DNA from: Streptomyces sp. NRRL S-455
Lineage (GTDB): Bacteria; Actinomycetota; Actinomycetes; Streptomycetales; Streptomycetaceae
DNA length: 64,000 nt
Direction of reading: 5' to 3'
Assembly (NCBI RefSeq): GCF_000717875.1
Contig: NZ_JOCT01000011.1
Coordinates: forward strand, 124,001-188,000
Shown: piece by piece, positions 1 to 64,000 of the stretch
Layout of the letters: every line of letters starts with the position of its first letter
Position numbering within the stretch: the stretch's first letter is position 1
The notes under the pieces: generated by a model
Told to the model about the DNA's origin: nothing
Database searches by the model: none
The model's input: only the letters and a program-made list of their open reading frames with translations
Program-made: the position numbers and the translations under genes

Positions 1-120
1 GGACTTGTCACGGCCCACGCGCAGCACCGCGCCGGGCTCGCTGGGCGCGTCGGCCATGAGCATTCCGGCCGTGGCACCCTCCTCCACCGCGGACACGGCG
101 GCCATGGTGAGTTCGAGCAC
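1..120 (-). CDS. FHA-domain-like protein, N-terminal fragment
   Basis: This is the first 40 codons of a minus-strand gene that runs off the window. It starts at a GTG at 120 behind a good ribosome site, AGGGGGG, about 7 bases upstream. The peptide starts VLELTMAAVSAVEEGATAG and ends LRVGRDKS. The VGRDKS ending matches the first strand-loop of FHA (phosphothreonine-binding) domains, where the G-R pair begins the binding face. The FHA reading is an inference from this short motif; the rest of the gene is outside the window. Confidence 0.5.
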   Translation of the reverse strand, partial: MLELTMAAVSAVEEGATAGMLMADAPSEPGAVLRVGRDKS

Positions 121-233
121 GTGCGTTCCCCCCTGAGACGTTCTTGACGGGCCCCCCAGGGCCTGCCTGAGCAGGCCTTGCGCCCGCCGAATGATAGAAC
201 GCCCGGCCGCACGGTGTCCGGCACAATGGACTC

Positions 234-641
234 ATGACCGAGCGAAAGCCACCCGGCGTCGACTTCGGGTCCTGGGTCGACAAGCAGATCCGTGACGCGG
301 AGACCCGCGGTGAGTTCGACCGGCTGCCGGGCGCGGGCAAGCCGCTGCCCGCCGATGTCGACGCCGCCTACGACGAGCTGTGGTGGGTCAAGCGGAAGAT
401 GGCCCGCGAGGGGATCTCCGTGCTGCCGCCGACTCTGGCGCTGCGCAAGGAGGCGGAGGACGCGCTGCTCGCCGCGTACGCGGCGCCCTCCGAACGGATC
501 GTCAGGAAGATCATCACGGAGATCAACGACAAGATCCGCGACATGATGTTCAGGCCGCCGCCCGGCCCCCCGCTGGGTATGAAGCCGTACGACGTCGAGG
601 ACGTCGTACGGCAGTGGCGGGAGCGCCGGGCGGGTCGGTGA
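234..641 (+). CDS. DUF1992 family protein
   Basis: This 135-residue cytoplasmic protein has the DUF1992 signature near its start: GSWVDKQIRDAETRGEFDRL followed by PGAGKPLP. DUF1992 is also called the DnaJ subfamily C member 28 conserved domain, but no J domain is present here. The middle is charged and helical (KRKMAREGISVLPP, then a Lys/Glu-rich stretch), and the end is RQWRERRAGR. The length is normal for the bacterial stand-alone family. The biochemical function of the family is unknown. It converges on the gene at 673-1305, with a hairpin between them. Confidence 0.85.
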   Translation: MTERKPPGVDFGSWVDKQIRDAETRGEFDRLPGAGKPLPADVDAAYDELWWVKRKMAREGISVLPPTLALRKEAEDALLAAYAAPSERIVRKIITEINDKIRDMMFRPPPGPPLGMKPYDVEDVVRQWRERRAGR

Positions 642-644
642 CCG

Positions 645-664
645 GCCGGCCTTCGGTGGCCGGC
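645..664. terminator. Bidirectional hairpin between convergent genes
   Basis: GCCGGCC and GGCCGGC form a perfect 7-bp stem around a TTCGGT loop. Further complementary sequence (GTGACCGG / CCGGTTCAC) lies outside it. It sits between the stop codons at 641 and 673, as expected for a shared terminator. There is no T-tract, which is usual in Streptomyces. Confidence 0.6.
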
Positions 665-672
665 TGACCGGT

Positions 673-1305
673 TCACACGTGGAGCAGCCGCTCCGCCAGC
701 TCCCGGTAGTCCTTCAGAGCCAGCCGGAGCTGTTCGGTGTCGGCGCTCGACACCGGCTTGCCCTCGCCGCCGTCGAGCTCCTGCCAGGAGGTGCGCAGGG
801 TGCGGCGGCGCTGGGACACGGCCTCGGTGAACCTGGCCGTGATCTCCTCCAGTACGTGGTCGGCTTCCTCGACCGCGGACCGGGGACCGTCGACGAACCC
901 GGCGACGGCGTGCTGCAACTGCGCGACGAGCTTGTCGGACTCGTCGTGCGGGAACAGGTGGGCACCGGGGTTTCCGGCGGTCCCGGACGTGCCGGAGGTT
1001 CCCGGGGTCCCGGAGGTTCCGGGGGTCCCGGCTGGAGTGGGCTCCCCGATGCCGCGGCCCAGGCCGTCCCGGCCGGTGCCGTGCGCGTCGGCGCGGCCGG
1101 CGTCCGTGCCGTACCCGGTGCCGTGGTCCGCTTCCGCACCACGCGTGTCGGGTGCGATCCCGCGTATGTCGGCACGGTCCGTGTGCGGCCGAGCGCCGTG
1201 GCCGGTGCCGAGGGCCGTCTCACCGCGGGCATCGGGGGTGATGGGGCTGCCGGCCGCGGGGGTGTCGCCGGACGGGCGGTTCACGTCGCGGTTCATGTCG
1301 GGCAT
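673..1305 (-). CDS. Hypothetical protein with disordered N-terminus
   Basis: I do not recognise this 210-residue protein. Residues 1-115 are low-complexity (Gly, Thr, Asp, Arg; repeated GTSGTPGTSG) and probably disordered. Residues about 118-210 are helical and begin FPHDESDKLVAQLQ, with a block FVDGPRSAVEEADHVLEEI. The upstream gene (1309-2025) carries the related block FVDSPREAVAEADRLLAEL, so the two may share a domain. The ATG at 1305 follows an AGGAG ribosome site that overlaps the end of the upstream gene; the gap to its stop is only 3 bases, so translation is probably coupled. Confidence 0.7.
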   Translation of the reverse strand: MPDMNRDVNRPSGDTPAAGSPITPDARGETALGTGHGARPHTDRADIRGIAPDTRGAEADHGTGYGTDAGRADAHGTGRDGLGRGIGEPTPAGTPGTSGTPGTSGTSGTAGNPGAHLFPHDESDKLVAQLQHAVAGFVDGPRSAVEEADHVLEEITARFTEAVSQRRRTLRTSWQELDGGEGKPVSSADTEQLRLALKDYRELAERLLHV

Positions 1306-1308
1306 GCC

Positions 1309-2025
1309 TCAACTCTCCTTCGCCTGGCGTCGGTGGAGCGCCCACGGCATGTGTCCGCCGCGGTTGGCCGGGGCCTTGCGGCCGCCGTTCAGTCCGGCAC
1401 GGTGCCGTCCGCTCTCGTGGCGTCCGTCCTCGCGCCGTCCGACGCCGTGGCCTCCGCCGTCGTGGCGGGTCGGCCGGACCAGCTCCTCGAACAGGGCACG
1501 GGCCGCCACCATGGCCTCGCGCATGTCTTCCGTACCGGTGCCGCCGTCCCGGGCGTCCTCCGCGCGCAGATGCGCGGCACGGTGCACGCGCCGGTAGCCG
1601 TCCACGTGGTGGGCGTGGTGCACGGACAGCGCGGCGAGCTGCTCCTCGTACTGTCCCCCGCCCGGGAAGCCCCGGGCCGCGGCGAGTTCGGCGAGCAGCC
1701 GGTCCGCCTCGGCGACCGCCTCACGCGGCGAGTCGACGAACCGCTCCTGAGCGGCCGTCCAGCGCGCCTCGTACTGTTCGCGCTGCACCGGCTCCAAGGG
1801 TCGTTCGCGCAGGTCGCCGTGGCGGTGCACGCGCTCGGCGAGTTCGCGTTCGGCGGCCTTGGCGTCGCCGTCGTGCCGGGCGACGGCCAGGTCGTACTCG
1901 GGTCCGAAGCGCCGCTTCAGGCTCGGGCCACGCCGAGGCCCTCGGGCGCGCAGGGTCATGGCGGCCGCGATGATGACGACGACCGCCGCGATCACGATCA
2001 GAGCAATGATCAGGCCAGTGGACAT
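1309..2025 (-). CDS. Single-pass membrane protein, unknown function
   Basis: The protein has 238 residues. One N-terminal membrane segment (GLIIALIVIAAVVVIIAAAM, about residues 4-23) is followed by basic residues (RARGPRRGPSLKRRFG) and a cytoplasmic helical region. This includes RFGPEYDLAVARH, which resembles a short motif in small actinobacterial membrane proteins, and the block FVDSPREAVAEADRLLAEL shared with the next gene. The C-terminus is rich in His, Arg and Gly. The start chosen is the ATG at 2025 (MSTGLII), behind GGAAGG; longer in-frame extensions lack a ribosome site. It is the first gene of a two-gene operon. Function is unknown. Confidence 0.7.
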   Translation of the reverse strand: MSTGLIIALIVIAAVVVIIAAAMTLRARGPRRGPSLKRRFGPEYDLAVARHDGDAKAAERELAERVHRHGDLRERPLEPVQREQYEARWTAAQERFVDSPREAVAEADRLLAELAAARGFPGGGQYEEQLAALSVHHAHHVDGYRRVHRAAHLRAEDARDGGTGTEDMREAMVAARALFEELVRPTRHDGGGHGVGRREDGRHESGRHRAGLNGGRKAPANRGGHMPWALHRRQAKES

Positions 2026-2184
2026 GAATGCCTTCCGGGTTCTCGGCCCAACCGGCTCTCCTCGCGAGCCGGTTCGCCGGTCGGGTAGCCCGGAAGCCCG
2101 CGCCCAAACGGCACCCGCGGCCCGCAGGCGTCCGAACGGCCCCTGGGAAATCCGGTTGCGTGCCCGGTACGGGGCCCGCCGAGA

Positions 2185-2685
2185 ATGCCGGGCATGACCT
2201 GGACCGTGACCCCGGAACCGTACGACTCCCCCGCCTCCGCCGCTCTCTGGCGGGAGTACTACACCGAGGTCAGCGACCGCTGGTACCTGCTGCACGAGGG
2301 ACGCCGCACCGACCCGGACGAACTGGAACGGGAGATCGCCGCCCAGCCGGGCGCCGATCTCGCGCCGCCGCACGGGCAGTTGCTGGTCGCCCGGTACGGC
2401 GGTGAGCCCGCCGGCACCGCGGGTGTACGGCTGCTCGACGGCTCGGCCGCCGAGCTCACCCGGGTGTTCCTGCGTGAGCCGCTGCGCGGCAGGGGCGGCG
2501 CCGCGCTGCTGGTCCGGGCCGCCGAGGACGCCGCCCGGGCGCTCGGCGCCACCCGGATGGTCCTGGACACGCGCGGCGACCTCGTCGAGGCCCGTGCCCT
2601 CTACGCCCGCCTCGGCTACACGGAGACGGAGCCGTACAACGACGACCCGTACGCCGAGCACTGGTTCCGCAAGCAGTTGGCCTGA
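2185..2685 (+). CDS. GNAT family N-acetyltransferase
   Basis: This 166-residue protein has a GNAT fold. The acetyl-CoA-binding signature RVFLREPLRGRGGAALLVRA (Q/R-x-x-G-x-G/A type) lies at about residues 93-112. It is followed by an alpha3-like segment AARALGATRMVLDTR and the terminal Y-x-R-L-G-Y-T block typical of small acetyltransferases. The substrate cannot be told. An ATG at 2194 is an alternative start 3 codons in; neither start has a strong ribosome site. It converges on the exporter gene ending at 2702. Confidence 0.8.
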   Translation: MPGMTWTVTPEPYDSPASAALWREYYTEVSDRWYLLHEGRRTDPDELEREIAAQPGADLAPPHGQLLVARYGGEPAGTAGVRLLDGSAAELTRVFLREPLRGRGGAALLVRAAEDAARALGATRMVLDTRGDLVEARALYARLGYTETEPYNDDPYAEHWFRKQLA

Positions 2686-2701
2686 CCGCCTGTCCCTCGG
2701 C

Positions 2702-6125
<3,424 letters not shown>

Positions 6126-6169
6126 GCCGCCCGGGGGCCGCCTGTGACACGCGGTCATCGCCGCTCGCG

Positions 6170-6187
6170 CCGGCCGAGACCGGCCGG
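6170..6187. terminator. Hairpin between convergent genes
   Basis: CCGGCC and GGCCGG form a 6-bp stem around GAGACC, between the convergent genes ending at 6125 and 6210. A wider pairing of GCCGCCCGG (from about 6127) with CCGGGCGGC (to about 6192) is also possible. It is a plausible shared terminator. Confidence 0.4.
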
Positions 6188-6209
6188 GCGGCGGACCGGA
6201 CCGGCGGCG

Positions 6210-6869
6210 TCACCCCACGTACAGGCGAACCGTCCCGTCATCCGCGGCCTCCACGCGCACCTTCGTGAGATCCGGCACCATCACGTCCGGCTCGTGCGCC
6301 GCGGCCCGTGGCCCCACCCCGACGACCGTCATCCCGGCGGCGCGCCCCGCCGCGATCCCGGCCCCGGAGTCCTCGAACACCACGCAGTCCGCGGGCGCCA
6401 CGCCCAGCTCGGCGGCGCCCTTCAGGAAGCCCTCGGGGTCGGGCTTGCTCGCCCCGACCGACTCCGCGGTCACCCGCACGTCGGGCAGCTCCAGCCCGGC
6501 CGCGGCCATCCGCGCCGTGGACAGCGGGACATCGGCCGAGGTCACGAGCGCGTGCGGCAGACCTCGCAGCGAGGCGAGGAACTCCGGCGCTCCGGGGATC
6601 GCGACGACGCCCGCGGTGTCGGCCGTCTCCTCGGCGAGCATCCAGGCGTTGTCGGCGTAGTTCTGCTCCATCGGCCGTTCGGGCAGCAGCAGCGCCATCG
6701 ACGCGTACCCCTGCCGGCCGTGCACGACCTTCATGACCTCGTCCCCGTCGAGCCCCTGCCGCTCGGCCCAGCGCCGCCAGACGCGTTCGACCGAGGCGTC
6801 GGAGTTGACGAGGGTGCCGTCCATGTCCAGCAGGAGGGCGCGGGCGTTGAGCACGGCGGTGGCCGTCAT
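6210..6869 (-). CDS. HAD-superfamily sugar-phosphate phosphatase
   Basis: This 219-residue protein has all four HAD motifs: DMDGTLV with nucleophile Asp15 and acid/base Asp17; a Ser/Thr motif in ALVTSADVPL; the Lys motif GASKPDPEGFL; and the metal-binding VFEDSGAGI. The helical cap is inserted after motif I (subfamily IA). The overall pattern matches GPP/HAD-IA sugar-phosphatases (beta-phosphoglucomutase or phosphatases acting on glycerol- or sugar-phosphates); the substrate is not determined. The ATG at 6869 is preferred, because the TTG at 6881 overlaps the TTGGAG ribosome site. Confidence 0.85.
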   Translation of the reverse strand: MTATAVLNARALLLDMDGTLVNSDASVERVWRRWAERQGLDGDEVMKVVHGRQGYASMALLLPERPMEQNYADNAWMLAEETADTAGVVAIPGAPEFLASLRGLPHALVTSADVPLSTARMAAAGLELPDVRVTAESVGASKPDPEGFLKGAAELGVAPADCVVFEDSGAGIAAGRAAGMTVVGVGPRAAAHEPDVMVPDLTKVRVEAADDGTVRLYVG

Positions 6870-7059
6870 CGGCAGCTCCAAGGCTCAGGCAGAGGAGGCG
6901 CGGCCGGCGCCCCCGAAGGGACAAGGCGGCCCCGCCCGCCGGTCAGGGAAAACGGGCGAGGGCCACTTTGTTCCTCCACGGTACAAAACAAGGCCGCCAC
7001 GCGCCAGAGGCCGCCGGCAGACGTTCACCCACCGTTCAGCCCACGGGGGCCGACCCGGC

Positions 7060-7641
7060 TCATCCGGTCACCGCCTCCCACAGGCTCCACACCCCGAGCC
7101 CCAGCATCACCAGCGCCGCGATCTGCGTGATCAGCCGCAGCGGCACCTTCTTCATCAGGGCCTTTCCGCCGACGATGCCGATCCCGGCCACGGCCCACAG
7201 CGCGAGCACCGCGCCCAGGCCGACGGAGAGCGGATCGTCGTAGCGGGCGGCCAGGTTGGCCGTCATGATCTGGGTGAGATCGCCGAACTCGGCGACCAGG
7301 ATGAGCATGAAGCCCGCGCCGGAGACCTTCCAGAAGGACTGGTTCTCCGGCTTGCGGACCTCTTCCTCGTCCTCACCCTTCTTGAGCAGCAGCATCGCGG
7401 CCCCGCCCAGGAACAGCACACCCGTCAGCGCGTGCACGATCTGCTGCGGAAGCAGCGTCAGCACACTGCCGGCCGCGACGGCGAGCGCGACGTGCAGCGC
7501 GAAGGCCGCGGCGACACCGGCGAAGACGTAGGAGGCGCGGTAGCGGGTACCGAGGACGAGTCCGGCCAGGGCGGTCTTGTCGGGCAGTTCGGCGAGAAAG
7601 ACGACGCCGAAGACGACGGCTGTCACGGTCAGGCTGATCAA
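7060..7641 (-). CDS. GDT1/TMEM165-family divalent cation transporter
   Basis: The protein has 193 residues and six membrane helices in two repeats. Each repeat carries the family's E-x-G-D-K/R-T-type motif: AELPDKTALAGLVLG near residue 20 and VAEFGDLTQIMTANLAARY in the second half. The family exports or exchanges Mn2+ or Ca2+ with protons. A manganese-type riboswitch lies directly upstream, which argues for Mn2+ export. The start is a TTG at 7641 behind TGAGGAA. An acidic/Lys loop (KKGEDEEEVRK) separates the two halves. Confidence 0.88.
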   Translation of the reverse strand: MISLTVTAVVFGVVFLAELPDKTALAGLVLGTRYRASYVFAGVAAAFALHVALAVAAGSVLTLLPQQIVHALTGVLFLGGAAMLLLKKGEDEEEVRKPENQSFWKVSGAGFMLILVAEFGDLTQIMTANLAARYDDPLSVGLGAVLALWAVAGIGIVGGKALMKKVPLRLITQIAALVMLGLGVWSLWEAVTG

Positions 7642-7720
7642 GGTTCCTCAATCGGTCGGGGCTGCCCCACCGAGAGTGCTGAACATCATGCGGACACCTC
7701 GGCACGGCAGCACACTCGGC

Positions 7721-7742
7721 GCCCGTGCCGTGGGGCACGGGC
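7721..7742 (-). terminator. Hairpin downstream of the aptamer (possible expression platform)
   Basis: GCCCGTGCC and GGCACGGGC form a perfect 9-bp stem around GTGG, between the riboswitch aptamer and the transporter start. It could be an attenuator hairpin that the metal-bound aptamer disfavours. There is no U-tract, so the mechanism is inferred. Confidence 0.4.
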
Positions 7743-7744
7743 GT

Positions 7745-7866
7745 GCACTGCTTGCCGAAGGTCTCGCTGGCAGGTCCTGGAAAGGACCGGCCTCCGGGCG
7801 CCGGCTCAGGCGGGCTGAGCAGTATGTCGACGGTCCGGCGAAGAGCTACTCCCCTTCTGCGCCGTC
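7745..7866 (-). ncRNA. yybP-ykoY manganese riboswitch
   Basis: Read on the minus strand, the leader contains the conserved blocks of the yybP-ykoY aptamer in order: GAAGGGGAGTAGC near 7862-7850, CCGTCGACATACTGC near 7831-7817, and GCGAGACCTTCGGC near 7766-7753. Paired GC-rich arms lie between them. This class senses Mn2+ and activates exporters or related membrane proteins. The gene it leads is the GDT1-type transporter at 7060-7641, which fits. The exact ends are approximate. Confidence 0.88.
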
Positions 7867-8026
7867 CATGGTACGGGACGCTCCTGGAGCGAAAAGTTCC
7901 GCCTTGAATCTTGTCATGTCATGGTCGCGTCACTAACTTCTCACCGGACGCACACCTGTGCGCAACACGGCGCCGCGAGCATTCCCTCGCTCGCACGCCA
8001 ACACCCCCTCCTCCCCAGGGAGTTCC

Positions 8027-8671
8027 ATGCCCAGGTTCTACGCGCGTCGACGGCTGAGCGTGGCCGCGGCCGCCACCGCCCTCATATCCTCCGTGGCCCT
8101 CTTCAGCGCCCCGACGGCCTCCGCCGCCCTCCCCACGCCCATCAGCGGCGCCACGGCCCGCTCCTACCTCGCCACCCTCACCGTGGCCACCGAGGACCGC
8201 ACCGGCTACAACCGCGACCTCTTCCCGCACTGGATCACCCAGTCCGGCACCTGCAACACCCGCGAGGTCGTCCTCAAGCGCGACGGCACGAACGTCGTCC
8301 AGGACTCCTCCTGCGCCGCCACCAGTGGCAGCTGGTACTCCCCCTACGACGGAGCCACCTGGTCCGCCGCCTCCGACGTCGACATCGACCACCTCGTCCC
8401 GCTGGCCGAGGCCTGGGACTCCGGCGCCGACTCCTGGACGACCTCCCGCCGCCAGTCCTTCGCCAACGACCTGACCCGCCCGCAGCTCATCGCGGTCACC
8501 GACAACGTCAACCAGGCCAAGGGCGACCAGGACCCGGCCACCTGGATGCCCTCCCGGACGGCGTACCGCTGCACCTACGTCCGCGCCTGGGTCCAGGTGA
8601 AGTACTACTACGACCTCTCGGTCGACTCGGCCGAGAAGTCGGCACTGCAGAACCACCTCGCCAACTGCTGA
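8027..8671 (+). CDS. Secreted HNH (DUF1524-type) nuclease
   Basis: The 214-residue precursor has a Sec signal peptide: MPRFYARRRLSVAAAATALI, a hydrophobic core, and the cleavage-like ASA-A at about residues 37-40. The mature part has an HNH nuclease core, DIDHLVPLAEAWDSGA, followed by W...R..FANDL and PQLIAVTDNVNQAKGDQDPATWMP. This is the DUF1524/GmrSD C-terminal type of HNH. His of DIDH and Asn of DNVNQAKGD are the likely active-site residues. Four cysteines could form disulfides outside the cell. The ATG at 8027 follows AGGGAG. It is probably an extracellular DNase used in nutrition or development. Confidence 0.88.
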   Translation: MPRFYARRRLSVAAAATALISSVALFSAPTASAALPTPISGATARSYLATLTVATEDRTGYNRDLFPHWITQSGTCNTREVVLKRDGTNVVQDSSCAATSGSWYSPYDGATWSAASDVDIDHLVPLAEAWDSGADSWTTSRRQSFANDLTRPQLIAVTDNVNQAKGDQDPATWMPSRTAYRCTYVRAWVQVKYYYDLSVDSAEKSALQNHLANC

Positions 8672-8753
8672 GACGCCGACGCAATTCGTGTCGGGATCTC
8701 CCCGCTGACCTCCGTCGTTCCGTACCGTACGGGGCGACGGAGAGGGGACCACG

Positions 8754-10391
8754 ATGGCGGGACTGCGCCTCGGACCACTGCTGAGGTACACCGACGGCTC
8801 GTCCGCGACCGTATGGGTCGAGACGAGCCGGCCGTGTACCGCCCAGGTGCGCTGCGCCGACGGCTCCGGCGGCGCGGCCGACACCTTCCAGATCGCCGGC
8901 CACCACTACGCGCTGGTCCCGGTGACCGGCCTCACGACCGGTACGACCACGACGTACGAGGTCCTCCTCGACGGCACCTCGGTGTGGCCGCCGCCCGGCT
9001 CGCCCTTCCCGCCCTCGGCGATCCACGCACCGGGCCCGGAGGGCGGCCTCCGCGTCGCCTTCGGCTCCTGCCGCTGGGCCTCACCGCCGGCCGGCGGACA
9101 CGACCCCGTCGGCCCGGACGCCCTGGACGCACTGGCCACCCGCCTCGCGGCCGACCCGGAGGGCGAGCGGCCCGACGTCCTGCTGCTGCTCGGCGACCAG
9201 GTGTACGCCGACGAGACCACCGACAGCACTCAGCGCTGGCTCGCGGCCCGCCGCGACCTGGACGAACCGCCGGGCACCGGGGTCGCCGACTACGAGGAAT
9301 ACACGCACCTCTACTACGAGTCGTGGCTCGACCCGCGCATCCGCTGGCTGCTCTCGACCGTGCCCAGTTTCATGATCTTCGACGACCACGACGTCATCGA
9401 CGACTGGAACACCTCCGCCTCCTGGCTCTCCGACATGCGGGCCACCGGCTGGTGGCGGGAGCGGCTGCTCAGCGGCCTGATGTCGTACTGGGTCCACCAG
9501 CACCTGGGCAACCTCTCCCTGGAGGAACTGGCGGCCGACCCGGTGTACGAGCAGGTCCGGAAGCTGCCCGACGGCACGGACGTGCTGCGCGCCTTCGCCG
9601 CCCGGGCCGACGCCGACCCCGCCACGACCCGCTGGAGCTACCGGCGTGACTTCGGGCGCGTACGCCTGGTGATGGTGGACAGCCGGGCGGCCCGGGTCCT
9701 CGCCGAGAACAACCGCGCGATGCTCGACCCGGGCGAGGAGGCCTGGCTGCGCGCGCAGGTGCGGGACACGCCGGGGTCCTACGACCACCTCCTCCTCGGC
9801 ACTTCACTGCCCTGGCTGCTGCCGCACCTGGTGCACGACGCCGAGGGGTGGAACGCGGCACTGTGCCGGGGGGAACGAGGCGAGCGCTGGGCGCGGGTCG
9901 GGGAGAAGCTACGGCGGGCCGCCGACCTGGAGCACTGGTCGGCGTTCCCCGAGTCCTTCGCGGGGCTGGCGGAGCTGATCGCCGAGGCCGGCTCGGGGCG
10001 GGACGCGCCGGCGACCGTGTGCGTGCTGTCCGGCGACGTGCACCACGCCTACGTCGCCGAGCCCTCATGGCCCGGCGACGGTCCCGACGCCCGGGTGGTG
10101 CAGCTCGTCTGCTCCCCCGTCCACAACTCCGTCCCGCTGTCCATCCGGATGGCCTTCCGTATCGGCTGGAACGCCGTCTCGCGCGGCATCGGACGCTGCC
10201 TCGCGTCGCACGGACGCCTTTCCCGGCCGCCGGTCAGCTGGCGCAAGACGGGCGGCCCCTGGTTCGGGAACCAGCTCATGACGCTGACACTGCGCGGGCG
10301 TTCGGCCCGGCTGCGACTGGAGCAGGCGCGGGCGCGGGAGGGAACGGGCCCACGCCTGACGACCCTCCTGGACTCCGAGCTCACGCCCTGA
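8754..10391 (+). CDS. PhoD-like metallophosphoesterase
   Basis: The protein has 545 residues. An N-terminal beta-domain (about residues 1-90, starting LRLGPLLRYTDGSSATVWVE) is followed by a PhoD-type catalytic domain. Visible metal-ligand motifs are FGSCRWA, LLGDQVYADETTD, MIFDDHDVIDDWN and VLSGDVHHAYVAE. No signal peptide is visible, so it is probably cytoplasmic, unlike classical Tat-exported PhoD. The ATG at 8754 follows GAGGGG. The substrate is unknown; phosphodiesters or phosphomonoesters are possible. The nuclease upstream could supply nucleotides, but the 82-base gap does not prove an operon. Confidence 0.83.
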   Translation: MAGLRLGPLLRYTDGSSATVWVETSRPCTAQVRCADGSGGAADTFQIAGHHYALVPVTGLTTGTTTTYEVLLDGTSVWPPPGSPFPPSAIHAPGPEGGLRVAFGSCRWASPPAGGHDPVGPDALDALATRLAADPEGERPDVLLLLGDQVYADETTDSTQRWLAARRDLDEPPGTGVADYEEYTHLYYESWLDPRIRWLLSTVPSFMIFDDHDVIDDWNTSASWLSDMRATGWWRERLLSGLMSYWVHQHLGNLSLEELAADPVYEQVRKLPDGTDVLRAFAARADADPATTRWSYRRDFGRVRLVMVDSRAARVLAENNRAMLDPGEEAWLRAQVRDTPGSYDHLLLGTSLPWLLPHLVHDAEGWNAALCRGERGERWARVGEKLRRAADLEHWSAFPESFAGLAELIAEAGSGRDAPATVCVLSGDVHHAYVAEPSWPGDGPDARVVQLVCSPVHNSVPLSIRMAFRIGWNAVSRGIGRCLASHGRLSRPPVSWRKTGGPWFGNQLMTLTLRGRSARLRLEQARAREGTGPRLTTLLDSELTP

Positions 10392-10543
10392 CGCGGCATC
10401 ACCTGACAGCTCGCCACGCGGTGTTGATTCGGTCACACTTTCGGGACGCGAGTGCAGCGGCGAGGGCCGCCCAACGTGCAGTTAGGGGCGGGAGTGAGCC
10501 CTCGGCAGGGGTAAACCAATGGCCAAATGTTGAACTTGCAAGC

Positions 10544-10562
10544 ATTAATGAGGCACACCTAA
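10544..10562. promoter_or_regulatory. Iron-box-like site upstream of the DoxX gene
   Basis: The 3' half, AGGCACACCTAA, matches 11 of 12 positions of the DmdR1/IdeR iron box (right half AGGCTCACCTAA). The left half matches poorly, about 13 of 19 overall. It lies about 70 bases before the DoxX start, in the otherwise empty 240-base gap 10392-10631. This is a weak candidate operator. Confidence 0.25.
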
Positions 10563-10631
10563 CGTGGGTTACTCACCGGTTCTGTCCCCCGACCGGCCTT
10601 CCCCCGGCCGGCCGACCGAAGGAGACCCCCC

Positions 10632-11084
10632 ATGACCGCTCGCCTCAACGGCGCGCAGCCGTACGCTCTCGGACTGTTCCGGATCGTCGTCGGCCTGCTG
10701 TTCGCCTGCCACGGCGCCGTCGCGCTCTTCGGCGTCCTCGGTGGCGTGGACGGCAAGGGCGGCACCGCCGCGACCGGCGCCTGGCCGAACTGGTACGCGG
10801 CCGTCATAGAACTCGTCGGCGGCAGCCTGGTGCTGCTGGGCCTGGGCACCCGCGTCGCGGCGTTCATCGCCTCCGGCGCGATGGCGTACGCCTACTTCAA
10901 GGTGCACCAGCCGCAGGGCCTGTGGCCGATCGAGAACAGCGGCGAGGGCGCGGCCCTGTACTGCTGGGCCATGTTCCTGCTGATCTTCACGGGCTCCGGC
11001 GCGTTCGGCGTCGACCGACTGCTGGCCAAGCGTTCCTCGACACAGGAGCAGCGGTCCACGGACCAGACCCCCGTGGCGGCCTGA
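10632..11084 (+). CDS. DoxX-family membrane protein
   Basis: The protein has 150 residues and four predicted membrane helices: PYALGLFRIVVGLLFACHGA, then about residues 50-75, 75-95 and 105-125. The first helix carries the G-L-F/L-R-I-V-x-G pattern of DoxX proteins, and a Trp-Pro-Asn-Trp loop follows it. DoxX proteins are associated with membrane redox complexes and oxidative stress; in mycobacteria DoxX partners SodA and SseA. The ATG at 10632 follows AAGGAG. No redox partner gene is adjacent. A strong terminator follows. Confidence 0.82.
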   Translation: MTARLNGAQPYALGLFRIVVGLLFACHGAVALFGVLGGVDGKGGTAATGAWPNWYAAVIELVGGSLVLLGLGTRVAAFIASGAMAYAYFKVHQPQGLWPIENSGEGAALYCWAMFLLIFTGSGAFGVDRLLAKRSSTQEQRSTDQTPVAA

Positions 11085-11110
11085 GCCGCCCGACCGGCAC
11101 GGCGCGGAGC

Positions 11111-11140
11111 GGCGCCTTCCCGCGAGTGCGGGGAGGCGCC
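11111..11140 (+). terminator. Terminator after the DoxX gene
   Basis: GGCGCCTTCCCGC and GCGGGGAGGCGCC form a 13-bp stem with a GAGT loop, followed by GTCTTCTT. It lies 27 bases beyond the DoxX stop and is a good intrinsic terminator. Confidence 0.75.
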
Positions 11141-11304
11141 GTCTTCTTGAGCCGTGTGAACACTCGGTACCGAACATACGAGCCCCCCGTGAACCGCCCG
11201 TCACACCCCAGGCGTACGCTGTATGGCTGTCATCGGCCACCCCTGCCGCTCCCCCTCGCCACCGCGGCACGGCCTGGCCCACGGGGGAATCACGGGGAGT
11301 TGCG

Positions 11305-11910
11305 GTGCTGGAGTGTGTGGGGTCGCTGGTCGGCAGCCCGTGGATCTACGGGGCGGTGGCCCTGTCGGTCCTGCTCGACGTGTTCCTGCCGGTGCTGCCC
11401 AGCGGTGTCCTGGTGATCACGGCGGCCACGGCGGCGGCCGCGGGCTCGGCGGCCGACGTGCCCGACATCCTGGTGCTGATCCTGTGCGCGGCCACCGCCT
11501 CCGTCCTCGGCGACCTGGCCGCCTATCGCCTCGCCTGGCGGGGCGGCGACCGGCTGGACCGGGCGATCTCCCGCTCCCGACGGCTGACCATCGCGCAGGA
11601 ACGTCTCGGCGCTGCCCTCGCCCGGGGCGGTGGCGCGCTCGTCGTCCTCGCCCGCTTCGCCCCCGCCGGCCGCTCGGTCGTCTCCCTCGGCGCGGGCGCC
11701 GCCCACCGCCGCGCCCGCGACTTCCTCCCCTGGTCGGCCCTGGCGGGCCTGACCTGGGCCACGTACAGCGTCACCCTCGGTTACTTCGGCGCCCACTGGC
11801 TGGGCGCGAGCTGGCTGGCGACGGCGGTGTCGGTGGGCGCGCTGTTCGGGGCGGGGGCGGGCGCGGCCTATCTGATGCGGCGACAGCCGCGGGCGTCGGG
11901 GGTGTCGTAG
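11305..11910 (+). CDS. DedA-family membrane protein
   Basis: This 201-residue protein has the DedA (VTT/SNARE-associated) topology. An amphipathic region with LLDVFLPVLPSGVLVITAA holds the P-x-x-P-S-E/G re-entrant motif, and a second re-entrant region has FAPAGRSVVSLGAGAAHR (F-x-R-x-x-P-x-x-R type). About four transmembrane spans are seen. DedA proteins act as lipid scramblases or flippases (undecaprenyl-phosphate or phospholipids) in the cytoplasmic membrane. The GTG at 11305 follows GGGGAG. A second DedA gene is at 22530. It converges on the DUF2277 gene with a 3-base gap. Confidence 0.8.
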   Translation: MLECVGSLVGSPWIYGAVALSVLLDVFLPVLPSGVLVITAATAAAAGSAADVPDILVLILCAATASVLGDLAAYRLAWRGGDRLDRAISRSRRLTIAQERLGAALARGGGALVVLARFAPAGRSVVSLGAGAAHRRARDFLPWSALAGLTWATYSVTLGYFGAHWLGASWLATAVSVGALFGAGAGAAYLMRRQPRASGVS

Positions 11911-11913
11911 GGC

Positions 11914-12141
11914 CTAGCTCACCCGTCGGGCGGCTCCCCGGACCTCCAGCCCGTCCAGCAACTCGGCCGTGGCCTGGGCGATCGTCTCCACGGCGCGTTC
12001 GAACACCTCCTGGTTGTGAGCCGCGGGGGCGCGGAAGCCCGAGACCTTCCGCACGTACTGCAACGCGGCGGCCCGGATGTCCGCCTCCGTGGCCTCCTCG
12101 GGCATCGCGGGCGGACGCAGGGTCTTGATACTCCGGCACAT
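11914..12141 (-). CDS. DUF2277 family protein
   Basis: This small 75-residue protein starts MCRSIKTLRPP and contains EEATEADIRAAALQYVRKVS, then GFRAPAAHNQEVFERAV. These features define the DUF2277 family of small actinobacterial and cyanobacterial proteins. The invariant MCR-I start and the helical end are present. The function is unknown. The start is the ATG at 12141 behind GGGGG; longer in-frame extensions upstream run into the divergent gene and are not supported. Confidence 0.85.
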   Translation of the reverse strand: MCRSIKTLRPPAMPEEATEADIRAAALQYVRKVSGFRAPAAHNQEVFERAVETIAQATAELLDGLEVRGAARRVS

Positions 12142-12234
12142 GCCCCCAGTGTCGCCCTTGCGGCTCCCCTGCGACAGCGGTCGACCACGAGAACAGACTC
12201 GCCACCTAAATTCGAACAGGCGTATCATTGGGTC

Positions 12235-12588
12235 GTGGCTACGACCTATGACTTTCCGAGTGACCTCCTCGCCGGCCAGGAGGAACTCCATCAGGTCCGG
12301 GCCGAGCTGTCGGCCCTGCTGAAGCGGCTCCCCTGGTCGGTGGAGCCGCTGGACGGCTTCAGTGACGACAACGGCTGGCGCAAGGTGGAACGCCCCGCCT
12401 CCCCCGGCTGGACCGCCGACGAACAGGCCGAGGTGGAGAAGCTCCGGCAGCGGGAACGCGAACTCGCGGTGTTCGTCAGCACCCACCGCTACTGGGCCGA
12501 ACTCACCGGCCCCGAGCGGGTGGCGGCCCGCTCGGAGCTGAAGCACGCGCACGAGGCTCCGCCGGAGCAGCCCGACGGAGCCTCGTAG
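12235..12588 (+). CDS. Hypothetical acidic helical protein
   Basis: The protein has 117 residues, is cytoplasmic and highly helical. It begins VATTYDFPSDLLAGQEELHQ, with a conserved-looking middle (LPWSVEPLDGF, GWRKVERPASPGWT) and an acidic, heptad-like tail (EVEKLRQRERELAVFVSTHRYWAEL). I do not recognise a named family. Homologues occur widely in Streptomyces, by my recollection of the type, without a known role. The GTG at 12235 has no ribosome site, but a TATCAT hexamer ends 6 bases before it, so a leaderless mRNA is likely. Confidence 0.72.
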   Translation: MATTYDFPSDLLAGQEELHQVRAELSALLKRLPWSVEPLDGFSDDNGWRKVERPASPGWTADEQAEVEKLRQRERELAVFVSTHRYWAELTGPERVAARSELKHAHEAPPEQPDGAS

Positions 12589-12598
12589 CGGCCGAAGG

Positions 12599-13264
12599 TC
12601 AGCCGCTCTTGCCGAGCAGCTTGTTCATCTCGCGGATCTCGGCGTTCTGGGCGGTGATGATGTCGTCGGCCATGGTCTTGGCGGGGGCGTACCGGCCCTT
12701 GCTCTTCTCCACGGTGGCCATCTCCACCGCACCTTCGTGGTGCTCGACCATCAGGGCCAGGAACTTCGTGTCGAAGGCCTTGCCCGAGGACTTCTCCAGC
12801 TCGGCCATGTCGGCTTCGCCCATCATCCCGGGCATCCCGGCGTGACCCGAGGCCGAGTGGTCCATGCCGGCCCCGGCCGCCGGGACGTCCTCGCCCCAGA
12901 TCTTCAGCCAGCCGGACATGGTCCTGATCTCCGGATCCTGCGCCTTCTCGATGCGTGCCGCGAGGTCCTTGACCGCACCGGAGGAGGCCCGGCCGTCGGC
13001 CATCCGCGCCATCTCGAGTGCCTGGCGGTGGTGCGGGATCATGCCCTGCGCGAAGGAGACGTCCTGGGCGTTGTGGGCACCGGCCTTGGCTTCGGCACCG
13101 CCTTCGCTGCCCGCGCCGGCGGAGGCGGAGGCGGAGGCGTGCTTCTCGTGCCCACTGCCATTGCCGTCACCGCTGCCCCCACCACACGCGGCGAGGAGGA
13201 ACCCGGCGCCGACCGCTGCCACGGTGATCGAGGCCCGGCGCGTCAGGGTACGGATGCTGTTCAT
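12599..13264 (-). CDS. DUF305 lipoprotein
   Basis: The 221-residue precursor has a lipoprotein signal, with lipobox LAACG near residue 28. A Gly/Ser/His-rich linker follows, then a four-helix DUF305 (ferritin-like) domain with paired motifs FAQGMIPHHRQALEMARMA and FLALMVEHHEGAVEMATVE. The His, Met and Glu residues of these motifs could bind metal; a Met/His-rich loop (MDHSASGHAGMPGMM) lies between them. DUF305 proteins are often linked to copper. The ATG at 13264 follows AGGAG. The DUF6153 gene lies upstream on the same strand, so the two may be co-transcribed. Confidence 0.88.
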   Translation of the reverse strand: MNSIRTLTRRASITVAAVGAGFLLAACGGGSGDGNGSGHEKHASASASAGAGSEGGAEAKAGAHNAQDVSFAQGMIPHHRQALEMARMADGRASSGAVKDLAARIEKAQDPEIRTMSGWLKIWGEDVPAAGAGMDHSASGHAGMPGMMGEADMAELEKSSGKAFDTKFLALMVEHHEGAVEMATVEKSKGRYAPAKTMADDIITAQNAEIREMNKLLGKSG

Positions 13265-13307
13265 ATGTGAACTCCTGCTTCTGGTGCTGCTTCTGCTGCT
13301 CCTCAAC

Positions 13308-13327
13308 GGATCCGGATCCGGATCCGG
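13308..13327. repeat. Tandem GGATCC hexamers
   Basis: GGATCC occurs three times in tandem, plus GG, in the 116-base gap between the DUF305 and DUF6153 genes, just upstream of the DUF305 ribosome site on the minus strand. Each unit is a palindrome. It may form mRNA structure or bind a protein; no function is known. Confidence 0.7.
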
Positions 13328-13380
13328 ACACGGCGACGTACCGCCCCGGCACTGGTGCCGGCACGGTGCGTGCGTGGTGT

Positions 13381-13824
13381 CTAGATCCGCAGAAGCTGGA
13401 GTTCGGCCAGGTCGGGCGGGGCACGCGCACCCTCCGGTGCCACGGCCGCCAAGGCGCGTACGGCGTCCTCCGGTACACATCCGGGGACGGGATCGGCGAC
13501 GAGAGCGGGCAACACCGGCCCGCCCCCGACGGCACCCGAGGCGCAGGTCGCGTCGGCGTGCTGGACGTGCCCACCACCGCAGTGCCCGCCCTGCGCACAA
13601 CCGTCCTGGGCCTCGGCACCGTCACCGGTGTGACCGGACGGCACGGCCTGGGCATGCGTCTGCGAGACACGCGGCTGCGGCATGTGCTGCTGCGCCGTGG
13701 CGCCACCGGGCGCCAGACCGTGCATCCCCAGCAGCCCCACCAGGAGCCCCAGCACACACAGCACACGCCACCGCCGGACGGCGGGTGGCAGGGCGCGCGA
13801 TGCGGGGCTCTTCACACCGCACAT
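13381..13824 (-). CDS. DUF6153-like membrane protein
   Basis: The protein has 147 residues. It has one membrane helix (WRVLCVLGLLVGLLGMHGL, about residues 19-37) and a His/Cys-rich exported stretch with the pattern CAQGGHCGGGHVQHADATC. That is the layout of DUF6153 proteins, often found next to DUF305 genes in Streptomyces. The His/Cys stretch suggests metal (copper) binding, which is inference. The start at 13824 has no good nearby ribosome site (GAGGGG is 10 bases away); a GTG 12 bases downstream is an alternative. It lies immediately upstream of the DUF305 gene on the same strand. Confidence 0.65.
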   Translation of the reverse strand: MCGVKSPASRALPPAVRRWRVLCVLGLLVGLLGMHGLAPGGATAQQHMPQPRVSQTHAQAVPSGHTGDGAEAQDGCAQGGHCGGGHVQHADATCASGAVGGGPVLPALVADPVPGCVPEDAVRALAAVAPEGARAPPDLAELQLLRI

Positions 13825-13981
13825 CTTAGAGAAGCCCCTCGGCCCGGACGCACATGCGGGTCACCGTCGGACGTACGGCCGCCCCTGGCCCGATCGGGTG
13901 AACTGGTTCGGCCTTCCACAACTGCGCCTCGCCTCCACAGGTCATGCACCCGCAGAACCCGAATGACCGCGAGAGGAACCC

Positions 13982-14545
13982 ATGAGCCAGCAGTACCCGC
14001 AGCAGCCCAACCAGCCCTACCCGCCCCAGCAGCCGGGGTTCGGCGCCCCGGTGCCGCAGCCGCCGAAGAAGCGCGGCGTCGGCAAGATCGCGGGCCTCGG
14101 CTGCGCGGGCGTCATCGCCCTCTTCGTCATCGCCGCCGTCGCGACGGGCGGCGGAGGCGATGACAGCACGGACACCTCGGCCAAGGACAAGGCCGTCGCC
14201 GCCGACAGCAAGCCGAAGGACGACGGAGCCGAGCGGGACGAGAAGGCCGGGCCGGTCGACGGGAGGACCCAGGCCGAGCAGTTCCGGGCCTGCGTCGCCA
14301 AGAACGGCACGGGCACCGAGAAGGCCGCGGTCGAGCACGTCACCAAGGTGACCGGCGCGGACAAGCGCAACGACATCCTCGACTCGGCGGAGGTCTTCAC
14401 CGACTTCACCGGCGGCCTGATGGGTCCCCACCAGGGTGAGGGCAAGCTCATCGCCTCGGCGTTCACCTCGTGCTACGAGTCCAAGAACGGCATCGTGACC
14501 GTCTACGACGAGAACGGGGAAGTGCTCGCCAACGCGAACTACTGA
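13982..14545 (+). CDS. Proline-rich single-pass membrane protein
   Basis: The protein has 187 residues. A Gln/Pro/Tyr-rich N-terminus (QQYPQQPNQPYPPQQ) is followed by a basic anchor PPKKRGVGK and one helix (GLGCAGVIALFVIAAVA, about residues 40-57). An acidic linker follows, then an extracellular domain of about 85 residues (FRACVAKNGTGTEKAAVEHV ... DILDSAEVFTDFTGG). Two Cys residues in that domain could pair. This domain type is common in actinobacterial membrane proteins that share a Pro-rich head; its role is unknown. The ATG at 13982 follows AGAGGAA. A strong terminator follows. Confidence 0.72.
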   Translation: MSQQYPQQPNQPYPPQQPGFGAPVPQPPKKRGVGKIAGLGCAGVIALFVIAAVATGGGGDDSTDTSAKDKAVAADSKPKDDGAERDEKAGPVDGRTQAEQFRACVAKNGTGTEKAAVEHVTKVTGADKRNDILDSAEVFTDFTGGLMGPHQGEGKLIASAFTSCYESKNGIVTVYDENGEVLANANY

Positions 14546-14556
14546 TCCGACACGGC

Positions 14557-14590
14557 TGAGGCCTTCCGGGAATCCTCACGGAAGGCCTCA
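14557..14590 (+). terminator. Terminator after the proline-rich protein gene
   Basis: TGAGGCCTTCCG and CGGAAGGCCTCA form a perfect 12-bp stem with a 10-base loop. It lies 11 bases after the stop at 14545 and before the oppositely oriented tRNA, so it may stop both. Confidence 0.85.
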
Positions 14591-14633
14591 ACAGTGGCCG
14601 CTGGAAGGGCCTCTGATCCGTTACGCAGTGCTG

Positions 14634-14705
<72 letters not shown>

Positions 14706-14904
14706 GGCTCCCGGGCCTCGCACCCAGGACGAGTCGACAGCCTACATTGCCCGGGGCACGGTCCCGCAAACCCGTATCGCGGTCCGTGGCGGGGGTTAAC
14801 CCCACCGCGGATCCGGGAGCCGTCCGGATCCCCCGGCGGGTCCGGGGTCCATACGGTCGTAGAGCGCCGGGAGGCGCCCGTCGTCCGCACTGGGGGAGAT
14901 CGTC

Positions 14905-15756
14905 ATGGCCCGCACCACTCGCACCAACGGCACCACACGCCCAGCCCAGGCCCGCGCGGCCGCCATCGCCGGTGCCGTCGTGGTCCTCGTCGCCGGGCTC
15001 AGCGCCTGCGGCGCGTCCGCCGGGGAGGACAAGGAACCCGACCACAGGTCCTTCGACCTCCGGGGCCGTACGCTCACCGTCGACTCCGACGACTCCGCCC
15101 TCGAGATCGTCGCCGCCGATGCCGCCCCGGCGGGCACGATCGAGGTCACCCGGTGGTTCAAGGGCAAGGTCGTCTTCGGCAACGAGCCCGAGGTCACCTG
15201 GTCCATGCGGGACGACCGTCTGGTACTGCGGCTGAAGTGCTCCGGCGTCGTCGCCGACTGCTCGGCCAGACACCGCATCGAGGTGCCCCGCGGTATCGCC
15301 GTCAAGGTCCAGGACCGTGACGGCAGCGTCCGCGCCCGCGGCTTCCAGGACCCGCTGAGCATCCACGCGGGTGACGGCTCCGTCCGCGTCACCGACACCA
15401 CCGGGCCTCTGAACCTGCGCACCGGCGACGGATCCATCCGCGTCTCCGGCGCCACCGGCCCCCTGCAGCTGCGCACCGGCGACGGATCCATCCGGGCCGA
15501 CGTCTCCTCCCGTGACGTCCGCACCCGTACCGGTGACGGCTCGGTCCGCCTCGAGTTCGGCGCCGTTCCGGCCCGTGTGGAGTCCCGCAGCGGCGACGGC
15601 TCCGTGACCATCGCGCTGCCGAAGGCCACCTACCGGGTGGCCACCGAGACCGGCGACGGCGGGGTGGACGTGTCCGTGCCCCGCGGCGAGTCGAGCTCCC
15701 ATGTGGTGGACGTCCGGACCGGCGACGGCGGAATTTCGGTCCGAACGGTGAACTGA
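14905..15756 (+). CDS. DUF4097 lipoprotein with beta-solenoid repeats
   Basis: The 283-residue precursor has a lipobox (VAGLSACGA) near residue 33. The mature part is a DUF4097-type right-handed beta repeat. The motif TGDGSIRV, or close variants (AGDGSVRV, TGDGSIRA, SGDGSVTI, TGDGGVDV), recurs about every 20-22 residues from residue 150 to the end. DUF4097 proteins are cell-surface proteins, often linked to stress or adhesion. The ATG at 14905 follows GGGGGAG. It is followed in the same direction by the coiled-coil gene after 74 bases. Confidence 0.85.
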   Translation: MARTTRTNGTTRPAQARAAAIAGAVVVLVAGLSACGASAGEDKEPDHRSFDLRGRTLTVDSDDSALEIVAADAAPAGTIEVTRWFKGKVVFGNEPEVTWSMRDDRLVLRLKCSGVVADCSARHRIEVPRGIAVKVQDRDGSVRARGFQDPLSIHAGDGSVRVTDTTGPLNLRTGDGSIRVSGATGPLQLRTGDGSIRADVSSRDVRTRTGDGSVRLEFGAVPARVESRSGDGSVTIALPKATYRVATETGDGGVDVSVPRGESSSHVVDVRTGDGGISVRTVN

Positions 15757-15830
15757 CCGGCCCGTGTGTTCGTCCTTAACCGGTGGGAGAATGACACCGG
15801 GCAGGGTGGACCACAGCACGGGAGAGGGAT

Positions 15831-17222
15831 GTGACGGCGACACCAGCGCAGCCGTACTCGCCGTCGGTGCCGCGCGCACACCGCCACCTCCCCCGCACCG
15901 CGGGCCCCCTGCGCGACACGCTCACCCTCGTAGGACTCCCCCTGCTGGCCGCGCTGGCACTGCCCGCCGCCTTCGCGGGCGGGGGCACCCGGCGCTGGTT
16001 CGGCGGCCGTGCCGAGAGCCAGCGCGCCGAGGCACAGGCCGCGAAGGACGCCGCGGCGGCCGCGTTCTACGAGCTCGACACCGCACAGCGCGACCTGCGC
16101 ATCTCGATCGAGACGATCACCGCCGTCGACGACTCCCCCGCCGCCCGCCGCGCCGTCGCCGACTTCGACGCGCTCGGCCGCCGTATCGACGAGGTCAGCC
16201 ACCGGTACATCAACGCCGTCGACGCCCACGACCTCGACCGCGACGACCTGGAGGCCTCGGCCGCCTCCCGGGCCCGCACCGAGCTGACCGCCGCCAAGGA
16301 GGAACTCGGCCGGGTCAAACAGGAGCTCGACCGGTTCACCGACGGCCTCGGCCCGCTGCTCGGCAAGGCCGAGACCCAGCTGGCCCGCCTCGCCCCCGCG
16401 GTGGAACGCGCCCGCCAGGCCCTGCTCGCCGCCTCCAACGCCCTCGACGCCGTACGAACGTCAGGGCTGAAGGCGGACGACCTCGCCGCCCGTCTGGCCG
16501 TCCTCTCCCCGGAGCTGACCAAGCTGAACCAGGGCGCCGGCCGGCACGGCGTACCGCAGACCCTGGAGCGGGCCGAGCGGGTCACCCGCGAGGCCGAATC
16601 GGTCCGCGTGGAGGCCGAGCGGCTCCCGGAACGCGCCGCCGAGATCGACCACCGGCTCGTCTCCCTGCGCACCCGGGCCCAGGCCCTCACCACCCGCTCC
16701 GAGCAGGTCGACCCCGTCCTGAGCGAGCTCCGCCGCCGCTTCACCGCCGCCTGCTGGCAGGACCTGCAGAACGTCCCCGGCATCGCCACCGAGAACGTCC
16801 GCCGGGCCGAGACCAAACTCGCCGAGGCGCGCACCGCCCGCGACGAACAGCGCTGGCCCGACGCGACATCCCTGCTGTCGACGGTGCGAGCCCTCCTCAA
16901 CACCACCGACGAGGCCGTGTCGGCCGCCGGCGACCGCCTGCACCGCCTGAACGCCGTGCAGAAGGACCCGCAGCAGGAGATCGAGCGCACCCGCTTCGCC
17001 ATCCGCGACGCCCAGCGTCTCGCGATGGCCGGCCGCAACACCCCCGACCCGCGCCACGCCCGCCCGCTGGACGATGCCGTGGCCCGCCTCGACCGCGCGA
17101 TCACCACACTGGAGGGCCGGCATCCCGACTACTGGCACTTCCTGACGGAGACGGAAGCGATCCGGCAGGCGGTGGCCAGGGTGGTGAACCTGATCCGCGA
17201 GGAGCGAGGGGCCGGACACTGA
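15831..17222 (+). CDS. Membrane-anchored coiled-coil protein
   Basis: The protein has 463 residues. One N-terminal helix (LTLVGLPLLAALALPAAFAG, about residues 31-51) is followed by a long Ala/Glu/Arg-rich helical region with heptad patterns (for example AKEELGRVKQELDRFTDGL and EAESVRVEAERLPERA). The C-terminus has RLHRLNAVQKDPQQE and IRDAQRLAMAGRN...RHARPLDDAVARLDRAI. I do not recognise a named domain; a phage-shock or septation-like scaffold is possible but unproven. The GTG at 15831 follows GAGAGGG. Confidence 0.72.
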   Translation: MTATPAQPYSPSVPRAHRHLPRTAGPLRDTLTLVGLPLLAALALPAAFAGGGTRRWFGGRAESQRAEAQAAKDAAAAAFYELDTAQRDLRISIETITAVDDSPAARRAVADFDALGRRIDEVSHRYINAVDAHDLDRDDLEASAASRARTELTAAKEELGRVKQELDRFTDGLGPLLGKAETQLARLAPAVERARQALLAASNALDAVRTSGLKADDLAARLAVLSPELTKLNQGAGRHGVPQTLERAERVTREAESVRVEAERLPERAAEIDHRLVSLRTRAQALTTRSEQVDPVLSELRRRFTAACWQDLQNVPGIATENVRRAETKLAEARTARDEQRWPDATSLLSTVRALLNTTDEAVSAAGDRLHRLNAVQKDPQQEIERTRFAIRDAQRLAMAGRNTPDPRHARPLDDAVARLDRAITTLEGRHPDYWHFLTETEAIRQAVARVVNLIREERGAGH

Positions 17223-17241
17223 GCCCGGCCCCCGCCCGGTC

Positions 17242-18411
17242 TCAGGTGCGGTAGGCGTAGTAGTACGCGTTCGGGTACGACGCGACGATGCTCGCCACCG
17301 ACCTGCGCAGCGTGTTGTTGGAGTGGTACGTCAGGTACGGCACGCCGCCGCTCTTGAACGAGACGATCATCGTGTGGTCCTTGGACCCGTCCCGGTCGAA
17401 GTCCACCTGGAGGACGTCACCGACCTCCATCTGGTAGACGTTGGCGAGCGGCTTGGTCCGCTTGGAGTTCTGGGCGAACCAGGACCACTCGTTGACGCCG
17501 ATGAACGAGTGCGACTGGATGTCGGCGTTGCCGAACCACCTGGTGTAGTCGTACACGTAGCCGGGCACGTGCTTCCAGCCGCCCGCCTTCAGGGCCTGGC
17601 TGACGAAGTTGGTGCAGTCGCCGCCGGCGCCCTGGCCGTTGAAGTCCGGGTAGTCCTTGTTGTAGACGTTCCAGTGCTTCTCCGCGTAGGCCGCCATGGC
17701 CTTGTAGTCGTACGTCGTGGCGGTCTTCGGGACGGCGGCCGGGTTGCGGGTGGTCGCCGCCCGGGGGGCGCTCGGCATGGTGTCGTCGGCGGTGGTCGCC
17801 TTGACGGAGGCCGGCTTGGAGAGCGTGTTCACCGCGAGACCGCCCTGGTCGGTGTCGCGGATGCCCGTCAGCTGCCAGTTGCCCTGCCGGTCGGCCCGGA
17901 AGGTCAGCTCGTGGTGGGCCTGGAAGCCGGTGGTCCGCGGCGCGTCGCCACGGGCCTGGGCGTAGGTCAGGGTCGTGGTCTCGGTGACCGCCGCCTTGGC
18001 CGTACGGCCCGTCACCCGCGTGGCGTTCAGGGTGACGGTGGTGCCGGCCTTGCTGTACTTCTCGCCGGCCTTCGCCAGCTTCTCCTTGCGCTGCCCCAGT
18101 GCGGACAGGGTGGCGTCCTCGGCGCGGGCCGTGCCGGAGGACAGCCTGACGTCGCCGGAGAAGCCGTTGGTCAGCTGCTTCTCGCGATCGCCCGCCCCCG
18201 CGTCGACCAGGGCGTTGGTGCGGTCGGTGAAGACCGCGTCCGCCAGCCGCTGGAAGGTGGCCTTGGTCTTGGCGTCCACCGTCGGGTCGTCGACGACGGC
18301 CGCGCCGGCGCTCCAGTTGGGCAGCAGGGCGACTCCGGCGACGACCGAGGTCGCCGCGGCCCCGAGTATGGTGACGCGGCGTCGGGTCCCGGTCAGTCTT
18401 CTCGATTTCAC
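17242..18411 (-). CDS. Secreted amidase-domain (Amidase_6) protein
   Basis: The 389-residue precursor has an N-terminal signal (VKSRRLTGTRRRVTILGAAA..., possibly Tat-like from the RR) and a central beta-rich region, about residues 60-230. The C-terminal Amidase_6 domain, about residues 245-389, starts YDYKAMAAYAEKHWN. It has the nucleophile Cys in GGDCTNFVSQAL and the catalytic His in KDHTMIVS. These enzymes are NlpC/P60-like and cleave peptide-amide bonds in the wall or in small substrates. The start is the GTG at 18411 behind GAGGGG. It converges on the coiled-coil gene with 20 bases between them. Confidence 0.85.
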   Translation of the reverse strand: MKSRRLTGTRRRVTILGAAATSVVAGVALLPNWSAGAAVVDDPTVDAKTKATFQRLADAVFTDRTNALVDAGAGDREKQLTNGFSGDVRLSSGTARAEDATLSALGQRKEKLAKAGEKYSKAGTTVTLNATRVTGRTAKAAVTETTTLTYAQARGDAPRTTGFQAHHELTFRADRQGNWQLTGIRDTDQGGLAVNTLSKPASVKATTADDTMPSAPRAATTRNPAAVPKTATTYDYKAMAAYAEKHWNVYNKDYPDFNGQGAGGDCTNFVSQALKAGGWKHVPGYVYDYTRWFGNADIQSHSFIGVNEWSWFAQNSKRTKPLANVYQMEVGDVLQVDFDRDGSKDHTMIVSFKSGGVPYLTYHSNNTLRRSVASIVASYPNAYYYAYRT

Positions 18412-18482
18412 TGGTGTTTTCCCCTCTTGCACCGGCCAACAGCGGCCGGGGAAGCAGATCTTCGCACGGGGTGTGGGGCTGT

Positions 18483-18511
18483 TGTGAAGGGTGGTGTCCG
18501 TAACTTGTCAA
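18483..18511 (-). promoter_or_regulatory. Candidate promoter of the amidase gene
   Basis: On the minus strand TTGACA (18511-18506) is a perfect -35 box, followed after 17 bases by TTCACA (18488-18483), a poor -10 box. It lies about 70 bases upstream of the GTG. Only the -35 and spacing support it. Confidence 0.35.
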
Positions 18512-18515
18512 CCTG

Positions 18516-19793
18516 TTACTTCACGACCGCCGACCAGTCGGGCGACTGCGCCGGGTCGAGGGTGCGCAGCCGCTGCAGCGTCCCGGGCTTCTGCGCGTCC
18601 AGCCAGTCGGCCAGCTCCCTGAAGGACACGCACTTGACGTCCTTCTTGGTGCACACGGTCTTGATGACCTGGTCGACGGCCCTCATGTAGATGCCGCCGT
18701 TCCAGTTCTCGAAGTGGTTGCCGACGAACATCGGGGCCCGGCTGCCGTAGTACACGCGGTTGAAGCCGGCCATGTAGGTGTCGACGGTCTGCCGTTCCCA
18801 CTCGGGGTACTTCGCCGGGTCGCCCTCGGTCTCGCCGTCGGACTGGTTGTAGAGGAAGTTGAAGTCCATCGACAGGCCCTGGTACTTGCCGCCCTCGTAC
18901 GGGAGCATCTGCAGCGGGAAGTCCCAGATGCCGTCCTTCTTGCGGGGCCATATCTGGAAGTCGCCGGCGGAGCTGGCGTCGTAGCGCCAGTTGTAGTCCT
19001 TGGCGGCCTTCAGCAGGTTCTCCTGGCCCTCCAGGCAGGGGGCACGGCCGCCGGTGACCTCCTTCCTGATGTCGAACGGCAGCGGGTCCATGTCCTTGAA
19101 GCCGGTGTTGGTCTTCCACTTCTCGACGAAGCCGTAGAACTGGTCGATCTCGCTCTTCCACTCCGCGACGCTCCATTCGCTGCCGCCCTTCTTGCCGCAG
19201 AAGTGGCCGTTGAAGTGGGTGCCGATCTCGTTCCCGTCCTGCCACGCCTTGCCGAGCTCTTCCAGCGTGGTGCGGACGTGCTCGTCGGTGGGGTAGCTGA
19301 TCGCCGCCGAGCCCTGGTCGTGCCGGGGCGGGGAGTAGAGGTCCTTCTTGCTCTTGGGCAGCAGGTAGATGCCCGTGAGGAAGAAGGTCATGTTGGCGTC
19401 GTACTTCTCGGCCAGCTCCCGGTAGTGCGAGAAGAGCGCGTCGTCGCCCTGCAGCGCGCCGTCCCACGAGAAGACCACGAACTGGGGCGGCTTCTCGCCC
19501 GGTTTCAGCGGCACCGGCTTCAACTGCCCCTTGGGCGGGCCGGTGTAGGAGGTGGAGCCGTCTCCGAGGACTTTCGTCCTGCCGTCCCACTCGGGCTCCT
19601 GGTTCCTCTGCGCGGGGGCCTTCTCGCCGGTCCCGGACGAGGCGGTCGGGGTGGTGGTGTCCGACCGGGTCAGGGCCAGATAGCCCGCGACGAGGGACGC
19701 GACGACGAGGAGGGCCGCAAGGGTCAGTATCCGCGGGGGCGTGGCGCGTCGGGGTGCGCGGGCTCGGCGGCGGCGGCCGGACGGTGACTTCAT
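18516..19793 (-). CDS. Membrane-anchored polysaccharide-deacetylase-like protein
   Basis: The protein has 425 residues. A basic N-terminus and one membrane helix (ILTLAALLVVASLVAGYLAL, about residues 22-41) anchor it. The exported domain begins PPQFVVFSWDGALQGDD, where FSWDGA replaces the usual NodB Asp-Asp motif (TFDDG). A second motif is IGTHFNGHFCG, a variant of the H-x-x-x-H metal site. It therefore resembles a polysaccharide deacetylase (CE4-like fold) with altered metal ligands; activity is doubtful. The start at 19793 lacks a strong ribosome site. It lies 55 bases after the PBP gene on the same strand, so an operon is likely. Confidence 0.72.
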   Translation of the reverse strand: MKSPSGRRRRARAPRRATPPRILTLAALLVVASLVAGYLALTRSDTTTPTASSGTGEKAPAQRNQEPEWDGRTKVLGDGSTSYTGPPKGQLKPVPLKPGEKPPQFVVFSWDGALQGDDALFSHYRELAEKYDANMTFFLTGIYLLPKSKKDLYSPPRHDQGSAAISYPTDEHVRTTLEELGKAWQDGNEIGTHFNGHFCGKKGGSEWSVAEWKSEIDQFYGFVEKWKTNTGFKDMDPLPFDIRKEVTGGRAPCLEGQENLLKAAKDYNWRYDASSAGDFQIWPRKKDGIWDFPLQMLPYEGGKYQGLSMDFNFLYNQSDGETEGDPAKYPEWERQTVDTYMAGFNRVYYGSRAPMFVGNHFENWNGGIYMRAVDQVIKTVCTKKDVKCVSFRELADWLDAQKPGTLQRLRTLDPAQSPDWSAVVK

Positions 19794-19848
19794 GCACGGC
19801 TCATTCTGCGAGAGGGCGGGGATGTCGGGGTGGTGCCGGGCGCGGGGG

Positions 19849-22035
19849 TCAGCCGAGGCCCCGGGCATCGGACCAGATGGTGTACGGGACGCTGTCGCCG
19901 GAGGTGCCCGCGATCCCCTGCAGCGGCAGTGGTTCCAGGCTCTTCGTGAGGTCGAGGCGGTAGGCCACGACGGCCGTCGACACCGAGTTCGCCGTTCCGA
20001 CGTACCAGGACGCGGTGTCTTTCTGCACGGTGCCGGCCTTCCCGGCCACCCCTGCGGACGAGTCCGCCTCGGGGTGGGCGGTGCGGAAGGCGTCCGTCAG
20101 GGCGGACTGCACCGCCTCGGCCACGCTCGCCTTCACCGCGCGGCGGGACGCGGGCTTCGTCAGCGGAACCCGGGAGCCGTTGCGGGTGACCCGGGCCACC
20201 GAGTACGGCTCGACGTGGGTGCCTCCGGCGGCGAAGGTGGCGTATCCGCTCGCCATGCGGATCGCGCTGGGCGTGGCACTGCCCAGGGACATCGCGGGGA
20301 CCTGCGCGCCGAAGCTGGAGGAGAGCAGGCCGGCCGCCTGAGCGGTGTCCCGCACCTTGTCCAGGCCGGTGTCCATGCCGAGTTGCATGAACGGCGTGTT
20401 CACCGACAGGGCGAGCGCCCGGCTCAGGCTGATCCGCCCGTAGGACTTCCTGCCGTCGTTGCGGGCGGCGACCTGCTTGCCGCCGCGGTCCCAGTAGGGG
20501 CCCTCGGGTGTCATGACGGGAATGCCGTCGTCCCCGTCGTACAGGGTCTGCGGAGTGACCTCGGTCCGGGCGCCGTCCCGGGTCTTCTGCACGCCGTGCT
20601 CGAGGGCGGCGGCGTAGACGAACGGCTGGAAGGCCGAACCGGCGGGCACGGTGGTCGCGTTCGACTCGTTGTAGCCCTGCCTGCGGTGGTCGGGGCCGCC
20701 GTGGAGAGCGAGGATCCGCCCGTCGGTGGCCACCGAGGCCGCTCCGTAGTGCACGGTCTTCGCCTTGGCCGGGTCGTCCTTCCGGGCCTGCTCGCGGGCC
20801 TTGGTCACGGCGTCGGTGAGCGCGGACTCCTGCTTGCGGTCGAAGGTCGTGTAGATCTGGTAGCCGCCGAGGTCGAACTCCTTGTCCGAGATACGTGCGT
20901 TCTTCTTGGCGTACTGGGCGGCCAGCACCACGAGGTAGTCGCTCTGCTTGCCGGTGTCGTACCCCGGCGCCCGCTTCAGCGGCTCGGGAAACTCCTTGTA
21001 CTTGGCCCGCTCGGACTTCGACAGCGTGCCGATGTCGACCATGCGGTCGAGGATCCAGGACCAGCGCTCCACCGCCCGGGCGTGGTTGTCCTTGCTCAGG
21101 GAGGGGTCGTAGAGCCCGGCGCCCTTGAGGAGGGAGGCGAGGAAGGCGGCCTCGCCGGCGTCGAGTTCGCGGACGTCCTTGCCGTAGTAGGCCTGCGCGG
21201 CGCGCTGTATGCCGTAGGTGCCGCGACCGAACCAGCTGGTGTTGAGGTAGCCCTCGAGGATGTCGTCCTTGCTCATCTCGTTGTCGAGCTTCAGGGCGAG
21301 CATGGCCTCGGTGAACTTGCGGCTGACCGAGCGGTCCTGGTTGAGGTAGACGTTCTTGACGTACTGCTGGGTGATGGTGGAGCCGCCCTGGGTGTCTCCC
21401 TGGCCGACGGTGCGCCACAGGGCGCGGGTGAGGCCGCTGAGGGATATGCCGGGGTCGCTGTAGAAGCTGGCGTTCTCCGCCGCCAGGACCGCCTCGCGGA
21501 CGTCCGCGGGTATGTCCTTCAGGGGCATCTCCTGCCGGTGCACCCAGCCGGTGCGGGCCATGGGGGTTCCGTCGGACCAGTAGTAGACGTTGTCCTGCTG
21601 GGTGGCGTACGAGTTGATGTTCTCCGGGATGTCGGTGGCGGCGTAGGCGACGCCCAGGAAAGCGACGGTCAGGCCGGTGAAGGTCAGCGCGGCACCGAGC
21701 CCCTGCCGCCAGGAGGGTGCCCAGCGGCGCCAGCCGGTGCGGTCGGGGTGCGGGTACCGGGGCCTCAGACGGCGGGCGTAGGGCGCGACGCGGGCGACGA
21801 GCGGGGCCAGCGGGGAGGGCCGGGGGGCTTTGCGCCGACGGCGCGATCCGCCGGATGCACGCCTGCCCGGGGCCGAACCCGTGGATGCGGCCGCGCTGGT
21901 GGACGCGACCACGTCGCCCGTGCGCAATTGCATGGTCTCGTCCGCACGTTCCGCATATTTCGCATATTCCGCATGTGAGGAAGCGGGAGCCTTCAACTGC
22001 ATGGTCTCGTCCGGTTCCCGCCCAGCCTCGGTCAC
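19849..22035 (-). CDS. Class A penicillin-binding protein, degenerate transpeptidase
   Basis: The protein has 728 residues. A cytoplasmic head of about 118 residues holds two DETMQL motifs (9-14 and 32-37). One membrane helix (GLGAALTFTGLTVAFLGVAYA) follows, then a GT51 glycosyltransferase domain (Glu187 in ENASFYSDPG; GGSTITQQ from Gly217). The C-terminal transpeptidase domain has Ser467-Ala-Phe-Gln470 where SxxK is expected, Ser544-Val-Asn546 intact, and Lys666-Ala-Gly in place of KTG. The missing Lys470 suggests no beta-lactam-type catalysis, but glycosyltransfer should be intact. The start is a GTG at 22035 behind GGGGAG. Confidence 0.88.
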   Translation of the reverse strand: MTEAGREPDETMQLKAPASSHAEYAKYAERADETMQLRTGDVVASTSAAASTGSAPGRRASGGSRRRRKAPRPSPLAPLVARVAPYARRLRPRYPHPDRTGWRRWAPSWRQGLGAALTFTGLTVAFLGVAYAATDIPENINSYATQQDNVYYWSDGTPMARTGWVHRQEMPLKDIPADVREAVLAAENASFYSDPGISLSGLTRALWRTVGQGDTQGGSTITQQYVKNVYLNQDRSVSRKFTEAMLALKLDNEMSKDDILEGYLNTSWFGRGTYGIQRAAQAYYGKDVRELDAGEAAFLASLLKGAGLYDPSLSKDNHARAVERWSWILDRMVDIGTLSKSERAKYKEFPEPLKRAPGYDTGKQSDYLVVLAAQYAKKNARISDKEFDLGGYQIYTTFDRKQESALTDAVTKAREQARKDDPAKAKTVHYGAASVATDGRILALHGGPDHRRQGYNESNATTVPAGSAFQPFVYAAALEHGVQKTRDGARTEVTPQTLYDGDDGIPVMTPEGPYWDRGGKQVAARNDGRKSYGRISLSRALALSVNTPFMQLGMDTGLDKVRDTAQAAGLLSSSFGAQVPAMSLGSATPSAIRMASGYATFAAGGTHVEPYSVARVTRNGSRVPLTKPASRRAVKASVAEAVQSALTDAFRTAHPEADSSAGVAGKAGTVQKDTASWYVGTANSVSTAVVAYRLDLTKSLEPLPLQGIAGTSGDSVPYTIWSDARGLG

Positions 22036-22254
22036 GGCTGCGTCTCCCCTCCCCGCTTACGGTGGTGCTCACGCGAACGGGCACGGCTGCCGCGGTCAAC
22101 CGCAGCGCGCCCACTTCCCCCCAGCCTTACGGCTCTCGCGACGATTGAAAGCTACCAGTGGCCTTTACAGCTTCTCCACACTGGTTGAGGCGGGAATGAT
22201 CGAAAGAGATCCCGAAGGGGCGGAATTTCCGTCGCCTCGGATTAATCTGTCCCC

Positions 22255-22479
22255 ATGCCTCGCTACGAGTACCGCTGCCGGACCTGCGGCGACACCTTCG
22301 AACTGAGCCGCCCCATGGCGGAGTCCTCCGCTCCCGCGCCGTGCCCTGCCGGCCATGACGACACGGTGAAACTCCTCTCCACGGTAGCGGTCGGCGGCTC
22401 CGCCTCCGCCCCCGCCCCGGCACCTCGCGCGAGCGGCGGAGGCGGAGGCGGCTGCTGCGGTGGCGGCTGCTGCGGCTGA
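22255..22479 (+). CDS. FmdB-type zinc-ribbon protein
   Basis: This 74-residue protein starts MPRYEYRCRTCGDTFELSRP, the FmdB (CxxC_CxxC) regulatory-protein signature. The first pair is CRTC; the second is degenerate (CPAGH, giving Cys-x-x-x-His). The tail is Gly-rich and ends in CCGGGCCG. Such proteins are small putative zinc-binding regulators. TAATCT ends 6 bases before the ATG and there is no ribosome site, so a leaderless transcript is likely. It is divergent from the PBP gene. Confidence 0.85.
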   Translation: MPRYEYRCRTCGDTFELSRPMAESSAPAPCPAGHDDTVKLLSTVAVGGSASAPAPAPRASGGGGGGCCGGGCCG

Positions 22480-22529
22480 GCGTCGCTTCCTCAGGGAGCC
22501 TTCAGGTTCGGTTTCCTAGCGTGGCTGCC

Positions 22530-23264
22530 ATGGCAGCCATCGCAGCGCACACGATCACGGCGGACGCGGTCTCGGCGGGTCCGGCCACGGACGCCGGGCC
22601 GCAGTGGGTCAATGACCTCATGGACGCGCTGGGCGCGCCGGGTGCCGGTCTCGCCATCGCCCTGGAGAACCTGTTTCCGCCCCTGCCCAGCGAGGTGATC
22701 CTGCCTCTCGCCGGGTTCGCCGCGAGCAGCGGGCGGATGAGCCTGCTCGCCGTCCTGCTGTGGACGACGGCCGGCTCGGTGATCGGCGCGCTCGCGTTGT
22801 ACGGGGTCGGGGCGCTGCTCGGCCGCGACCGGACGGTGGCGATAGCGGGCCGGCTGCCGCTGGTGAAGGTCTCGGACATCGAGAAGACCGAGGCGTGGTT
22901 CCTGAAGCACGGCACCAAGGCCGTGTTCTTCGGCCGGATGATCCCGATCTTCCGCAGTCTGATCTCCGTGCCGGCGGGTGTCGAGCGGATGCGGCTGCCG
23001 GTCTTCCTGGGCCTGACCACGCTCGGCAGCGCGATCTGGAACACGGTGTTCGTCCTCGCGGGCTACCTGCTCGGCGCGAAATGGCACCAGGTCACGGACA
23101 TCGTCTCCACCTACTCGAAGGTGGTCCTCGTCGTGGCGGCCTTCGCGGTGCTGGTCTTCATCGCGCTACGGCTACTACGACGCCCCGAAAGGGGCGCGGG
23201 GAACTGCGCGACCAGCCACGACGAAGCCGCACACGCAGGACCACCGCACCTCCCGAACTCCTAG
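22530..23264 (+). CDS. DedA-family membrane protein
   Basis: This 244-residue protein is DedA-type. The first re-entrant motif is ENLFPPLPSEVILPLAGF and the second is FGRMIPIFRSLISVPAGV (F-x-R-x-x-P-x-x-R). There are about five membrane spans. Such proteins help recycle undecaprenyl phosphate or scramble lipids. The last 30 or so residues (RRPERGAGNCATSHDEAAHAG) are encoded by the dispersed Streptomyces repeat, so the natural tail may have been replaced. The ATG at 22530 is preferred because TAGCGT ends 7 bases before it; a GTG at 22521 is in frame. Its stop overlaps that of the HAD gene. Confidence 0.85.
   Translation: MAAIAAHTITADAVSAGPATDAGPQWVNDLMDALGAPGAGLAIALENLFPPLPSEVILPLAGFAASSGRMSLLAVLLWTTAGSVIGALALYGVGALLGRDRTVAIAGRLPLVKVSDIEKTEAWFLKHGTKAVFFGRMIPIFRSLISVPAGVERMRLPVFLGLTTLGSAIWNTVFVLAGYLLGAKWHQVTDIVSTYSKVVLVVAAFAVLVFIALRLLRRPERGAGNCATSHDEAAHAGPPHLPNS
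23184..23240. repeat. Dispersed repeat copy in the DedA C-terminus
   Basis: The sequence GCCCCGAAAGGGGCGCGGGG, then AACTGCGCGACCAGCCACGA, is a typical copy of the short dispersed repeat seen again at 25.8, 43.6 and 52.3 kb. Its GCCCC...GGGGC arms can form a hairpin. It encodes the last residues of the DedA protein. Confidence 0.75.
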
Positions 23265-24094
23265 GCGAACCGGCCGAATCCAGCGCCGGCGCCCCGCACC
23301 GCCCCCAGGCACTCCCGCAGGATCCGCTCCCCGGCGAGGACGCCCCGCTCGGGAAGCGCCTTGATCGCGGGTGCCGTCCAACCGCTGTCGGCCAACTCCC
23401 CGTGGCCCGGCCGCCAGCCCTGGTCCGCCGCGAGGAGCAGATCGGCGTCGAGCAGTGAGTCGCCCGCGGCGAGGGTGAGATCGGCACCGGTCCGCCGGGC
23501 GACCTCACGCAGCGCCGCGCTCTTGGTGAGCGGCTTGGGCACCGCGTAGATCTTGCGGCCTTGCAGAGACACGGTCCAGCCCCGGTTCTCCGCCCACACC
23601 GCGAGTTCCTTCACCCAGTCCTCCGGCAGGAGTTCGCGCTCGACGACAAGGTAGGCGAAGAGGTCGTCGGCGACGCGGTGCTTGCGCACCCAGACCGGGT
23701 CGGCCGCCCGCAGCAGGTGCTCCCGCACCTCGTCGAGGGGCACGCACTGGTCGGCCAGTCGTGCGGTGACCTGTGCGTGCCAGTCGGGGTCGGAGACACC
23801 GTCCACCAGCAGATGGCCACCGTTGGCACAGATCGCGTACGTGGGCGCGGGGCCCGGCAGGTTGATGCGCAGGTACTGCCTGCGCGTCCGGGTCGTCGTC
23901 GGCACGAACACGGCCGCGTCGCCCAGGTCGGTGAGGAGCTGGGCCGCCGTCTCCGTCATGTACGACAGCGGCTTGCTCTCGTGCACCTCGACACACAGCA
24001 GCCGGGGCGCCCGTGCGTCCGGCATGGTCAGTGCCAGAGCCGCGGCGGAGTAGATCAGTGTGCGGTCGAGGTCGCTGGCGACGAGTGCGGGCAT
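23261..24094 (-). CDS. Ter-module HAD phosphatase
   Basis: This 277-residue HAD protein is Cof-like (C2-type cap). Motif I is ASDLDRTLIYS with Asp8 and Asp10, motif II is VPTTTRTRRQY, the cap lies after it, motif III Lys is in PKPLTKSAAL, and motif IV is LAAGDSLLDADLL. It is the third gene of the C-C lyase / phosphoribosyltransferase / HAD operon. In the published prediction for Ter-linked operons, this HAD enzyme dephosphorylates a nucleoside-like intermediate; here that is inference from position. The ATG overlaps the upstream TGA by one base (TGATG). Its stop and the DedA stop share CTAG. Confidence 0.85.
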   Translation of the reverse strand: MPALVASDLDRTLIYSAAALALTMPDARAPRLLCVEVHESKPLSYMTETAAQLLTDLGDAAVFVPTTTRTRRQYLRINLPGPAPTYAICANGGHLLVDGVSDPDWHAQVTARLADQCVPLDEVREHLLRAADPVWVRKHRVADDLFAYLVVERELLPEDWVKELAVWAENRGWTVSLQGRKIYAVPKPLTKSAALREVARRTGADLTLAAGDSLLDADLLLAADQGWRPGHGELADSGWTAPAIKALPERGVLAGERILRECLGAVRGAGAGFGRFA

Positions 24095-26760
24095 CAGAGG
24101 GTCACCGCCTTGCCGTCGGCGCCGGTCGCACCCCGGGTGTACCTGGGGTGGATGAGGCCCACGCAGGTGTAGGGCAGTCCGTCGACCTCCTCGACGGGCA
24201 CGCCGCGTTGCTCGGCCAGCAGGCGGACATGGTCGAGGTCGCTGCCCGCCCCGGCGCGCGCCAGGACCTTCCAGGGCACGCGGCGCAGCATCACCCGGGT
24301 GGTCTCGCCGACGCCGGGCTTGACGAGGTTCACGTCGTGGATGCCGTACTCCTCGCTGATGCGCTCGACGGCGGCCCAGCCCTCCCAGGTGGGCGAGCGG
24401 TCCGCGGCGAGCAGTTCCTTGGCCTGGGCGCAGGCCGCTTCCGTGATCTCCGGGAAGCGGGCGGACACGGCGTCCAGGAAGGTCACCGAGACATCGGTGC
24501 CGGCGAGTTCGCGGTAGAACTTGGCGCCGTGGAAGTCGTGCGGGCCGACGAGGTCCGCCCGCAGCACGGTCCGCGAGATCAGCCCGGACACGGTCGAGTT
24601 GAGGCAGGCGGAGGGGATGAGGAAGTCCTCGCGGGTGCCGTAGGTCCGTACGCAGGAGCCCGGGTCGGCCAGGACGGCGATCTCGGGGTTGAAACCGGTG
24701 ATGCCGTCGGACTTCTCGAACTCCTCCAGGGCCTGGGCGAGTTCGCGGGTGATGGCGCCCTTGCCGGTCCAGCCGTCGACGAAGACGACGTCCCGGGGGT
24801 CGTGGTGCCGGGCGAGCCAGCGCAGCGCGTTGGCGTCGATGCCCCGGCCGCGGACGATGGACACCGCGTAGTGCGGCAGGTCGAGGCCGTGCCGGTGCTG
24901 GGCCCAGCGGCGCATGAGGATGCCGACGGGTGTGCCCGCGCGGGCCAGGGAGACCAGGACCGGGCGGGGGGACCGTTCGGTGAGGACCGTTTCGGTGACC
25001 ACCCCGGTCGCCTGGGCGATGCGGGCCGCCGACTCCTCCAGCGCGGTGTGGAACAGCTCCTGGTACTGCTCGCTCGGCTGGTACTCCACGGGCAGCGACT
25101 CCGCGTAGTGCGCGCCGCCGCTCTGGATCGCCTCCTCGCGCTCCTCGGTCGGCGCCTCCAGCGTCACGTCCGAGAGGTCCTGGAGCAGCCAGCCGACCTC
25201 CTCGGGCGCGTACGACGAGAAGGCGGGGCCGCGGAGGGGCTCGGGCAACATGGAGGGCCTTTCGGGGGCGGGCGAGGGCTCTGGGGCGTACGACGGTACG
25301 ACGGCGAGGAGGACCTGCGGGGTGTGTGCGGCGAGCTGGGCCAGCAGGCCGTCGGGCGCGTGCAGCCGCGGCGTGTCCGCGACCGAGTCGACGACGGCGA
25401 CGACGGCGTCGAAGCCGGCGCCCGCGACGTTGTAGGCGTACCGCTCGCCGGGGCCGTCGGCCGGGTCGTCGTGCGCGGGGAAGACCAGGCGGGTGCGTAT
25501 CGCGTACCCGGGGTCGTCGACGGCGAGGACCGGCGAGCGGGTCGTGGTCGAGTAGCGGACCTCGGCGTCGGCGATCCGCTCCAGCTCGCAGGCGAGTCTG
25601 AGCGGGGCGTACATCAGCTCCTCGAAGCCGAGTATGTGCACGCGGCGCGCGTTGGCGGGCAGCGCCTGGGCGATCCGTGCCGCCATGCCGGGCAGGGCCG
25701 CTTCCAGGCGCTCCCGATGGGAGGGTGTGAAACCGTGCCGACCACCGTCGGGCAGCCCGGCGGGCCAGCGCAGGTCTATGCGGTAGTCGTCCGGCCGCGG
25801 GCCGGTGGGGGTTGTTCGCGCAGTTCCCCGCGCCCCTGAGAGGGGCATGCCGGCAACGCCCTCAAGGGGCGCGGGGCCGTGTCTATATGCGGCTCCGCCG
25901 CGGGGCGCGACCGGCCACGACGGCGCCGCAGCCGACGTACGACCTGCCCCGGCACTCTCCGACCCGGCACTCTCGGCCTCGTACCGCGCCACCAGCTCCC
26001 GCCCCTTCTCCAGCACCCCCTCGGGCAGCCGCACGGTCCCCGAAGCCGCCGCCACGAGATCCACCCGCGCGCCGATCTCCCGCGCGAACTCCTCCAGCCG
26101 CCCCGCGTCGGCGGCTGACCGCATGTCCACCAACGCGACCACGACGTACCGCCGCCGCGGATACCGCTGATGGAGATCCCGGACGGTGTTCAGCACTGTG
26201 TTCCCGGTGGAGAACTCGTCGTCGACCAGCACCAGCGGCCCGTCGCCGGCCAGCAGCGCGGGATCCTCCGGCAGCAGCAGGTGCGAGGTGGCGTGCGAGT
26301 GGGACTCCTCGAAGCCGCCGGCCGGTGCGAGACCGGCGACGGGGCGGCGGGTGGAGTGCAGGTAGGGGGCGAGGCCCAGCCCGTCGGCGACGGAGTGGCC
26401 GAGGCCGGTCGCGGTCTCCGCGTAGCCGAGCACGACCGCCCGGCGGGCCTCGTCGGGGCCCAGCAGCTCACGTACCCGGCGGCCGAGCTCGACCCCGTGG
26501 CCGTAGACGACGGACGGCGACTGCGGCACGTGCTTGCCCAGCACGTTCGACACGAGCAGGTGGGCCCGCTTGGGGTTGCGGCGCAGCGCCAGCCCCAGCA
26601 GGCCGGTCAGCCGGTCGCCGCCGACGAGCTCGACGCCGAGCCGCTCGGCGACCCAGCTGCCGGACCAGACGCCGTCCGTCCCGTCGGCCGTACCGTCCGT
26701 GCCGGTCCGCGCCCCGTGGCGCCCCGCGTCGCGCACCTCGTGGTGCACCCCCTCGTTCAC
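24094..26760 (-). CDS. Phosphoribosyltransferase-TRSP-StiP-PELOTA fusion protein
   Basis: The protein has 888 residues from the GTG at 26760 (behind GGAGAAGG); an ATG 12 bases upstream adds four. Domain order: PRTase_2 (about 20-280; PRPP loop VLVDDEFSTGNTVLNT); a linker of about 40 residues encoded by the dispersed repeat; TRSP (about 325-500; RRVHILGFEELMYAPLRLACE); a second PRTase_1/StiP domain (about 510-800; VSLARAGTPVGILMRRW, VFVDGWTGKGAI); and a C-terminal PELOTA RNA-binding domain (VNLVKPGVGETTRVMLRRVP). The two halves are usually separate proteins in Ter-linked operons. The role is predicted: building a nucleoside-like metabolite. The gap to the lyase gene is 38 bases; the HAD gene follows. 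Confidence 0.83.
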   Translation of the reverse strand: MNEGVHHEVRDAGRHGARTGTDGTADGTDGVWSGSWVAERLGVELVGGDRLTGLLGLALRRNPKRAHLLVSNVLGKHVPQSPSVVYGHGVELGRRVRELLGPDEARRAVVLGYAETATGLGHSVADGLGLAPYLHSTRRPVAGLAPAGGFEESHSHATSHLLLPEDPALLAGDGPLVLVDDEFSTGNTVLNTVRDLHQRYPRRRYVVVALVDMRSAADAGRLEEFAREIGARVDLVAAASGTVRLPEGVLEKGRELVARYEAESAGSESAGAGRTSAAAPSWPVAPRGGAAYRHGPAPLEGVAGMPLSGARGTARTTPTGPRPDDYRIDLRWPAGLPDGGRHGFTPSHRERLEAALPGMAARIAQALPANARRVHILGFEELMYAPLRLACELERIADAEVRYSTTTRSPVLAVDDPGYAIRTRLVFPAHDDPADGPGERYAYNVAGAGFDAVVAVVDSVADTPRLHAPDGLLAQLAAHTPQVLLAVVPSYAPEPSPAPERPSMLPEPLRGPAFSSYAPEEVGWLLQDLSDVTLEAPTEEREEAIQSGGAHYAESLPVEYQPSEQYQELFHTALEESAARIAQATGVVTETVLTERSPRPVLVSLARAGTPVGILMRRWAQHRHGLDLPHYAVSIVRGRGIDANALRWLARHHDPRDVVFVDGWTGKGAITRELAQALEEFEKSDGITGFNPEIAVLADPGSCVRTYGTREDFLIPSACLNSTVSGLISRTVLRADLVGPHDFHGAKFYRELAGTDVSVTFLDAVSARFPEITEAACAQAKELLAADRSPTWEGWAAVERISEEYGIHDVNLVKPGVGETTRVMLRRVPWKVLARAGAGSDLDHVRLLAEQRGVPVEEVDGLPYTCVGLIHPRYTRGATGADGKAVTL
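25799..25921. repeat. Dispersed repeat inside the phosphoribosyltransferase gene
   Basis: Two repeat modules lie in the coding region: one with TTGTTCGCGCAGTTCCCCGC then GCCCCTGAGAGGGGC, the other with GGGGCGCGGGGCCGTG, ATATGCGGCTCCGCCGC and GCGACCGGCCACGACGG. The reading frame stays open through both. They encode the linker between the PRTase_2 and TRSP domains, residues about 285-325. Confidence 0.75.
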
Positions 26761-26798
26761 TGCCTTCTCCATGATTGTTTGCGTCGGATGCCGTGCGT

Positions 26799-27965
26799 TC
26801 AGTGGGGCAGGCCGGCCGCGAGTAGCTCCACGAAGCCGATGTCCTCGCCCGCCACGCCGAAGACCTCGGCACGCAGCAGGGTCCGCTCGGCCCAGGCCCG
26901 ATGCGGCTTCACCTCGTTCATCTTGTTCGTGTACGCCGACCTCAGCACGCCCCCGCCGCCGCGCTCGGGGCGCAGTATGTCCTGGGCGTCCGAGAACTCC
27001 TCGTGGCTGACGACCGACAGGGCGTGCACCGGCAGCACGTGCGAGGGGTGGATGCAGGTCTTGCCCAGCAGTCCGTTGGCCTGGTCCAGGGAGATCTCCC
27101 TGAGCAGGCCGTCCATGGCGTGCTCAATCAGCTTCTCGCGCAGTTCCGCGGCCTGCACCTCAAGGAAGGGGCTCTGCCGGAGCAGCGGCTTGAACATGCG
27201 CTCCTGCACCCGGAAGTACTCCCACACCGGCCCGGTCACGGTGAAGCCGGTGCCGTCGGCGCGGCCCAGCATGTTCACCACGTCGGCGATCACGGAGGCG
27301 ACGATCTGCACGTCGTACGCCGTCATGTCGGGGCCTCTGCGCAGCCCGTAGGACGAGCAGAAGTCCGTCACGCCGAGGCGCAGGGCGAGGACGCGGTCGC
27401 GGTACTTGTCGACGGCACGGGATATGCCTTCCAGGGTGTCCACGCGGGACTCCCGGTAGAGCAGCTCCGGCGACTCCAGCACCGGCATGGCGAAAAGACG
27501 ACGGCCGCTTTCGGCCTCGGCGGTCCCCAGCGCCTCGAGGAAGGGGATGCCGCGTTCCTCCGTGAACTTGGGCAGGACGAATCCGGACAGCAGGCGGGCG
27601 GCGGGCCCGAGGCGGCGCACGAGGTCGGGGATCTGCTCGGGGACACGGACCCGGATGAACAGCAGCGGCACGTCGGCGTCCGGAAGGCCGGCGAGGGCCG
27701 TGAGCTGGCCGACGAGGTTCTCCTCGCCGGGACCGACTTCCGCGTCGTCGATCGAGTCCTCCAGGCACAGCACCATCGAGACCACGCCGCGCCCGGCCTG
27801 CTTGAGGATGTCGTCGGCGAGGCGCGGCCGGGTGGCCGGGCTGTAGAGGGTCGCGCCGAGGGCCGCCGAGAGCAGCCGGGCCGGAGAGTCCGGCGTGAAC
27901 ACGCACGGTTCGCGGTGAAAGAGACGCTTCCGCACCTCAGGGGCGATGTGCCCGAAATGACGCAT
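26799..27965 (-). CDS. HpcH/HpaI-type C-C bond lyase of the Ter module
   Basis: This 388-residue protein has the CitE/HpcH-HpaI aldolase-like TIM barrel. Seen are an early ATLYSPATRPRLADDIL (phosphate/substrate loop), CLEDSIDDAEV (likely metal-binding Glu-Asp), LFIRVRVPEQIPDLV, a barrel strand LSGFVLPKF, and ALRLGVTDFCSSYGLRRG. The C-terminal TCIHPSHVLPVHAL is the family's end motif. It belongs to the C-C_Bond_Lyase group found with TerD and PELOTA-PRTase genes. It is probably a lyase or aldolase in making the metabolite predicted for these operons (inference). It is the first gene of the operon, divergent from terD at 28194. Confidence 0.85.
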   Translation of the reverse strand: MRHFGHIAPEVRKRLFHREPCVFTPDSPARLLSAALGATLYSPATRPRLADDILKQAGRGVVSMVLCLEDSIDDAEVGPGEENLVGQLTALAGLPDADVPLLFIRVRVPEQIPDLVRRLGPAARLLSGFVLPKFTEERGIPFLEALGTAEAESGRRLFAMPVLESPELLYRESRVDTLEGISRAVDKYRDRVLALRLGVTDFCSSYGLRRGPDMTAYDVQIVASVIADVVNMLGRADGTGFTVTGPVWEYFRVQERMFKPLLRQSPFLEVQAAELREKLIEHAMDGLLREISLDQANGLLGKTCIHPSHVLPVHALSVVSHEEFSDAQDILRPERGGGGVLRSAYTNKMNEVKPHRAWAERTLLRAEVFGVAGEDIGFVELLAAGLPH

Positions 27966-28023
27966 GGAACTCCCCCGTGGTGGTTATGCGGCCTGCGAAT
28001 CGTCGAAAGGTGGCCGGTAATAG

Positions 28024-28050
28024 TACGTAGAAGGCCATGTCAGAGGTTCC
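28024..28050 (-). promoter_or_regulatory. ECF-type promoter-like sequence upstream of the Ter operon
   Basis: On the minus strand GGAAC (28050-28046) and GTA (28026-28024) are 19 bases apart. This is near the SigR consensus, GGAAT-N18/19-GTT, with one mismatch in each half. It lies about 60 bases before the C-C lyase ATG (27965). The 228-base gap 27966-28193 also holds the terD promoter. A weak match, but it suits a stress operon. Confidence 0.25.
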
Positions 28051-28193
28051 CATCAGGCATGAATTTCAGGTAACGCGGGCAAGCACAGCCAGACCCGGCC
28101 ATGACGACGGTAGTCCGCGACGGCCGTCTGCGCCGCTCGTGACGCCGCGGCCCCGCGTTGTCGTGAGCAGGACCGAGAAGGCAGGATGACCGT

Positions 28194-29105
28194 ATGACGC
28201 ACGCGATGCTGAAGGGGTCGAACGTCCCGCTCGAGGCCGCCACGGTGCGCGCCGTGCTGCGCTGGACACCCGGGCAGGGGGTTCCGGACGTCGACGCCTC
28301 CGCGCTGCTCCTCGGTGCCGACGGACGTGTGCGCTCCGACGAGGACTTCGTCTTCTACAATCAGCCCCGGCACCCCTCCGGGATGGTGTGGCGGCTCGGC
28401 AAGAAGCGGGTCGCCGAGGGCCTGACCGACACGATCCAGACGGACCTCACCGGTGTCGAGTCGGGAGTCAGCCGGATTCTGCTGGTCGCATCGGCGGACG
28501 GCGTCCCCTTCGACCGCGTGCGGGCGCTGCGCATTCTGCTGTACGACGCCACGGGCAGCGACACGGAGGCGCTGGCGTACTTCGACGTCAAGCCGGAGAC
28601 GGGCGAGGAGACCGCGCTGATCTGCGGCGAGCTGTACCGGCGTGGGGAAGGCTGGAAGTTCCGGGCGCTGGGCGAGGGCTATGTGAACGGCCTGCAGGGA
28701 CTGGCGACCGACTACGGCATCTCGGTGGACGAGTCGGAGGCGGCGGAGGAGCCGCCGACCACGACCGTTCCCTCACCCCCGACCACGGCCGGGACCACCC
28801 AGCAGCCCGCGGCCCCGGCCCCGCCCGCCCCCGAGGTGTCCCGGCCGCTGCCGCCGGAGCAGCCGACCGCGGTGCCCACGCAGCCCGCCTACGGCTATCC
28901 GCCGCAGCAGCCCGCGACGACCCAGCCGGCGTACGGCTATCCGCAGCCGGCCGGCCAGTCCGCCTACGGCTACCCCCAGGCACCGGCCACGGCGGGTGCC
29001 ACGGGGGCGCAGTCGGGATACGGCTATCCGCAGCCCGTCGCCGCCGCGGCCCCCGACCCCGACTTCCGCCTGCCCCCGCAGGGCCCGCAGTTCATCGGAC
29101 GGTGA
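28194..29105 (+). CDS. TerD-family protein with YGYP-repeat tail
   Basis: The protein has 303 residues. The TerD domain (about 1-180) begins [13 protein letters not shown] and contains [22 protein letters not shown], and the TerD end [21 protein letters not shown]. The acidic calcium loop present in the two canonical paralogues ([13 protein letters not shown]) is missing; [14 protein letters not shown] stands in its place. So one Ca2+ site may be lost. The tail (about 190-303) is Pro/Thr-rich with four YGYP repeats, probably disordered. It is divergent from the phosphoribosyltransferase operon and is likely a sensor or scaffold in the Ter stress system. Confidence 0.83.
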
Positions 29106-29110
29106 GAGGC

Positions 29111-29144
29111 GGGGGGCGGAGAAGCCTCAGTCTCCGCCCTCCCC
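29111..29144. terminator. Terminator hairpin between convergent genes
   Basis: GGGGGGCGGAGA pairs with TCTCCGCCCTCCCC, allowing one bulge, around an 8-base loop. It follows the TerD-like stop at 29105 and includes the stop of the GNAT gene in its loop. It can serve both strands. Confidence 0.6.
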
Positions 29145-29684
29145 GGCCTGCCGGAGATCCTTCTCCAGCAGAGTGAAGGACTTGGGTGCCCCGCCCGGCT
29201 GCGGCTTGCCCTCCTTGTGGCCCACGACCCGGTAACCGGCGTCCCGGTAGTAGGCATTGAGCTGTGCGTTGCCGGCCAGGCAGTCAAGGCGTACACGGGT
29301 CCGCCCCGCGGCGGCCACCCGGCGCTCCGCGACTTTCAGCAGCCGCCGTCCCGTGCCGGGCGCGACGCTGCTCCGGTCCACCATGAGCCGGTGCACGTAT
29401 CCGGCCACGGGCGGCTGCGGGCCCCAGGCGGCCTCGTCCTGCCACCACAGTTCCCAGGCGCCGGCGACGCGCCCGCCGGACGCCGCGATCCAGACCTCCC
29501 CATGTGCCATGACGCGGCGGAAGTGGTCTTCGTCCAGCTCCCCCGGCCGCCACTGCCCGGTGACGCCGCGGGCCAGCATCCAGCGGGCTGCGTCGTCACG
29601 GAGGCGGACGAGGGTGGCCAGATCGGCCTCGGTGGCCGGGCGGACGCGTAGATCATTCACCCGGGGATCCTGTAAATCATTCAT
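29127..29684 (-). CDS. GNAT family N-acetyltransferase
   Basis: This protein has 185 residues from the ATG at 29684. The GNAT core has RVRPATEADLATLVRLRDDA, a substrate strand WELWWQDEA, the acetyl-CoA motif VDRSSVAPGTGRRLLKVAER (x-G-x-G-R-x-L), and the C-terminal LNAYYRDAGYRVVGHKEG. The substrate is unknown. The 5' end is a near-tandem duplication of about 24 bases, giving a second start (GTG at 29660) with an equivalent upstream sequence. It is inserted between TerD-like and TerA-like genes and need not belong to the Ter system. Confidence 0.8.
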   Translation of the reverse strand: MNDLQDPRVNDLRVRPATEADLATLVRLRDDAARWMLARGVTGQWRPGELDEDHFRRVMAHGEVWIAASGGRVAGAWELWWQDEAAWGPQPPVAGYVHRLMVDRSSVAPGTGRRLLKVAERRVAAAGRTRVRLDCLAGNAQLNAYYRDAGYRVVGHKEGKPQPGGAPKSFTLLEKDLRQAGEGGD

Positions 29685-29697
29685 GCGGGGATCCTCA
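29650..29697 (-). repeat. Tandem duplication of the GNAT start region
   Basis: Minus-strand units AGGATCCCCGCATGAATGAT and AGGATCCCCGGGTGAATGAT lie 24 bases apart. Each holds a start codon (ATG, GTG) and the same AGGATCC upstream. Either unit could initiate translation. Confidence 0.75.
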
Positions 29698-29744
29698 CAC
29701 ACACCTCCGCCCCTCCCGGGCGAAGCCCGGGCCTGCCCGGTCCC

Positions 29745-30479
29745 TCAGCGGTCGACCTTGGTCTTGTAACCCCGGCCCCACTGCAGCCCCCACCCGTACA
29801 GCCGGTCCAGCTCCGCCTGGAACCCGTAGACGAACTTCGCCTCACGGCGCACGATGATCTCGTTCTTGACCTTCTCGATCATGACGACGGCGCAGGAGCG
29901 GGCCTGTGGCTGGCGTTCGTCGAGGTGGATCTCGATGCGCGGGCCGCTGCTCGGGTACAGCGTGACACTGGCGTGCGTGCGGTCAAAGGCGGGTGTCTGG
30001 TCGTAGATGTAGACGAAGACCAGGAGCCGCTTGATGTGCTCGCGGTGGTCGAGGTTGATGTACATCGTCTCGCCGGAACCGGAGCCGAAGCGGTCGTCGC
30101 CGCTGAGCTTGACGTACGGCGGGGCGTTGACGTCGCCGTAGTAGCCGCCGAGGGGCTGGACGACGCCCTTGGTGCCGTCCTGGAGTTCGTAGAGACAGCC
30201 CAGGTCGAGGTCGACGTTGACCATGGACTGGCTGTGGCCGACGACCTCCGGCGGTTTCAGGGCCCGCAAGGGGTGCCGCAGCAGGCTCTCGCGCTGCGCG
30301 CCGCCGATGTCGGAGGTGCGCATCCGCCAGCTCAGGTTGACGCGCAGATGGCCGGTGGCCGCGCCCTGCCTGGTGAGTGATATCTGCGCGCGCCGCTTGG
30401 TCAGTTCGATCGCGTTGGTTGCCGCGTGACCCGAGTCGAACTGCACATCGCCGCGCCGGAGTCCGTCGAACAGGCCCAT
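29745..30479 (-). CDS. TerA-like protein of the Ter stress system
   Basis: The protein has 244 residues. It starts MGLFDGLRRGDVQFDSGHA and has a beta-rich TerD-like fold: ISLTRQGAATGHLRVNLSW, YELQDGTKGVVQPLGGYYG, then KLSGDDRFGSGSGETMYIN. The end is KFVYGFQAELDRLYGWGLQW. The pattern fits TerA-type (TerD-superfamily) proteins of tellurite/stress clusters, which act with TerD proteins. The acidic DDRF-GSGSGE segment could bind Ca2+. The ATG at 30479 follows GGGGGCGGA. A strong terminator separates it from the DUF475 gene upstream, so it has its own promoter. Confidence 0.75.
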   Translation of the reverse strand: MGLFDGLRRGDVQFDSGHAATNAIELTKRRAQISLTRQGAATGHLRVNLSWRMRTSDIGGAQRESLLRHPLRALKPPEVVGHSQSMVNVDLDLGCLYELQDGTKGVVQPLGGYYGDVNAPPYVKLSGDDRFGSGSGETMYINLDHREHIKRLLVFVYIYDQTPAFDRTHASVTLYPSSGPRIEIHLDERQPQARSCAVVMIEKVKNEIIVRREAKFVYGFQAELDRLYGWGLQWGRGYKTKVDR

Positions 30480-30543
30480 TCCGCCCCCACGTTCACTTGG
30501 AGACCGCGGGTCATCGTCGTACCCACGGCCCTTGACGACCGAC

Positions 30544-30579
30544 GGGGCGGCCCCGAGGAGTCACCTCGGTGGCCGCCCC
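30544..30579 (-). terminator. Terminator of the DUF475 gene
   Basis: GGGGCGGCC-CCGAGG and CCTCGG-t-GGCCGCCCC form a 15-bp stem, with one bulged base, around AGTCA. It is just past the DUF475 stop (30609) on the minus strand and before the TerA-like gene. Confidence 0.85.
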
Positions 30580-30608
30580 GCACAGAGCGTTCCTCACCCG
30601 GAGGGGTG

Positions 30609-31754
30609 TCACACCCCGGACGAGACCTCAGTCTTCTCGTCCGAGCCGGCTTTTCCCCCGGCCGCCGCGATGGCGCGGTTGCGGCGCACGGAGGACCAGA
30701 ACGAGGCACCGATCAGGACGACGCCGATCATGCCGGTGATGATCTCGTTGATCTCGTACTGGATGGTGACGAGCAGGATCGCGGCGAGCGCGCCGATGGC
30801 GTAGTGCGCACCGTGCTCCAGGTAGACGTACTCGTCGAGGGTGCCCTGGCGGACCAGGTAGACCGTCAGCGACCGGACGTACATGGCGCCGATGCCGAGG
30901 CCGAGGGCCATCAGCACGATGTCGTTGGTGATGGCGAAGGCGCCGATCACGCCGTCGAAGGAGAAGGAGGCGTCCAGGACCTCGAGGTAGAGGAACATGA
31001 AGAACGCGGCTTTGCCGGCCAGCTTGACCGCCGACTTGGGCTTGCCCTCGCGCGCGGCCTTCTCCTCGGCCTCGTGCTCGCGTTCCTCCTCCTCTTCGAG
31101 CTTGTCCTCGAAGTAGCCGGAGAGGCCGCCGACGATCATGTAGGTGATCAGACCGGCGATACCGGAGAGCAGGACGGTCTCCGCCTTGTCGGCATGGGTG
31201 CCGCCGTGCTGGTGGGCGTTGGCGCCGAAGGTGATCGAGGAGATCAGCAGGACGATGAGGGCGATGCAGACCGACAGCATGTCGATCTTGCCGAGCTTGG
31301 CCAGCGGGCGCTCCAGCCAGCCGAGCCACTTGATGTCCCGGTCCTCGAAGATGAAGTCGAGGAAGATCATCAGCAGGAACATGCCACCGAAGGCGGCGAT
31401 CGACGGGTGGGCGTCGGTCACCAGCTCCTGGTAGCGGTCCTTGTCCGTGAGGGCGAGGTCGACGGCCTCGATCGGGCCCAGCTGGGCACTGATCGCGACG
31501 ATCACGACAGGGAAGACCAGCCGCATGCCGAAGACGGCGATCAGGATGCCGATGGTGAGGAAGATCTTCTGCCAGAAGGCATTCATCTTCTTCAGGATCC
31601 CGGCGTTGACCACCGCGTTGTCGAAGGACAGCGAGATCTCGAGGATGGAGAGGATCGCGACGACGCCGAACGCGGTCCATCCTCCGTAGAGAACCGCTGC
31701 GACCAGGCCGAGCGCGGTGACCGCGAACGACCACCCGAAGGTTTTCAGAACCAC
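30609..31754 (-). CDS. DUF475 (TerC-like) integral membrane protein
   Basis: The protein has 381 residues and about nine membrane helices. LEISLSFDNAVVNAGILK and LEVLDASFSFDGVIGAFAIT are the paired E/D-x-SFDN/D motifs of TerC/LysE-like proteins; their acidic residues could hold a divalent metal. DUF475 proteins (YkvI/YjbE type) occur with TerD genes. A central cytoplasmic loop is rich in Glu/Lys (KLEEEEEREHEAEEKAAR). The likely role is as the membrane partner of TerD proteins in metal handling. The GTG at 31754 has a weak ribosome site. Confidence 0.85.
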   Translation of the reverse strand: MVLKTFGWSFAVTALGLVAAVLYGGWTAFGVVAILSILEISLSFDNAVVNAGILKKMNAFWQKIFLTIGILIAVFGMRLVFPVVIVAISAQLGPIEAVDLALTDKDRYQELVTDAHPSIAAFGGMFLLMIFLDFIFEDRDIKWLGWLERPLAKLGKIDMLSVCIALIVLLISSITFGANAHQHGGTHADKAETVLLSGIAGLITYMIVGGLSGYFEDKLEEEEEREHEAEEKAAREGKPKSAVKLAGKAAFFMFLYLEVLDASFSFDGVIGAFAITNDIVLMALGLGIGAMYVRSLTVYLVRQGTLDEYVYLEHGAHYAIGALAAILLVTIQYEINEIITGMIGVVLIGASFWSSVRRNRAIAAAGGKAGSDEKTEVSSGV

Positions 31755-31879
31755 TGGCTACCCAATCGTGTGTGTACGGGGCTCCCCCGCGCCGTACCCG
31801 GCTTTACGAACTTTTGAAGCCGAAGTCTAGTGGGGCCCGCTCCGCCGCCCAGAGGGGCCCGCATTTTGCTCATATCGCG

Positions 31880-32455
31880 TTATGAGACGTTGACCCCGAA
31901 GTCCAGTGCGATGCCACGCAGACCCGACGCGTACCCCTGCCCCACGGCCCTGAACTTCCACTCGCCCTGGTGACGGTAGACCTCACCGAAGATCATCGCG
32001 GTCTCCGTGGAGGCGTCCTCGCTGAGGTCGTAGCGGGCGAGTTCCTGGCCGTCGGCCTGGTTCACGACGCGGATGAACGCGTTGCTGACCTGGCCGAAGG
32101 TCTGGCCGCGTTCGTCGGCCAGGTGAATGGAGACCGGGAAGACGATCTTGTCGCACCGGGGCGGCACCTTCGAGAGGTCGATCAGGAGCGACTCGTCGTC
32201 GCCGTCGCCCTCGCCGGTGAGGTTGTCACCGGTGTGCTCGACCGATCCGTCCGGGCTCTTGAGCTGGTTGTAGAAGACGAACCAGTCGTCCCCGAGCACG
32301 CGCCCGCCACCGCACATCAGGGCGCTGGCGTCGAGGTCGAAGGGCGCTCCGGTGGTGGAGCGCGCGTCCCAGCCGAGCCCGATCATGACCTGAGTGAGGT
32401 TCGGTGCGGCCTTGGACAGGGAGACGTTGCCCCCTTTGGCGAGCGTGACACCCAT
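31880..32455 (-). CDS. terD: TerD family protein
   Basis: The protein has 191 residues, the full TerD length. It starts [19 protein letters not shown] and contains [29 protein letters not shown], the acidic calcium loop [47 protein letters not shown], and the end [25 protein letters not shown]. The Asp-rich loops bind Ca2+ in characterised TerD proteins. It lies 122 bases from the second copy (32578-33153), with the same orientation; the two are about 70% identical, so recent duplication is likely. Role: cytoplasmic stress/tellurite-resistance scaffold. Confidence 0.92.
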
Positions 32456-32577
32456 GCTGCTGTCCCTCCCCGGATGGCATTACTGAGGTGGTCCTGCACG
32501 TCCGGCGCCGCACGTAAACCGTGCAGCGCCGGACGGGAAGAACCTGGGGCCCGTGTCGCCAGGGGCCGTCAGGCGGC

Positions 32578-33153
32578 TCAGACGTTCACACCGAAGTCCT
32601 GCGCGATGCCGCGCAGGCCCGAGGCGTAGCCCTGGCCGATGGCGCGGAACTTCCACTCCGCGCCGTGCCGGTACAGCTCACCGAAGACCATGGCGGTCTC
32701 GGTGGAGGCGTCCTCGCTCAGGTCGTAACGGGCGATCTCGGCGCCACCGGCCTGGTTCACGACGCGGATGAACGCGTTGCGCACCTGGCCGAAGGACTGC
32801 TGGCGGGTCTCGGCGTCGTAGATCGAGACAGGAAAGACGATCTTCTCCACGTCGGCCGGGACGGTGGCGAGATTGACCTTGATCTGCTCGTCGTCGCCCT
32901 CGCCCTCACCGGTGAGGTTGTCGCCGGTGTGCTCGACGGAGCCGTCCGGCGTCTTGAGGTTGTTGAAGAAGATGAAGTGCTGGTCGTTTCCGACCTTGCC
33001 GGAGCTGTTCAGCAGCAGCGCGCTGGCGTCCAGGTCGAAGTCGGTGCCGGTCGTGGTGCGGACGTCCCACCCCAGACCGATGATGACCGCGGTGAGGCCC
33101 GGCGCCTCCTTGGTCAGCGATACGTTGCCGCCCTTGCTGAGGCTGACTCCCAC
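32578..33153 (-). CDS. terD: TerD family protein
   Basis: This 191-residue paralogue of the gene at 31880 starts [20 protein letters not shown] and has [19 protein letters not shown], the acidic loop [40 protein letters not shown], and ends [17 protein letters not shown]. All the features of a Ca2+-binding TerD are kept. The ATG at 33153 lies behind a good purine-rich site (GGACTC is weak; no stronger site was seen). It is probably the first gene of the two-gene terD operon. Confidence 0.92.
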
Positions 33154-33269
33154 GAGTCCTCCATTGGTGTCCAGGGGCGGGATGCCCCGTTGTGCTCGGA
33201 TGTCGGGTCAACGAGTCGATCCTAGTGACGGGTTCCCGCCCCTCGCAGGCCCAGAAGCCGACATTGCGG

Positions 33270-33293
33270 CGGGTGTCGGGCGCATGACACCCG
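33270..33293 (-). terminator. Terminator of ahpE
   Basis: CGGGTGTC and GACACCCG form a perfect 8-bp stem with a GGGCGCAT loop. It lies 8 bases beyond the ahpE stop (33301) on the minus strand. Confidence 0.6.
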
Positions 33294-33300
33294 ACCGGCG

Positions 33301-33759
33301 TCACAGGGAGTCGAGCGCCTTCACGTAGTCGTTCAGGTCGCGGGCGTCCGGCAGGCCGTTGACGACGGTCCAGCGCACGACGCCCCCCTTGTCGATCACG
33401 AAGGTGCCGCGCACCGCGCAGCCCTTGTCCTCGTCGAAGACGCCGTAGGCCCGGGAGACGTTGCCGTGCGGCCAGAAGTCGGACAGCAGCGGGTACTCCA
33501 GGCCCTCCTGCTCGGCGAAGACGCGCAGGGTGTGGATGGAGTCGTTGGAGACGGCGAGCAGCTGGGTGTCGCGGTCGGCGAACTGCGGCAGGTTGTCGCG
33601 CAGCTCGCACAGCTCGCCGGTGCACACGCCGGTGAAGGCGAAGGGGTAGAAGAGCAGCACCACGTTCTTGGAACCGCGGAAGTCGGACAGCTTCACGCTC
33701 GCGCCGTGGTTGTCCTTGAGCTCGAAGTCGGGGGCCTTCTCGCCGACCTGGATCGCCAT
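33301..33759 (-). CDS. ahpE: AhpE-like peroxiredoxin
   Basis: This 152-residue thioredoxin-fold peroxidase starts [20 protein letters not shown]. The peroxidatic Cys46 is in [19 protein letters not shown], with a second Cys51 five residues on. AhpE of Mycobacterium tuberculosis is 1-Cys at this place, as I recall it, so Cys51 may act as resolving Cys, as in PrxQ/BCP. The signature [16 protein letters not shown] and [15 protein letters not shown] match AhpE closely. It reduces hydroperoxides. It is next to the DUF3052 gene and aceE, as in mycobacteria. Confidence 0.9.
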
Positions 33760-33827
33760 CGTGTGGGTGTCCCTTCGTAGGGCTTGACGGGTGGGACCAC
33801 CCTACGCACGGACCGGCGCATACCGGA

Positions 33828-33854
33828 GGGCGGGCCGACGACGCCGGCCCGCCC
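33828..33854 (-). terminator. Terminator of the DUF3052 gene
   Basis: GGGCGGGCC and GGCCCGCCC form a perfect 9-bp stem with a 9-base loop between the DUF3052 gene and ahpE. A second weaker pairing CCGTACG / CGTACGG lies at about 33873-33907. Confidence 0.6.
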
Positions 33855-33931
33855 CTGCCGCACGGCGCGGGTTGCCGTACGACCGCCGCTCAGGGCTCGC
33901 CGTACGGCTGACGCTCACGGGCGTCGTGCGG

Positions 33932-34369
33932 CTAACGCTTGGACTTGGCCGCCTTGGGCGTGGCCAGCCGGCTGCCGCTCCAGTCCTTGCCGACGCTGAC
34001 GCTCTTGGACGCCGTCAGACCCGCCGTGGTGGCGGCTTCCGAGATGTCGCTCGGCTCGACGTAGCCCGAACGGCCGGTCTTCGGCGTGAGGAGCAGGATG
34101 GCACCGCCCTCTTCGATGTACGTGGTGGCATCGACCAGCGCATCCGTCAGGTCGCCGTCGTCGTCACGGAACCACAGCACAACGGCGTCGGCCACGTCGT
34201 CGTAGTCCTCGTCCATCAGGTCGCCCTCGACGATGCTTTCGATCGCCTCGCGGAGTTCCTGATCCACGTCGTCGTCGTAGCCGATCTCCTGGACCACCTG
34301 CCCGGGCTGGAACCCCAGCCTGGCGGCAGGGTTCGTCCGCTCCTCCGCGTGGTCCGCGGTCGCGCTCAC
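33932..34369 (-). CDS. DUF3052 family protein
   Basis: This 145-residue acidic protein starts VSATADHAEERTN (GTG at 34369, behind AGGAGG). Core: RLGFQPGQVVQEIGYDDDVDQ, IESIVEGDLMDEDYDDVADA, VVLWFRDDDGDLTDALVDA, and ILLLTPKTGRSGYVEPSDI. This is the actinobacterial DUF3052 family, found next to aceE in both mycobacteria and streptomycetes. The core resembles the small alpha/beta fold of S-adenosyl-methionine-independent binders, but no function is known. A longer form starting at 34387 lacks a ribosome site. Confidence 0.85.
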   Translation of the reverse strand: MSATADHAEERTNPAARLGFQPGQVVQEIGYDDDVDQELREAIESIVEGDLMDEDYDDVADAVVLWFRDDDGDLTDALVDATTYIEEGGAILLLTPKTGRSGYVEPSDISEAATTAGLTASKSVSVGKDWSGSRLATPKAAKSKR

Positions 34370-34655
34370 GGGTTGCCTCCTGATCATGTCTTGGGAAATA
34401 TCTCAGCCACGCGCGTGCGCGAAGCATTGGCCGTAGTCCACACGGGCGGGACGGATCGCGCAAGTACCCGGCCGTTCAGACCGCCGAAACGGTGACGATC
34501 CTGGCCGTGTCACCGCAACTCCAGGCACACCATCATGGTCCGAGGTGACGTACACCACACCTTTCTGCCCTGTTTGGGCGTTTGGGAATCGTCTGTGGGT
34601 ACGAGACTCGAAGGTATTCGCCCCATACGTCACGGAGTCGATCTCACGTACTGGT

Positions 34656-34667
34656 TACCGATCGGTA
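34656..34667. promoter_or_regulatory. Perfect palindrome in the aceE leader
   Basis: TACCGATCGGTA is a perfect 12-base palindrome 121 bases before the aceE GTG. It lies in the 418-base gap 34370-34787 between divergent DUF3052 and aceE genes. The gap is AT-richer than its surroundings and must hold both promoters, but I could not place -35/-10 boxes with confidence. The site is a candidate operator. Confidence 0.3.
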
Positions 34668-34787
34668 GAGATGACGTTTCACGGCCCCGAGGTGGACCAT
34701 GGGGAGCGGCGCGGCCCCAGCGACGACGCCCCCGCGACGACAGCGAAAAAGCGGCCCTCGCAGGCCCTCTGACAGGTAAGGAACAGC

Positions 34788-37535
<2,748 letters not shown>

Positions 37536-37551
37536 CGCCTAAGACACGATC

Positions 37552-37597
37552 AAGGGGTGGTGAGCCTCACGGGTGCACCGTGGGCGCACCACCCCTT
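37552..37597 (+). terminator. Terminator after aceE
   Basis: AAGGGGTGGTG and CACCACCCCTT form a perfect 11-bp stem around a 24-base loop, ending 17 bases after the aceE stop begins and running into TTCACG. It overlaps the leader of the K+ channel gene. Confidence 0.75.
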
Positions 37598-37618
37598 CAC
37601 GTTTCCTACGATTCGGCC

Positions 37619-38353
37619 ATGCAGCAGCAGTCGGCCCAACTCCGTTGGGAACAGCACACGCAGCGGCCACTCTTCGGGCTGGCCCTCGCCTTCGCCGTCG
37701 CCTATGCCGTGCCGATCGTCCGGCCGGACGCGAGCCGGTCCCTGGTGGACCTGTGCACGGCGGTCGAGTGGGTGGTGTGGGGCGCGTTCGCCCTCGACTA
37801 CCTGGTTCGGCTCGGCCTCTCCGAGCAGCGGCTGCTGTTCGTCCGGACGCACTGGCTCGATCTCTTGGCGGTGTTGCTGCCCTTGCTGCAGCCGATGCGG
37901 CTGTTGCGGCTGGTGTCCACGCTGCTGCTCGTCGGCCAGCGGGCGCGGATGGCTTCGCAGATCAAGCTCACGACGTACATCGGCGGCTCGGTGGTCGGGC
38001 TGCTGATGTTCGGCTCGCTGGCGGTGCTCTCGGTGGAACGGGACGCGCCGGGCGGGAACATTCATACGCTGGGCGATGCCGTGTGGTGGTCCTTCACGAC
38101 GATGACGACCGTGGGCTACGGGGATCACGCGCCCACCACCGGGCTGGGGCGGATGCTCGCGGTCGGGCTGATGCTGTCGGGGATCGCGCTGCTCGGTGTG
38201 GTGACGGCGAACATCGCCGCCTGGTTCATCGCCCGGTTCGAGAAGGACGACGTGGAGGAGCGGCGGCAGACGGAGGCGATCCAGGAGCTGACGGAGGAGG
38301 TCCGGGCGCTGCGCGACGAACTGGCGGCGCTGAAGGGGACGTCGGTGAAATGA
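37619..38353 (+). CDS. Voltage-gated-like potassium channel
   Basis: This 244-residue protein has a six-helix ion-channel layout. The selectivity filter is TTVGYGDHAPTT (Val165-Gly-Tyr-Gly-Asp169). S4-like PMRLLRLVSTLLLVGQRARM carries several Arg/Lys residues. The pore helix WWSFTTM precedes the filter. The C-terminal coiled coil (EKDDVEERRQTEAIQELTEEVRALRDEL) probably sets the tetramer. It resembles a KvAP/Kch-like channel. TACGAT ends 6 bases before the ATG, and there is no ribosome site, so a leaderless mRNA is likely. Confidence 0.88.
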   Translation: MQQQSAQLRWEQHTQRPLFGLALAFAVAYAVPIVRPDASRSLVDLCTAVEWVVWGAFALDYLVRLGLSEQRLLFVRTHWLDLLAVLLPLLQPMRLLRLVSTLLLVGQRARMASQIKLTTYIGGSVVGLLMFGSLAVLSVERDAPGGNIHTLGDAVWWSFTTMTTVGYGDHAPTTGLGRMLAVGLMLSGIALLGVVTANIAAWFIARFEKDDVEERRQTEAIQELTEEVRALRDELAALKGTSVK

Positions 38354-38364
38354 CCTGAAGGTGA

Positions 38365-38388
38365 GCCTCCGGCTCGGTCGCCGGAGGC
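38365..38388. terminator. Bidirectional terminator
   Basis: GCCTCCGGC and GCCGGAGGC form a perfect 9-bp stem with a TCGGTC loop between convergent genes ending at 38353 and 38422. Confidence 0.75.
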
Positions 38389-38421
38389 CCTTCCCTCACT
38401 TCCCCGGGGAGGAACGGCACG

Positions 38422-38733
38422 TCAGAACAGCATGCCGTTGCCCGGGTTTGCCGCTCCGGACAGCCAGATGATGGCCAGGAGCGTGTCGATGGCGCCCAGT
38501 ACCAGGGCGACCACGGCCGTGACGGGGCGGGAGCCCGCCCACGTGCGGCCCATGGCGAGCCAGCCGCAGACGATCGCCGCGGGGCCGAGGATGATCCCCA
38601 GCACGAAGAAACCGGCAACCGCGCAGATGACTCCGATGATTCCGAGCGTCGCGCGATCCGGCCCGGTCCGTGACCACGTCCGGCCACGTGAGCGGGGGTG
38701 CCTGCGCGTTCCGTGTCCGAAGCTCGCCATCAT
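38422..38733 (-). CDS. DUF4190-type small membrane protein
   Basis: The protein has 103 residues. A short basic N-terminus (MASFGHGTRRHPRSRGRTWS) is followed by two membrane helices of the DUF4190 pattern: LGIIGVICAVAGFFVLGIILGPAAIVCGWLAMGR split by a Gly-rich turn, then VTAVVALVLGAIDTLLAIIWL. Its role is unknown. The start is the ATG pair at 38733/38730 behind GGGAG. The upstream gap 38734-38977 (244 bases) contains no recognisable gene; it should hold this gene's promoter. Confidence 0.75.
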   Translation of the reverse strand: MMASFGHGTRRHPRSRGRTWSRTGPDRATLGIIGVICAVAGFFVLGIILGPAAIVCGWLAMGRTWAGSRPVTAVVALVLGAIDTLLAIIWLSGAANPGNGMLF

Positions 38734-38977
38734 CGACTCCCGTAACTCCCTTGAACCCTCGGTCGGTCGGGGTTCGGTCGGGTATGTCAGGGCGAGTACC
38801 CCCGGAACAGGCTTCAATCCCGCTGCCCGCGCGCTGCCCCCCTCCAGCAGCGCGCCGCAGCGTCCGCCCTCCAGGCCCTGCGGAGGACTTGACCCACTGT
38901 GACCTGCGGTGCCCGCTGAAGGGGAGCGTTGGACGGTGGTGTACACCCTGATGAGCGAACACCCCGTCAAGAGACCG

Positions 38978-40600
38978 TCAGATGTGCGCCGCACCCGCGC
39001 CGGCGCCCGCGTTCTCACCACGCTTCGTCAGGAACGCCACCAGTACCGCCACCACGGCCACCCCGGCGGCGACGAGTGACGCCGCGCTCATGCCCGAGAT
39101 GAACGTGTCGTGCGCGACACCCGTGATCTTCGCGGCGATGGCGTCCGGCGTGCCCGGGGCCACCGGCGGGACACCGACCTGGACCGCCTCGGACGCCTGG
39201 TGCTCCTGCTCCGGCGTGAGCGGCGGGAGCCCCGCCTCGGTCCAGTTGCCCGCGAGGTCGCTGTTGACCTTGGAGGCCATCACCGCGCCCAGCACGGCCG
39301 TACCGAGGCTGCCGCCGATCTGCATGGCGGCCTGCTGGAGACCACCGGCGACACCCGACAGCTCCATCGGCGCGTTGCCGACGATGACTTCGGTGGCGCC
39401 GACCATGACCGGCGCGAGACCGAGGCCGAGCAGGGCGAACCAGAGCGACATGATGCCGCTGCCGGTGTCCGTCTCCAGCGTCGACATCCCGTACATGGCG
39501 ATCGCGGTGAGCGCCATGCCGCCCGCGAGCGGGACCCGGGGGCCGAACTTGGTGATCATCGCACCGGCGAGCGGCGAGCCGACGATCATCATGCCGGTGA
39601 GCGGCAGCAGGTGCAGGCCCGCGTCGATCGGGCTCATGCCGTGCACGTTCTGCAGGTAGAACGTCACGAAGAACAGGCCGCCCATGAACGCGATGGCCAT
39701 CAGGACCATCAGCACGACACCCGCGGACAGCGCCACGGAGCGGAACAGGGCGAGCGGGATCAGCGGCTCCTTGACCTTCGTCTCCCAGAAGGCGAAGAGC
39801 GCGAAGCCCAGCACGGCGGCGCCGAGGAAGCCGAGCGTCTTCGCGTCGCCCCAGCCCCACTCCGACGGCGGGGCCTTGATGAGCGCCCACACCAGGCAGA
39901 ACACGGCCGTCGACAGCAGGGCGATGCCCAGGATGTCGAAGGAGCGCGGGGCGTTCTCGGCGCGGTGGTCCAGCAGGATCAGCACGCCGAGGACCACGGC
40001 GAGGACACCGACCGGCACGTTGATGAAGAACACCGACTGCCAGTTGACGTGCTCGACGAGCACGCCGCCGAGGATCGGGCCGCCCGCCGTGGACGCGCCG
40101 ATGACCATGCCCCAGATGCCGATGGCCATGTTCAGCTTCTCGGCCGGGAAGGTGGCCCGCAGCAGGCCGAGCGCGGCCGGCATCAGCAGCGCGCCGAACA
40201 GGCCCTGCAGGACGCGGAAGACGACGACGAACGCGATGCTGTCGGACAGCCCGATGGCGCCCGAGGCGGCGGCGAAGCCGACGACGCCGATGAGGAACGT
40301 CTGCCGGTGGCCGAAGCGGTCGCCGAGCTTGCCGGCGGTGATCAGGGAGACCGCGAGGGCGAGGAAGTATCCGTTGGTGATCCACTGCACCTCGGCGAAG
40401 GTGGCGCCGAGGTCCTTCTGGATCGCCGGGTTGGCTATGGCCACGATGGTGCCGTCGAGGGCCACCATCATGACCCCCACAGCGACGGTGATGAGGGTGA
40501 GCCAGGGGTGCCCGCGCAGCCCCTTGCCCGGCGTCGCGTCCGACGGCGCGTCCGGTGCGCCCCCCGACCCCGTCGTGTCGATGGTGGTCTGACTAGTCAT
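38978..40600 (-). CDS. DHA2-family MFS multidrug exporter
   Basis: This 540-residue protein is a 14-helix EmrB/QacA-type drug:H+ antiporter. Visible motifs are VALDGTIVAIANPAIQKDL (motif D1), GKLGDRFGHRQTFLIG (loop motif A), FRVLQGLFGALLMPAALG (motif B), and GGPILGGVLVEHVNWQSVFFIN (motif C). The C-terminal tail is Ala/Gly-rich. It is divergent from the TetR gene at 40716, so it is probably its target; inverted repeats lie between them. The substrate is unknown. The ATG is at 40600. Confidence 0.92.
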   Translation of the reverse strand: MTSQTTIDTTGSGGAPDAPSDATPGKGLRGHPWLTLITVAVGVMMVALDGTIVAIANPAIQKDLGATFAEVQWITNGYFLALAVSLITAGKLGDRFGHRQTFLIGVVGFAAASGAIGLSDSIAFVVVFRVLQGLFGALLMPAALGLLRATFPAEKLNMAIGIWGMVIGASTAGGPILGGVLVEHVNWQSVFFINVPVGVLAVVLGVLILLDHRAENAPRSFDILGIALLSTAVFCLVWALIKAPPSEWGWGDAKTLGFLGAAVLGFALFAFWETKVKEPLIPLALFRSVALSAGVVLMVLMAIAFMGGLFFVTFYLQNVHGMSPIDAGLHLLPLTGMMIVGSPLAGAMITKFGPRVPLAGGMALTAIAMYGMSTLETDTGSGIMSLWFALLGLGLAPVMVGATEVIVGNAPMELSGVAGGLQQAAMQIGGSLGTAVLGAVMASKVNSDLAGNWTEAGLPPLTPEQEHQASEAVQVGVPPVAPGTPDAIAAKITGVAHDTFISGMSAASLVAAGVAVVAVLVAFLTKRGENAGAGAGAAHI

Positions 40601-40613
40601 ACGCCGAGGCTAA

Positions 40614-40662
40614 TGACAGCCACTGACAATTGACAAACCAATTCACTAGTCGGTAACTGTCA
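40614..40662. promoter_or_regulatory. Inverted repeats between exporter and TetR gene
   Basis: TGACAGCCACTGAC (40614-40627) and GTCGGTAACTGTCA (40649-40662) are near-complementary (11 of 14). A perfect AATTG-N6-CAATT (40628-40643) lies between them. Both sit in the 115-base gap, 14 bases upstream of the exporter ATG. This is a likely TetR operator. Confidence 0.55.
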
Positions 40663-40715
40663 CGTCACGCCCGTATAGCCTGAACTGGGAAGACACCGCA
40701 GACGAGAGGCACCTG

Positions 40716-41348
40716 TTGAACCTGCGCGAACGAAAGAAGCTGCGCACCCGGGACGCGCTGCTGCGGGCCGCCCTGGAACTGTTCGCCACGCGGGGGTACG
40801 AGGAGACGACCGTCGACGACATCGCCGCCGCCGTCGACGTCTCGCAGCGCACCTTCTTCCGCTACTTCGCCGGCAAGGAGGAGACGGCGTTCTTCGTGCC
40901 GCGGCTGGCCGAGGCACACGTCGTCGAGGCCGTACGGGCGCGGCCGCCGGGCGAGCCGCCGCTGGACGCGCTGCGCCGGGCCGTGCTGGAGAGCTGGGAC
41001 AGGATCAACGAGGCCGTCGAGGAGCTCGTGCCGATCGAGCTCCACATGCGCGTCTACCGGGTGATCGAGTCGACGCCCGCACTGCTCGCCGCGCATCTGC
41101 GGCGGGCGGCGGAGCTGGAGGAGCAGCTCGCGCAGATCATCGCCGAGCGCGAGGGGCTCGACGCGGACGTGGATCCGCGGCCCAGGATCATCGTGGCCCT
41201 GTTCGGCGGGGTGATTCGTGTCACCGAGAGACTGTGGTCCGCGGGGGACGACCTCAGCCTCGACGCGATGCGCCAACTCACCACGACCTACCTGGATCAG
41301 GTGGGTCCGGCCCTGGCGGAGAACTGGCGTACAGAGCCCTCCCCTTAG
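40716..41348 (+). CDS. TetR-family transcriptional regulator
   Basis: The protein has 210 residues. The HTH is RERKKLRTRDALLRAALELF then GYEETTVDDIAAAVDVSQRTFFRYFAGKEE (residues 3-52), the TetR helix-turn-helix with its Y/F-x-x-F-x-x-K-E end. The C-terminal ligand domain is helical and Ala/Leu-rich. It is divergent from the DHA2 exporter and probably represses it. The start is a TTG at 40716 behind GAGAGG. Confidence 0.9.
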   Translation: MNLRERKKLRTRDALLRAALELFATRGYEETTVDDIAAAVDVSQRTFFRYFAGKEETAFFVPRLAEAHVVEAVRARPPGEPPLDALRRAVLESWDRINEAVEELVPIELHMRVYRVIESTPALLAAHLRRAAELEEQLAQIIAEREGLDADVDPRPRIIVALFGGVIRVTERLWSAGDDLSLDAMRQLTTTYLDQVGPALAENWRTEPSP

Positions 41349-41421
41349 CACACACACCGAAACGTGATCCCGGTCACTTGGTTAACGCGAGACCCTCTCG
41401 TTCTCCTAGTGTGTCCTTTCA

Positions 41422-42630
41422 GTGACTTCCTTCGACACCTCCCCGCAGCTGAACGTCTGGCGCGCACTGCTCGCTCTGGCCGTCGTGTTCGTGATGCTGG
41501 CGACCACCGGCTGGACCGCCCTGCGCAACCAGCGGGGCGACACGCCGCTGCAGGCCTCGCTCTCCGCCTGGGAGCACGGCCGCATCGGCGGTCACCGGCT
41601 GCCGGACCCGCAGTCCCAGCCGAAGAAACTGGCCCGCTTCTTCGCCTCGCTCACCGAGCGGGAGCAGGCGGGCCTGGTCCGGAAGTATCCGCTCGCGGTC
41701 GGCAACATGAACGGTGCCCCGGTCGAGCTGCGCTACCGCGCCAACCGCATCGCGCTCGCCAAGGCGCGCGAGGTCGAGCGGGAACGCATGCACGACGAGC
41801 GCCTCACCCGGGCCGGGAAGCACGAGGCCGGCCGCAGGATGCACCGCTTCGAGGACCTCATGGAGAAGGGCCGCCGCATCCTGGCCTTCGACCCCGAGGG
41901 CTCGGGCCGGGTGGCGGAGGTCTTCGGCGACCTGCGGAAGGCGGACCGGATCTCGGTCGTCGTTCCCGGTGTGGACACCGACCTGCTCACCTTCCAGCGC
42001 ACGAACCGCGAGTACTCGGCGCCCGTCGGCATGGCCAAGTCGCTGTACGCGGCCGAGAGGACGGCGAGCCCCTCGACCCGTACGGCCGTGATCGCCTGGG
42101 CCGACTACAAGGCGCCGAGCGGACTCGGCATCGACTCGGCGACGGCGATGCGCGCCGAGGAGGGCGCGGTCCGGCTCAACGCGCTGGTGCGGGCGCTGCC
42201 CGGCGGCTCGCCGGTCTCGCTGTTCTGCCACAGCTACGGCTCGGTGGTGTGCGGGGTCGCGGCGCGCGAGCTGCCCGGCCGGGTGGCCGACATCGCCGTG
42301 GCCGGCAGCCCCGGCATGCGCGTCCAGAAGGCCGCCCAGCTGCACACCACCGCCCGTGTGTGGGCGATGCGGGACGCCGACGACTGGATCCAGGACGTGC
42401 CGTACCTGGAGGTCGGCGGGCTGGGCCACGGGGCCGACCCGATGTCCGCCGGGTTCGGCGCGCGGGTGCTGTCGGCGCAGGGGGCGAAGGGTCACGCCGG
42501 CTACTTCGAGCCGGGTACGGCAAGTCTGATGAATTTCGCAGAGATCGGCGTCGGCGCATACCGCTCGGTGCACTGCGCGCAGGAGGACGGCGTGTGCCGG
42601 ACCGGTTTGTCCGGTACGGCGGCGGCCTGA
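41422..42630 (+). CDS. DUF1023 alpha/beta-hydrolase, membrane-anchored
   Basis: The protein has 402 residues. One N-terminal membrane helix (ALLALAVVFVMLATTGWTAL, about residues 14-33) is followed by a coiled region and a DUF1023 alpha/beta-hydrolase domain (about 165-370): VVVPGVDTDLLTFQR, nucleophile elbow FCHSYGSVVCGVAA, and DADDWIQDVPYLEVGGLGHG, which could hold the acid and His. DUF1023 proteins are common in actinobacteria; the substrate is unknown. The GTG at 41422 has no ribosome site; a TAGTGT lies 9 bases before it. Confidence 0.82.
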   Translation: MTSFDTSPQLNVWRALLALAVVFVMLATTGWTALRNQRGDTPLQASLSAWEHGRIGGHRLPDPQSQPKKLARFFASLTEREQAGLVRKYPLAVGNMNGAPVELRYRANRIALAKAREVERERMHDERLTRAGKHEAGRRMHRFEDLMEKGRRILAFDPEGSGRVAEVFGDLRKADRISVVVPGVDTDLLTFQRTNREYSAPVGMAKSLYAAERTASPSTRTAVIAWADYKAPSGLGIDSATAMRAEEGAVRLNALVRALPGGSPVSLFCHSYGSVVCGVAARELPGRVADIAVAGSPGMRVQKAAQLHTTARVWAMRDADDWIQDVPYLEVGGLGHGADPMSAGFGARVLSAQGAKGHAGYFEPGTASLMNFAEIGVGAYRSVHCAQEDGVCRTGLSGTAAA

Positions 42631-42705
42631 CGCGCGTAGAGGCGCAGGAACTGCGGTCTGCTCGGGAGGGGGACGGAGGAGCGCGTGCCGCATACGATGA
42701 GCCGC

Positions 42706-43554
42706 ATGGGTGACGTACTGGCCGGATTTCATGCCGCCTGGGAGTTCGAGTCCGACTCCGTGCTCATCCGTTACGAACGGGGGATTCGGACACCCAAGCT
42801 CTTCCAGGCGCTGGGCGAACGCCGCGTTCCGCTCGACGCGATCGCCGGGGTGACGCTGACGCGCGGGAGACGCGGCACGGTCGTGCTGCGCGTCGAACCG
42901 CGGCCCGGAGCGGACCCGTTGATGGAGGCGGCCGCCGGGCAGCTGAAAGAGAGCGGCGATCCCTACCGGCTGGTGCTGCCCGCCGAGCGGGAGGTGCTCG
43001 CCGAGTACTACGCCGACGAGCTGAAGTCGCTGCTCAGGGAGTCCGGGCCGGCGGAGCGGTTTCTGGTGGAGCCGCCGAAGGGGCCGTTGTCGTTCAAGGC
43101 GTACGACGGGAAGGCGACCTTCGACGGTCGGACCGTGAACTTCCGGTGGTTCTGGACGGGGGCGTCGTCGGCGAAGTGGAAGGCCGGCGACCAGACGTTT
43201 CCCGTCGGGGAGCTGAGCGGGGTGGAGTGGCGGTCGCCGGAGGTGTTCGAGGGGCATCTGCGGTTGGTGCGGCGGGACGCGGGGGCGTCGGCCGCGCAGG
43301 CCGACCAGGATCCCGCGGCGGTGGTGTTCGGGCTGGGGTACGGGCCCGTGCACGAGTCGCTGCCGTTCGCCGCGGCGGTGCTGGCGGCGGTGCGGGCGTC
43401 CAGCCCGGTGGTTGCCGTTTCCGCGGCCGGCCCGCGCCGTGATCCTGCGGACATCGCCGAGCGGATTCGGCATCTCGGGGAGCTGCATCAGGCCGGGCTC
43501 GTGACAGATGAGGAGTTTTCGGTCAAAAAGGCCGAGTTGCTGGCGGAGCTCTAG
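42706..43554 (+). CDS. DUF4429 protein with C-terminal SHOCT motif
   Basis: This protein has 282 residues. It contains two DUF4429 repeats: MGDVLAGFHAAWEFESDSVL with FQALGERRVPLDAIAGVTL, and FKAYDGKATFDGRTVNFRWF with FPVGELSGVEW. The C-terminus, IAERIRHLGELHQAGLVTDE, is a SHOCT motif (short C-terminal domain, often seen with oligomerisation). DUF4429 domains resemble a PH-like fold. TACGAT ends 7 bases before the ATG at 42706, so a leaderless start is favoured over the ATG at 42697. Confidence 0.82.
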   Translation: MGDVLAGFHAAWEFESDSVLIRYERGIRTPKLFQALGERRVPLDAIAGVTLTRGRRGTVVLRVEPRPGADPLMEAAAGQLKESGDPYRLVLPAEREVLAEYYADELKSLLRESGPAERFLVEPPKGPLSFKAYDGKATFDGRTVNFRWFWTGASSAKWKAGDQTFPVGELSGVEWRSPEVFEGHLRLVRRDAGASAAQADQDPAAVVFGLGYGPVHESLPFAAAVLAAVRASSPVVAVSAAGPRRDPADIAERIRHLGELHQAGLVTDEEFSVKKAELLAEL

Positions 43555-43579
43555 CGTCTGCGGGGTGCTGCGCGCCGGC

Positions 43580-43655
43580 GAGTGCGGGTTGTCCGTGGCC
43601 GGTCGCGCCCAGGCGGCGGAGCCGCATATCGATGCGGCCCCGCGCCCCTGGGGTG
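43580..43655. repeat. Dispersed repeat copy after the DUF4429 gene
   Basis: The copy reads GTGCGGGTTGTCCGTGGCCG, GTCGCGCCCAGGCGGCGGAG, CCGCATATCGATGCGGCC and CCGCGCCCCTGGGG. It matches the other copies at 23.2, 25.8 and 52.3 kb and is between convergent genes. It may act as a terminator through its GC-rich arms. Confidence 0.7.
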
Positions 43656-43660
43656 TTTCT

Positions 43661-44677
43661 CTACTCCCTGCCTGCAGAGGTGAAGGCCATGTCCGCGTAG
43701 CGGTTGCCCGCCACCTGGGCCGCTATGCCGTCCAGCAGGTCCAGTTGTTCATCCGTCAGGACGATCCTCGTCGCTGCCGCGTTCTCCTCCACCCTGGACG
43801 GCTTGCGGGTGCCCGGGATGGGGATGACGGGGAGGTCGTGGACCGAGGCCTGCTGCTGGACCCAGGCAAGGGCGATCTGGCCCACAGAGGCGCCATGGGC
43901 GTCGGCCACCGAGCGGATCAGCTCCAGCAGGGCCGCGTTCCTCGTCGCGTTCTCGCCCGTGAAGCGAGGCTGCTGGCGGCGGAAGTCGTCCGGGGTCAGG
44001 TCCTGGTCGGCGTTGGCGAAGGAGCCCGTGAGGAATCCGCGGCCCAGGGGCGAGTACGGGACGAGGGCCACGCCCAGGTCGCGGGCCGCCGGAACCACCT
44101 TCGGCTCGATGTCGCGGCTGAACAGCGACCACTCCGACTGCACGGCTGCGACGGGATGGACGGTGTGGGCGGCGCGCAGCTCGTCGGCCGTGACCTCGCT
44201 CAGGCCGAGGTGCTTGACCTTGCCCTCGCGGACCAGGTCGGCCATCGTGCCGACGGTCTCCTCGATCGGCACGTTCACATCGCGCCGGTGCATGTAGTAG
44301 AGGTCGATGACGTCGACGTCGAGGCGCTTCAGACTGGCCTCGACGGCCTGGCGGATGTAGGGCGGGTCATTGCGGATCACCCGGCGGGTCGGGTCGTCCG
44401 GTGGGATCGACAGGGAGAACTTGGTCGCGATGACGACCTCGTCGCGGTGCGCCTTGAAGAACGGGGCCAGGAACCGCTCGTTCTCCCCCGCGCCGTACGC
44501 GTCGGCCGTGTCGTAGAGGGTGACGCCCAGTTCGAGGGCGCGTTCCAGGGTGGCCCGGGACGCGTCCGCGTCCGAGGGGCCGTAGCCGAAGCTCATGCCC
44601 ATGCAGCCGAGGCCCTGGACGCCCACCTCGGGGCCGTCGTCGCCGAGCTTCGCCGTCGTGATCCTGCCGTCCGTCAT
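43661..44677 (-). CDS. Aldo-keto reductase
   Basis: This 338-residue TIM-barrel protein has the AKR signature. Catalytic tetrad positions are visible: Asp in TLYDTADAYGAGENERF with its Tyr, Lys in VVIATKFSLSIP, and His in YYMHRRDVNVP. NADPH-binding residues lie in SPLGRGFLTGSF and PIPGTRKPSRVEENAAA. It reduces aldehydes or ketones; the substrate is unknown. It overlaps the upstream MerR gene by ATGA (44674-44677), so the two are translationally coupled. Confidence 0.92.
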   Translation of the reverse strand: MTDGRITTAKLGDDGPEVGVQGLGCMGMSFGYGPSDADASRATLERALELGVTLYDTADAYGAGENERFLAPFFKAHRDEVVIATKFSLSIPPDDPTRRVIRNDPPYIRQAVEASLKRLDVDVIDLYYMHRRDVNVPIEETVGTMADLVREGKVKHLGLSEVTADELRAAHTVHPVAAVQSEWSLFSRDIEPKVVPAARDLGVALVPYSPLGRGFLTGSFANADQDLTPDDFRRQQPRFTGENATRNAALLELIRSVADAHGASVGQIALAWVQQQASVHDLPVIPIPGTRKPSRVEENAAATRIVLTDEQLDLLDGIAAQVAGNRYADMAFTSAGRE

Positions 44678-45138
44678 CGGGACCTCTCCGACACCGGGCC
44701 ACGCCCGGCGTCCGCGTAGATACTGATCTTCCGGTCGAGCACGGCGAGCGTGCCCCGGAGTTCGTCGATCCTGGCCAGGACGTCCTCACGGGTCGTCTTC
44801 AGCAGCTCGAAGCGCTCGCCGTAGGTGTGGTCGCCCTCGCGCACCAGTTCCGCGTACCGCACCATGTCCGCGACCGGCATGCCCGTCAGACGGAGCTTGC
44901 CGACGAGGTCGAGCCAGTCGAGATCGCGGTTGGTGTAGCGGCGCTGGCCGGTGTGGGACCGGTCGATGTGCGGCATCAGGCCGATGCGCTCGTACCAGCG
45001 CAGGGTGTGCGCCGTCAGGCCGGTGAAGGCGACGACCTCACTGATCGTGTACCTGTCCTGGCCGTCCGGGCGCCTGCTCTGCGGCGGCGGCCCGGCGCAG
45101 GTGTCGGTCCTGGCCCCCGTGGTTTCCATCACCGTCAT
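44674..45138 (-). CDS. MerR-family transcriptional regulator
   Basis: The protein has 154 residues. A disordered N-terminus of about 27 residues precedes the MerR HTH: YTISEVVAFTGLTAHTLRWY, ERIGLMPHIDRSHTGQRRY and NRDLDWLDLVGKL. The C-terminal helix (ELVREGDHTYGERFELL ... LAVLDRKISIYADAG) forms the dimer coiled coil. It is probably a stress or redox regulator controlling its own operon with the aldo-keto reductase. The ATG at 45138 is near the transcription start predicted from the promoter next to it, so the mRNA may be leaderless. Confidence 0.92.
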   Translation of the reverse strand: MTVMETTGARTDTCAGPPPQSRRPDGQDRYTISEVVAFTGLTAHTLRWYERIGLMPHIDRSHTGQRRYTNRDLDWLDLVGKLRLTGMPVADMVRYAELVREGDHTYGERFELLKTTREDVLARIDELRGTLAVLDRKISIYADAGRGPVSERSR

Positions 45139-45145
45139 GGCTCCA

Positions 45146-45176
45146 ACGCTAGGACCTTGGAGTGCACTCCAAGCAA
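45146..45176 (-). promoter_or_regulatory. MerR-type promoter with 19-base spacer and operator palindrome
   Basis: On the minus strand TTGCTT (-35, 45176-45171) and TAGCGT (-10, 45151-45146) are separated by 19 bases. That spacer is the length typical of MerR-activated promoters. The perfect palindrome CTTGGAGTGCACTCCAAG (45156-45173) lies in it, so the regulator would untwist its own promoter. Confidence 0.85.
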
Positions 45177-45236
45177 GCGCCGACGGTAAGAAATCGGCAG
45201 GACGTTTCCTGAACCGGCTGGTTAGCGTACGGAGTC

Positions 45237-45707
45237 ATGAGTCTCGTACGCCGCGCCCTGCCCGAAGACGCCGGGGAAGTCCTGCGCCTGCGCCAAATCA
45301 TGATCGACTCGGTGTTCGCCGCCGACCCCTCCATCGCCTGGCACGGGGATTCCCTCCCGACGCTGAGAAGCAAACTGGGCGAGCCGGACGGGGACTTCGT
45401 GGCGTTCGTCGTGGACCACCCGGAGCGGCCGGGGGCGCTGGCGTCGCTGGTGGCCGGGACGATCGACTACCGCATCGGGAAGTCGGGTGACCCGCGGGGC
45501 ATGGTGGGGTTCGTCTTCAGCGTCGCCACCGACCCGGACGCCCGGCGACGCGGGTACGCGCGGGCGTGCATGACCAGCCTGCTGGAGTGGTTCCGCGAGC
45601 GTGGCGCCCGGCGCGTGCAACTGACGGCCTCGCCGGAGGCGGAACCGCTGTACGTGTCCCTCGGCTTCCGGCCCAAGCCCGACCCCTTGCTGGAGCTCAC
45701 GCTCTGA
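45237..45707 (+). CDS. GNAT family N-acetyltransferase
   Basis: This 156-residue acetyltransferase starts MSLVRRALPEDAGEVLRLRQ. Core: GFVFSVATDPDARRRGYARA (acetyl-CoA motif, R-R-x-G-Y-A), CMTSLLEWFRERGARRVQLTA and the end PLYVSLGFRPKPDPL. The substrate is unknown. It is the divergent neighbour of the MerR gene. TAGCGT lies 8 bases before the ATG, suggesting a near-leaderless mRNA. Confidence 0.85.
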   Translation: MSLVRRALPEDAGEVLRLRQIMIDSVFAADPSIAWHGDSLPTLRSKLGEPDGDFVAFVVDHPERPGALASLVAGTIDYRIGKSGDPRGMVGFVFSVATDPDARRRGYARACMTSLLEWFRERGARRVQLTASPEAEPLYVSLGFRPKPDPLLELTL

Positions 45708-45725
45708 GCGCATAGGCTCGAACGC

Positions 45726-46541
45726 ATGTCGCTGAAGAGCCTCGCGTTGATCGAGAACTGGCCGGTTCCCACCGCTGCGGCCGGTGTCGTACGAGCGGAC
45801 GGCACCGTCCTCGGCACCCACGGACCGGCCGGACAGCGGTTCCCGCTCGCGTCGGTGACCAAGCCGCTGGCCGCCTACGCGGTGCTCGTCGCCTACGAGG
45901 AAGGCGCGATCGAGTTCGACGAGCCCGCGGGCCCGCCCGGCTCGACGGTCCGGCACCTGCTCGCGCACACCTCGGGCCTCGCCTTCGACGAGCACAAGGT
46001 CACGGCCCCGCCCGGGGAGCGGCGGCTGTACTCGAACGCCGGCTTCGAGCAGCTGGGCGACCATGTCGCGAAGGCCACCGACATCCCGTTCGCGGAGTAC
46101 CTGCGGCAGGCGGTGCTGGAGCCGCTGGGGATGGCCTCGACGAGCCTCGACGGCTCTCCGGCCAAGGACGGCGTGTCCACGGTCGAGGATCTGCTGCGGT
46201 TCGCGGCCGAGGTGCAGGCGCCGCGTCTGCTGGACCCGCGTACGGTCGCCGAGGCGATGACCGTGCACTACCCGGGCACGAAGGGTGTCCTGCCGGGGTA
46301 CGGCCACCAGAACCCCAACGACTGGGGGCTCGGCTTCGAGATCCGCGACTCCAAGTCGCCGCACTGGACGGGCTCTTCGTCCTCACCCCGCACGTTCGGG
46401 CATTTCGGGCAGTCCGGTACGTTCCTGTGGATCGACCCCGACGCGCGGGCCGCGTGCGTCGCGCTGACGGACCGGGCGTTCGGGCCGTGGGCGATCGAGG
46501 CGTGGCCGGCGTTCACGGACGCGGTGCTCGCGGAGCTCTAG
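45726..46541 (+). CDS. Beta-lactamase-fold serine hydrolase (class C type)
   Basis: The protein has 271 residues. The penicillin-recognising motifs are present: SxxK in PLASVTKPLAAYA, the YxN-type in RRLYSNAGFEQLGDHVAK, and a KTG-equivalent HxG in FGHFGQSGTFLWID. No signal peptide is visible, so it is cytoplasmic and probably an esterase or peptidase rather than a resistance enzyme. TAGGCT ends 7 bases before the ATG, and there is no ribosome site, so it is probably leaderless. Its stop shares CTAG with the pirin gene. Confidence 0.88.
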   Translation: MSLKSLALIENWPVPTAAAGVVRADGTVLGTHGPAGQRFPLASVTKPLAAYAVLVAYEEGAIEFDEPAGPPGSTVRHLLAHTSGLAFDEHKVTAPPGERRLYSNAGFEQLGDHVAKATDIPFAEYLRQAVLEPLGMASTSLDGSPAKDGVSTVEDLLRFAAEVQAPRLLDPRTVAEAMTVHYPGTKGVLPGYGHQNPNDWGLGFEIRDSKSPHWTGSSSSPRTFGHFGQSGTFLWIDPDARAACVALTDRAFGPWAIEAWPAFTDAVLAEL

Positions 46542-47188
46542 CTCATTTCCCAGATGAGCAGCTCGGCCTGGGTCAGGCCCTCGGCCTCCAGGCCCTTGGA
46601 CTCGGTGACGCGAGCCGCGTCGCCGGCGTCCAGCTCCTCGCCGTCCAGGCGCACCGCACCGCGTACGACATGGACGTACGCGTGCGCCGCGTCCGGCACC
46701 GCCGTCCGCTCCCCCGCCCCCAGCCGCCGCACGTGCAGCATCGCGCCGGCCTCCGGGACGGCGTAGGGCGTGGAGTCGGCGATGCCGTGGACGACCTCGT
46801 AGAACGGGTCGCCGCCGGGCCGGAGCGGGGCCAGCCACATCTGGATGAAGGTCAGGGGCCCCGGGCCGTCGTTGCGCTCCACGTGGCGCACGCCGCCCGC
46901 CGAACTCAGCCGCTGCACGTCTCCGTGGCGCACCACCGACTCGTGCCCGGTGGAGTCCCGGTGCGTCAGCTCGCCCTCCACCACCCACGTCACGATCTCG
47001 GTGTGGCTGTGCGGGTGCTCGTCGAAGCCGGCGCCGGGCGCCAGACGCTCCTCGTTGCAGGCGAGCAGCGAGCCGAAGCGCAGGTTGTCCGGGTCGTAGT
47101 GGGGGCCGAAGGAGAAGGCGTGCCACGTCTCGATACCGGTGGCCCGGTCCCCTCCGGGATAGCGCTCATGTCCACGCCGTACGTCCAT
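46538..47188 (-). CDS. Pirin-family bicupin
   Basis: This 216-residue protein has two cupin halves. The metal motif in the N-terminal half is FDEHPHSHTEIVTWVVEGEL (His-x-His...Glu). YDPDNLRFGSLLACNEE, VRHGDVQRLSSAGGVRHVER and LTFIQMWLAP follow. The C-terminal half is a shorter cupin (VHVVRGAVRLDGEELDAGDA). It is probably an Fe-dependent quercetinase-like or redox sensor protein. The start is uncertain: the ATG at 47188, or the GTG at 47191, with TACGGT ending 7 bases before the latter; a further GTG at 47215 is possible. Confidence 0.85.
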   Translation of the reverse strand: MDVRRGHERYPGGDRATGIETWHAFSFGPHYDPDNLRFGSLLACNEERLAPGAGFDEHPHSHTEIVTWVVEGELTHRDSTGHESVVRHGDVQRLSSAGGVRHVERNDGPGPLTFIQMWLAPLRPGGDPFYEVVHGIADSTPYAVPEAGAMLHVRRLGAGERTAVPDAAHAYVHVVRGAVRLDGEELDAGDAARVTESKGLEAEGLTQAELLIWEMS

Positions 47189-47250
47189 CACGAGGTCCAC
47201 CGTAGACCCGGCCACGCACCCTCCCGTCCGGATAAGGCAGTCTTGTCCCC

Positions 47251-48456
47251 GTGCCCGAACCCGAAACCGGCAAGAACGAAGCCGCAGCCCACGACGTCCA
47301 CCCGCATGCCGCGACGCTGAAGCGGCTGGAGAAGTCGTCCGGCTCGCTCGCCGCGCAGGCCATCGCGCGGATGGACGAGACGCTGCCCTGGTACCGGGCG
47401 ATGCCCCCGGAGAACCGTTCCTGGATCGGTCTGGTCGCGCAGGCGGGCATCGCCGCCTTCACGGAGTGGTTCCGGCATCCGGACGCCCCGCAGGCCATCT
47501 CCACCGACGTGTTCGGAACCGCGCCGCGCGAGCTGACCCGGGCGATCACGCTGCGGCAGACCGTGGAGATGGTGCGCACCACCATCGAGGTCATGGAGTC
47601 CGCGATCGACGAGGTCGCGGCCCCGGGCGACGAGAGCGTGCTGCGCGAGGCGCTGCTCGTCTACGCCCGGGAGATCGCCTTCGCCACCGCCCAGGTGTAC
47701 GCGCAGGCCGCCGAGGCACGCGGTGCCTGGGACGCCCGGCTGGAGTCCCTGGTCGTGAACGCCGTGCTGAGCGGCGAGGCCGACGAGGGGGCCGTGTCCC
47801 GGGCCGCCGCCCTCGGCTGGAACTCGCCCGAACACGTCTGCGTGGTGCTCGGCACGGCGCCCGACGGGGACAGCGAGCTGACCGTCGAGGCCATACGGCG
47901 CGCGGCCCGGCACGCCAAGCTCCAGGTGCTCACCGGGGTGCTCGGCGACCGGCTGGTCGTCATCGCGGGCGGCAGCGACAACCCGCTGGCCGTGGCCAAG
48001 TCGCTCATCGGCCCGTTCGCCGCCGGGCCGGTCGTGGCGGGCCCGGTGGTGCCCGACCTGCAGGCCGCGACCCGGTCCGCGCAGGCCGCCGCCGCGGGCC
48101 TCAAGGCGTGTTCCGCCTGGCAGGACGCCCCGCGCCCGGTGCTGGCCGACGACCTGCTCCCGGAGCGGGCGATCGCCGGTGACCCCTCGGCGCGCGAGCA
48201 GCTGGTGGAGGAGATCTACAGACCGCTGGAGGAGGCCGGGGCCGCTCTCCTGGAGACTCTGAGCGTCTATCTCGAACAGGCGAGCAGTCTCGAGGGCGCC
48301 GCCCGGATGCTCTTCGTTCATCCCAACACCGTCCGCTACCGGCTCCGACGTGTGACTGACGTCACCGGTTGGTCACCCTCCGATGTACGCTCTGCTTTCA
48401 CGCTGCGGATCGCGCTGATCCTGGGGCGTCTGGTCGATGGAGATCTCCAGCCCTAA
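47251..48456 (+). CDS. fasR: PucR-family regulator of fatty acid synthesis (FasR)
   Basis: The protein has 401 residues. The N-terminal half holds a conserved region (AIARMDETLPWYRAMPPENR, SWIGLVAQAGIAAFTEWFR). The C-terminal PucR-type HTH is SLEGAARMLFVHPNTVRYRL, then RRVTDVTGWSPSDVRSAFTL, about residues 346-395. It lies directly before fabD, exactly as FasR does in S. coelicolor, where it activates the fabDHPF operon. The identification is from context and the HTH. The GTG at 47251 has no strong ribosome site. An inverted repeat right after its stop may be its operator or terminator. Confidence 0.9.
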   Translation: MPEPETGKNEAAAHDVHPHAATLKRLEKSSGSLAAQAIARMDETLPWYRAMPPENRSWIGLVAQAGIAAFTEWFRHPDAPQAISTDVFGTAPRELTRAITLRQTVEMVRTTIEVMESAIDEVAAPGDESVLREALLVYAREIAFATAQVYAQAAEARGAWDARLESLVVNAVLSGEADEGAVSRAAALGWNSPEHVCVVLGTAPDGDSELTVEAIRRAARHAKLQVLTGVLGDRLVVIAGGSDNPLAVAKSLIGPFAAGPVVAGPVVPDLQAATRSAQAAAAGLKACSAWQDAPRPVLADDLLPERAIAGDPSAREQLVEEIYRPLEEAGAALLETLSVYLEQASSLEGAARMLFVHPNTVRYRLRRVTDVTGWSPSDVRSAFTLRIALILGRLVDGDLQP

Positions 48457-48481
48457 GGTTTTGTCGAGGCTCGACAAAACC
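48457..48481. promoter_or_regulatory. Perfect inverted repeat between fasR and fabD
   Basis: GGTTTTGTCGAG and CTCGACAAAACC form perfect 12-base arms separated by a single G. It starts one base after the fasR stop and lies 65 bases before the fabD GTG. With so small a centre, a DNA-binding site for FasR is as likely as a terminator; there is no T-tract. Confidence 0.75.
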
Positions 48482-48545
48482 CCCCGTTGTTCTTCGTCCT
48501 TGTCCCCACGGGCGGCCGTGGCCGTCCCCAAGAGAGAGTGTGAGA

Positions 48546-49502
48546 GTGCTCGTACTCGTCGCTCCCGGCCAGGGCGCCCAGACGCCCGGCTTCCTGACTG
48601 CATGGCTCGACTTCCCCGGTGTCCGCGGTGCCCTCGAGGCATGGTCCGACGCCGTGGGGCTCGACCTGATCCGTTACGGCACCGAGGCCGACGCGGAGGA
48701 GATCCGCGACACCGCGGTGGCGCAGCCGCTGCTGGTCGCGGCCGGCATGGCGTCCGCGGCGATGCTGTTCGACGACCCGGCCGACCTCCCGCGGAAGGTC
48801 GGCGCCGTCGCCGGGCACAGCGTCGGCGAGTTCACCGCCGCGTCGATCGCCGGGGCACTCCCCCACGAGGAGGCCCTCCGTCTGGTCCGCACCCGCGGGC
48901 TCGCCATGGCCGAGGCCGCCGCCGTCACCGAGACCGGCATGGCCGCGCTCCTCGGCGGCGACCCCGCAGTGACGGTTCCGCACCTGGAGAAGCTGGGCCT
49001 GACCCCGGCGAACATCAACGGCGCGGGCCAGATCGTCGCGGCCGGCACCAAGGAGCAGCTCGCCGCGCTGGAGGCGGACAAGCCCGAGGGCGTCCGCCGG
49101 GTCGTGGCGCTCCAGGTCGCCGGCGCCTTCCACACGCACCACATGGGCCCGGCCGTGGACGCCCTCGCCAAGGCCGCCGAGGAGCTGGCGCCCGCGGACC
49201 CGGCCGTCACCTACGTCTCCAACAAGGACGGCAAGGCCGTCGCGACCGGCGCCGAGGTGCTGGAGCGTCTGGTCGGCCAGGTCGCCAACCCGGTCCGCTG
49301 GGACCTGTGCATGGAGACCTTCAAGGAGCTGGGCGTGACCGGGCTGATCGAGGTCTGCCCGGGCGGCACGCTCACCGGTCTCGCCAAGCGCGCACTGCCG
49401 GGTGTGAAGACGGTGGCCCTCAAGACCCCGGACGACCTCGACGCCGCTCGTGAGCTCATCGCCGAGACATCGACACCTGCCGCCGACGCGGCGGGCGCCT
49501 GA
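48546..49502 (+). CDS. fabD: Malonyl-CoA:ACP transacylase
   Basis: This 318-residue enzyme moves malonyl from CoA to ACP. It starts VLVLVAPGQGAQTPGFL; the nucleophile Ser is in VAGHSVGEFTAASIAG and the His in VAGAFHTHHMGPAVD. The Arg and Gln of the substrate site are in RLVRTRGLAM and APGQGAQ. It is first of the fabD-fabH-acpP-fabF operon, and also supplies extender units to type II polyketide synthases in S. coelicolor. The start is the GTG at 48546; a GTG at 48540 is in frame but too close to the AGAGAG site. Confidence 0.95.
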   Translation: MLVLVAPGQGAQTPGFLTAWLDFPGVRGALEAWSDAVGLDLIRYGTEADAEEIRDTAVAQPLLVAAGMASAAMLFDDPADLPRKVGAVAGHSVGEFTAASIAGALPHEEALRLVRTRGLAMAEAAAVTETGMAALLGGDPAVTVPHLEKLGLTPANINGAGQIVAAGTKEQLAALEADKPEGVRRVVALQVAGAFHTHHMGPAVDALAKAAEELAPADPAVTYVSNKDGKAVATGAEVLERLVGQVANPVRWDLCMETFKELGVTGLIEVCPGGTLTGLAKRALPGVKTVALKTPDDLDAARELIAETSTPAADAAGA

Positions 49503-49523
49503 GACCCTAGGAGCCAGACAGAA

Positions 49524-50555
49524 ATGTCGAAGATCAGGCCGAGCAAGGGCGCCCCATACGCACGCATCCACGGCGTCGGCGGCTACCGCCCGGTGCGTGT
49601 GGTGCCCAACGACGTGATCCTGGAGAAGATCGACTCCTCCGACGAGTGGATCCGCTCCCGCTCCGGCATCGAGACCCGGCACTGGGCGAACGACGAGGAG
49701 ACCGTCGCCGCCATGTCGATCGAGGCGTCCGGCAAGGCCATCGCGGACGCGGGCATCTCGGCCGAGCAGATCGGCGCCGTCCTCGTCTCGACCGTCTCGC
49801 ACTTCAGCCAGACCCCGGCCGTCGCCACGGAGATCGCCGACAAGCTCGGCACCGCGAAGGCCGCCGCCTTCGACATCTCGGCCGGCTGCGCGGGCTTCGG
49901 ATACGGTCTGACCCTCGCCAAGGGCATGGTCGTCGAGGGCTCCGCTGAGTACGTCCTCGTCATCGGCGTGGAGCGGCTGTCCGACCTCACCGACCTGGAG
50001 GACCGGGCCACCGCGTTCCTCTTCGGTGACGGCGCCGGCGCGGTCGTCGTCGGCCCCTCCCAGGAACCCCACATCGGCCCGACCGTCTGGGGCTCCGAGG
50101 GCGACAAGGCCGAAACGATCAAGCAGACGGTGCCCTGGAACAAGTACCGGATCGGTGATCTGGACAAGCTCCCGCTGGACAGCCAGGGCAACGTCAAGTT
50201 CCCCGCGATCACCCAGGAAGGCCAGGCGGTGTTCCGCTGGGCCGTGTTCGAGATGGCGAAGGTCGCCCAGCAGGCGCTGGACGCGGCCGGCATCAGCTCG
50301 GACGACCTGGACGTCTTCATCCCGCACCAGGCCAACGTGCGGATCATCGACTCGATGGTGAAGACGCTGAAACTGCCGGAGCACGTCACGGTCGCCCGTG
50401 ACATCCGCACCACCGGCAACACCTCGGCCGCCTCGATCCCGCTCGCGATGGAGCGGCTCCTGGCGACCGGCGAGGCGAAGAGCGGCGACACCGCGCTCGT
50501 CATCGGCTTCGGGGCGGGTCTCGTCTACGCCGCGACTGTCGTTACCCTCCCCTAG
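49524..50555 (+). CDS. fabH: 3-oxoacyl-ACP synthase III (FabH)
   Basis: This 343-residue thiolase-fold enzyme starts the fatty-acid chain by condensing an acyl-CoA with malonyl-ACP. The catalytic triad is seen: Cys122 in DISAGCAGFGYGL, His in IPHQANVRIID, and Asn in TTGNTSAASIP. In Streptomyces this enzyme prefers branched starter units. The N-terminus is MSKIRPSKGAPYARIHGVGG. The gene follows fabD by 21 bases, with a GGAG site. Length and motifs are normal. Confidence 0.95.
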   Translation: MSKIRPSKGAPYARIHGVGGYRPVRVVPNDVILEKIDSSDEWIRSRSGIETRHWANDEETVAAMSIEASGKAIADAGISAEQIGAVLVSTVSHFSQTPAVATEIADKLGTAKAAAFDISAGCAGFGYGLTLAKGMVVEGSAEYVLVIGVERLSDLTDLEDRATAFLFGDGAGAVVVGPSQEPHIGPTVWGSEGDKAETIKQTVPWNKYRIGDLDKLPLDSQGNVKFPAITQEGQAVFRWAVFEMAKVAQQALDAAGISSDDLDVFIPHQANVRIIDSMVKTLKLPEHVTVARDIRTTGNTSAASIPLAMERLLATGEAKSGDTALVIGFGAGLVYAATVVTLP

Positions 50556-50636
50556 GCACTCCGTGCCGGATCATGCGGTCCGGGACGGTGAGAACCACCT
50601 GCCACACCCTCTGGATATCTACGAAGGAGCGCCAAC

Positions 50637-50885
50637 ATGGCCGCCACTCAGGAAGAGATCGTCGCCGGTCTCGCCGAGATCGTGAACGAGATCGCCGGCA
50701 TCCCGGTTGAGGACGTCCAGCTGGACAAGTCCTTCACCGACGACCTGGACGTCGACTCGCTGTCCATGGTCGAGGTCGTCGTCGCCGCCGAAGAGCGCTT
50801 CGACGTCAAGATCCCGGACGAGGACGTCAAGAACCTCAAGACGGTCGGCGACGCGACCGACTACATCCTCAAGCACCAGGGCTGA
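50637..50885 (+). CDS. acpP: Acyl carrier protein (fatty acid synthase)
   Basis: This 82-residue four-helix carrier protein is acidic. The phosphopantetheine attachment Ser41 is in the motif DLDVDSLSMVEVV. The N-terminus is MAATQEEIVAGLAEIVNEIA and the end is DATDYILKHQG. It carries the growing acyl chain for FabD, FabH and FabF. It starts with an ATG behind GAAGGAG, 82 bases after fabH. Confidence 0.97.
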   Translation: MAATQEEIVAGLAEIVNEIAGIPVEDVQLDKSFTDDLDVDSLSMVEVVVAAEERFDVKIPDEDVKNLKTVGDATDYILKHQG

Positions 50886-50971
50886 TCGGCCGATCAGGTC
50901 CTAGGGCTGACTGCCCCGCCACCCGGCGGTGGCGCCGCTTAATCCTCGTATCCGTTGGAGAAAGAATTCCC

Positions 50972-52243
50972 GTGAGCTCGACCAATCACACCGTGGTCGT
51001 CACCGGTATCGGCGCAACCACACCGCTGGGTGGCGACGCAGCCTCTACCTGGGAGGGTTTGATCGCCGGCAAGTCCGGTGTCAAGCCCCTGGAGCAGGAA
51101 TGGGCGGCCGACCAGGCCGTCAAGATCGCGGCCCCGGTGGCCGTGGAGCCGACCGAGGTCATTCCCCGGCCGCAGGCCCGCCGTCTGGACCGCTCGGCGC
51201 AGTTCGCGCTGATCGCGGCCAAGGAGGCGTGGGCCGACGCCGGTTTCGAGGCGAAGGCCGACGACGACCCGAACATCGACCCGGACCGGCTCGGCGCGGT
51301 CATCGCCTCCGGTATCGGCGGTGTGACGACCCTGCTCGACCAGTACGACGTGCTGAAGGAGAAGGGCGTCCGCCGCGTCTCCCCGCACACCGTGCCCATG
51401 CTGATGCCCAACAGCCCGTCGGCCAACGTGGGGCTGGCCGTGGGTGCCCGGGCGGGCGTGCACACGCCGGTCTCCGCCTGCGCCTCGGGCGCCGAGGCCA
51501 TCGGCTACGCCATCGAGATGATCCGCACCGGCCGCGCCGACGTCGTCGTCGCGGGTGGCACGGAGGCGGCGATCCACCCGCTGCCCATCGCCGCGTTCGG
51601 CAACATGATGGCGATGTCCAAGAACAACGACGACCCGCAGGGCGCGTCGCGTCCCTACGACGTCGCCCGTGACGGCTTCGTCCTCGGTGAGGGCGCCGGT
51701 GTCGTCGTCCTGGAGTCCGCCGAACACGCCGCCAAGCGTGGCGCCCGGGTGTACGCCGAGGCGGTCGGGCAGGGCATCTCCGCCGACAGCCACGACATCG
51801 TGCAGCCGGAGCCGGAGGGGCGGGGCATCTCGCACGCCCTGCAGAACCTGCTGGACCGGACCGACCTGAACCCGGCGGAGATCGTGCACGTCAACGCGCA
51901 CGCGACGTCGACGCCGGCCGGTGACATCGCCGAGCTGAAGGCGCTGCGGAAGGTGTTCGGTGACGACGCCGACCACTTCGCGGTGTCCGCGACGAAGTCG
52001 ATGACCGGGCATCTGCTCGGTGGTGCGGGTGGTGTGGAGACCGTGGCGACGGTGCTCGCGCTGTACCACCGGGTGGCTCCGCCGACGATCAACGTGGAGA
52101 ACCTCGACCCGGAGGCCGAGGCGAATGCCGACGTCGTCCGTGGTGAGGCCCGGAAGCTGCCCGTCGAGGGCCGTATCGCCGCCTTGAACGACTCGTTCGG
52201 GTTCGGCGGGCACAACGTGGTGCTGGCGTTCCGGACGGTTTGA
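50972..52243 (+). CDS. fabF: 3-oxoacyl-ACP synthase II (FabF)
   Basis: This 423-residue thiolase-fold enzyme elongates the acyl-ACP chain. The catalytic Cys170 is in TPVSACASGAEAIGYA; the His pair is in VNAHATSTPAGD and KSMTGHLLGGAGGVET. It starts MSSTNHTVVVTGIGATTPLG. The GTG at 50972 follows GGAGAAAG. It is the last gene of the fab operon and is followed by a strong terminator. Confidence 0.96.
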   Translation: MSSTNHTVVVTGIGATTPLGGDAASTWEGLIAGKSGVKPLEQEWAADQAVKIAAPVAVEPTEVIPRPQARRLDRSAQFALIAAKEAWADAGFEAKADDDPNIDPDRLGAVIASGIGGVTTLLDQYDVLKEKGVRRVSPHTVPMLMPNSPSANVGLAVGARAGVHTPVSACASGAEAIGYAIEMIRTGRADVVVAGGTEAAIHPLPIAAFGNMMAMSKNNDDPQGASRPYDVARDGFVLGEGAGVVVLESAEHAAKRGARVYAEAVGQGISADSHDIVQPEPEGRGISHALQNLLDRTDLNPAEIVHVNAHATSTPAGDIAELKALRKVFGDDADHFAVSATKSMTGHLLGGAGGVETVATVLALYHRVAPPTINVENLDPEAEANADVVRGEARKLPVEGRIAALNDSFGFGGHNVVLAFRTV

Positions 52244-52252
52244 TCTCGTCTT

Positions 52253-52297
52253 ACGGCGAGTGGCCCGGACTCTTCTTGAGTTCGGGCCACTCGCCGT
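52253..52297 (+). terminator. Strong terminator of the fab operon
   Basis: ACGGCGAGTGGCCCGGACTC and GAGTTCGGGCCACTCGCCGT form about 20 paired bases around TTCTT, followed by TTTCGG. It begins 10 bases after the fabF stop. Confidence 0.9.
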
Positions 52298-52317
52298 TTC
52301 GGTGGCGTGTGGTGTGC

Positions 52318-52382
52318 CGAGTGCGGGCCGGTGGGGGTTGTTCGCGCAGTTCCCCGCGCCCCTTGGGGCGTCCCCCTGAGGT
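52318..52382. repeat. Dispersed repeat copy after the fab operon
   Basis: The copy reads GAGTGCGGGCCGGTGGGGG, TTGTTCGCGCAGTTCCCCGC and GCCCCTTGGGGCGTCC. It shares TTGTTCGCGCAGTTCCCCGC exactly with the copy at 25.8 kb. Confidence 0.75.
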
Positions 52383-52386
52383 GCGC

Positions 52387-52881
52387 TTACACCACCTGGT
52401 GGAGCCAGCGGACCGGGGCGCCCTCGCCGGCGTAGCGGAACGGCTCCAGTTCGTCGTCCCAGGGCTTGCCGAGCAGCTTGTTGAGTTCGGCTTCCAGGTC
52501 GGTCTCATCCCGCTGGGAGCGTTGCAGCGCCGCGCGCAGGCGGTCCTCGGGGATCAGGATGTCGCCGTGGATGCCGGTGACGGCGTGGAAGATGCCCAGG
52601 TCGGGGGTGCAGCTGTAGCGTTCGCCCTCCGCGGTGGGGCAGGGTTCCGCGGTGACCTCGAAGCGCAGGAGGTGCCAGCCGCGCAGCGCCGACGCCATCT
52701 TGGAGGCCGTGCCCGCCTGACCCTGCCAGGAGAACTCCGAGCGCCAGGTGCCGGGCGCGGCGGGCTGACGGATCCAGTCCAGGTTGACGCGTGTGCCGAG
52801 CACCCCGGCGATGGCCCACTCGACGTGCGGGCACAGCGCGCGCGGCGCGGAGTGCACGTACAGAACTCCACGTGTCGTCAC
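52387..52881 (-). CDS. DUF3145 family protein
   Basis: This 164-residue protein starts MTTRGVLYVHSAPRALCPHV, the start of DUF3145, an actinobacterial family. Other visible blocks are RVNLDWIRQPAAPGTWRSEF, GLRGWHLLRFEV-like ALRGWHLLRFEVTAEP, and the end DDELEPFRYAGEGAPVRWLH. The function is unknown; the family is often near the fab cluster. The GTG at 52881 follows GGAGGTTCCG. Confidence 0.87.
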   Translation of the reverse strand: MTTRGVLYVHSAPRALCPHVEWAIAGVLGTRVNLDWIRQPAAPGTWRSEFSWQGQAGTASKMASALRGWHLLRFEVTAEPCPTAEGERYSCTPDLGIFHAVTGIHGDILIPEDRLRAALQRSQRDETDLEAELNKLLGKPWDDELEPFRYAGEGAPVRWLHQVV

Positions 52882-53138
52882 CGGAACCTCCGGGCAGAGC
52901 GGGACATCTTGCGAACGGGCGGACGTCTGTGACCGGGCGGGTCACATGATGGCGAGGCTACCGTGCGGGGGCGCAAGGAGTGTGACGTACGGTCGGTCCC
53001 GGTGCCGGGAAACGCCCGCCATTCACCCAGGGGGACGCTTGTACGGGTGTGAGCCGTTGCACCTGATCGGTCGGGAACCCTCGTGCGTTGTTAATGGTTG
53101 GGCAGACAGACACCGCGCGGCGAGGGGATGGACCAGGG

Positions 53139-54026
53139 ATGCGGAAGCGAAGCCACCGCTCGCGGGCCGTTCTCGCCGTGGCCGTGGCGGCGGCCCTGGG
53201 TGTCGCCGGGTGTGACGCCGTGGGTGACAATTCCCCCGCCCCGTCCCGTACCGCCAGGCCGTCCCCGAAACCCACGCCGCTGTGGGACCGCAGCCCGAGT
53301 TCCGTCGCGGCCGTCGGCGATTCCATCACGCGTGCCTTCGACGCCTGTGACGTGCTGTCGGACTGTCCGGAGGCGTCCTGGGCGACCGGCGCGAGCCCCG
53401 AGGTCGACTCGCTCGCCGTGCGGCTGCTGGGCCGGGCCGGGGCCGCCGAGCGGAGCTGGAACTACGCCGTGACCGGGGCGCGGATGGCCGACCTGCCGGC
53501 GCAGATCGCCCAGGCGGTCCGGCGGAAGCCGCAGCTCGTGACGGTGATGGTGGGGGCGAACGACGCCTGCCGGGCCACGCCCTCGGCGATGACGCCGGTC
53601 TCCGAGTTCCGCGCCGACTTCGAGGACGCCTTGCGCAGCCTGCGCAGGGCGCTGCCCAAGGCCCAGGTGTTCGTGGCGAGTGTGCCGAACCTGAAGCGGC
53701 TGTGGTCCGAGGGCCGCGCCAGCCCGGCGGGCAAGCAGGTCTGGCAGCTGGGCATCTGCCCGTCGATGCTGGGCGACGCGGACGCCCTGGACGCGGCGGC
53801 GACGGAGCGGCGGGACACGGTGCAGAAGCGGGTCGAGGACTACAACAAGGTCCTGGCGGAGGTCTGCGCCGAGGACAAACGGTGCCGCCACGACGGGGGC
53901 GCGGTGTACGACTACCGATTCGGCACCGCCCAGTTGAGCCGCTGGGACTACTTCCACCCCAGCGTGAACGGACAGGCCCGGTTGGCCGAGATCGCGTACC
54001 GCACCGTGACGGCTGAGCACCCCTGA
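53139..54026 (+). CDS. SGNH/GDSL-hydrolase lipoprotein
   Basis: The 295-residue precursor has a lipobox (LGVAGCDA) near residue 24 after a basic start. The SGNH motifs are block I AAVGDSITRAFD (nucleophile Ser), block III VMVGANDACRA (Asn), and block V DYFHPSVNGQARLA (Asp and His). Cys pairs suggest an exported protein. It is probably an esterase or lipase at the cell surface. The start at 53139 has an overlapping AGGG site. The 257-base gap before it (52882-53138) holds no recognised gene. Confidence 0.85.
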   Translation: MRKRSHRSRAVLAVAVAAALGVAGCDAVGDNSPAPSRTARPSPKPTPLWDRSPSSVAAVGDSITRAFDACDVLSDCPEASWATGASPEVDSLAVRLLGRAGAAERSWNYAVTGARMADLPAQIAQAVRRKPQLVTVMVGANDACRATPSAMTPVSEFRADFEDALRSLRRALPKAQVFVASVPNLKRLWSEGRASPAGKQVWQLGICPSMLGDADALDAAATERRDTVQKRVEDYNKVLAEVCAEDKRCRHDGGAVYDYRFGTAQLSRWDYFHPSVNGQARLAEIAYRTVTAEHP

Positions 54027-54052
54027 CCCGGGCCTGACTTAGAGTTCCGCAC

Positions 54053-55024
54053 ATGAACGAACTCTTCGGCACACTTTCCGACGGCACGCCGGTGCACCGC
54101 TGGACCTTGGAGCGGGCGGGTGTCCGGGTGCGGATCCTGTCGTACGGCGGGATCGTGCAGTCCGTGGAGGTGCCGGACCGAGACGGGCAGGCAGCGGACG
54201 TGGTGCTGGGGTTCCCGGACCTCGACGGTTACCTCGCCCATCCGGGCCCGTACCTCGGTGCCCTGATCGGGCGGTACGCCAACCGGATCGCCGGCGCCCG
54301 TGTCCCCCTGGACGGGCGAACGTACGCGCTGGAACCGAACAACTGGCCGAACTCGCTGCACGGTGGGGCGCGTGGCTTCGACAAGCGCGTGTGGGAGGGG
54401 ACGCCCGTCGAGCACGGTGTGCGGCTCGCGCGGGTCAGCCCGCACGGGGAAGAGGGGTTCCCGGGGCGGCTGGCGGTCTCGGCGACCTGCACGCTCGACG
54501 CGAGCGGCGCGCTGCGGATCGTGTACGAGGCGGTGACGGACGCGCCGACCGTGGTGAACCTGACGAACCACAGCTACTTCAACCTGGGCGGCTCCGGCGA
54601 CGCGGGCGGTCAGGAGCTACGGCTCTCGGCGTCCCGGTACACCCCGGTCGACGCGGACCTGATCCCGGTCGGCGCCCCGGAGGACGTGACCGGCACACGC
54701 TTCGACTTCCGTGAGTCCCGCAAGGTGGGCGCCGGCTACGACCACAACTTCGTGCTGGACAAGGGCCTGACGGATGTTCCGGTGCAGGTCGCCGAGCTGC
54801 ACGACCCGGCGTCCGGGCGGGTACTGACGGTGGCGACCACCGAGCCCGGGCTCCAGCTGTACACGGCCGACCATCTGGGCGAGCCCTTCGCGCCCGGTGA
54901 CGGCATCGCGCTGGAGACCCAGCACTTCCCCGACTCCCCTAACCGGCCGGAGTTCCCGACGACGGTGCTGCGACCGGGTGAGGTGTACCGCTCGGAGACG
55001 GTGTACGGGTTCGGCATCCGCTAG
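54053..55024 (+). CDS. Aldose 1-epimerase
   Basis: This 323-residue galactose-mutarotase fold enzyme has IVQSVEVPDRDGQAADVVLG, the substrate loops IGRYANRIAGARVPLDG and NWPNSLHGGARGFDKRVWEG, the His in LTNHSYFNLGGSGD, and the Glu in GIALETQHFPDSPNR. It interconverts alpha and beta sugars in the cytoplasm. TAGAGT ends 7 bases before the ATG, and there is no ribosome site, so the mRNA is probably leaderless. It follows the SGNH gene by 26 bases. Confidence 0.92.
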   Translation: MNELFGTLSDGTPVHRWTLERAGVRVRILSYGGIVQSVEVPDRDGQAADVVLGFPDLDGYLAHPGPYLGALIGRYANRIAGARVPLDGRTYALEPNNWPNSLHGGARGFDKRVWEGTPVEHGVRLARVSPHGEEGFPGRLAVSATCTLDASGALRIVYEAVTDAPTVVNLTNHSYFNLGGSGDAGGQELRLSASRYTPVDADLIPVGAPEDVTGTRFDFRESRKVGAGYDHNFVLDKGLTDVPVQVAELHDPASGRVLTVATTEPGLQLYTADHLGEPFAPGDGIALETQHFPDSPNRPEFPTTVLRPGEVYRSETVYGFGIR

Positions 55025-55080
55025 ACGAGTAAGTCCGAAGTGGCCGGGTGCATGGAGTGACTCCCTGGCGGGATCGCGTC

Positions 55081-55848
55081 TCAGCCTGTGAGAGCCGCGG
55101 CGGTGGCACGCGCGAACTCGTTCGGATTGTCCAGCATGATGTTGTGGCCGCAGTCGGGAACCGCGAGCACGGAGACGCCGGCCGCTGCCAGCGCCTCGGC
55201 GCCCCTGATCGGGCCGTCGGCGGCGGGAAACAGACAGGTGCGTGGGATGCTCATGCGCAGGAGAAGCTCACGCATCGTCGGGGTGGTACCCCGGGTGAGG
55301 TGGAGAGCGCTGCGGTGCAGGGCCTCGCGGCCTGCGAGGCGCATGGTGGACCACCAGTGGCTGCCTGCCAGGTCGCGGACGCGTTTCCAGCCACCGTCGA
55401 GGAACTCTTGCTCGGAGTAGGCGGCGATGCCGCTGCTCCCCAGGGCGCCGAGGGCCGGTGTGATCGGGTCGAGGTTGGCGTCGACCAGAACCAAACGGGA
55501 CACCAGACGAGGGTGGCGAGCCCCCAGAACGATGGCGACGGAACCACCCATGCTGTGCGCGATCAGCTCCGCGTCGGCGACCCCCGCGTGGGTCAGGGCG
55601 ACGGCCAGGGCGTCAGCATGGGCTTCCAGGGTGTAGTCGAAGTCCGTCGGCCGGTCGCTGATGCCGTGACCCAACAGGTCGACGAGGAGTGAACGGTGGC
55701 CGGCGAGCAGGGGATGGACGGCGACCTCGGCGAAGTACGCAGGTGAGGTGGCTCCAAGGCCGTGCACGTAGACACGGGTCGGGCCCTCCCCCGCCAGCTC
55801 GACCCACCGGATCCGGTCCCCTCCAGGCGTCACGATTGCGCTGCGCAT
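55081..55848 (-). CDS. Alpha/beta hydrolase
   Basis: This 255-residue protein has the alpha/beta-hydrolase fold. Visible are the oxyanion strand VYVHGLGATSPAYF, the nucleophile elbow IAHSMGGSVAIVLGA (Ser), the acid in AADGPIRGAEAL, and the His in VPDCGHNIMLDNPNEFA. The cap lies between. The substrate is unknown. It starts with the ATG at 55848 behind GGGGA; a start 15 bases upstream is possible. The gap 55849-56050 holds no gene. Confidence 0.88.
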   Translation of the reverse strand: MRSAIVTPGGDRIRWVELAGEGPTRVYVHGLGATSPAYFAEVAVHPLLAGHRSLLVDLLGHGISDRPTDFDYTLEAHADALAVALTHAGVADAELIAHSMGGSVAIVLGARHPRLVSRLVLVDANLDPITPALGALGSSGIAAYSEQEFLDGGWKRVRDLAGSHWWSTMRLAGREALHRSALHLTRGTTPTMRELLLRMSIPRTCLFPAADGPIRGAEALAAAGVSVLAVPDCGHNIMLDNPNEFARATAAALTG

Positions 55849-55990
55849 TCTCTGTGTCCCCAACGGTCACGGCTCATATGGAGGAACGAGCGTAGTCACC
55901 GGTCCGCTCAGGGACGTAGCCGGCTTGCGGTGGCGTGCAGGTGGGCGCGGGTCCAGCGCATCGGGGATCCAGAAGATCAGAGGACGGACG

Positions 55991-56026
55991 AGCCCCGGTC
56001 CAGGGGTCAGGTCCCGGACCGGGGCT
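55991..56026 (-). terminator. Terminator of the GH3 gene
   Basis: AGCCCCGGTCC and GGACCGGGGCT form a perfect 11-bp stem with a 14-base loop, 25 bases past the GH3 stop (56051) on the minus strand. Confidence 0.8.
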
Positions 56027-56050
56027 GCTCGCTGGGGAACCTGTCCCGGA

Positions 56051-58489
56051 TCAGACGTTAATCGTCGCGGTGATCCTGCGGTCCGTGATCGAGCGCCCCA
56101 CCTGGATCTCGTACGAACCCTTCACAAACGACCACGACATGGTCGTCTCGTCCCAGATCTCGAAGGCGCGGCGCGGCAGTTCCACGGTCACCTCGGTGCT
56201 CTCGCCGGGGCCGGCGTCGACGCCCGCGAAACCGGCCAGCCAGCGGGCCGGGCGGGCGGGGTCGGGCTCGCTCGGGGCGAGGTAGAGCTGGACGACCTCG
56301 TGGCCGGGGCGGTCGCCGGTGTTGCGGAGGCGGACCTTCGTGGTGGTGCCCTCGGCGGACGCGTCGACCTCGACCGACTCGTAGGCCCAGTCGGTGTAGC
56401 CGAGGCCGTGGCCGAACGGGTAGGCGGGGGTGCGGCCCTGCTGCTCCCAGGCGCGGTAGCCGATGAAGACACCTTCCTCGTAGGGGAGTTCGCCGTTCTC
56501 GGGGACGACCTGGGTGACCGGGACGTCAGTCAGGGAGCCCCAGGTGGTGGGCAGCCGGCCGCCGGGCTCGCGGGCGCCGGTGAGCACGTCCGCGAGGGCG
56601 GCGCCGCCTTCCTGGCCGGGGAACCAGGTCAGGAGCACGGCGGCGACGTCGTCACGCCAGGGCAGTTCCACCGGGGAGCCGGAGTTGACGACCACGACGG
56701 TGCGGGGGTTGGCGGCGGCCACGGCACGGACCAGGTCGTCCTGGCGGCCGGGCAGGCGCAGGTCCGTGCGGTCGAAGCCCTCCGACTCGACGCGGTCGGT
56801 GGTGGCGACCACGACGACGGCCGTGTCGGCGGCCCGGGCGGCCGCGGCGGCCTCGGCGATCAGCTCGTCGGGGTCGCGCTGCGGGTCCTGGTGGGCGAGG
56901 GTGAAGCCGATGACGCGCATGGGATGGTCGCCGGGCGGCGGGACCCGGTAGGTGAGGGAGACCTCGACCGGTTCGCCCGCGGTGAGGCCGACCCGGGCGT
57001 GCGGCACCGGCTCCCCGAAGAACGCCGCGAAGGGGTCGTCTCCCTCGGGGCGCTGGACGTCGTCGAAGTACGTGGTGCCCGCGACGGTCAGCCGGAACGG
57101 TCCGAGGCCCTTGATGCCGAAGGTGTGCGTGCCCGTCTCGCGTGGGGTGAAGGTGCCGGTCAACTCGACGGTTTCCAGGACGTCATGGGTGACGCCGTCG
57201 GGCAGGTCGTCTCCCATCCACTGGATGTGACCGCTGGGGGCCGAGCGGGTGCCGATGACGGTGCCGGCGCTGTCGCGGCAGACGGCGCGCAGCTCGAAGC
57301 CCTGGTCGGCGACGGGGAGTTCGGTGTTGGGGTCGGCGCCGAGCGCGTAGGTCAGGCTGCCGTCGGGGAGGGCCGCGGTGAGGCCGTCGAGCGGGGAGAC
57401 GGTCCGGGCCGGGAAGACGGTGGCGGAACCGCCGCCGAGCACGCGGGCGTCGCGGGCGGCGGCTCCGATGAGGGCGACGCTGCCGGGCTTCAGCGGCAGC
57501 GCGGCGTTCTCGTTGCGGACCAGGACGAAGGAGCGGTGGGCGATCTCGCGGGCGAGTTCCTCGCCGTCGACGGTCGCGGGCAGGTCCGTGACGGCCGGGT
57601 CGGCGCCCTCCAGGACGCCGACCCGGGCGGCGAGGCGCAGGACGCGGCGGACGGCCTCGTCGACCTGGGCCTCGTCGGCCTCTCCGTCCCGTACGGCCCG
57701 GGCGAGGGCCTCGCCGTAGACGGTCCGCGGGCCGGGCATGGCGATGTCGAGGCCGCCGGTGAGGGCGCCGGTGGTGGAGCGGGCGGCGGTCCAGTCGGAG
57801 ACGTTGATCCCGTCGAAGCCCCACTCGCCGCGCAGGACCTCGTTGACCAGGTAGTGGTGCTCGGTCATCGTCGTGCCGTTGACCGTGTTGTAGGCGGTCA
57901 TGAGGCCCCAGGGGTGGGCGTTCTCGACGATCGCCTCGAAGGGGGCCAGGTACAGCTCGCGCAGGGCGCGTTCGCTCACGAGGTTGTTCACGGTGAGGCG
58001 GTCGGTCTCGGCGTCGTTGGCGACGAAGTGCTTGACGGTGGTGCCGACGCCGCCGGACTGGACGCCCCGGACGTACTCCGTGCCGATCCGCCCGGTCAGG
58101 TACGGGTCCTCGCTGTAGGCCTCGAAGTGGCGGCCGCCGAGCGGGGAGCGGTGCAGGTTGACCGTGGGGGCGAGCAGGACGTGGACACCCTTGCGGCGGG
58201 CTTCCTGGGCGAGCAGCACCCCGGCCCGGTGGGCGAGCCGCGGGTCCCAGGTGGCGGCCAGCGCGGTCGGTGAGGGCAGGGCGACGGACGGGTCGTCGGC
58301 GCTCCAGTGCACCCCGCGGACGCCGATGGGTCCGTCGGACATGACCAGCGAGGCCAGTCCCGCCTCCGGCAGCGCGGGCAGGCTCCACAGGTCCTGGCCG
58401 GCCAGCAGCCGCGCCTTGGCGTCCAGATCCAGTTTGCCGAGGGCCGCCTCGACCGCCGCCTCGCGCCGCACTTCCGCTGTTTCCGCCAC
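56051..58489 (-). CDS. Glycoside hydrolase family 3 beta-glucosidase
   Basis: The protein has 812 residues. The N-terminal GH3 barrel has the start LARLLAGQDLWSLP-like KARLLAGQDLWSLPALPEAG, KHFVANDAETDRLT, and the nucleophile Asp232 in [18 protein letters not shown]14-like domain (about residues 410-530) is inserted in the second half, in TGTFTPRETGTHTFGIKGLG. The C-terminal fibronectin-III-like domain ends KGSYEIQVGRSITDR. It hydrolyses beta-linked glucosides or xylosides, probably in the cytoplasm as no signal peptide is seen. The GTG at 58489 follows GGAGGTG. It is divergent from the TetR gene, its likely regulator. Confidence 0.88.
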   Translation of the reverse strand: MAETAEVRREAAVEAALGKLDLDAKARLLAGQDLWSLPALPEAGLASLVMSDGPIGVRGVHWSADDPSVALPSPTALAATWDPRLAHRAGVLLAQEARRKGVHVLLAPTVNLHRSPLGGRHFEAYSEDPYLTGRIGTEYVRGVQSGGVGTTVKHFVANDAETDRLTVNNLVSERALRELYLAPFEAIVENAHPWGLMTAYNTVNGTTMTEHHYLVNEVLRGEWGFDGINVSDWTAARSTTGALTGGLDIAMPGPRTVYGEALARAVRDGEADEAQVDEAVRRVLRLAARVGVLEGADPAVTDLPATVDGEELAREIAHRSFVLVRNENAALPLKPGSVALIGAAARDARVLGGGSATVFPARTVSPLDGLTAALPDGSLTYALGADPNTELPVADQGFELRAVCRDSAGTVIGTRSAPSGHIQWMGDDLPDGVTHDVLETVELTGTFTPRETGTHTFGIKGLGPFRLTVAGTTYFDDVQRPEGDDPFAAFFGEPVPHARVGLTAGEPVEVSLTYRVPPPGDHPMRVIGFTLAHQDPQRDPDELIAEAAAAARAADTAVVVVATTDRVESEGFDRTDLRLPGRQDDLVRAVAAANPRTVVVVNSGSPVELPWRDDVAAVLLTWFPGQEGGAALADVLTGAREPGGRLPTTWGSLTDVPVTQVVPENGELPYEEGVFIGYRAWEQQGRTPAYPFGHGLGYTDWAYESVEVDASAEGTTTKVRLRNTGDRPGHEVVQLYLAPSEPDPARPARWLAGFAGVDAGPGESTEVTVELPRRAFEIWDETTMSWSFVKGSYEIQVGRSITDRRITATINV

Positions 58490-58610
58490 GTCGGCACCTC
58501 CACGTCGAAAGCCGCTGGATGTCACCATCGTGCCCCGCTGGCTTGTGATGCGGTAGGTTTCGTTATTTTCTCGTGACAATGGGGCGTTCGGCATGTCGTA
58601 CGGTGGCGCC

Positions 58611-59186
58611 ATGACGGCCAGGGCCAGAAGCGAGGAACGGCGCGCGGAGATCGTGCGTGCCGCTCTGGAGGTGATCGCCGAGCGCGGCTACCGGGGGGCG
58701 AGTCTGGCCGCGGTCGCCGAGCGGGTGGGGCTCACCCAGCAGGGGCTGCTGCACCACTTCCCGACGAAGGAGGCGCTGTTGGTGGCGGTCCTCGAGGAGC
58801 GGGACCGCTGGGACGCGATGCCGGCCGGCCGGCTCCGTCTCGACCTGCTGGCCTCGCTGGTCGAGTACAACGCGATGCGGCCGGCCATCATCCAGACCTT
58901 CTCGGCGCTGCTCGGCGAGAGCGTCACGGAGGGCCATCCGGCGCGCGCCTACTTCACCGAGCGCTACGTCGCCGTCCGCGCCGGCATGACCGAGGTACTG
59001 CGCGCCGAGTACGGCGACCACCTGCCGAGCGGCCTCACCCCCGAGCGCGCCGCACCCCTGCTCGTGGCGATCCTGGACGGCCTGCAGTACCAGTGGCTGC
59101 TGGATCCGGAGTCGGTGGACATGGCGTCGGCGTTCCGGGACTTCCTGACCCTGCTGGGCGAGAGCCCCCGGCCGAGCGCCGGCTAG
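58611..59186 (+). CDS. TetR-family transcriptional regulator
   Basis: This 191-residue protein has the HTH RRAEIVRAALEVIAERGYRG then ASLAAVAERVGLTQQGLLHH, ending FPTKEALL. The C-terminal helical ligand domain includes DGLQYQWLLDPESVDMASAF. It is divergent from the GH3 gene and probably represses it. TACGGT ends 6 bases before the ATG at 58611, with no ribosome site, so the mRNA is probably leaderless. An ATG at 58593 is an alternative. The gap 58490-58610 is the shared regulatory region. Confidence 0.88.
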   Translation: MTARARSEERRAEIVRAALEVIAERGYRGASLAAVAERVGLTQQGLLHHFPTKEALLVAVLEERDRWDAMPAGRLRLDLLASLVEYNAMRPAIIQTFSALLGESVTEGHPARAYFTERYVAVRAGMTEVLRAEYGDHLPSGLTPERAAPLLVAILDGLQYQWLLDPESVDMASAFRDFLTLLGESPRPSAG

Positions 59187-59360
59187 TACTCCAGTCGCAG
59201 TTCGCTATCGCCGCTGGTCAGAGCCCTGTTTCGGAGTGCACTCGGATGACGCCTCGTCAGGGGGCGGGAGTTCGGGACCTCGGGTGCGACGGGCCGTTGT
59301 GTTTGTCGCGCAAGACGATGTGCGGCCCGATGTCTGGTCGGCGGAACTGGAAGAGGCCTG
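59187..59360. other. Non-coding gap at the left edge of the decayed island
   Basis: No gene is supported here. The sequence just after the TetR stop, TACTCCAGTCGCAGTTCGCT, resembles the terminal sequence of some Streptomyces IS elements, but no partner end was found. It marks the start of the disrupted region. Confidence 0.3.
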
Positions 59361-59595
59361 GGCATCATCGGGTTCATCCCGATCGTAGGTGACTTCATCA
59401 AGCTGCCGGACAGCTGAAGGGCCTGGAGCGGGTCGCGGACGTCGCGAAGGCCGCGAAGACGCGTCCCATCGTGAAGTGGCAGCAGGAAAGCGCTGGTTAC
59501 GATGGATGGCAACACGTACTGAACCGACACCGCACGAGCGGACCGGAATACGGCCCTAGCAAGGGAGTTTTCGAGGGGAAGTTCGTTAACCTAGG
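59361..59595 (+). pseudogene. Polymorphic-toxin fragment, 5' part (frameshifted)
   Basis: The first frame reads GIIGFIPIVGDFIKL and stops. The next frame, from 59405, reads AGQLKGLERVADVAKAAKTR, then WQQESAGYDGWQHVLNRHRT and SGPEYGPSKGVFEGKFVN. GFIPIVGD is typical of the pretoxin region of actinobacterial polymorphic toxins, and H-V-L-x-R-H of the toxin core. One missing G in CTGGCCGG would join the frames (KLAGQLKG). The frame ends near 59595, and a matching C-terminus resumes at 62257. It is a pseudogene of a secreted toxin's C-terminal part. Confidence 0.6.
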
Positions 59596-59811
59596 GCCGC
59601 CGAGGGCGACCACGAGAGTTACTTGCACAGCGTGTTCTGGGAGCAGCGAGTGACCGGCGAGTGGTTTGACCTGACCAGTCTCGGCGCCGATCCCGTAGCA
59701 GTGGTAGCCGCCACTTTGCCCGGCGTGGTGACCACGGCCACGGTGCTCGCCGAGTGTGCGCGGGACGAAGCCGAGCACAGCAAGAACGGCCACGCCGTCC
59801 GGAGTCGGTGA
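59596..59811 (+). pseudogene. C-terminal fragment, GIY-YIG (Mug113)-like
   Basis: About 71 residues remain: EGDHESYLHSVFWEQRVTGE, then WFDLTSLGADPVAVVAATLP, ending EHSKNGHAVRSR. The F-x-x-x-R-x-x-GEWF-L pattern is the C-terminus of GIY-YIG proteins of the Mug113 type. The 5' part is missing, as the fragment starts at the toxin breakpoint. No start codon of its own is plausible. Confidence 0.5.
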
Positions 59812-59882
59812 CGACGGACACTCCCGTTGTCGGTGTCTGCCGACCTCTGAACGTACGCGAGGGCGCCGCAGAAGAGCCCCTT

Positions 59883-60407
59883 CTATTGATCACCGTCATC
59901 GATGGGTTCGGGTTCCCGTGTGTAAGCCAGGTCGAGGACGTAGCGTTCGGTGACGGGGCAACTGTTCCAGGCTTCGGTGAGCTGGTCTTCGGGGGAGTCG
60001 TCGGTGAGCTGGTCGAGGGTGTTGTAGTAGTCGGCTGCCGCTTGGCGGTTCTGCCACCAGGCGTGGCCCTCGTAGACGCCGGGGCGGGGCAGGGTGATCT
60101 CGTCGGCGGGTCCGCGGTCGAGTTGACCGATGACCAGGATGCCTGTTTCGGATTCCAGGCTGACGTCGGTGTGGCCTTCGGCTTCGGCGGGCGGAACGGG
60201 TGGGGAGTCCCAGATACGGATCGTCATCTGGACCTCCATGTCCGGTTGCAGGCTGAGGAGGTACAGGTGGTAGCCGTTGCCGGCCACCACCTGTGTCTCT
60301 GCGGCATCCAGGGCTGCTTCGTCACCGAGGTAGGCGTCCGCGTCGTAGACCTCCAGCACGCGGCGGCCGGGGGCGGCGGTGACGTTGTGTTCGGCGAGAA
60401 GCGCCAT
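59883..60407 (-). CDS. Probable immunity protein of the NucA/NucB-type toxin
   Basis: This 174-residue acidic, beta-rich protein starts MALLAEHNVTAAPGRRVLEV. Middle: LYLLSLQPDMEVQMTIRIWD, then VSLESETGILVIGQLDRGPA and EITLPRPGVYEGHAWWQNRQ. The t-G-i-x-I...LP-x-G-x-Y pattern vaguely recalls ComJ/Nin, which inhibits NucA in Bacillus. It lies 19 bases after the truncated NucA/NucB-type gene, the usual place of an immunity gene. The role is inferred from position and acidity. It appears intact. Confidence 0.5.
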   Translation of the reverse strand: MALLAEHNVTAAPGRRVLEVYDADAYLGDEAALDAAETQVVAGNGYHLYLLSLQPDMEVQMTIRIWDSPPVPPAEAEGHTDVSLESETGILVIGQLDRGPADEITLPRPGVYEGHAWWQNRQAAADYYNTLDQLTDDSPEDQLTEAWNSCPVTERYVLDLAYTREPEPIDDGDQ

Positions 60408-60426
60408 GGTCAGTGGTGTCTTCCTG

Positions 60427-60653
60427 CTAGTTGGTGATCTTCACGTAGAAGGGGTCGTCGTCCAGGACGCGGTTGAGGGTGTACATCTCGTTGAGGCGCT
60501 CTCCGCCCTTGCGGTTGTCCTTGCCGTCGATCAGCCGGACGGAGAAGCGGTTGTCGCCCTTGGTCGACCCTTCCTTGGTCGAGGCGAAGGGGTACTCGTC
60601 GCACTCCAGGCCGCTGCCGGCGCGTCGGCGGACCGTCACGAACTTCGAGGCTA
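60427..60653 (-). pseudogene. NucA/NucB-type nuclease toxin, C-terminal fragment
   Basis: About 74 residues remain, reading LASKFVTVRRRAGSGLECDE, then YPFASTKEGSTKGDNRF, RLIDGKDNRKGGERLNEMYT and VLDDDPFYVKITN. CDEYPFAST-EG, an Asn-rich G-G-x-x-L turn, and the D-x-FYV end are the hallmarks of the DNase NucA/NucB domain. The 5' part is lost at the IS5 element boundary. A GTG at about 60639 could still give a short product, which would lack most of the toxin. Confidence 0.65.
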
Positions 60654-61528
60654 AGAGGGCGTCTCACGTGGCAAGTTTCGCGAGCTTCTTGTAGCAGGTC
60701 AGGGCAGCAGCCAGGCCGAGGAAGGCGAGGAAGTGCGAGCCCTTTCGTTCGTATCGGACGGTCAGGCGGCGGTAACCGAAGAGCCAAGCAATCGACCGCT
60801 CGATCTTCCAGCGGTGCCGACGAAGGCGTTCGCCGGACTCGATGCCTGGCCGCGCGATGCGCGCGACGAGCCCACGCACGCGCAGCCAGCTGAGGTGTTC
60901 GGCGGAGAAGTACGCCTTGTCCGCACGGAGTTTGATGGGCCGGGGCCGCCGTGGACCCCTGCGGGACCGGACGGCCGGGATGCCGAGCATGAGCGGCTTG
61001 AGGGCGAGACTGTCGTGCATGTTCGCACCTGACACGGCAACGGCGAGCGGGACGCCCTGGGCATCGGACAGCACGTGCAGCTTGCTGCCCTTCTTGCCGC
61101 GATCGACCGGGTTCGGCCCCGTCAGAGATCCCCCCTTTTGGCGCGAACGGAGGCCGCGTCGACGATCGCCGAAGTCCAGTCCACCTCGCCCCGGGCTCCG
61201 AGTTCGTCCAGCAACGCGCGATGCAGCCGACGCCACAGGCCGACCCCGGTCCATACCGTGAAGCGGCGATGCGCGGTGGCGGAGGAAGTGCCGAAAGTCG
61301 GCGGCAGATGCCGCCAGGCACAGCCGCTGGTCAGCACGTACACCACTGCGGTGAACACGGCCCGCTCGTCACGCGGAGCGGTCCCGCCACCTTGTGGGCG
61401 AGCCGCGAACGTCGGCAGTAACGGGGCGACCAGCTCCCAGAGCTCATCAGGACCCAGACGCTTCGACAGATCAACACTCACGGTCGGCATCATGCCGCTC
61501 GAACATCAAGTCACGTGGCACAGCCTTC
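60654..61528 (-). mobile_element. IS5-family insertion sequence (IS427-like)
   Basis: The element is about 875 bp. Ends on the minus strand are GAAGGCTGTGCCACGTGAC (from 61528) and the inverted GAGGGCGTCTCACGTGGC (at 60655). They share CACGTG and match at about 12 of 18 positions. TA flanks both ends (61529-61530, 60652-60653), the 2-base target typical of the group. A second end with the same AGAGG-NN-GTCTCACGTGGC lies at 62240-62256. It contains a transposase in two overlapping frames. Confidence 0.8.
60664..61493 (-). CDS. IS5-family transposase (programmed frameshift)
   Basis: Two frames join to one protein. OrfA (61493-61122, 123 residues) has the DUF4096 DNA-binding part: LWELVAPLLPTF, GGGTAPRDERAVFTAVVYV, SGCAWRHLPP. 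OrfB (to 60664) has the DDE catalytic part: first Asp in IVDAASVRAK, second Asp in KLRADKAYFSAEHLSW, and the final Glu in RRHRWKIERSIAWLFGYRRL. They overlap at AAAAGGGGGG (61139-61130), the typical slippery site of the IS427 group. The element therefore looks active or recently active. Confidence 0.82.
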
Positions 61529-62112
61529 TATGCCTCGACCGACGCGGCCAATCTGGCGACCTGCTCGATCTTCGCGCAGTAGGCGTCGCGGGCTTCCTCA
61601 TCGATCTGCATCTCGTGTTCGGGCCGCATCCCGGTTCGGCCATCGACGCCTTCGCGCAGAATGTCGGCGTGCCCGGCATGCCGGTTGGTCTCGCCGAGGA
61701 CGTGGACCAGGATGGCGAACAGGTTCGTGTTGGAATAAGGCTCCGGCCACCACGGCACGTGGCCGGGGGCGTCGAGGGGAAGCTCGTTGATCGTCGCGTC
61801 TGAGTGTTCCCACGTGCGCCGGTAGGACTCGATAATCTGATCGCGGGTCTCGTCCGCAGTCGCCCAGAGATCGCTGCCGTCATGGTCCTGCCACCGAGGC
61901 AGCGGTTCCGGGGAAGGGCGGTCGAAGACCTCGCCGAAGTACCTGGCCTCAACGCTGGCCACGTGTTTTACCAGGCCGAGGAGGTTGGTTCCGGTCGCTG
62001 TCAATGGTCGGCGGGCGTCGTATTCGGACAGGCCGTCGAGCTTCCAGAGCAGCGCCTTGCGGTCCCGCCGCAGTCTCCCGTGCAGGGTGTCCTTGGCGAA
62101 TTCATCGATCAT
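61528..62112 (-). CDS. DinB/DUF664-family protein
   Basis: This 194-residue four-helix protein starts MIDEFAKDTLHGRLRRDRKA. Metal-ligand His residues are visible in NLLGLVKHVASVEARYFGEV and LVHVLGETNRHAGHADILRE, at the DinB positions (H...HxxxH). The C-terminus ends CAKIEQVARLAASVEA. It is probably a mycothiol-dependent or metal-binding enzyme. Its stop TAG includes the first base of the IS5 element, and the TA target repeat would also restore a TAG without the element, so the end is probably natural. The gene looks intact. Confidence 0.8.
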   Translation of the reverse strand: MIDEFAKDTLHGRLRRDRKALLWKLDGLSEYDARRPLTATGTNLLGLVKHVASVEARYFGEVFDRPSPEPLPRWQDHDGSDLWATADETRDQIIESYRRTWEHSDATINELPLDAPGHVPWWPEPYSNTNLFAILVHVLGETNRHAGHADILREGVDGRTGMRPEHEMQIDEEARDAYCAKIEQVARLAASVEA

Positions 62113-62139
62113 GCGGCATGAGCCTGCCATGGAGTACTC

Positions 62140-62256
62140 GCGGCCTCAAGATCCCGTACGTGGACCGCAACGACCGGAAGAGCCGAAGCCTGGCCATGGC
62201 GACTGCCCTGAGTTGCCGCAAGAAGCTCGCGAAACCCGCCACGTGAGACAACCTCT
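62140..62256 (+). pseudogene. 3' remnant of a second IS5-family transposase
   Basis: The frame reads LKIPYVDRNDRKSRSLAMAT then ALSCRKKLAKPAT and a TGA at 62244. It matches the end of the intact transposase (FLGLAAALTCYKKLAKLAT) at many positions, and it is followed by GAGACAACCTCT, the same terminal sequence. It is an end fragment of a related IS copy in the opposite orientation. Confidence 0.7.
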
Positions 62257-62475
62257 AAGGGCAACAACCTGAAGAAGCGCATTCAGGAAGCAGTAGGAAA
62301 CGGAACGGCTCGCAGGAATGACGACCCAGGTCGTGACGGTACGGTGTACGAATACAATTTCGGCCCCGGCAAGACGGTCGGAAGGCTCTCCGAGAATGAC
62401 GGTGGCGGGATTTCGACGGCTATTCGGGTGATCCTCAACGAGGACGGTTCCCTGCGAACCGCTCACCCTATTTAA
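62257..62475 (+). pseudogene. Polymorphic-toxin fragment, 3' part
   Basis: The frame begins exactly at the IS end and reads KGNNLKKRIQEAVGNGTARR, then GTVYEYNFGPGKTVGRLSEN, GGGISTAIRVILNEDGSLRT, AHPI, stop at 62475. The Y-E-Y-x-F-G...I-R-V-I-L-x-x-D-G-S-L-x-T-A-x-P end is the natural continuation of the H-V-L-x-R-H toxin fragment at 59361-59595. Together they describe a toxin domain of about 125 residues split by 2.66 kb of inserted DNA. Confidence 0.55.
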
Positions 62476-62558
62476 ATCACCGCTGGAGTCGGGGGCGGAG
62501 CAGCATCTTCGCGACCGCCCCCGGCAGGCACAGACCACACCAGAAAGACACCCTGGCC

Positions 62559-62800
62559 ATGCCCGCCCACGCCTTCCTCGCCGCGATGGCGGCCGCCGCG
62601 GGGACCGAAAGGGGGGCGGCAGAAACGGTTCCGACGCCCTCGCACCGCTCACCGTGGCGGAAATCCGGCGACTCCTGGCAACTGGCCACCCCACACCGAC
62701 GCACCTGCGGCACACCGGCCACGCGCTGAACTGGTCCGCTGTCGCCGCCGTCACCAGGCCACCGCCCGCCGCTGCCACTACCACCGTCACCGCCTGATCT
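62559..62800 (+). pseudogene. IS701-like transposase C-terminal remnant
   Basis: Three frames together give MPAHAFLAAMAAAAG, then ALAPLTVAEIRRLLATGHPT with HALNWSA, then RHQATARRCHYHRHRLISP. This is the ending of IS701-like transposases (H-A-F-L...PLT-EIRRLL...W-RRRHQA-A...HY-RR). At least two frameshifts are needed, so it is decayed. No ends were found. The gap 62476-62558 holds nothing recognisable. Confidence 0.55.
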
Positions 62801-62892
62801 CACCCCATGGCGTAGGCCACTTCCGTCACGCGATACTGCGGCCGTCCGGCACGTGACAGTCGCCCCCATCACGACGGAAGGCCCGAACTTCC

Positions 62893-64000
62893 TTGAACTC
62901 CCTACACGTTCGCCTCGGCGTCCTCGGTCTCGCCCTGCTGACCGGCCTCACCACCCCGACGACCGCCGGCGCCGCCGGGACGGCCGCCCCCTCCCCCACC
63001 GTCGAGGAGCAACGGCTCGACAGGGACGTTCCACGGGAGATCCTGCGCCGCTCCGGATTCGACACCGCGGCCCCGCGCCTGGTCCGGGCGCTCGATACGG
63101 CCCGTTCCTACGCGCAGGCCCGCCGGATCGTCGCCCAGGAGGGGTCGCGGTTGTGGCGGCGAGCGGTGGACCGGGCGCAGGGGCGCGGACCGGCCGGCGG
63201 GGACATCAGCCGGGACGACGACCGGCCGCTGTACTGGGCACGGCTCGGCATGACACGTGAAGTGCGCACGTGGGAGCCGGATTTCGGCCTGACGGACGGG
63301 CAGCGGGACGCGCTGCTGGACGAGCTGGAGCGCACCTCGCGCGGCCAGACCTCCATCCGCCACCCCCACGGCAAGGGCCTGAAGCGGATCCTGCTCACCG
63401 GCTTCGACCCGTTCACCCTGGACCGGGACATCCGCATCTCCAACCCGTCCGGCGCCACCGCGCTCGCCCTCGACGGCACGGTCGTCGAGACCGCGGACGG
63501 CCCGGCGCGGGTCGAGACGGCCGTGTTCCCGGTGCGCTGGCGGGACTTCACGGACGGGACGGTGGAGCGGACCCTGCGGCCCCATCTCAAGAGCGTCGAT
63601 ATGTTCACGACCGTGAGCCAGGGCCGCGTCGGGCGGTTCGACATCGAGCGCACCAACGGGGCCTGGCGGGGCGGCTTCGGTGACAACGAGAACGTCGGCC
63701 GCACCGAGACCGTCCCGGTCACCGACCCCGCCTCACAGCCCCAGTGGACGACGACCACACTGCCGTACCGGGCGATCGTCGCCGCGGACACCGGCCGCTT
63801 CCCCGTGTACGACAACACGAGCGTCACCGAGATCCCGGCGGGCGGCACCGAGCCCGTCGTCCGCCCGGACGGGCCGACCCCCGGCTCGACCGCCCGCGCG
63901 GGCGGCGGCGGGGACTACCTCTCCAACGAGATCGCCTACCGGGCGACGCTGCTGCGGGACCGGCTGGGGCTGCACGACCGCCTGCCGGGCGGGCATGTGC
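62893..64000 (+). CDS. Secreted pyroglutamyl-peptidase-like protein, partial
   Basis: The gene runs off the window after 369 codons. The TTG at 62893 follows GGAAGG; an in-frame stop lies upstream. A signal peptide is visible (LNSLHVRLGVLGLALLTGL, then TAGAAG cleavage region). After a helical region of about 115 residues, the pyroglutamyl-peptidase-I fold starts at KGLKRILLTGFDPF (about residue 168), with NPSGATALALDG, RVETAVFPVRW and the Glu in QGRVGRFDIER. The catalytic Cys motif (Y-V-C-N) is YLSNEIAYRATLLRD here, so Cys appears to be Ser. The His that completes the triad would be beyond the window. Confidence 0.8.
   Translation, partial: MNSLHVRLGVLGLALLTGLTTPTTAGAAGTAAPSPTVEEQRLDRDVPREILRRSGFDTAAPRLVRALDTARSYAQARRIVAQEGSRLWRRAVDRAQGRGPAGGDISRDDDRPLYWARLGMTREVRTWEPDFGLTDGQRDALLDELERTSRGQTSIRHPHGKGLKRILLTGFDPFTLDRDIRISNPSGATALALDGTVVETADGPARVETAVFPVRWRDFTDGTVERTLRPHLKSVDMFTTVSQGRVGRFDIERTNGAWRGGFGDNENVGRTETVPVTDPASQPQWTTTTLPYRAIVAADTGRFPVYDNTSVTEIPAGGTEPVVRPDGPTPGSTARAGGGGDYLSNEIAYRATLLRDRLGLHDRLPGGHV

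Follow-up and report, generated by a model that had tools for sequence, protein, structure and literature searches.

A Ter-type module core beside four TerD-fold genes in Streptomyces sp. NRRL S-455, with a predicted nucleotide-derived stress signal

Introduction

A Ter-linked pathway for a nucleoside-like compound was predicted in 2012 by Anantharaman, Iyer and Aravind, according to the passages that describe it in two later papers (PMC8115787, PMC7824862). The enzymes of this module are a C-C bond lyase (PF15617), a phosphoribosyltransferase (PRTase) domain, PRTase_2, joined to TRSP (PF15609-PF12500), a PF11202 domain joined to PELOTA_1 (PF15608), and a HAD phosphatase, with TerD and a protein of the TerC type as linked partners; ATP-grasp and TerB are often present but not treated as defining. 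In the copy on an E. coli plasmid, the genes run in the order ATP-grasp, PRTase, HAD, PF11202-PELOTA, lyase. Thousands of plasmids carry Ter genes: among 72,556 plasmid records, 2567 match a PF11202-PELOTA protein, and in 2561 of these the match spans 80% or more of that protein.

Here, we analysed a 64,000-nt stretch of the 8.23-Mb assembly of Streptomyces sp. NRRL S-455 (NZ_JOCT01000011.1:124,001-188,000; hereafter, the window). It contains a Ter-type module of the kind already predicted in 2012. On balance, we favour the reading that the Ter module core, together with four TerD-fold genes and a DUF475 gene, would make a nucleotide-derived stress signal sensed by TerD.

Results

The core is a tight run of three minus-strand genes. 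The lyase gene (26799-27965, minus strand; 388 aa) comes first and matches PF15617 with 401.6 bits, far above the Pfam cut-off; after a gap of 26 nt follows an 892-aa fusion protein encoded in one frame (24094-26772, minus strand), whose stop codon overlaps the start of the third gene, for the HAD phosphatase (23261-24094, minus strand; 277 aa), in the sequence TGATG. This run faces a gene for a 303-aa TerD protein with a Pro/Tyr/Gly-rich tail (28194-29105, plus strand; PF02342, 149.4 bits). Beyond it, all on the minus strand, lie a GNAT acetyltransferase gene within the module stretch that the first-pass annotation had not mentioned (29127-29702), a TerA-like gene (29745-30479; 244 aa), a DUF475 gene (30609-31754; 381 aa) and two canonical terD genes encoding 191 aa each (31880-32455, PF02342 with 276.4 bits and PDB 3ibz at E 1.8e-89; 32578-33153, PF02342 with 296.0 bits). 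The DUF475 protein, earlier called a TerC-like membrane protein, indeed matches both PF04332 (469.0 bits) and TerC (PF03741, 74.3 bits).

The enzyme families of the Ter module and its linkage to TerD are thus present: PF15617, PF15609 with PF12500, PF11202 fused to PF15608, a HAD gene and adjoining TerD-fold genes. The order differs from that of the E. coli plasmid copy, in that the lyase stands first and the HAD gene last, and PRTase_2-TRSP and PF11202-PELOTA are fused in one protein. Pfam and hhalign searches bear out the first-pass annotation in its picture of a biosynthetic core facing a TerD gene, beside TerA-like, DUF475 and two terD genes, and the six families that it named (PF15609, PF12500, PF11202, PF15608, PF15617 and PF02342) all match far over their cut-offs. 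The HAD and TerA-like proteins reach no Pfam cut-off, yet their names proved right, the former through matches to solved structures and the latter through hhalign. The TerA-like protein aligns with the TerD alignment at E 1.7e-5 (hhalign probability 79%), scores 17.9 bits against TerD, below the cut-off, and shares a PHROG with the TerD protein; with the three PF02342 matches, this makes the count of four TerD-fold proteins correct.

The fusion protein had been described as a phosphoribosyltransferase-PELOTA fusion, which understates its make-up, as four Pfam domains score above cut-off, including TRSP and PF11202. From the N-terminus, these are PRTase_2 (residues 58-245; 26038-26601, minus strand; 225.3 bits), TRSP (residues 342-479; 25336-25749, minus strand; PF12500, 134.6 bits), PF11202, named 'StiP' (residues 519-769; 24466-25218, minus strand; 357.8 bits), and PELOTA_1 (residues 796-875; 24148-24387, minus strand; PF15608, 118.1 bits), and the same architecture is repeated in the close relatives listed. 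PRTase_2 carries a PRPP-loop-like VDDEFSTG within 26197-26226, and its DDE..TG is kept in 117 of 117 aligned sequences. The corresponding loop of PF11202, VDGWTGKGAI (24751-24780), belongs to a DGW.GKGA motif kept in 121 of 121 sequences. Whereas a canonical PRPP loop has 13 residues, two of them acidic, the PF11202 loop is shorter and has no second acidic residue, and this domain may therefore not be catalytic.

By structure modelling, PRTase_2 and PF11202 are both predicted to adopt PRTase folds, and PELOTA an L7Ae-like one. The PF11202 model (pLDDT 90.5) has a PyrR-like PRTase fold and an end resembling the RNA-binding L7Ae/L30e type; PRTases head its fold list with PyrR on top, although two rows for non-PRTase capsule enzymes equal PyrR in Z, and Foldseek returned just two matches under E 0.001. 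Compared with PyrR and the purine PRTases of the type I fold, PF11202 is 14% identical to 4p86 over the aligned part and is set apart by its shorter loop (DGWTGKGA) and by a motif, SACLN.T, whose Cys never varies (121 of 121 sequences). That Cys, along with invariant His 130, 153 and 244 (first-row numbering of the alignment), agrees with the Pfam name 'cysteine protease StiP' and with RefSeq-style product names, by which the cluster would act through proteolysis under stress. We regard this as highly improbable, considering that no protease fold occurs among the best 50 fold matches listed, that JGI annotates proteins of this family as phosphoribosyl transferase, that one paper prints PF11202 as PRTase_1, and that our literature search found no report of PF11202 protease activity. 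By its modelled fold, PF11202 is likely a PRTase, bearing in mind that a shared fold shows no function. The protease label was nevertheless carried forward in a 2025 survey of gut enzymes (PMC12111023).

PyrR is an RNA-binding regulator with a PRTase fold, and its place at the top of the fold list is also what one would expect if PF11202-PELOTA, combining a PyrR-like fold with a kink-turn-binding type of domain, modified or regulated a structured RNA and no free nucleoside were produced. Further in keeping with this, the PELOTA domain resembles structures of the YbxF/YlxQ/L30e type, including one in complex with a riboswitch RNA, and PELOTA_1 was modelled on L7Ae before, as a passage of PMC5571608 indicates. 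Against it, the lyase and the HAD enzyme suit small-molecule chemistry better, and the conserved leader block upstream of the core shows no sign of RNA structure: column shuffles fold equally well or better in 185 of 200 and 153 of 200 cases on the two strands, and nothing in Rfam exceeds its gathering score at 15000-40000. On these grounds, we find an RNA target unlikely, and a signal derived from a nucleotide remains our preferred reading.

The leader block itself (28010-28074) was delineated in an alignment of 10 genomes of the same genus and lies in the divergent intergenic region between lyase and TerD genes (27966-28193); one copy exists genome-wide at up to 3 mismatches. With both a conserved fold and an Rfam match at 15000-40000 lacking, an RNA leader bound by PELOTA was rejected for now. 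The region holds a GGGAAC-N18-CGTA element directed toward the lyase gene, predicted from its sequence to be an ECF-like promoter. Counts of sigma-70 promoters and terminators were at chance level.

TRSP is likely a degenerate PRTase-like repeat, judging from the modelled order of its helices and strands, which is the same as in PRTase_2, and from suggestive sequence tests. In the secondary-structure-aware alignment, none of 60 within-class shuffles reached the TRSP score against PRTase_2 and 17 of 60 did against PF11202, with 54 of 60 and 9 of 60 for the PELOTA controls. Plain profile tests gave weaker signals: the hhalign match of TRSP had E 0.03 (probability 1.7%) and covered a short, out-of-register stretch; the score of a home-made profile test, again out of register, was reached by 18 of 400 shuffles; and an alignment of greater diversity matched weakly, with E 0.053 and a probability of 1.0%, the first helix and strand being in register. 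Such tests are insensitive, because they also miss the relation of PRTase_2 to PF11202, whose score was reached by 178 of 400 shuffles. As proof from sequence they were set aside, being weak and partly out of register.

The HAD protein keeps DLDRT and GDSLLD, which we take to be the HAD motifs, and matches the HAD protein of the E. coli plasmid Ter cluster at E 4e-10. The latter aligns over nearly its full length with the structures 6cj0, 6d3v and 6d3w (E 2.7e-43), which also resemble the window HAD protein by sequence (phmmer, E 1.6e-10). The deposited title of 6cj0 and 6d3v, 'Trehalose phosphatase', is the sole experimental name attached to the Ter HAD family, and an enzyme study in FASEB J in 2018 reportedly dealt with trehalose-6-phosphate phosphatases of Pseudomonas aeruginosa. 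Both count in favour of a sugar-phosphate pathway, where the HAD substrate would be trehalose 6-phosphate, a similar disaccharide phosphate, or a phosphoribosyl-sugar phosphate made by both transferases. However, in 17 of 17 named loci, the gene for 6cj0/6d3v and its relatives lies between the two PRTase genes, which places the family in the Ter core by gene neighbourhood, unlike its deposited name, and HAD-class phosphatases often accept many substrates. A literature search found no paper on 6cj0/6d3v/6d3w, and a broader one on trehalose phosphatase gave nothing usable. We judge a sugar phosphate to be a rather unlikely substrate, and a nucleotide-type intermediate remains the preferred one.

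Across actinomycetes, 43 genomes above the PF11202 cut-off were taken as carriers and 154 as others, including one (G120) that scores 20.3 bits, below the cut-off. The Ter core and TerD go together: TerD at E ≤ 1e-20 is present in 43 of 43 carriers versus 6 of 154 others, counts that are not corrected for kinship; 16 of the 43 carriers belong to one genus. In three genera that mix carriers and non-carriers (g13, g39 and g78), canonical TerD goes with the core. DUF475 occurs in 42 of 43 carriers versus 13 of 154 others, and a strong lyase match (at least 367 bits) in 42 of 43 versus none; in the remaining carrier (G069), the contig ends just past PRTase_2. The order lyase-PRTase_2-TRSP-PF11202-PELOTA-HAD was found in 32 of 36 fetched loci, the exceptions being two contig ends (L094, L096), one locus with no HAD gene found (L101) and one with the HAD gene 3.4 kb off (L110), and PRTase_2-TRSP and PF11202-PELOTA share one protein in 17 of the 36. 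Where a TerD match is missing from the fetched stretch (14 of 36 loci), it lies 12.5-18.6 kb away in 12 cases and on another contig in two. The operon layout and membership of the Ter-linked set proposed at first are therefore supported, and the coupling to TerD is stronger than could be known from the window. A search of viral contigs with the Streptomyces lyase, able to detect close relatives only, found no phage copies.

As stated in the first-pass annotation, neither ATP-grasp (PF15632) nor TerB was found in the cluster or the window; the search of the remaining genome that it called for located both elsewhere, the best ATPgrasp_Ter match on contig C22 (123.8 bits) and the only TerB matches on contigs C21 (93.4 bits) and C11 (position 380557; 28.2 bits), outside the window. 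For PF15632, we required 100 bits for a strong match, since the model also hits 13 of 14 control genomes at E ≤ 1e-3, and 2 of 14 at E ≤ 1e-10. At the latter limit, a match is present in 15 of 43 carriers versus 15 of 154 others; strong ones occur in 13 of 43 carriers versus 3 of 154 others; two further carriers have weaker matches (72 and 75 bits), and 28 have none at E ≤ 1e-10. The absence is thus not peculiar to this locus. With an ATP-grasp gene on another contig and 28 of 43 carriers lacking a match, the different activating step that had been envisaged need not be assumed, and ATP-grasp looks like an optional addition to the core.

Of the TerD genes, that at 32578-33153 is likely the counterpart of the S. 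coelicolor terD gene SCO2368, presumably tdd8, judging from a shared upstream site. At 33438-33463 (minus strand), inside an AhpC/TSA-family gene, lies a conserved sigma-E-type site with 2 mismatches to a masked pattern (0 matches in 100 shuffles) derived from the sigma-E site that a passage of PMC6767563 places upstream of SCO2368. SCO2368 is reported, in the title of a paper, for calcium homeostasis, and the passages on it that we found mention no tie to the biosynthetic core.

Discussion

On the reading that we favour, the lyase would supply or trim a small acid-bearing precursor, which PRTase_2 with TRSP, and then PF11202, would join to ribose 5-phosphate from PRPP, with the HAD enzyme taking the phosphate off and ATP-grasp adding an optional finishing step. 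PELOTA may anchor the second transferase on RNA or on the ribosome, and the product would be bound by the TerD-fold proteins, which would work together with DUF475 at the membrane. A bolder proposal, which we hold to be very doubtful, is that the 892-aa protein comprises three PRTase-fold domains (catalytic, degenerate and PyrR-like) with a kink-turn-type end and transfers the group made by the lyase, by way of ribose 5-phosphate, to structured RNA at the ribosome; TerD would then read this mark on RNA, or a nucleotide that RNA releases, instead of a freely made nucleoside.

For the family, these results imply that the minimal enzyme set is smaller than assumed, as strong ATP-grasp matches are missing from 30 of the 43 actinomycete carriers sampled, and that one Ter pathway enzyme already has a solved structure, deposited under a different name. 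For PF11202, the 'cysteine protease' label is probably misleading for experimental work. Should the metabolite prediction hold, Streptomyces would be a safe and tractable host for finding the compound.

Results

The first-pass annotation had placed a Ter stress module at 23261..33153, and the Ter genes it named were borne out far above chance by Pfam, by a match to structures 6cj0/6d3v and by TerD profile comparison. On the minus strand, a C-C_Bond_Lyase gene (26799-27965), a single 892-aa frame joining PRTase_2, TRSP, StiP (PF11202) and PELOTA_1 (24094-26772) and the gene for a 277-aa HAD phosphatase (23261-24094), the last without a Pfam family and recognized by the structure match, form a tightly packed core, in which TGATG marks the overlap of the fusion stop with the HAD start. 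Pfam also recovered three TerD genes (28194-29105, plus strand; 31880-32455 and 32578-33153, minus strand) and DUF475 (30609-31754, minus strand), while a 244-aa TerA-like, TerD-fold protein (29745-30479, minus strand), sub-cut-off in Pfam, was assigned by profile comparison; a GNAT gene (29127-29702, minus strand) is an addition to the earlier set. The neighbours (a penicillin-binding protein, a VTT membrane protein, an AhpC/TSA-family gene, DUF3052 and a pyruvate dehydrogenase E1 gene) look like ordinary chromosome, and the close relatives of the fusion protein come from Streptomyces wherever their given name states an organism. The whole 8.23-Mb Streptomyces assembly (120 contigs, with the window at C11:124001-188000) holds 12 TerD-domain matches including the window's three, the rest on contigs C24, C4, C5, C16 and C1, and some of these matches sit in open frames of 473-758 aa. 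In S. coelicolor, the conserved hypothetical gene sco2364 is reported to have a conserved antisense RNA (PMC3765725).

In a single sample of 197 genomes from the class, 43 (hereafter carriers) had PF11202 above the cut-off, including 16/16 of the window's genus with its own genome counted; a genome with one further, sub-cut-off match (G120) was classed as a non-carrier. A strong lyase match (at least 367 bits) occurred in 42/43 carriers versus 0/154 others. Neighbourhoods were read for 36 carriers, all except the window's own locus and those of six other genomes of its genus, and in 32 of these loci lyase, PRTase_2, TRSP, PF11202, PELOTA and HAD are close and collinear. The exceptions are two loci cut by contig ends (L094 and L096), one with no HAD match at the fetched locus (L101) and one with HAD 3.4 kb off (L110). 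A single open frame encodes both PRTase_2-TRSP and PF11202-PELOTA in 17/36 loci but not in 19/36; this natural fusion argues that the two parts act jointly. Two further groups of related genes (7 and 5 members), which look AIM24-like by eye, lie near the core at L087:3400-4964 and are common to loci of taxa f4 and f28.

TerD at E<=1e-20 was found in 43/43 carriers versus 6/154 others, and DUF475 in 42/43 versus 13/154, with tiny Fisher values from which kinship is not removed. Because kinship is still contained in these counts, we place more weight on the three genera holding both states (g13, g39 and g78), in which core-bearing genomes have canonical TerD and those without the core have either no TerD or a single weaker copy at E<=1e-20. 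No TerD was found in the fetched stretch of 14/36 loci (L101-L114), one of which (L110) has a TerA-like match at its edge; canonical TerD lies on the same contig as PF11202, 12.5-18.6 kb away start to start, in 12 of the 14, and on other contigs in two.

The suggestion that the ATP-grasp and TerB genes might lie elsewhere in the genome held up: ATPgrasp_Ter was found at C22:5978-7090 (123.8 bits), adjoining a divergent metallophosphoesterase gene (the pair at L013:4856-7090), and TerB matches lie on C21 (93.4 bits) and at C11:380557 (28.2 bits). Strong ATP-grasp relatives (at least 100 bits) occur in 13/43 carriers versus 3/154 others, weaker matches in two further carriers (G072 and G142; 72 and 75 bits), and none at E<=1e-10 in 28/43 carriers. 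Within the window's genus, 10/16 genomes carry a full-length ATP-grasp gene apart from the core, side by side with the metallophosphoesterase gene in 7/10. Core and ATP-grasp share a contig in G074; in G069, ATP-grasp adjoins TerD, DUF475 and a TerA-like gene. Of 17 named loci from Gammaproteobacteria and the Burkholderia group, eight have ATP-grasp in the fetched stretch, some of the stretches being cut short by contig ends. We conclude that ATP-grasp is linked to the Ter core, yet optional.

Residues 2-253 of the 257-aa E. coli Ter HAD match PDB 6d3v/6cj0, entitled 'Trehalose phosphatase', at E 2.7e-43. With the aligned portion of this chain as query, species genomes yielded 17 loci (L138-L154) at 70-100% identity, one of them, in Pseudomonas parakoreensis, at 100%. 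In 17/17 loci the gene is flanked by PRTase_2-TRSP on one side and PF11202-PELOTA on the other; 15 loci show the lyase and 14 show TerD-family genes. By gene neighbourhood, this 'trehalose phosphatase' belongs to the Ter core, and a pathway enzyme thus already has a solved structure. Trehalose 6-phosphate hydrolysis has reportedly been measured for proteins of this type.

The divergent gap between lyase and TerD holds a conserved block (28010-28074) reading GTGGCCGGTAATAGTACGTA ... GTTCCC ... CATGAA ... GGTAAC, and 9/10 same-genus genomes agree exactly on GGTAATAGTACGTA. The first part of the block has a single genome copy at up to three mismatches. Toward the lyase, GGGAAC-N18-CGTA is present in 8/10 same-genus genomes; among these ten, the spacing is 14 bases in L084 and the pattern has no match in L082. 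Sites of this appearance are used by ECF sigma factors. Upstream of the terD gene at 32578-33153, a conserved sequence (33438-33463) resembles the published sigma-E site of SCO2368 (PMC6767563). It lies inside the AhpC/TSA-family gene, so conservation alone leaves its use as a sigma-E site unproven.

Discussion

PF11202 carries conflicting names, 'cysteine protease StiP family' in NCBI-sourced records and 'Phosphoribosyl transferase (PRTase)/PELOTA RNA binding domain' in JGI-sourced ones. Among the 40 plasmid matches listed, of 2567 matching records, 38 bear the StiP protease name, one (H5) is without annotation and one (H40) is differently named. PF11202 appears as PRTase_1 in one paper; another names PRTase_1 close to PELOTA_1 with no accession given, and a survey from 2025 places StiP with the cysteine proteases. 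Our literature search found no paper testing protease or phosphoribosyl transferase activity of the family.

As we infer its product, substrates, step order and sensing, the Ter module would respond to envelope or metal stress by making a signal derived from a phosphoribosyl compound, which the TerD-fold proteins near DUF475 may sense. The same scheme has been put forward for Ter systems generally in work on jumbo phages (PMC7824862). The kind of module was already known; the present analysis adds the finding on ATP-grasp, the tightness of the coupling to TerD, a structural reading of PF11202 and the link of the HAD to a solved structure.
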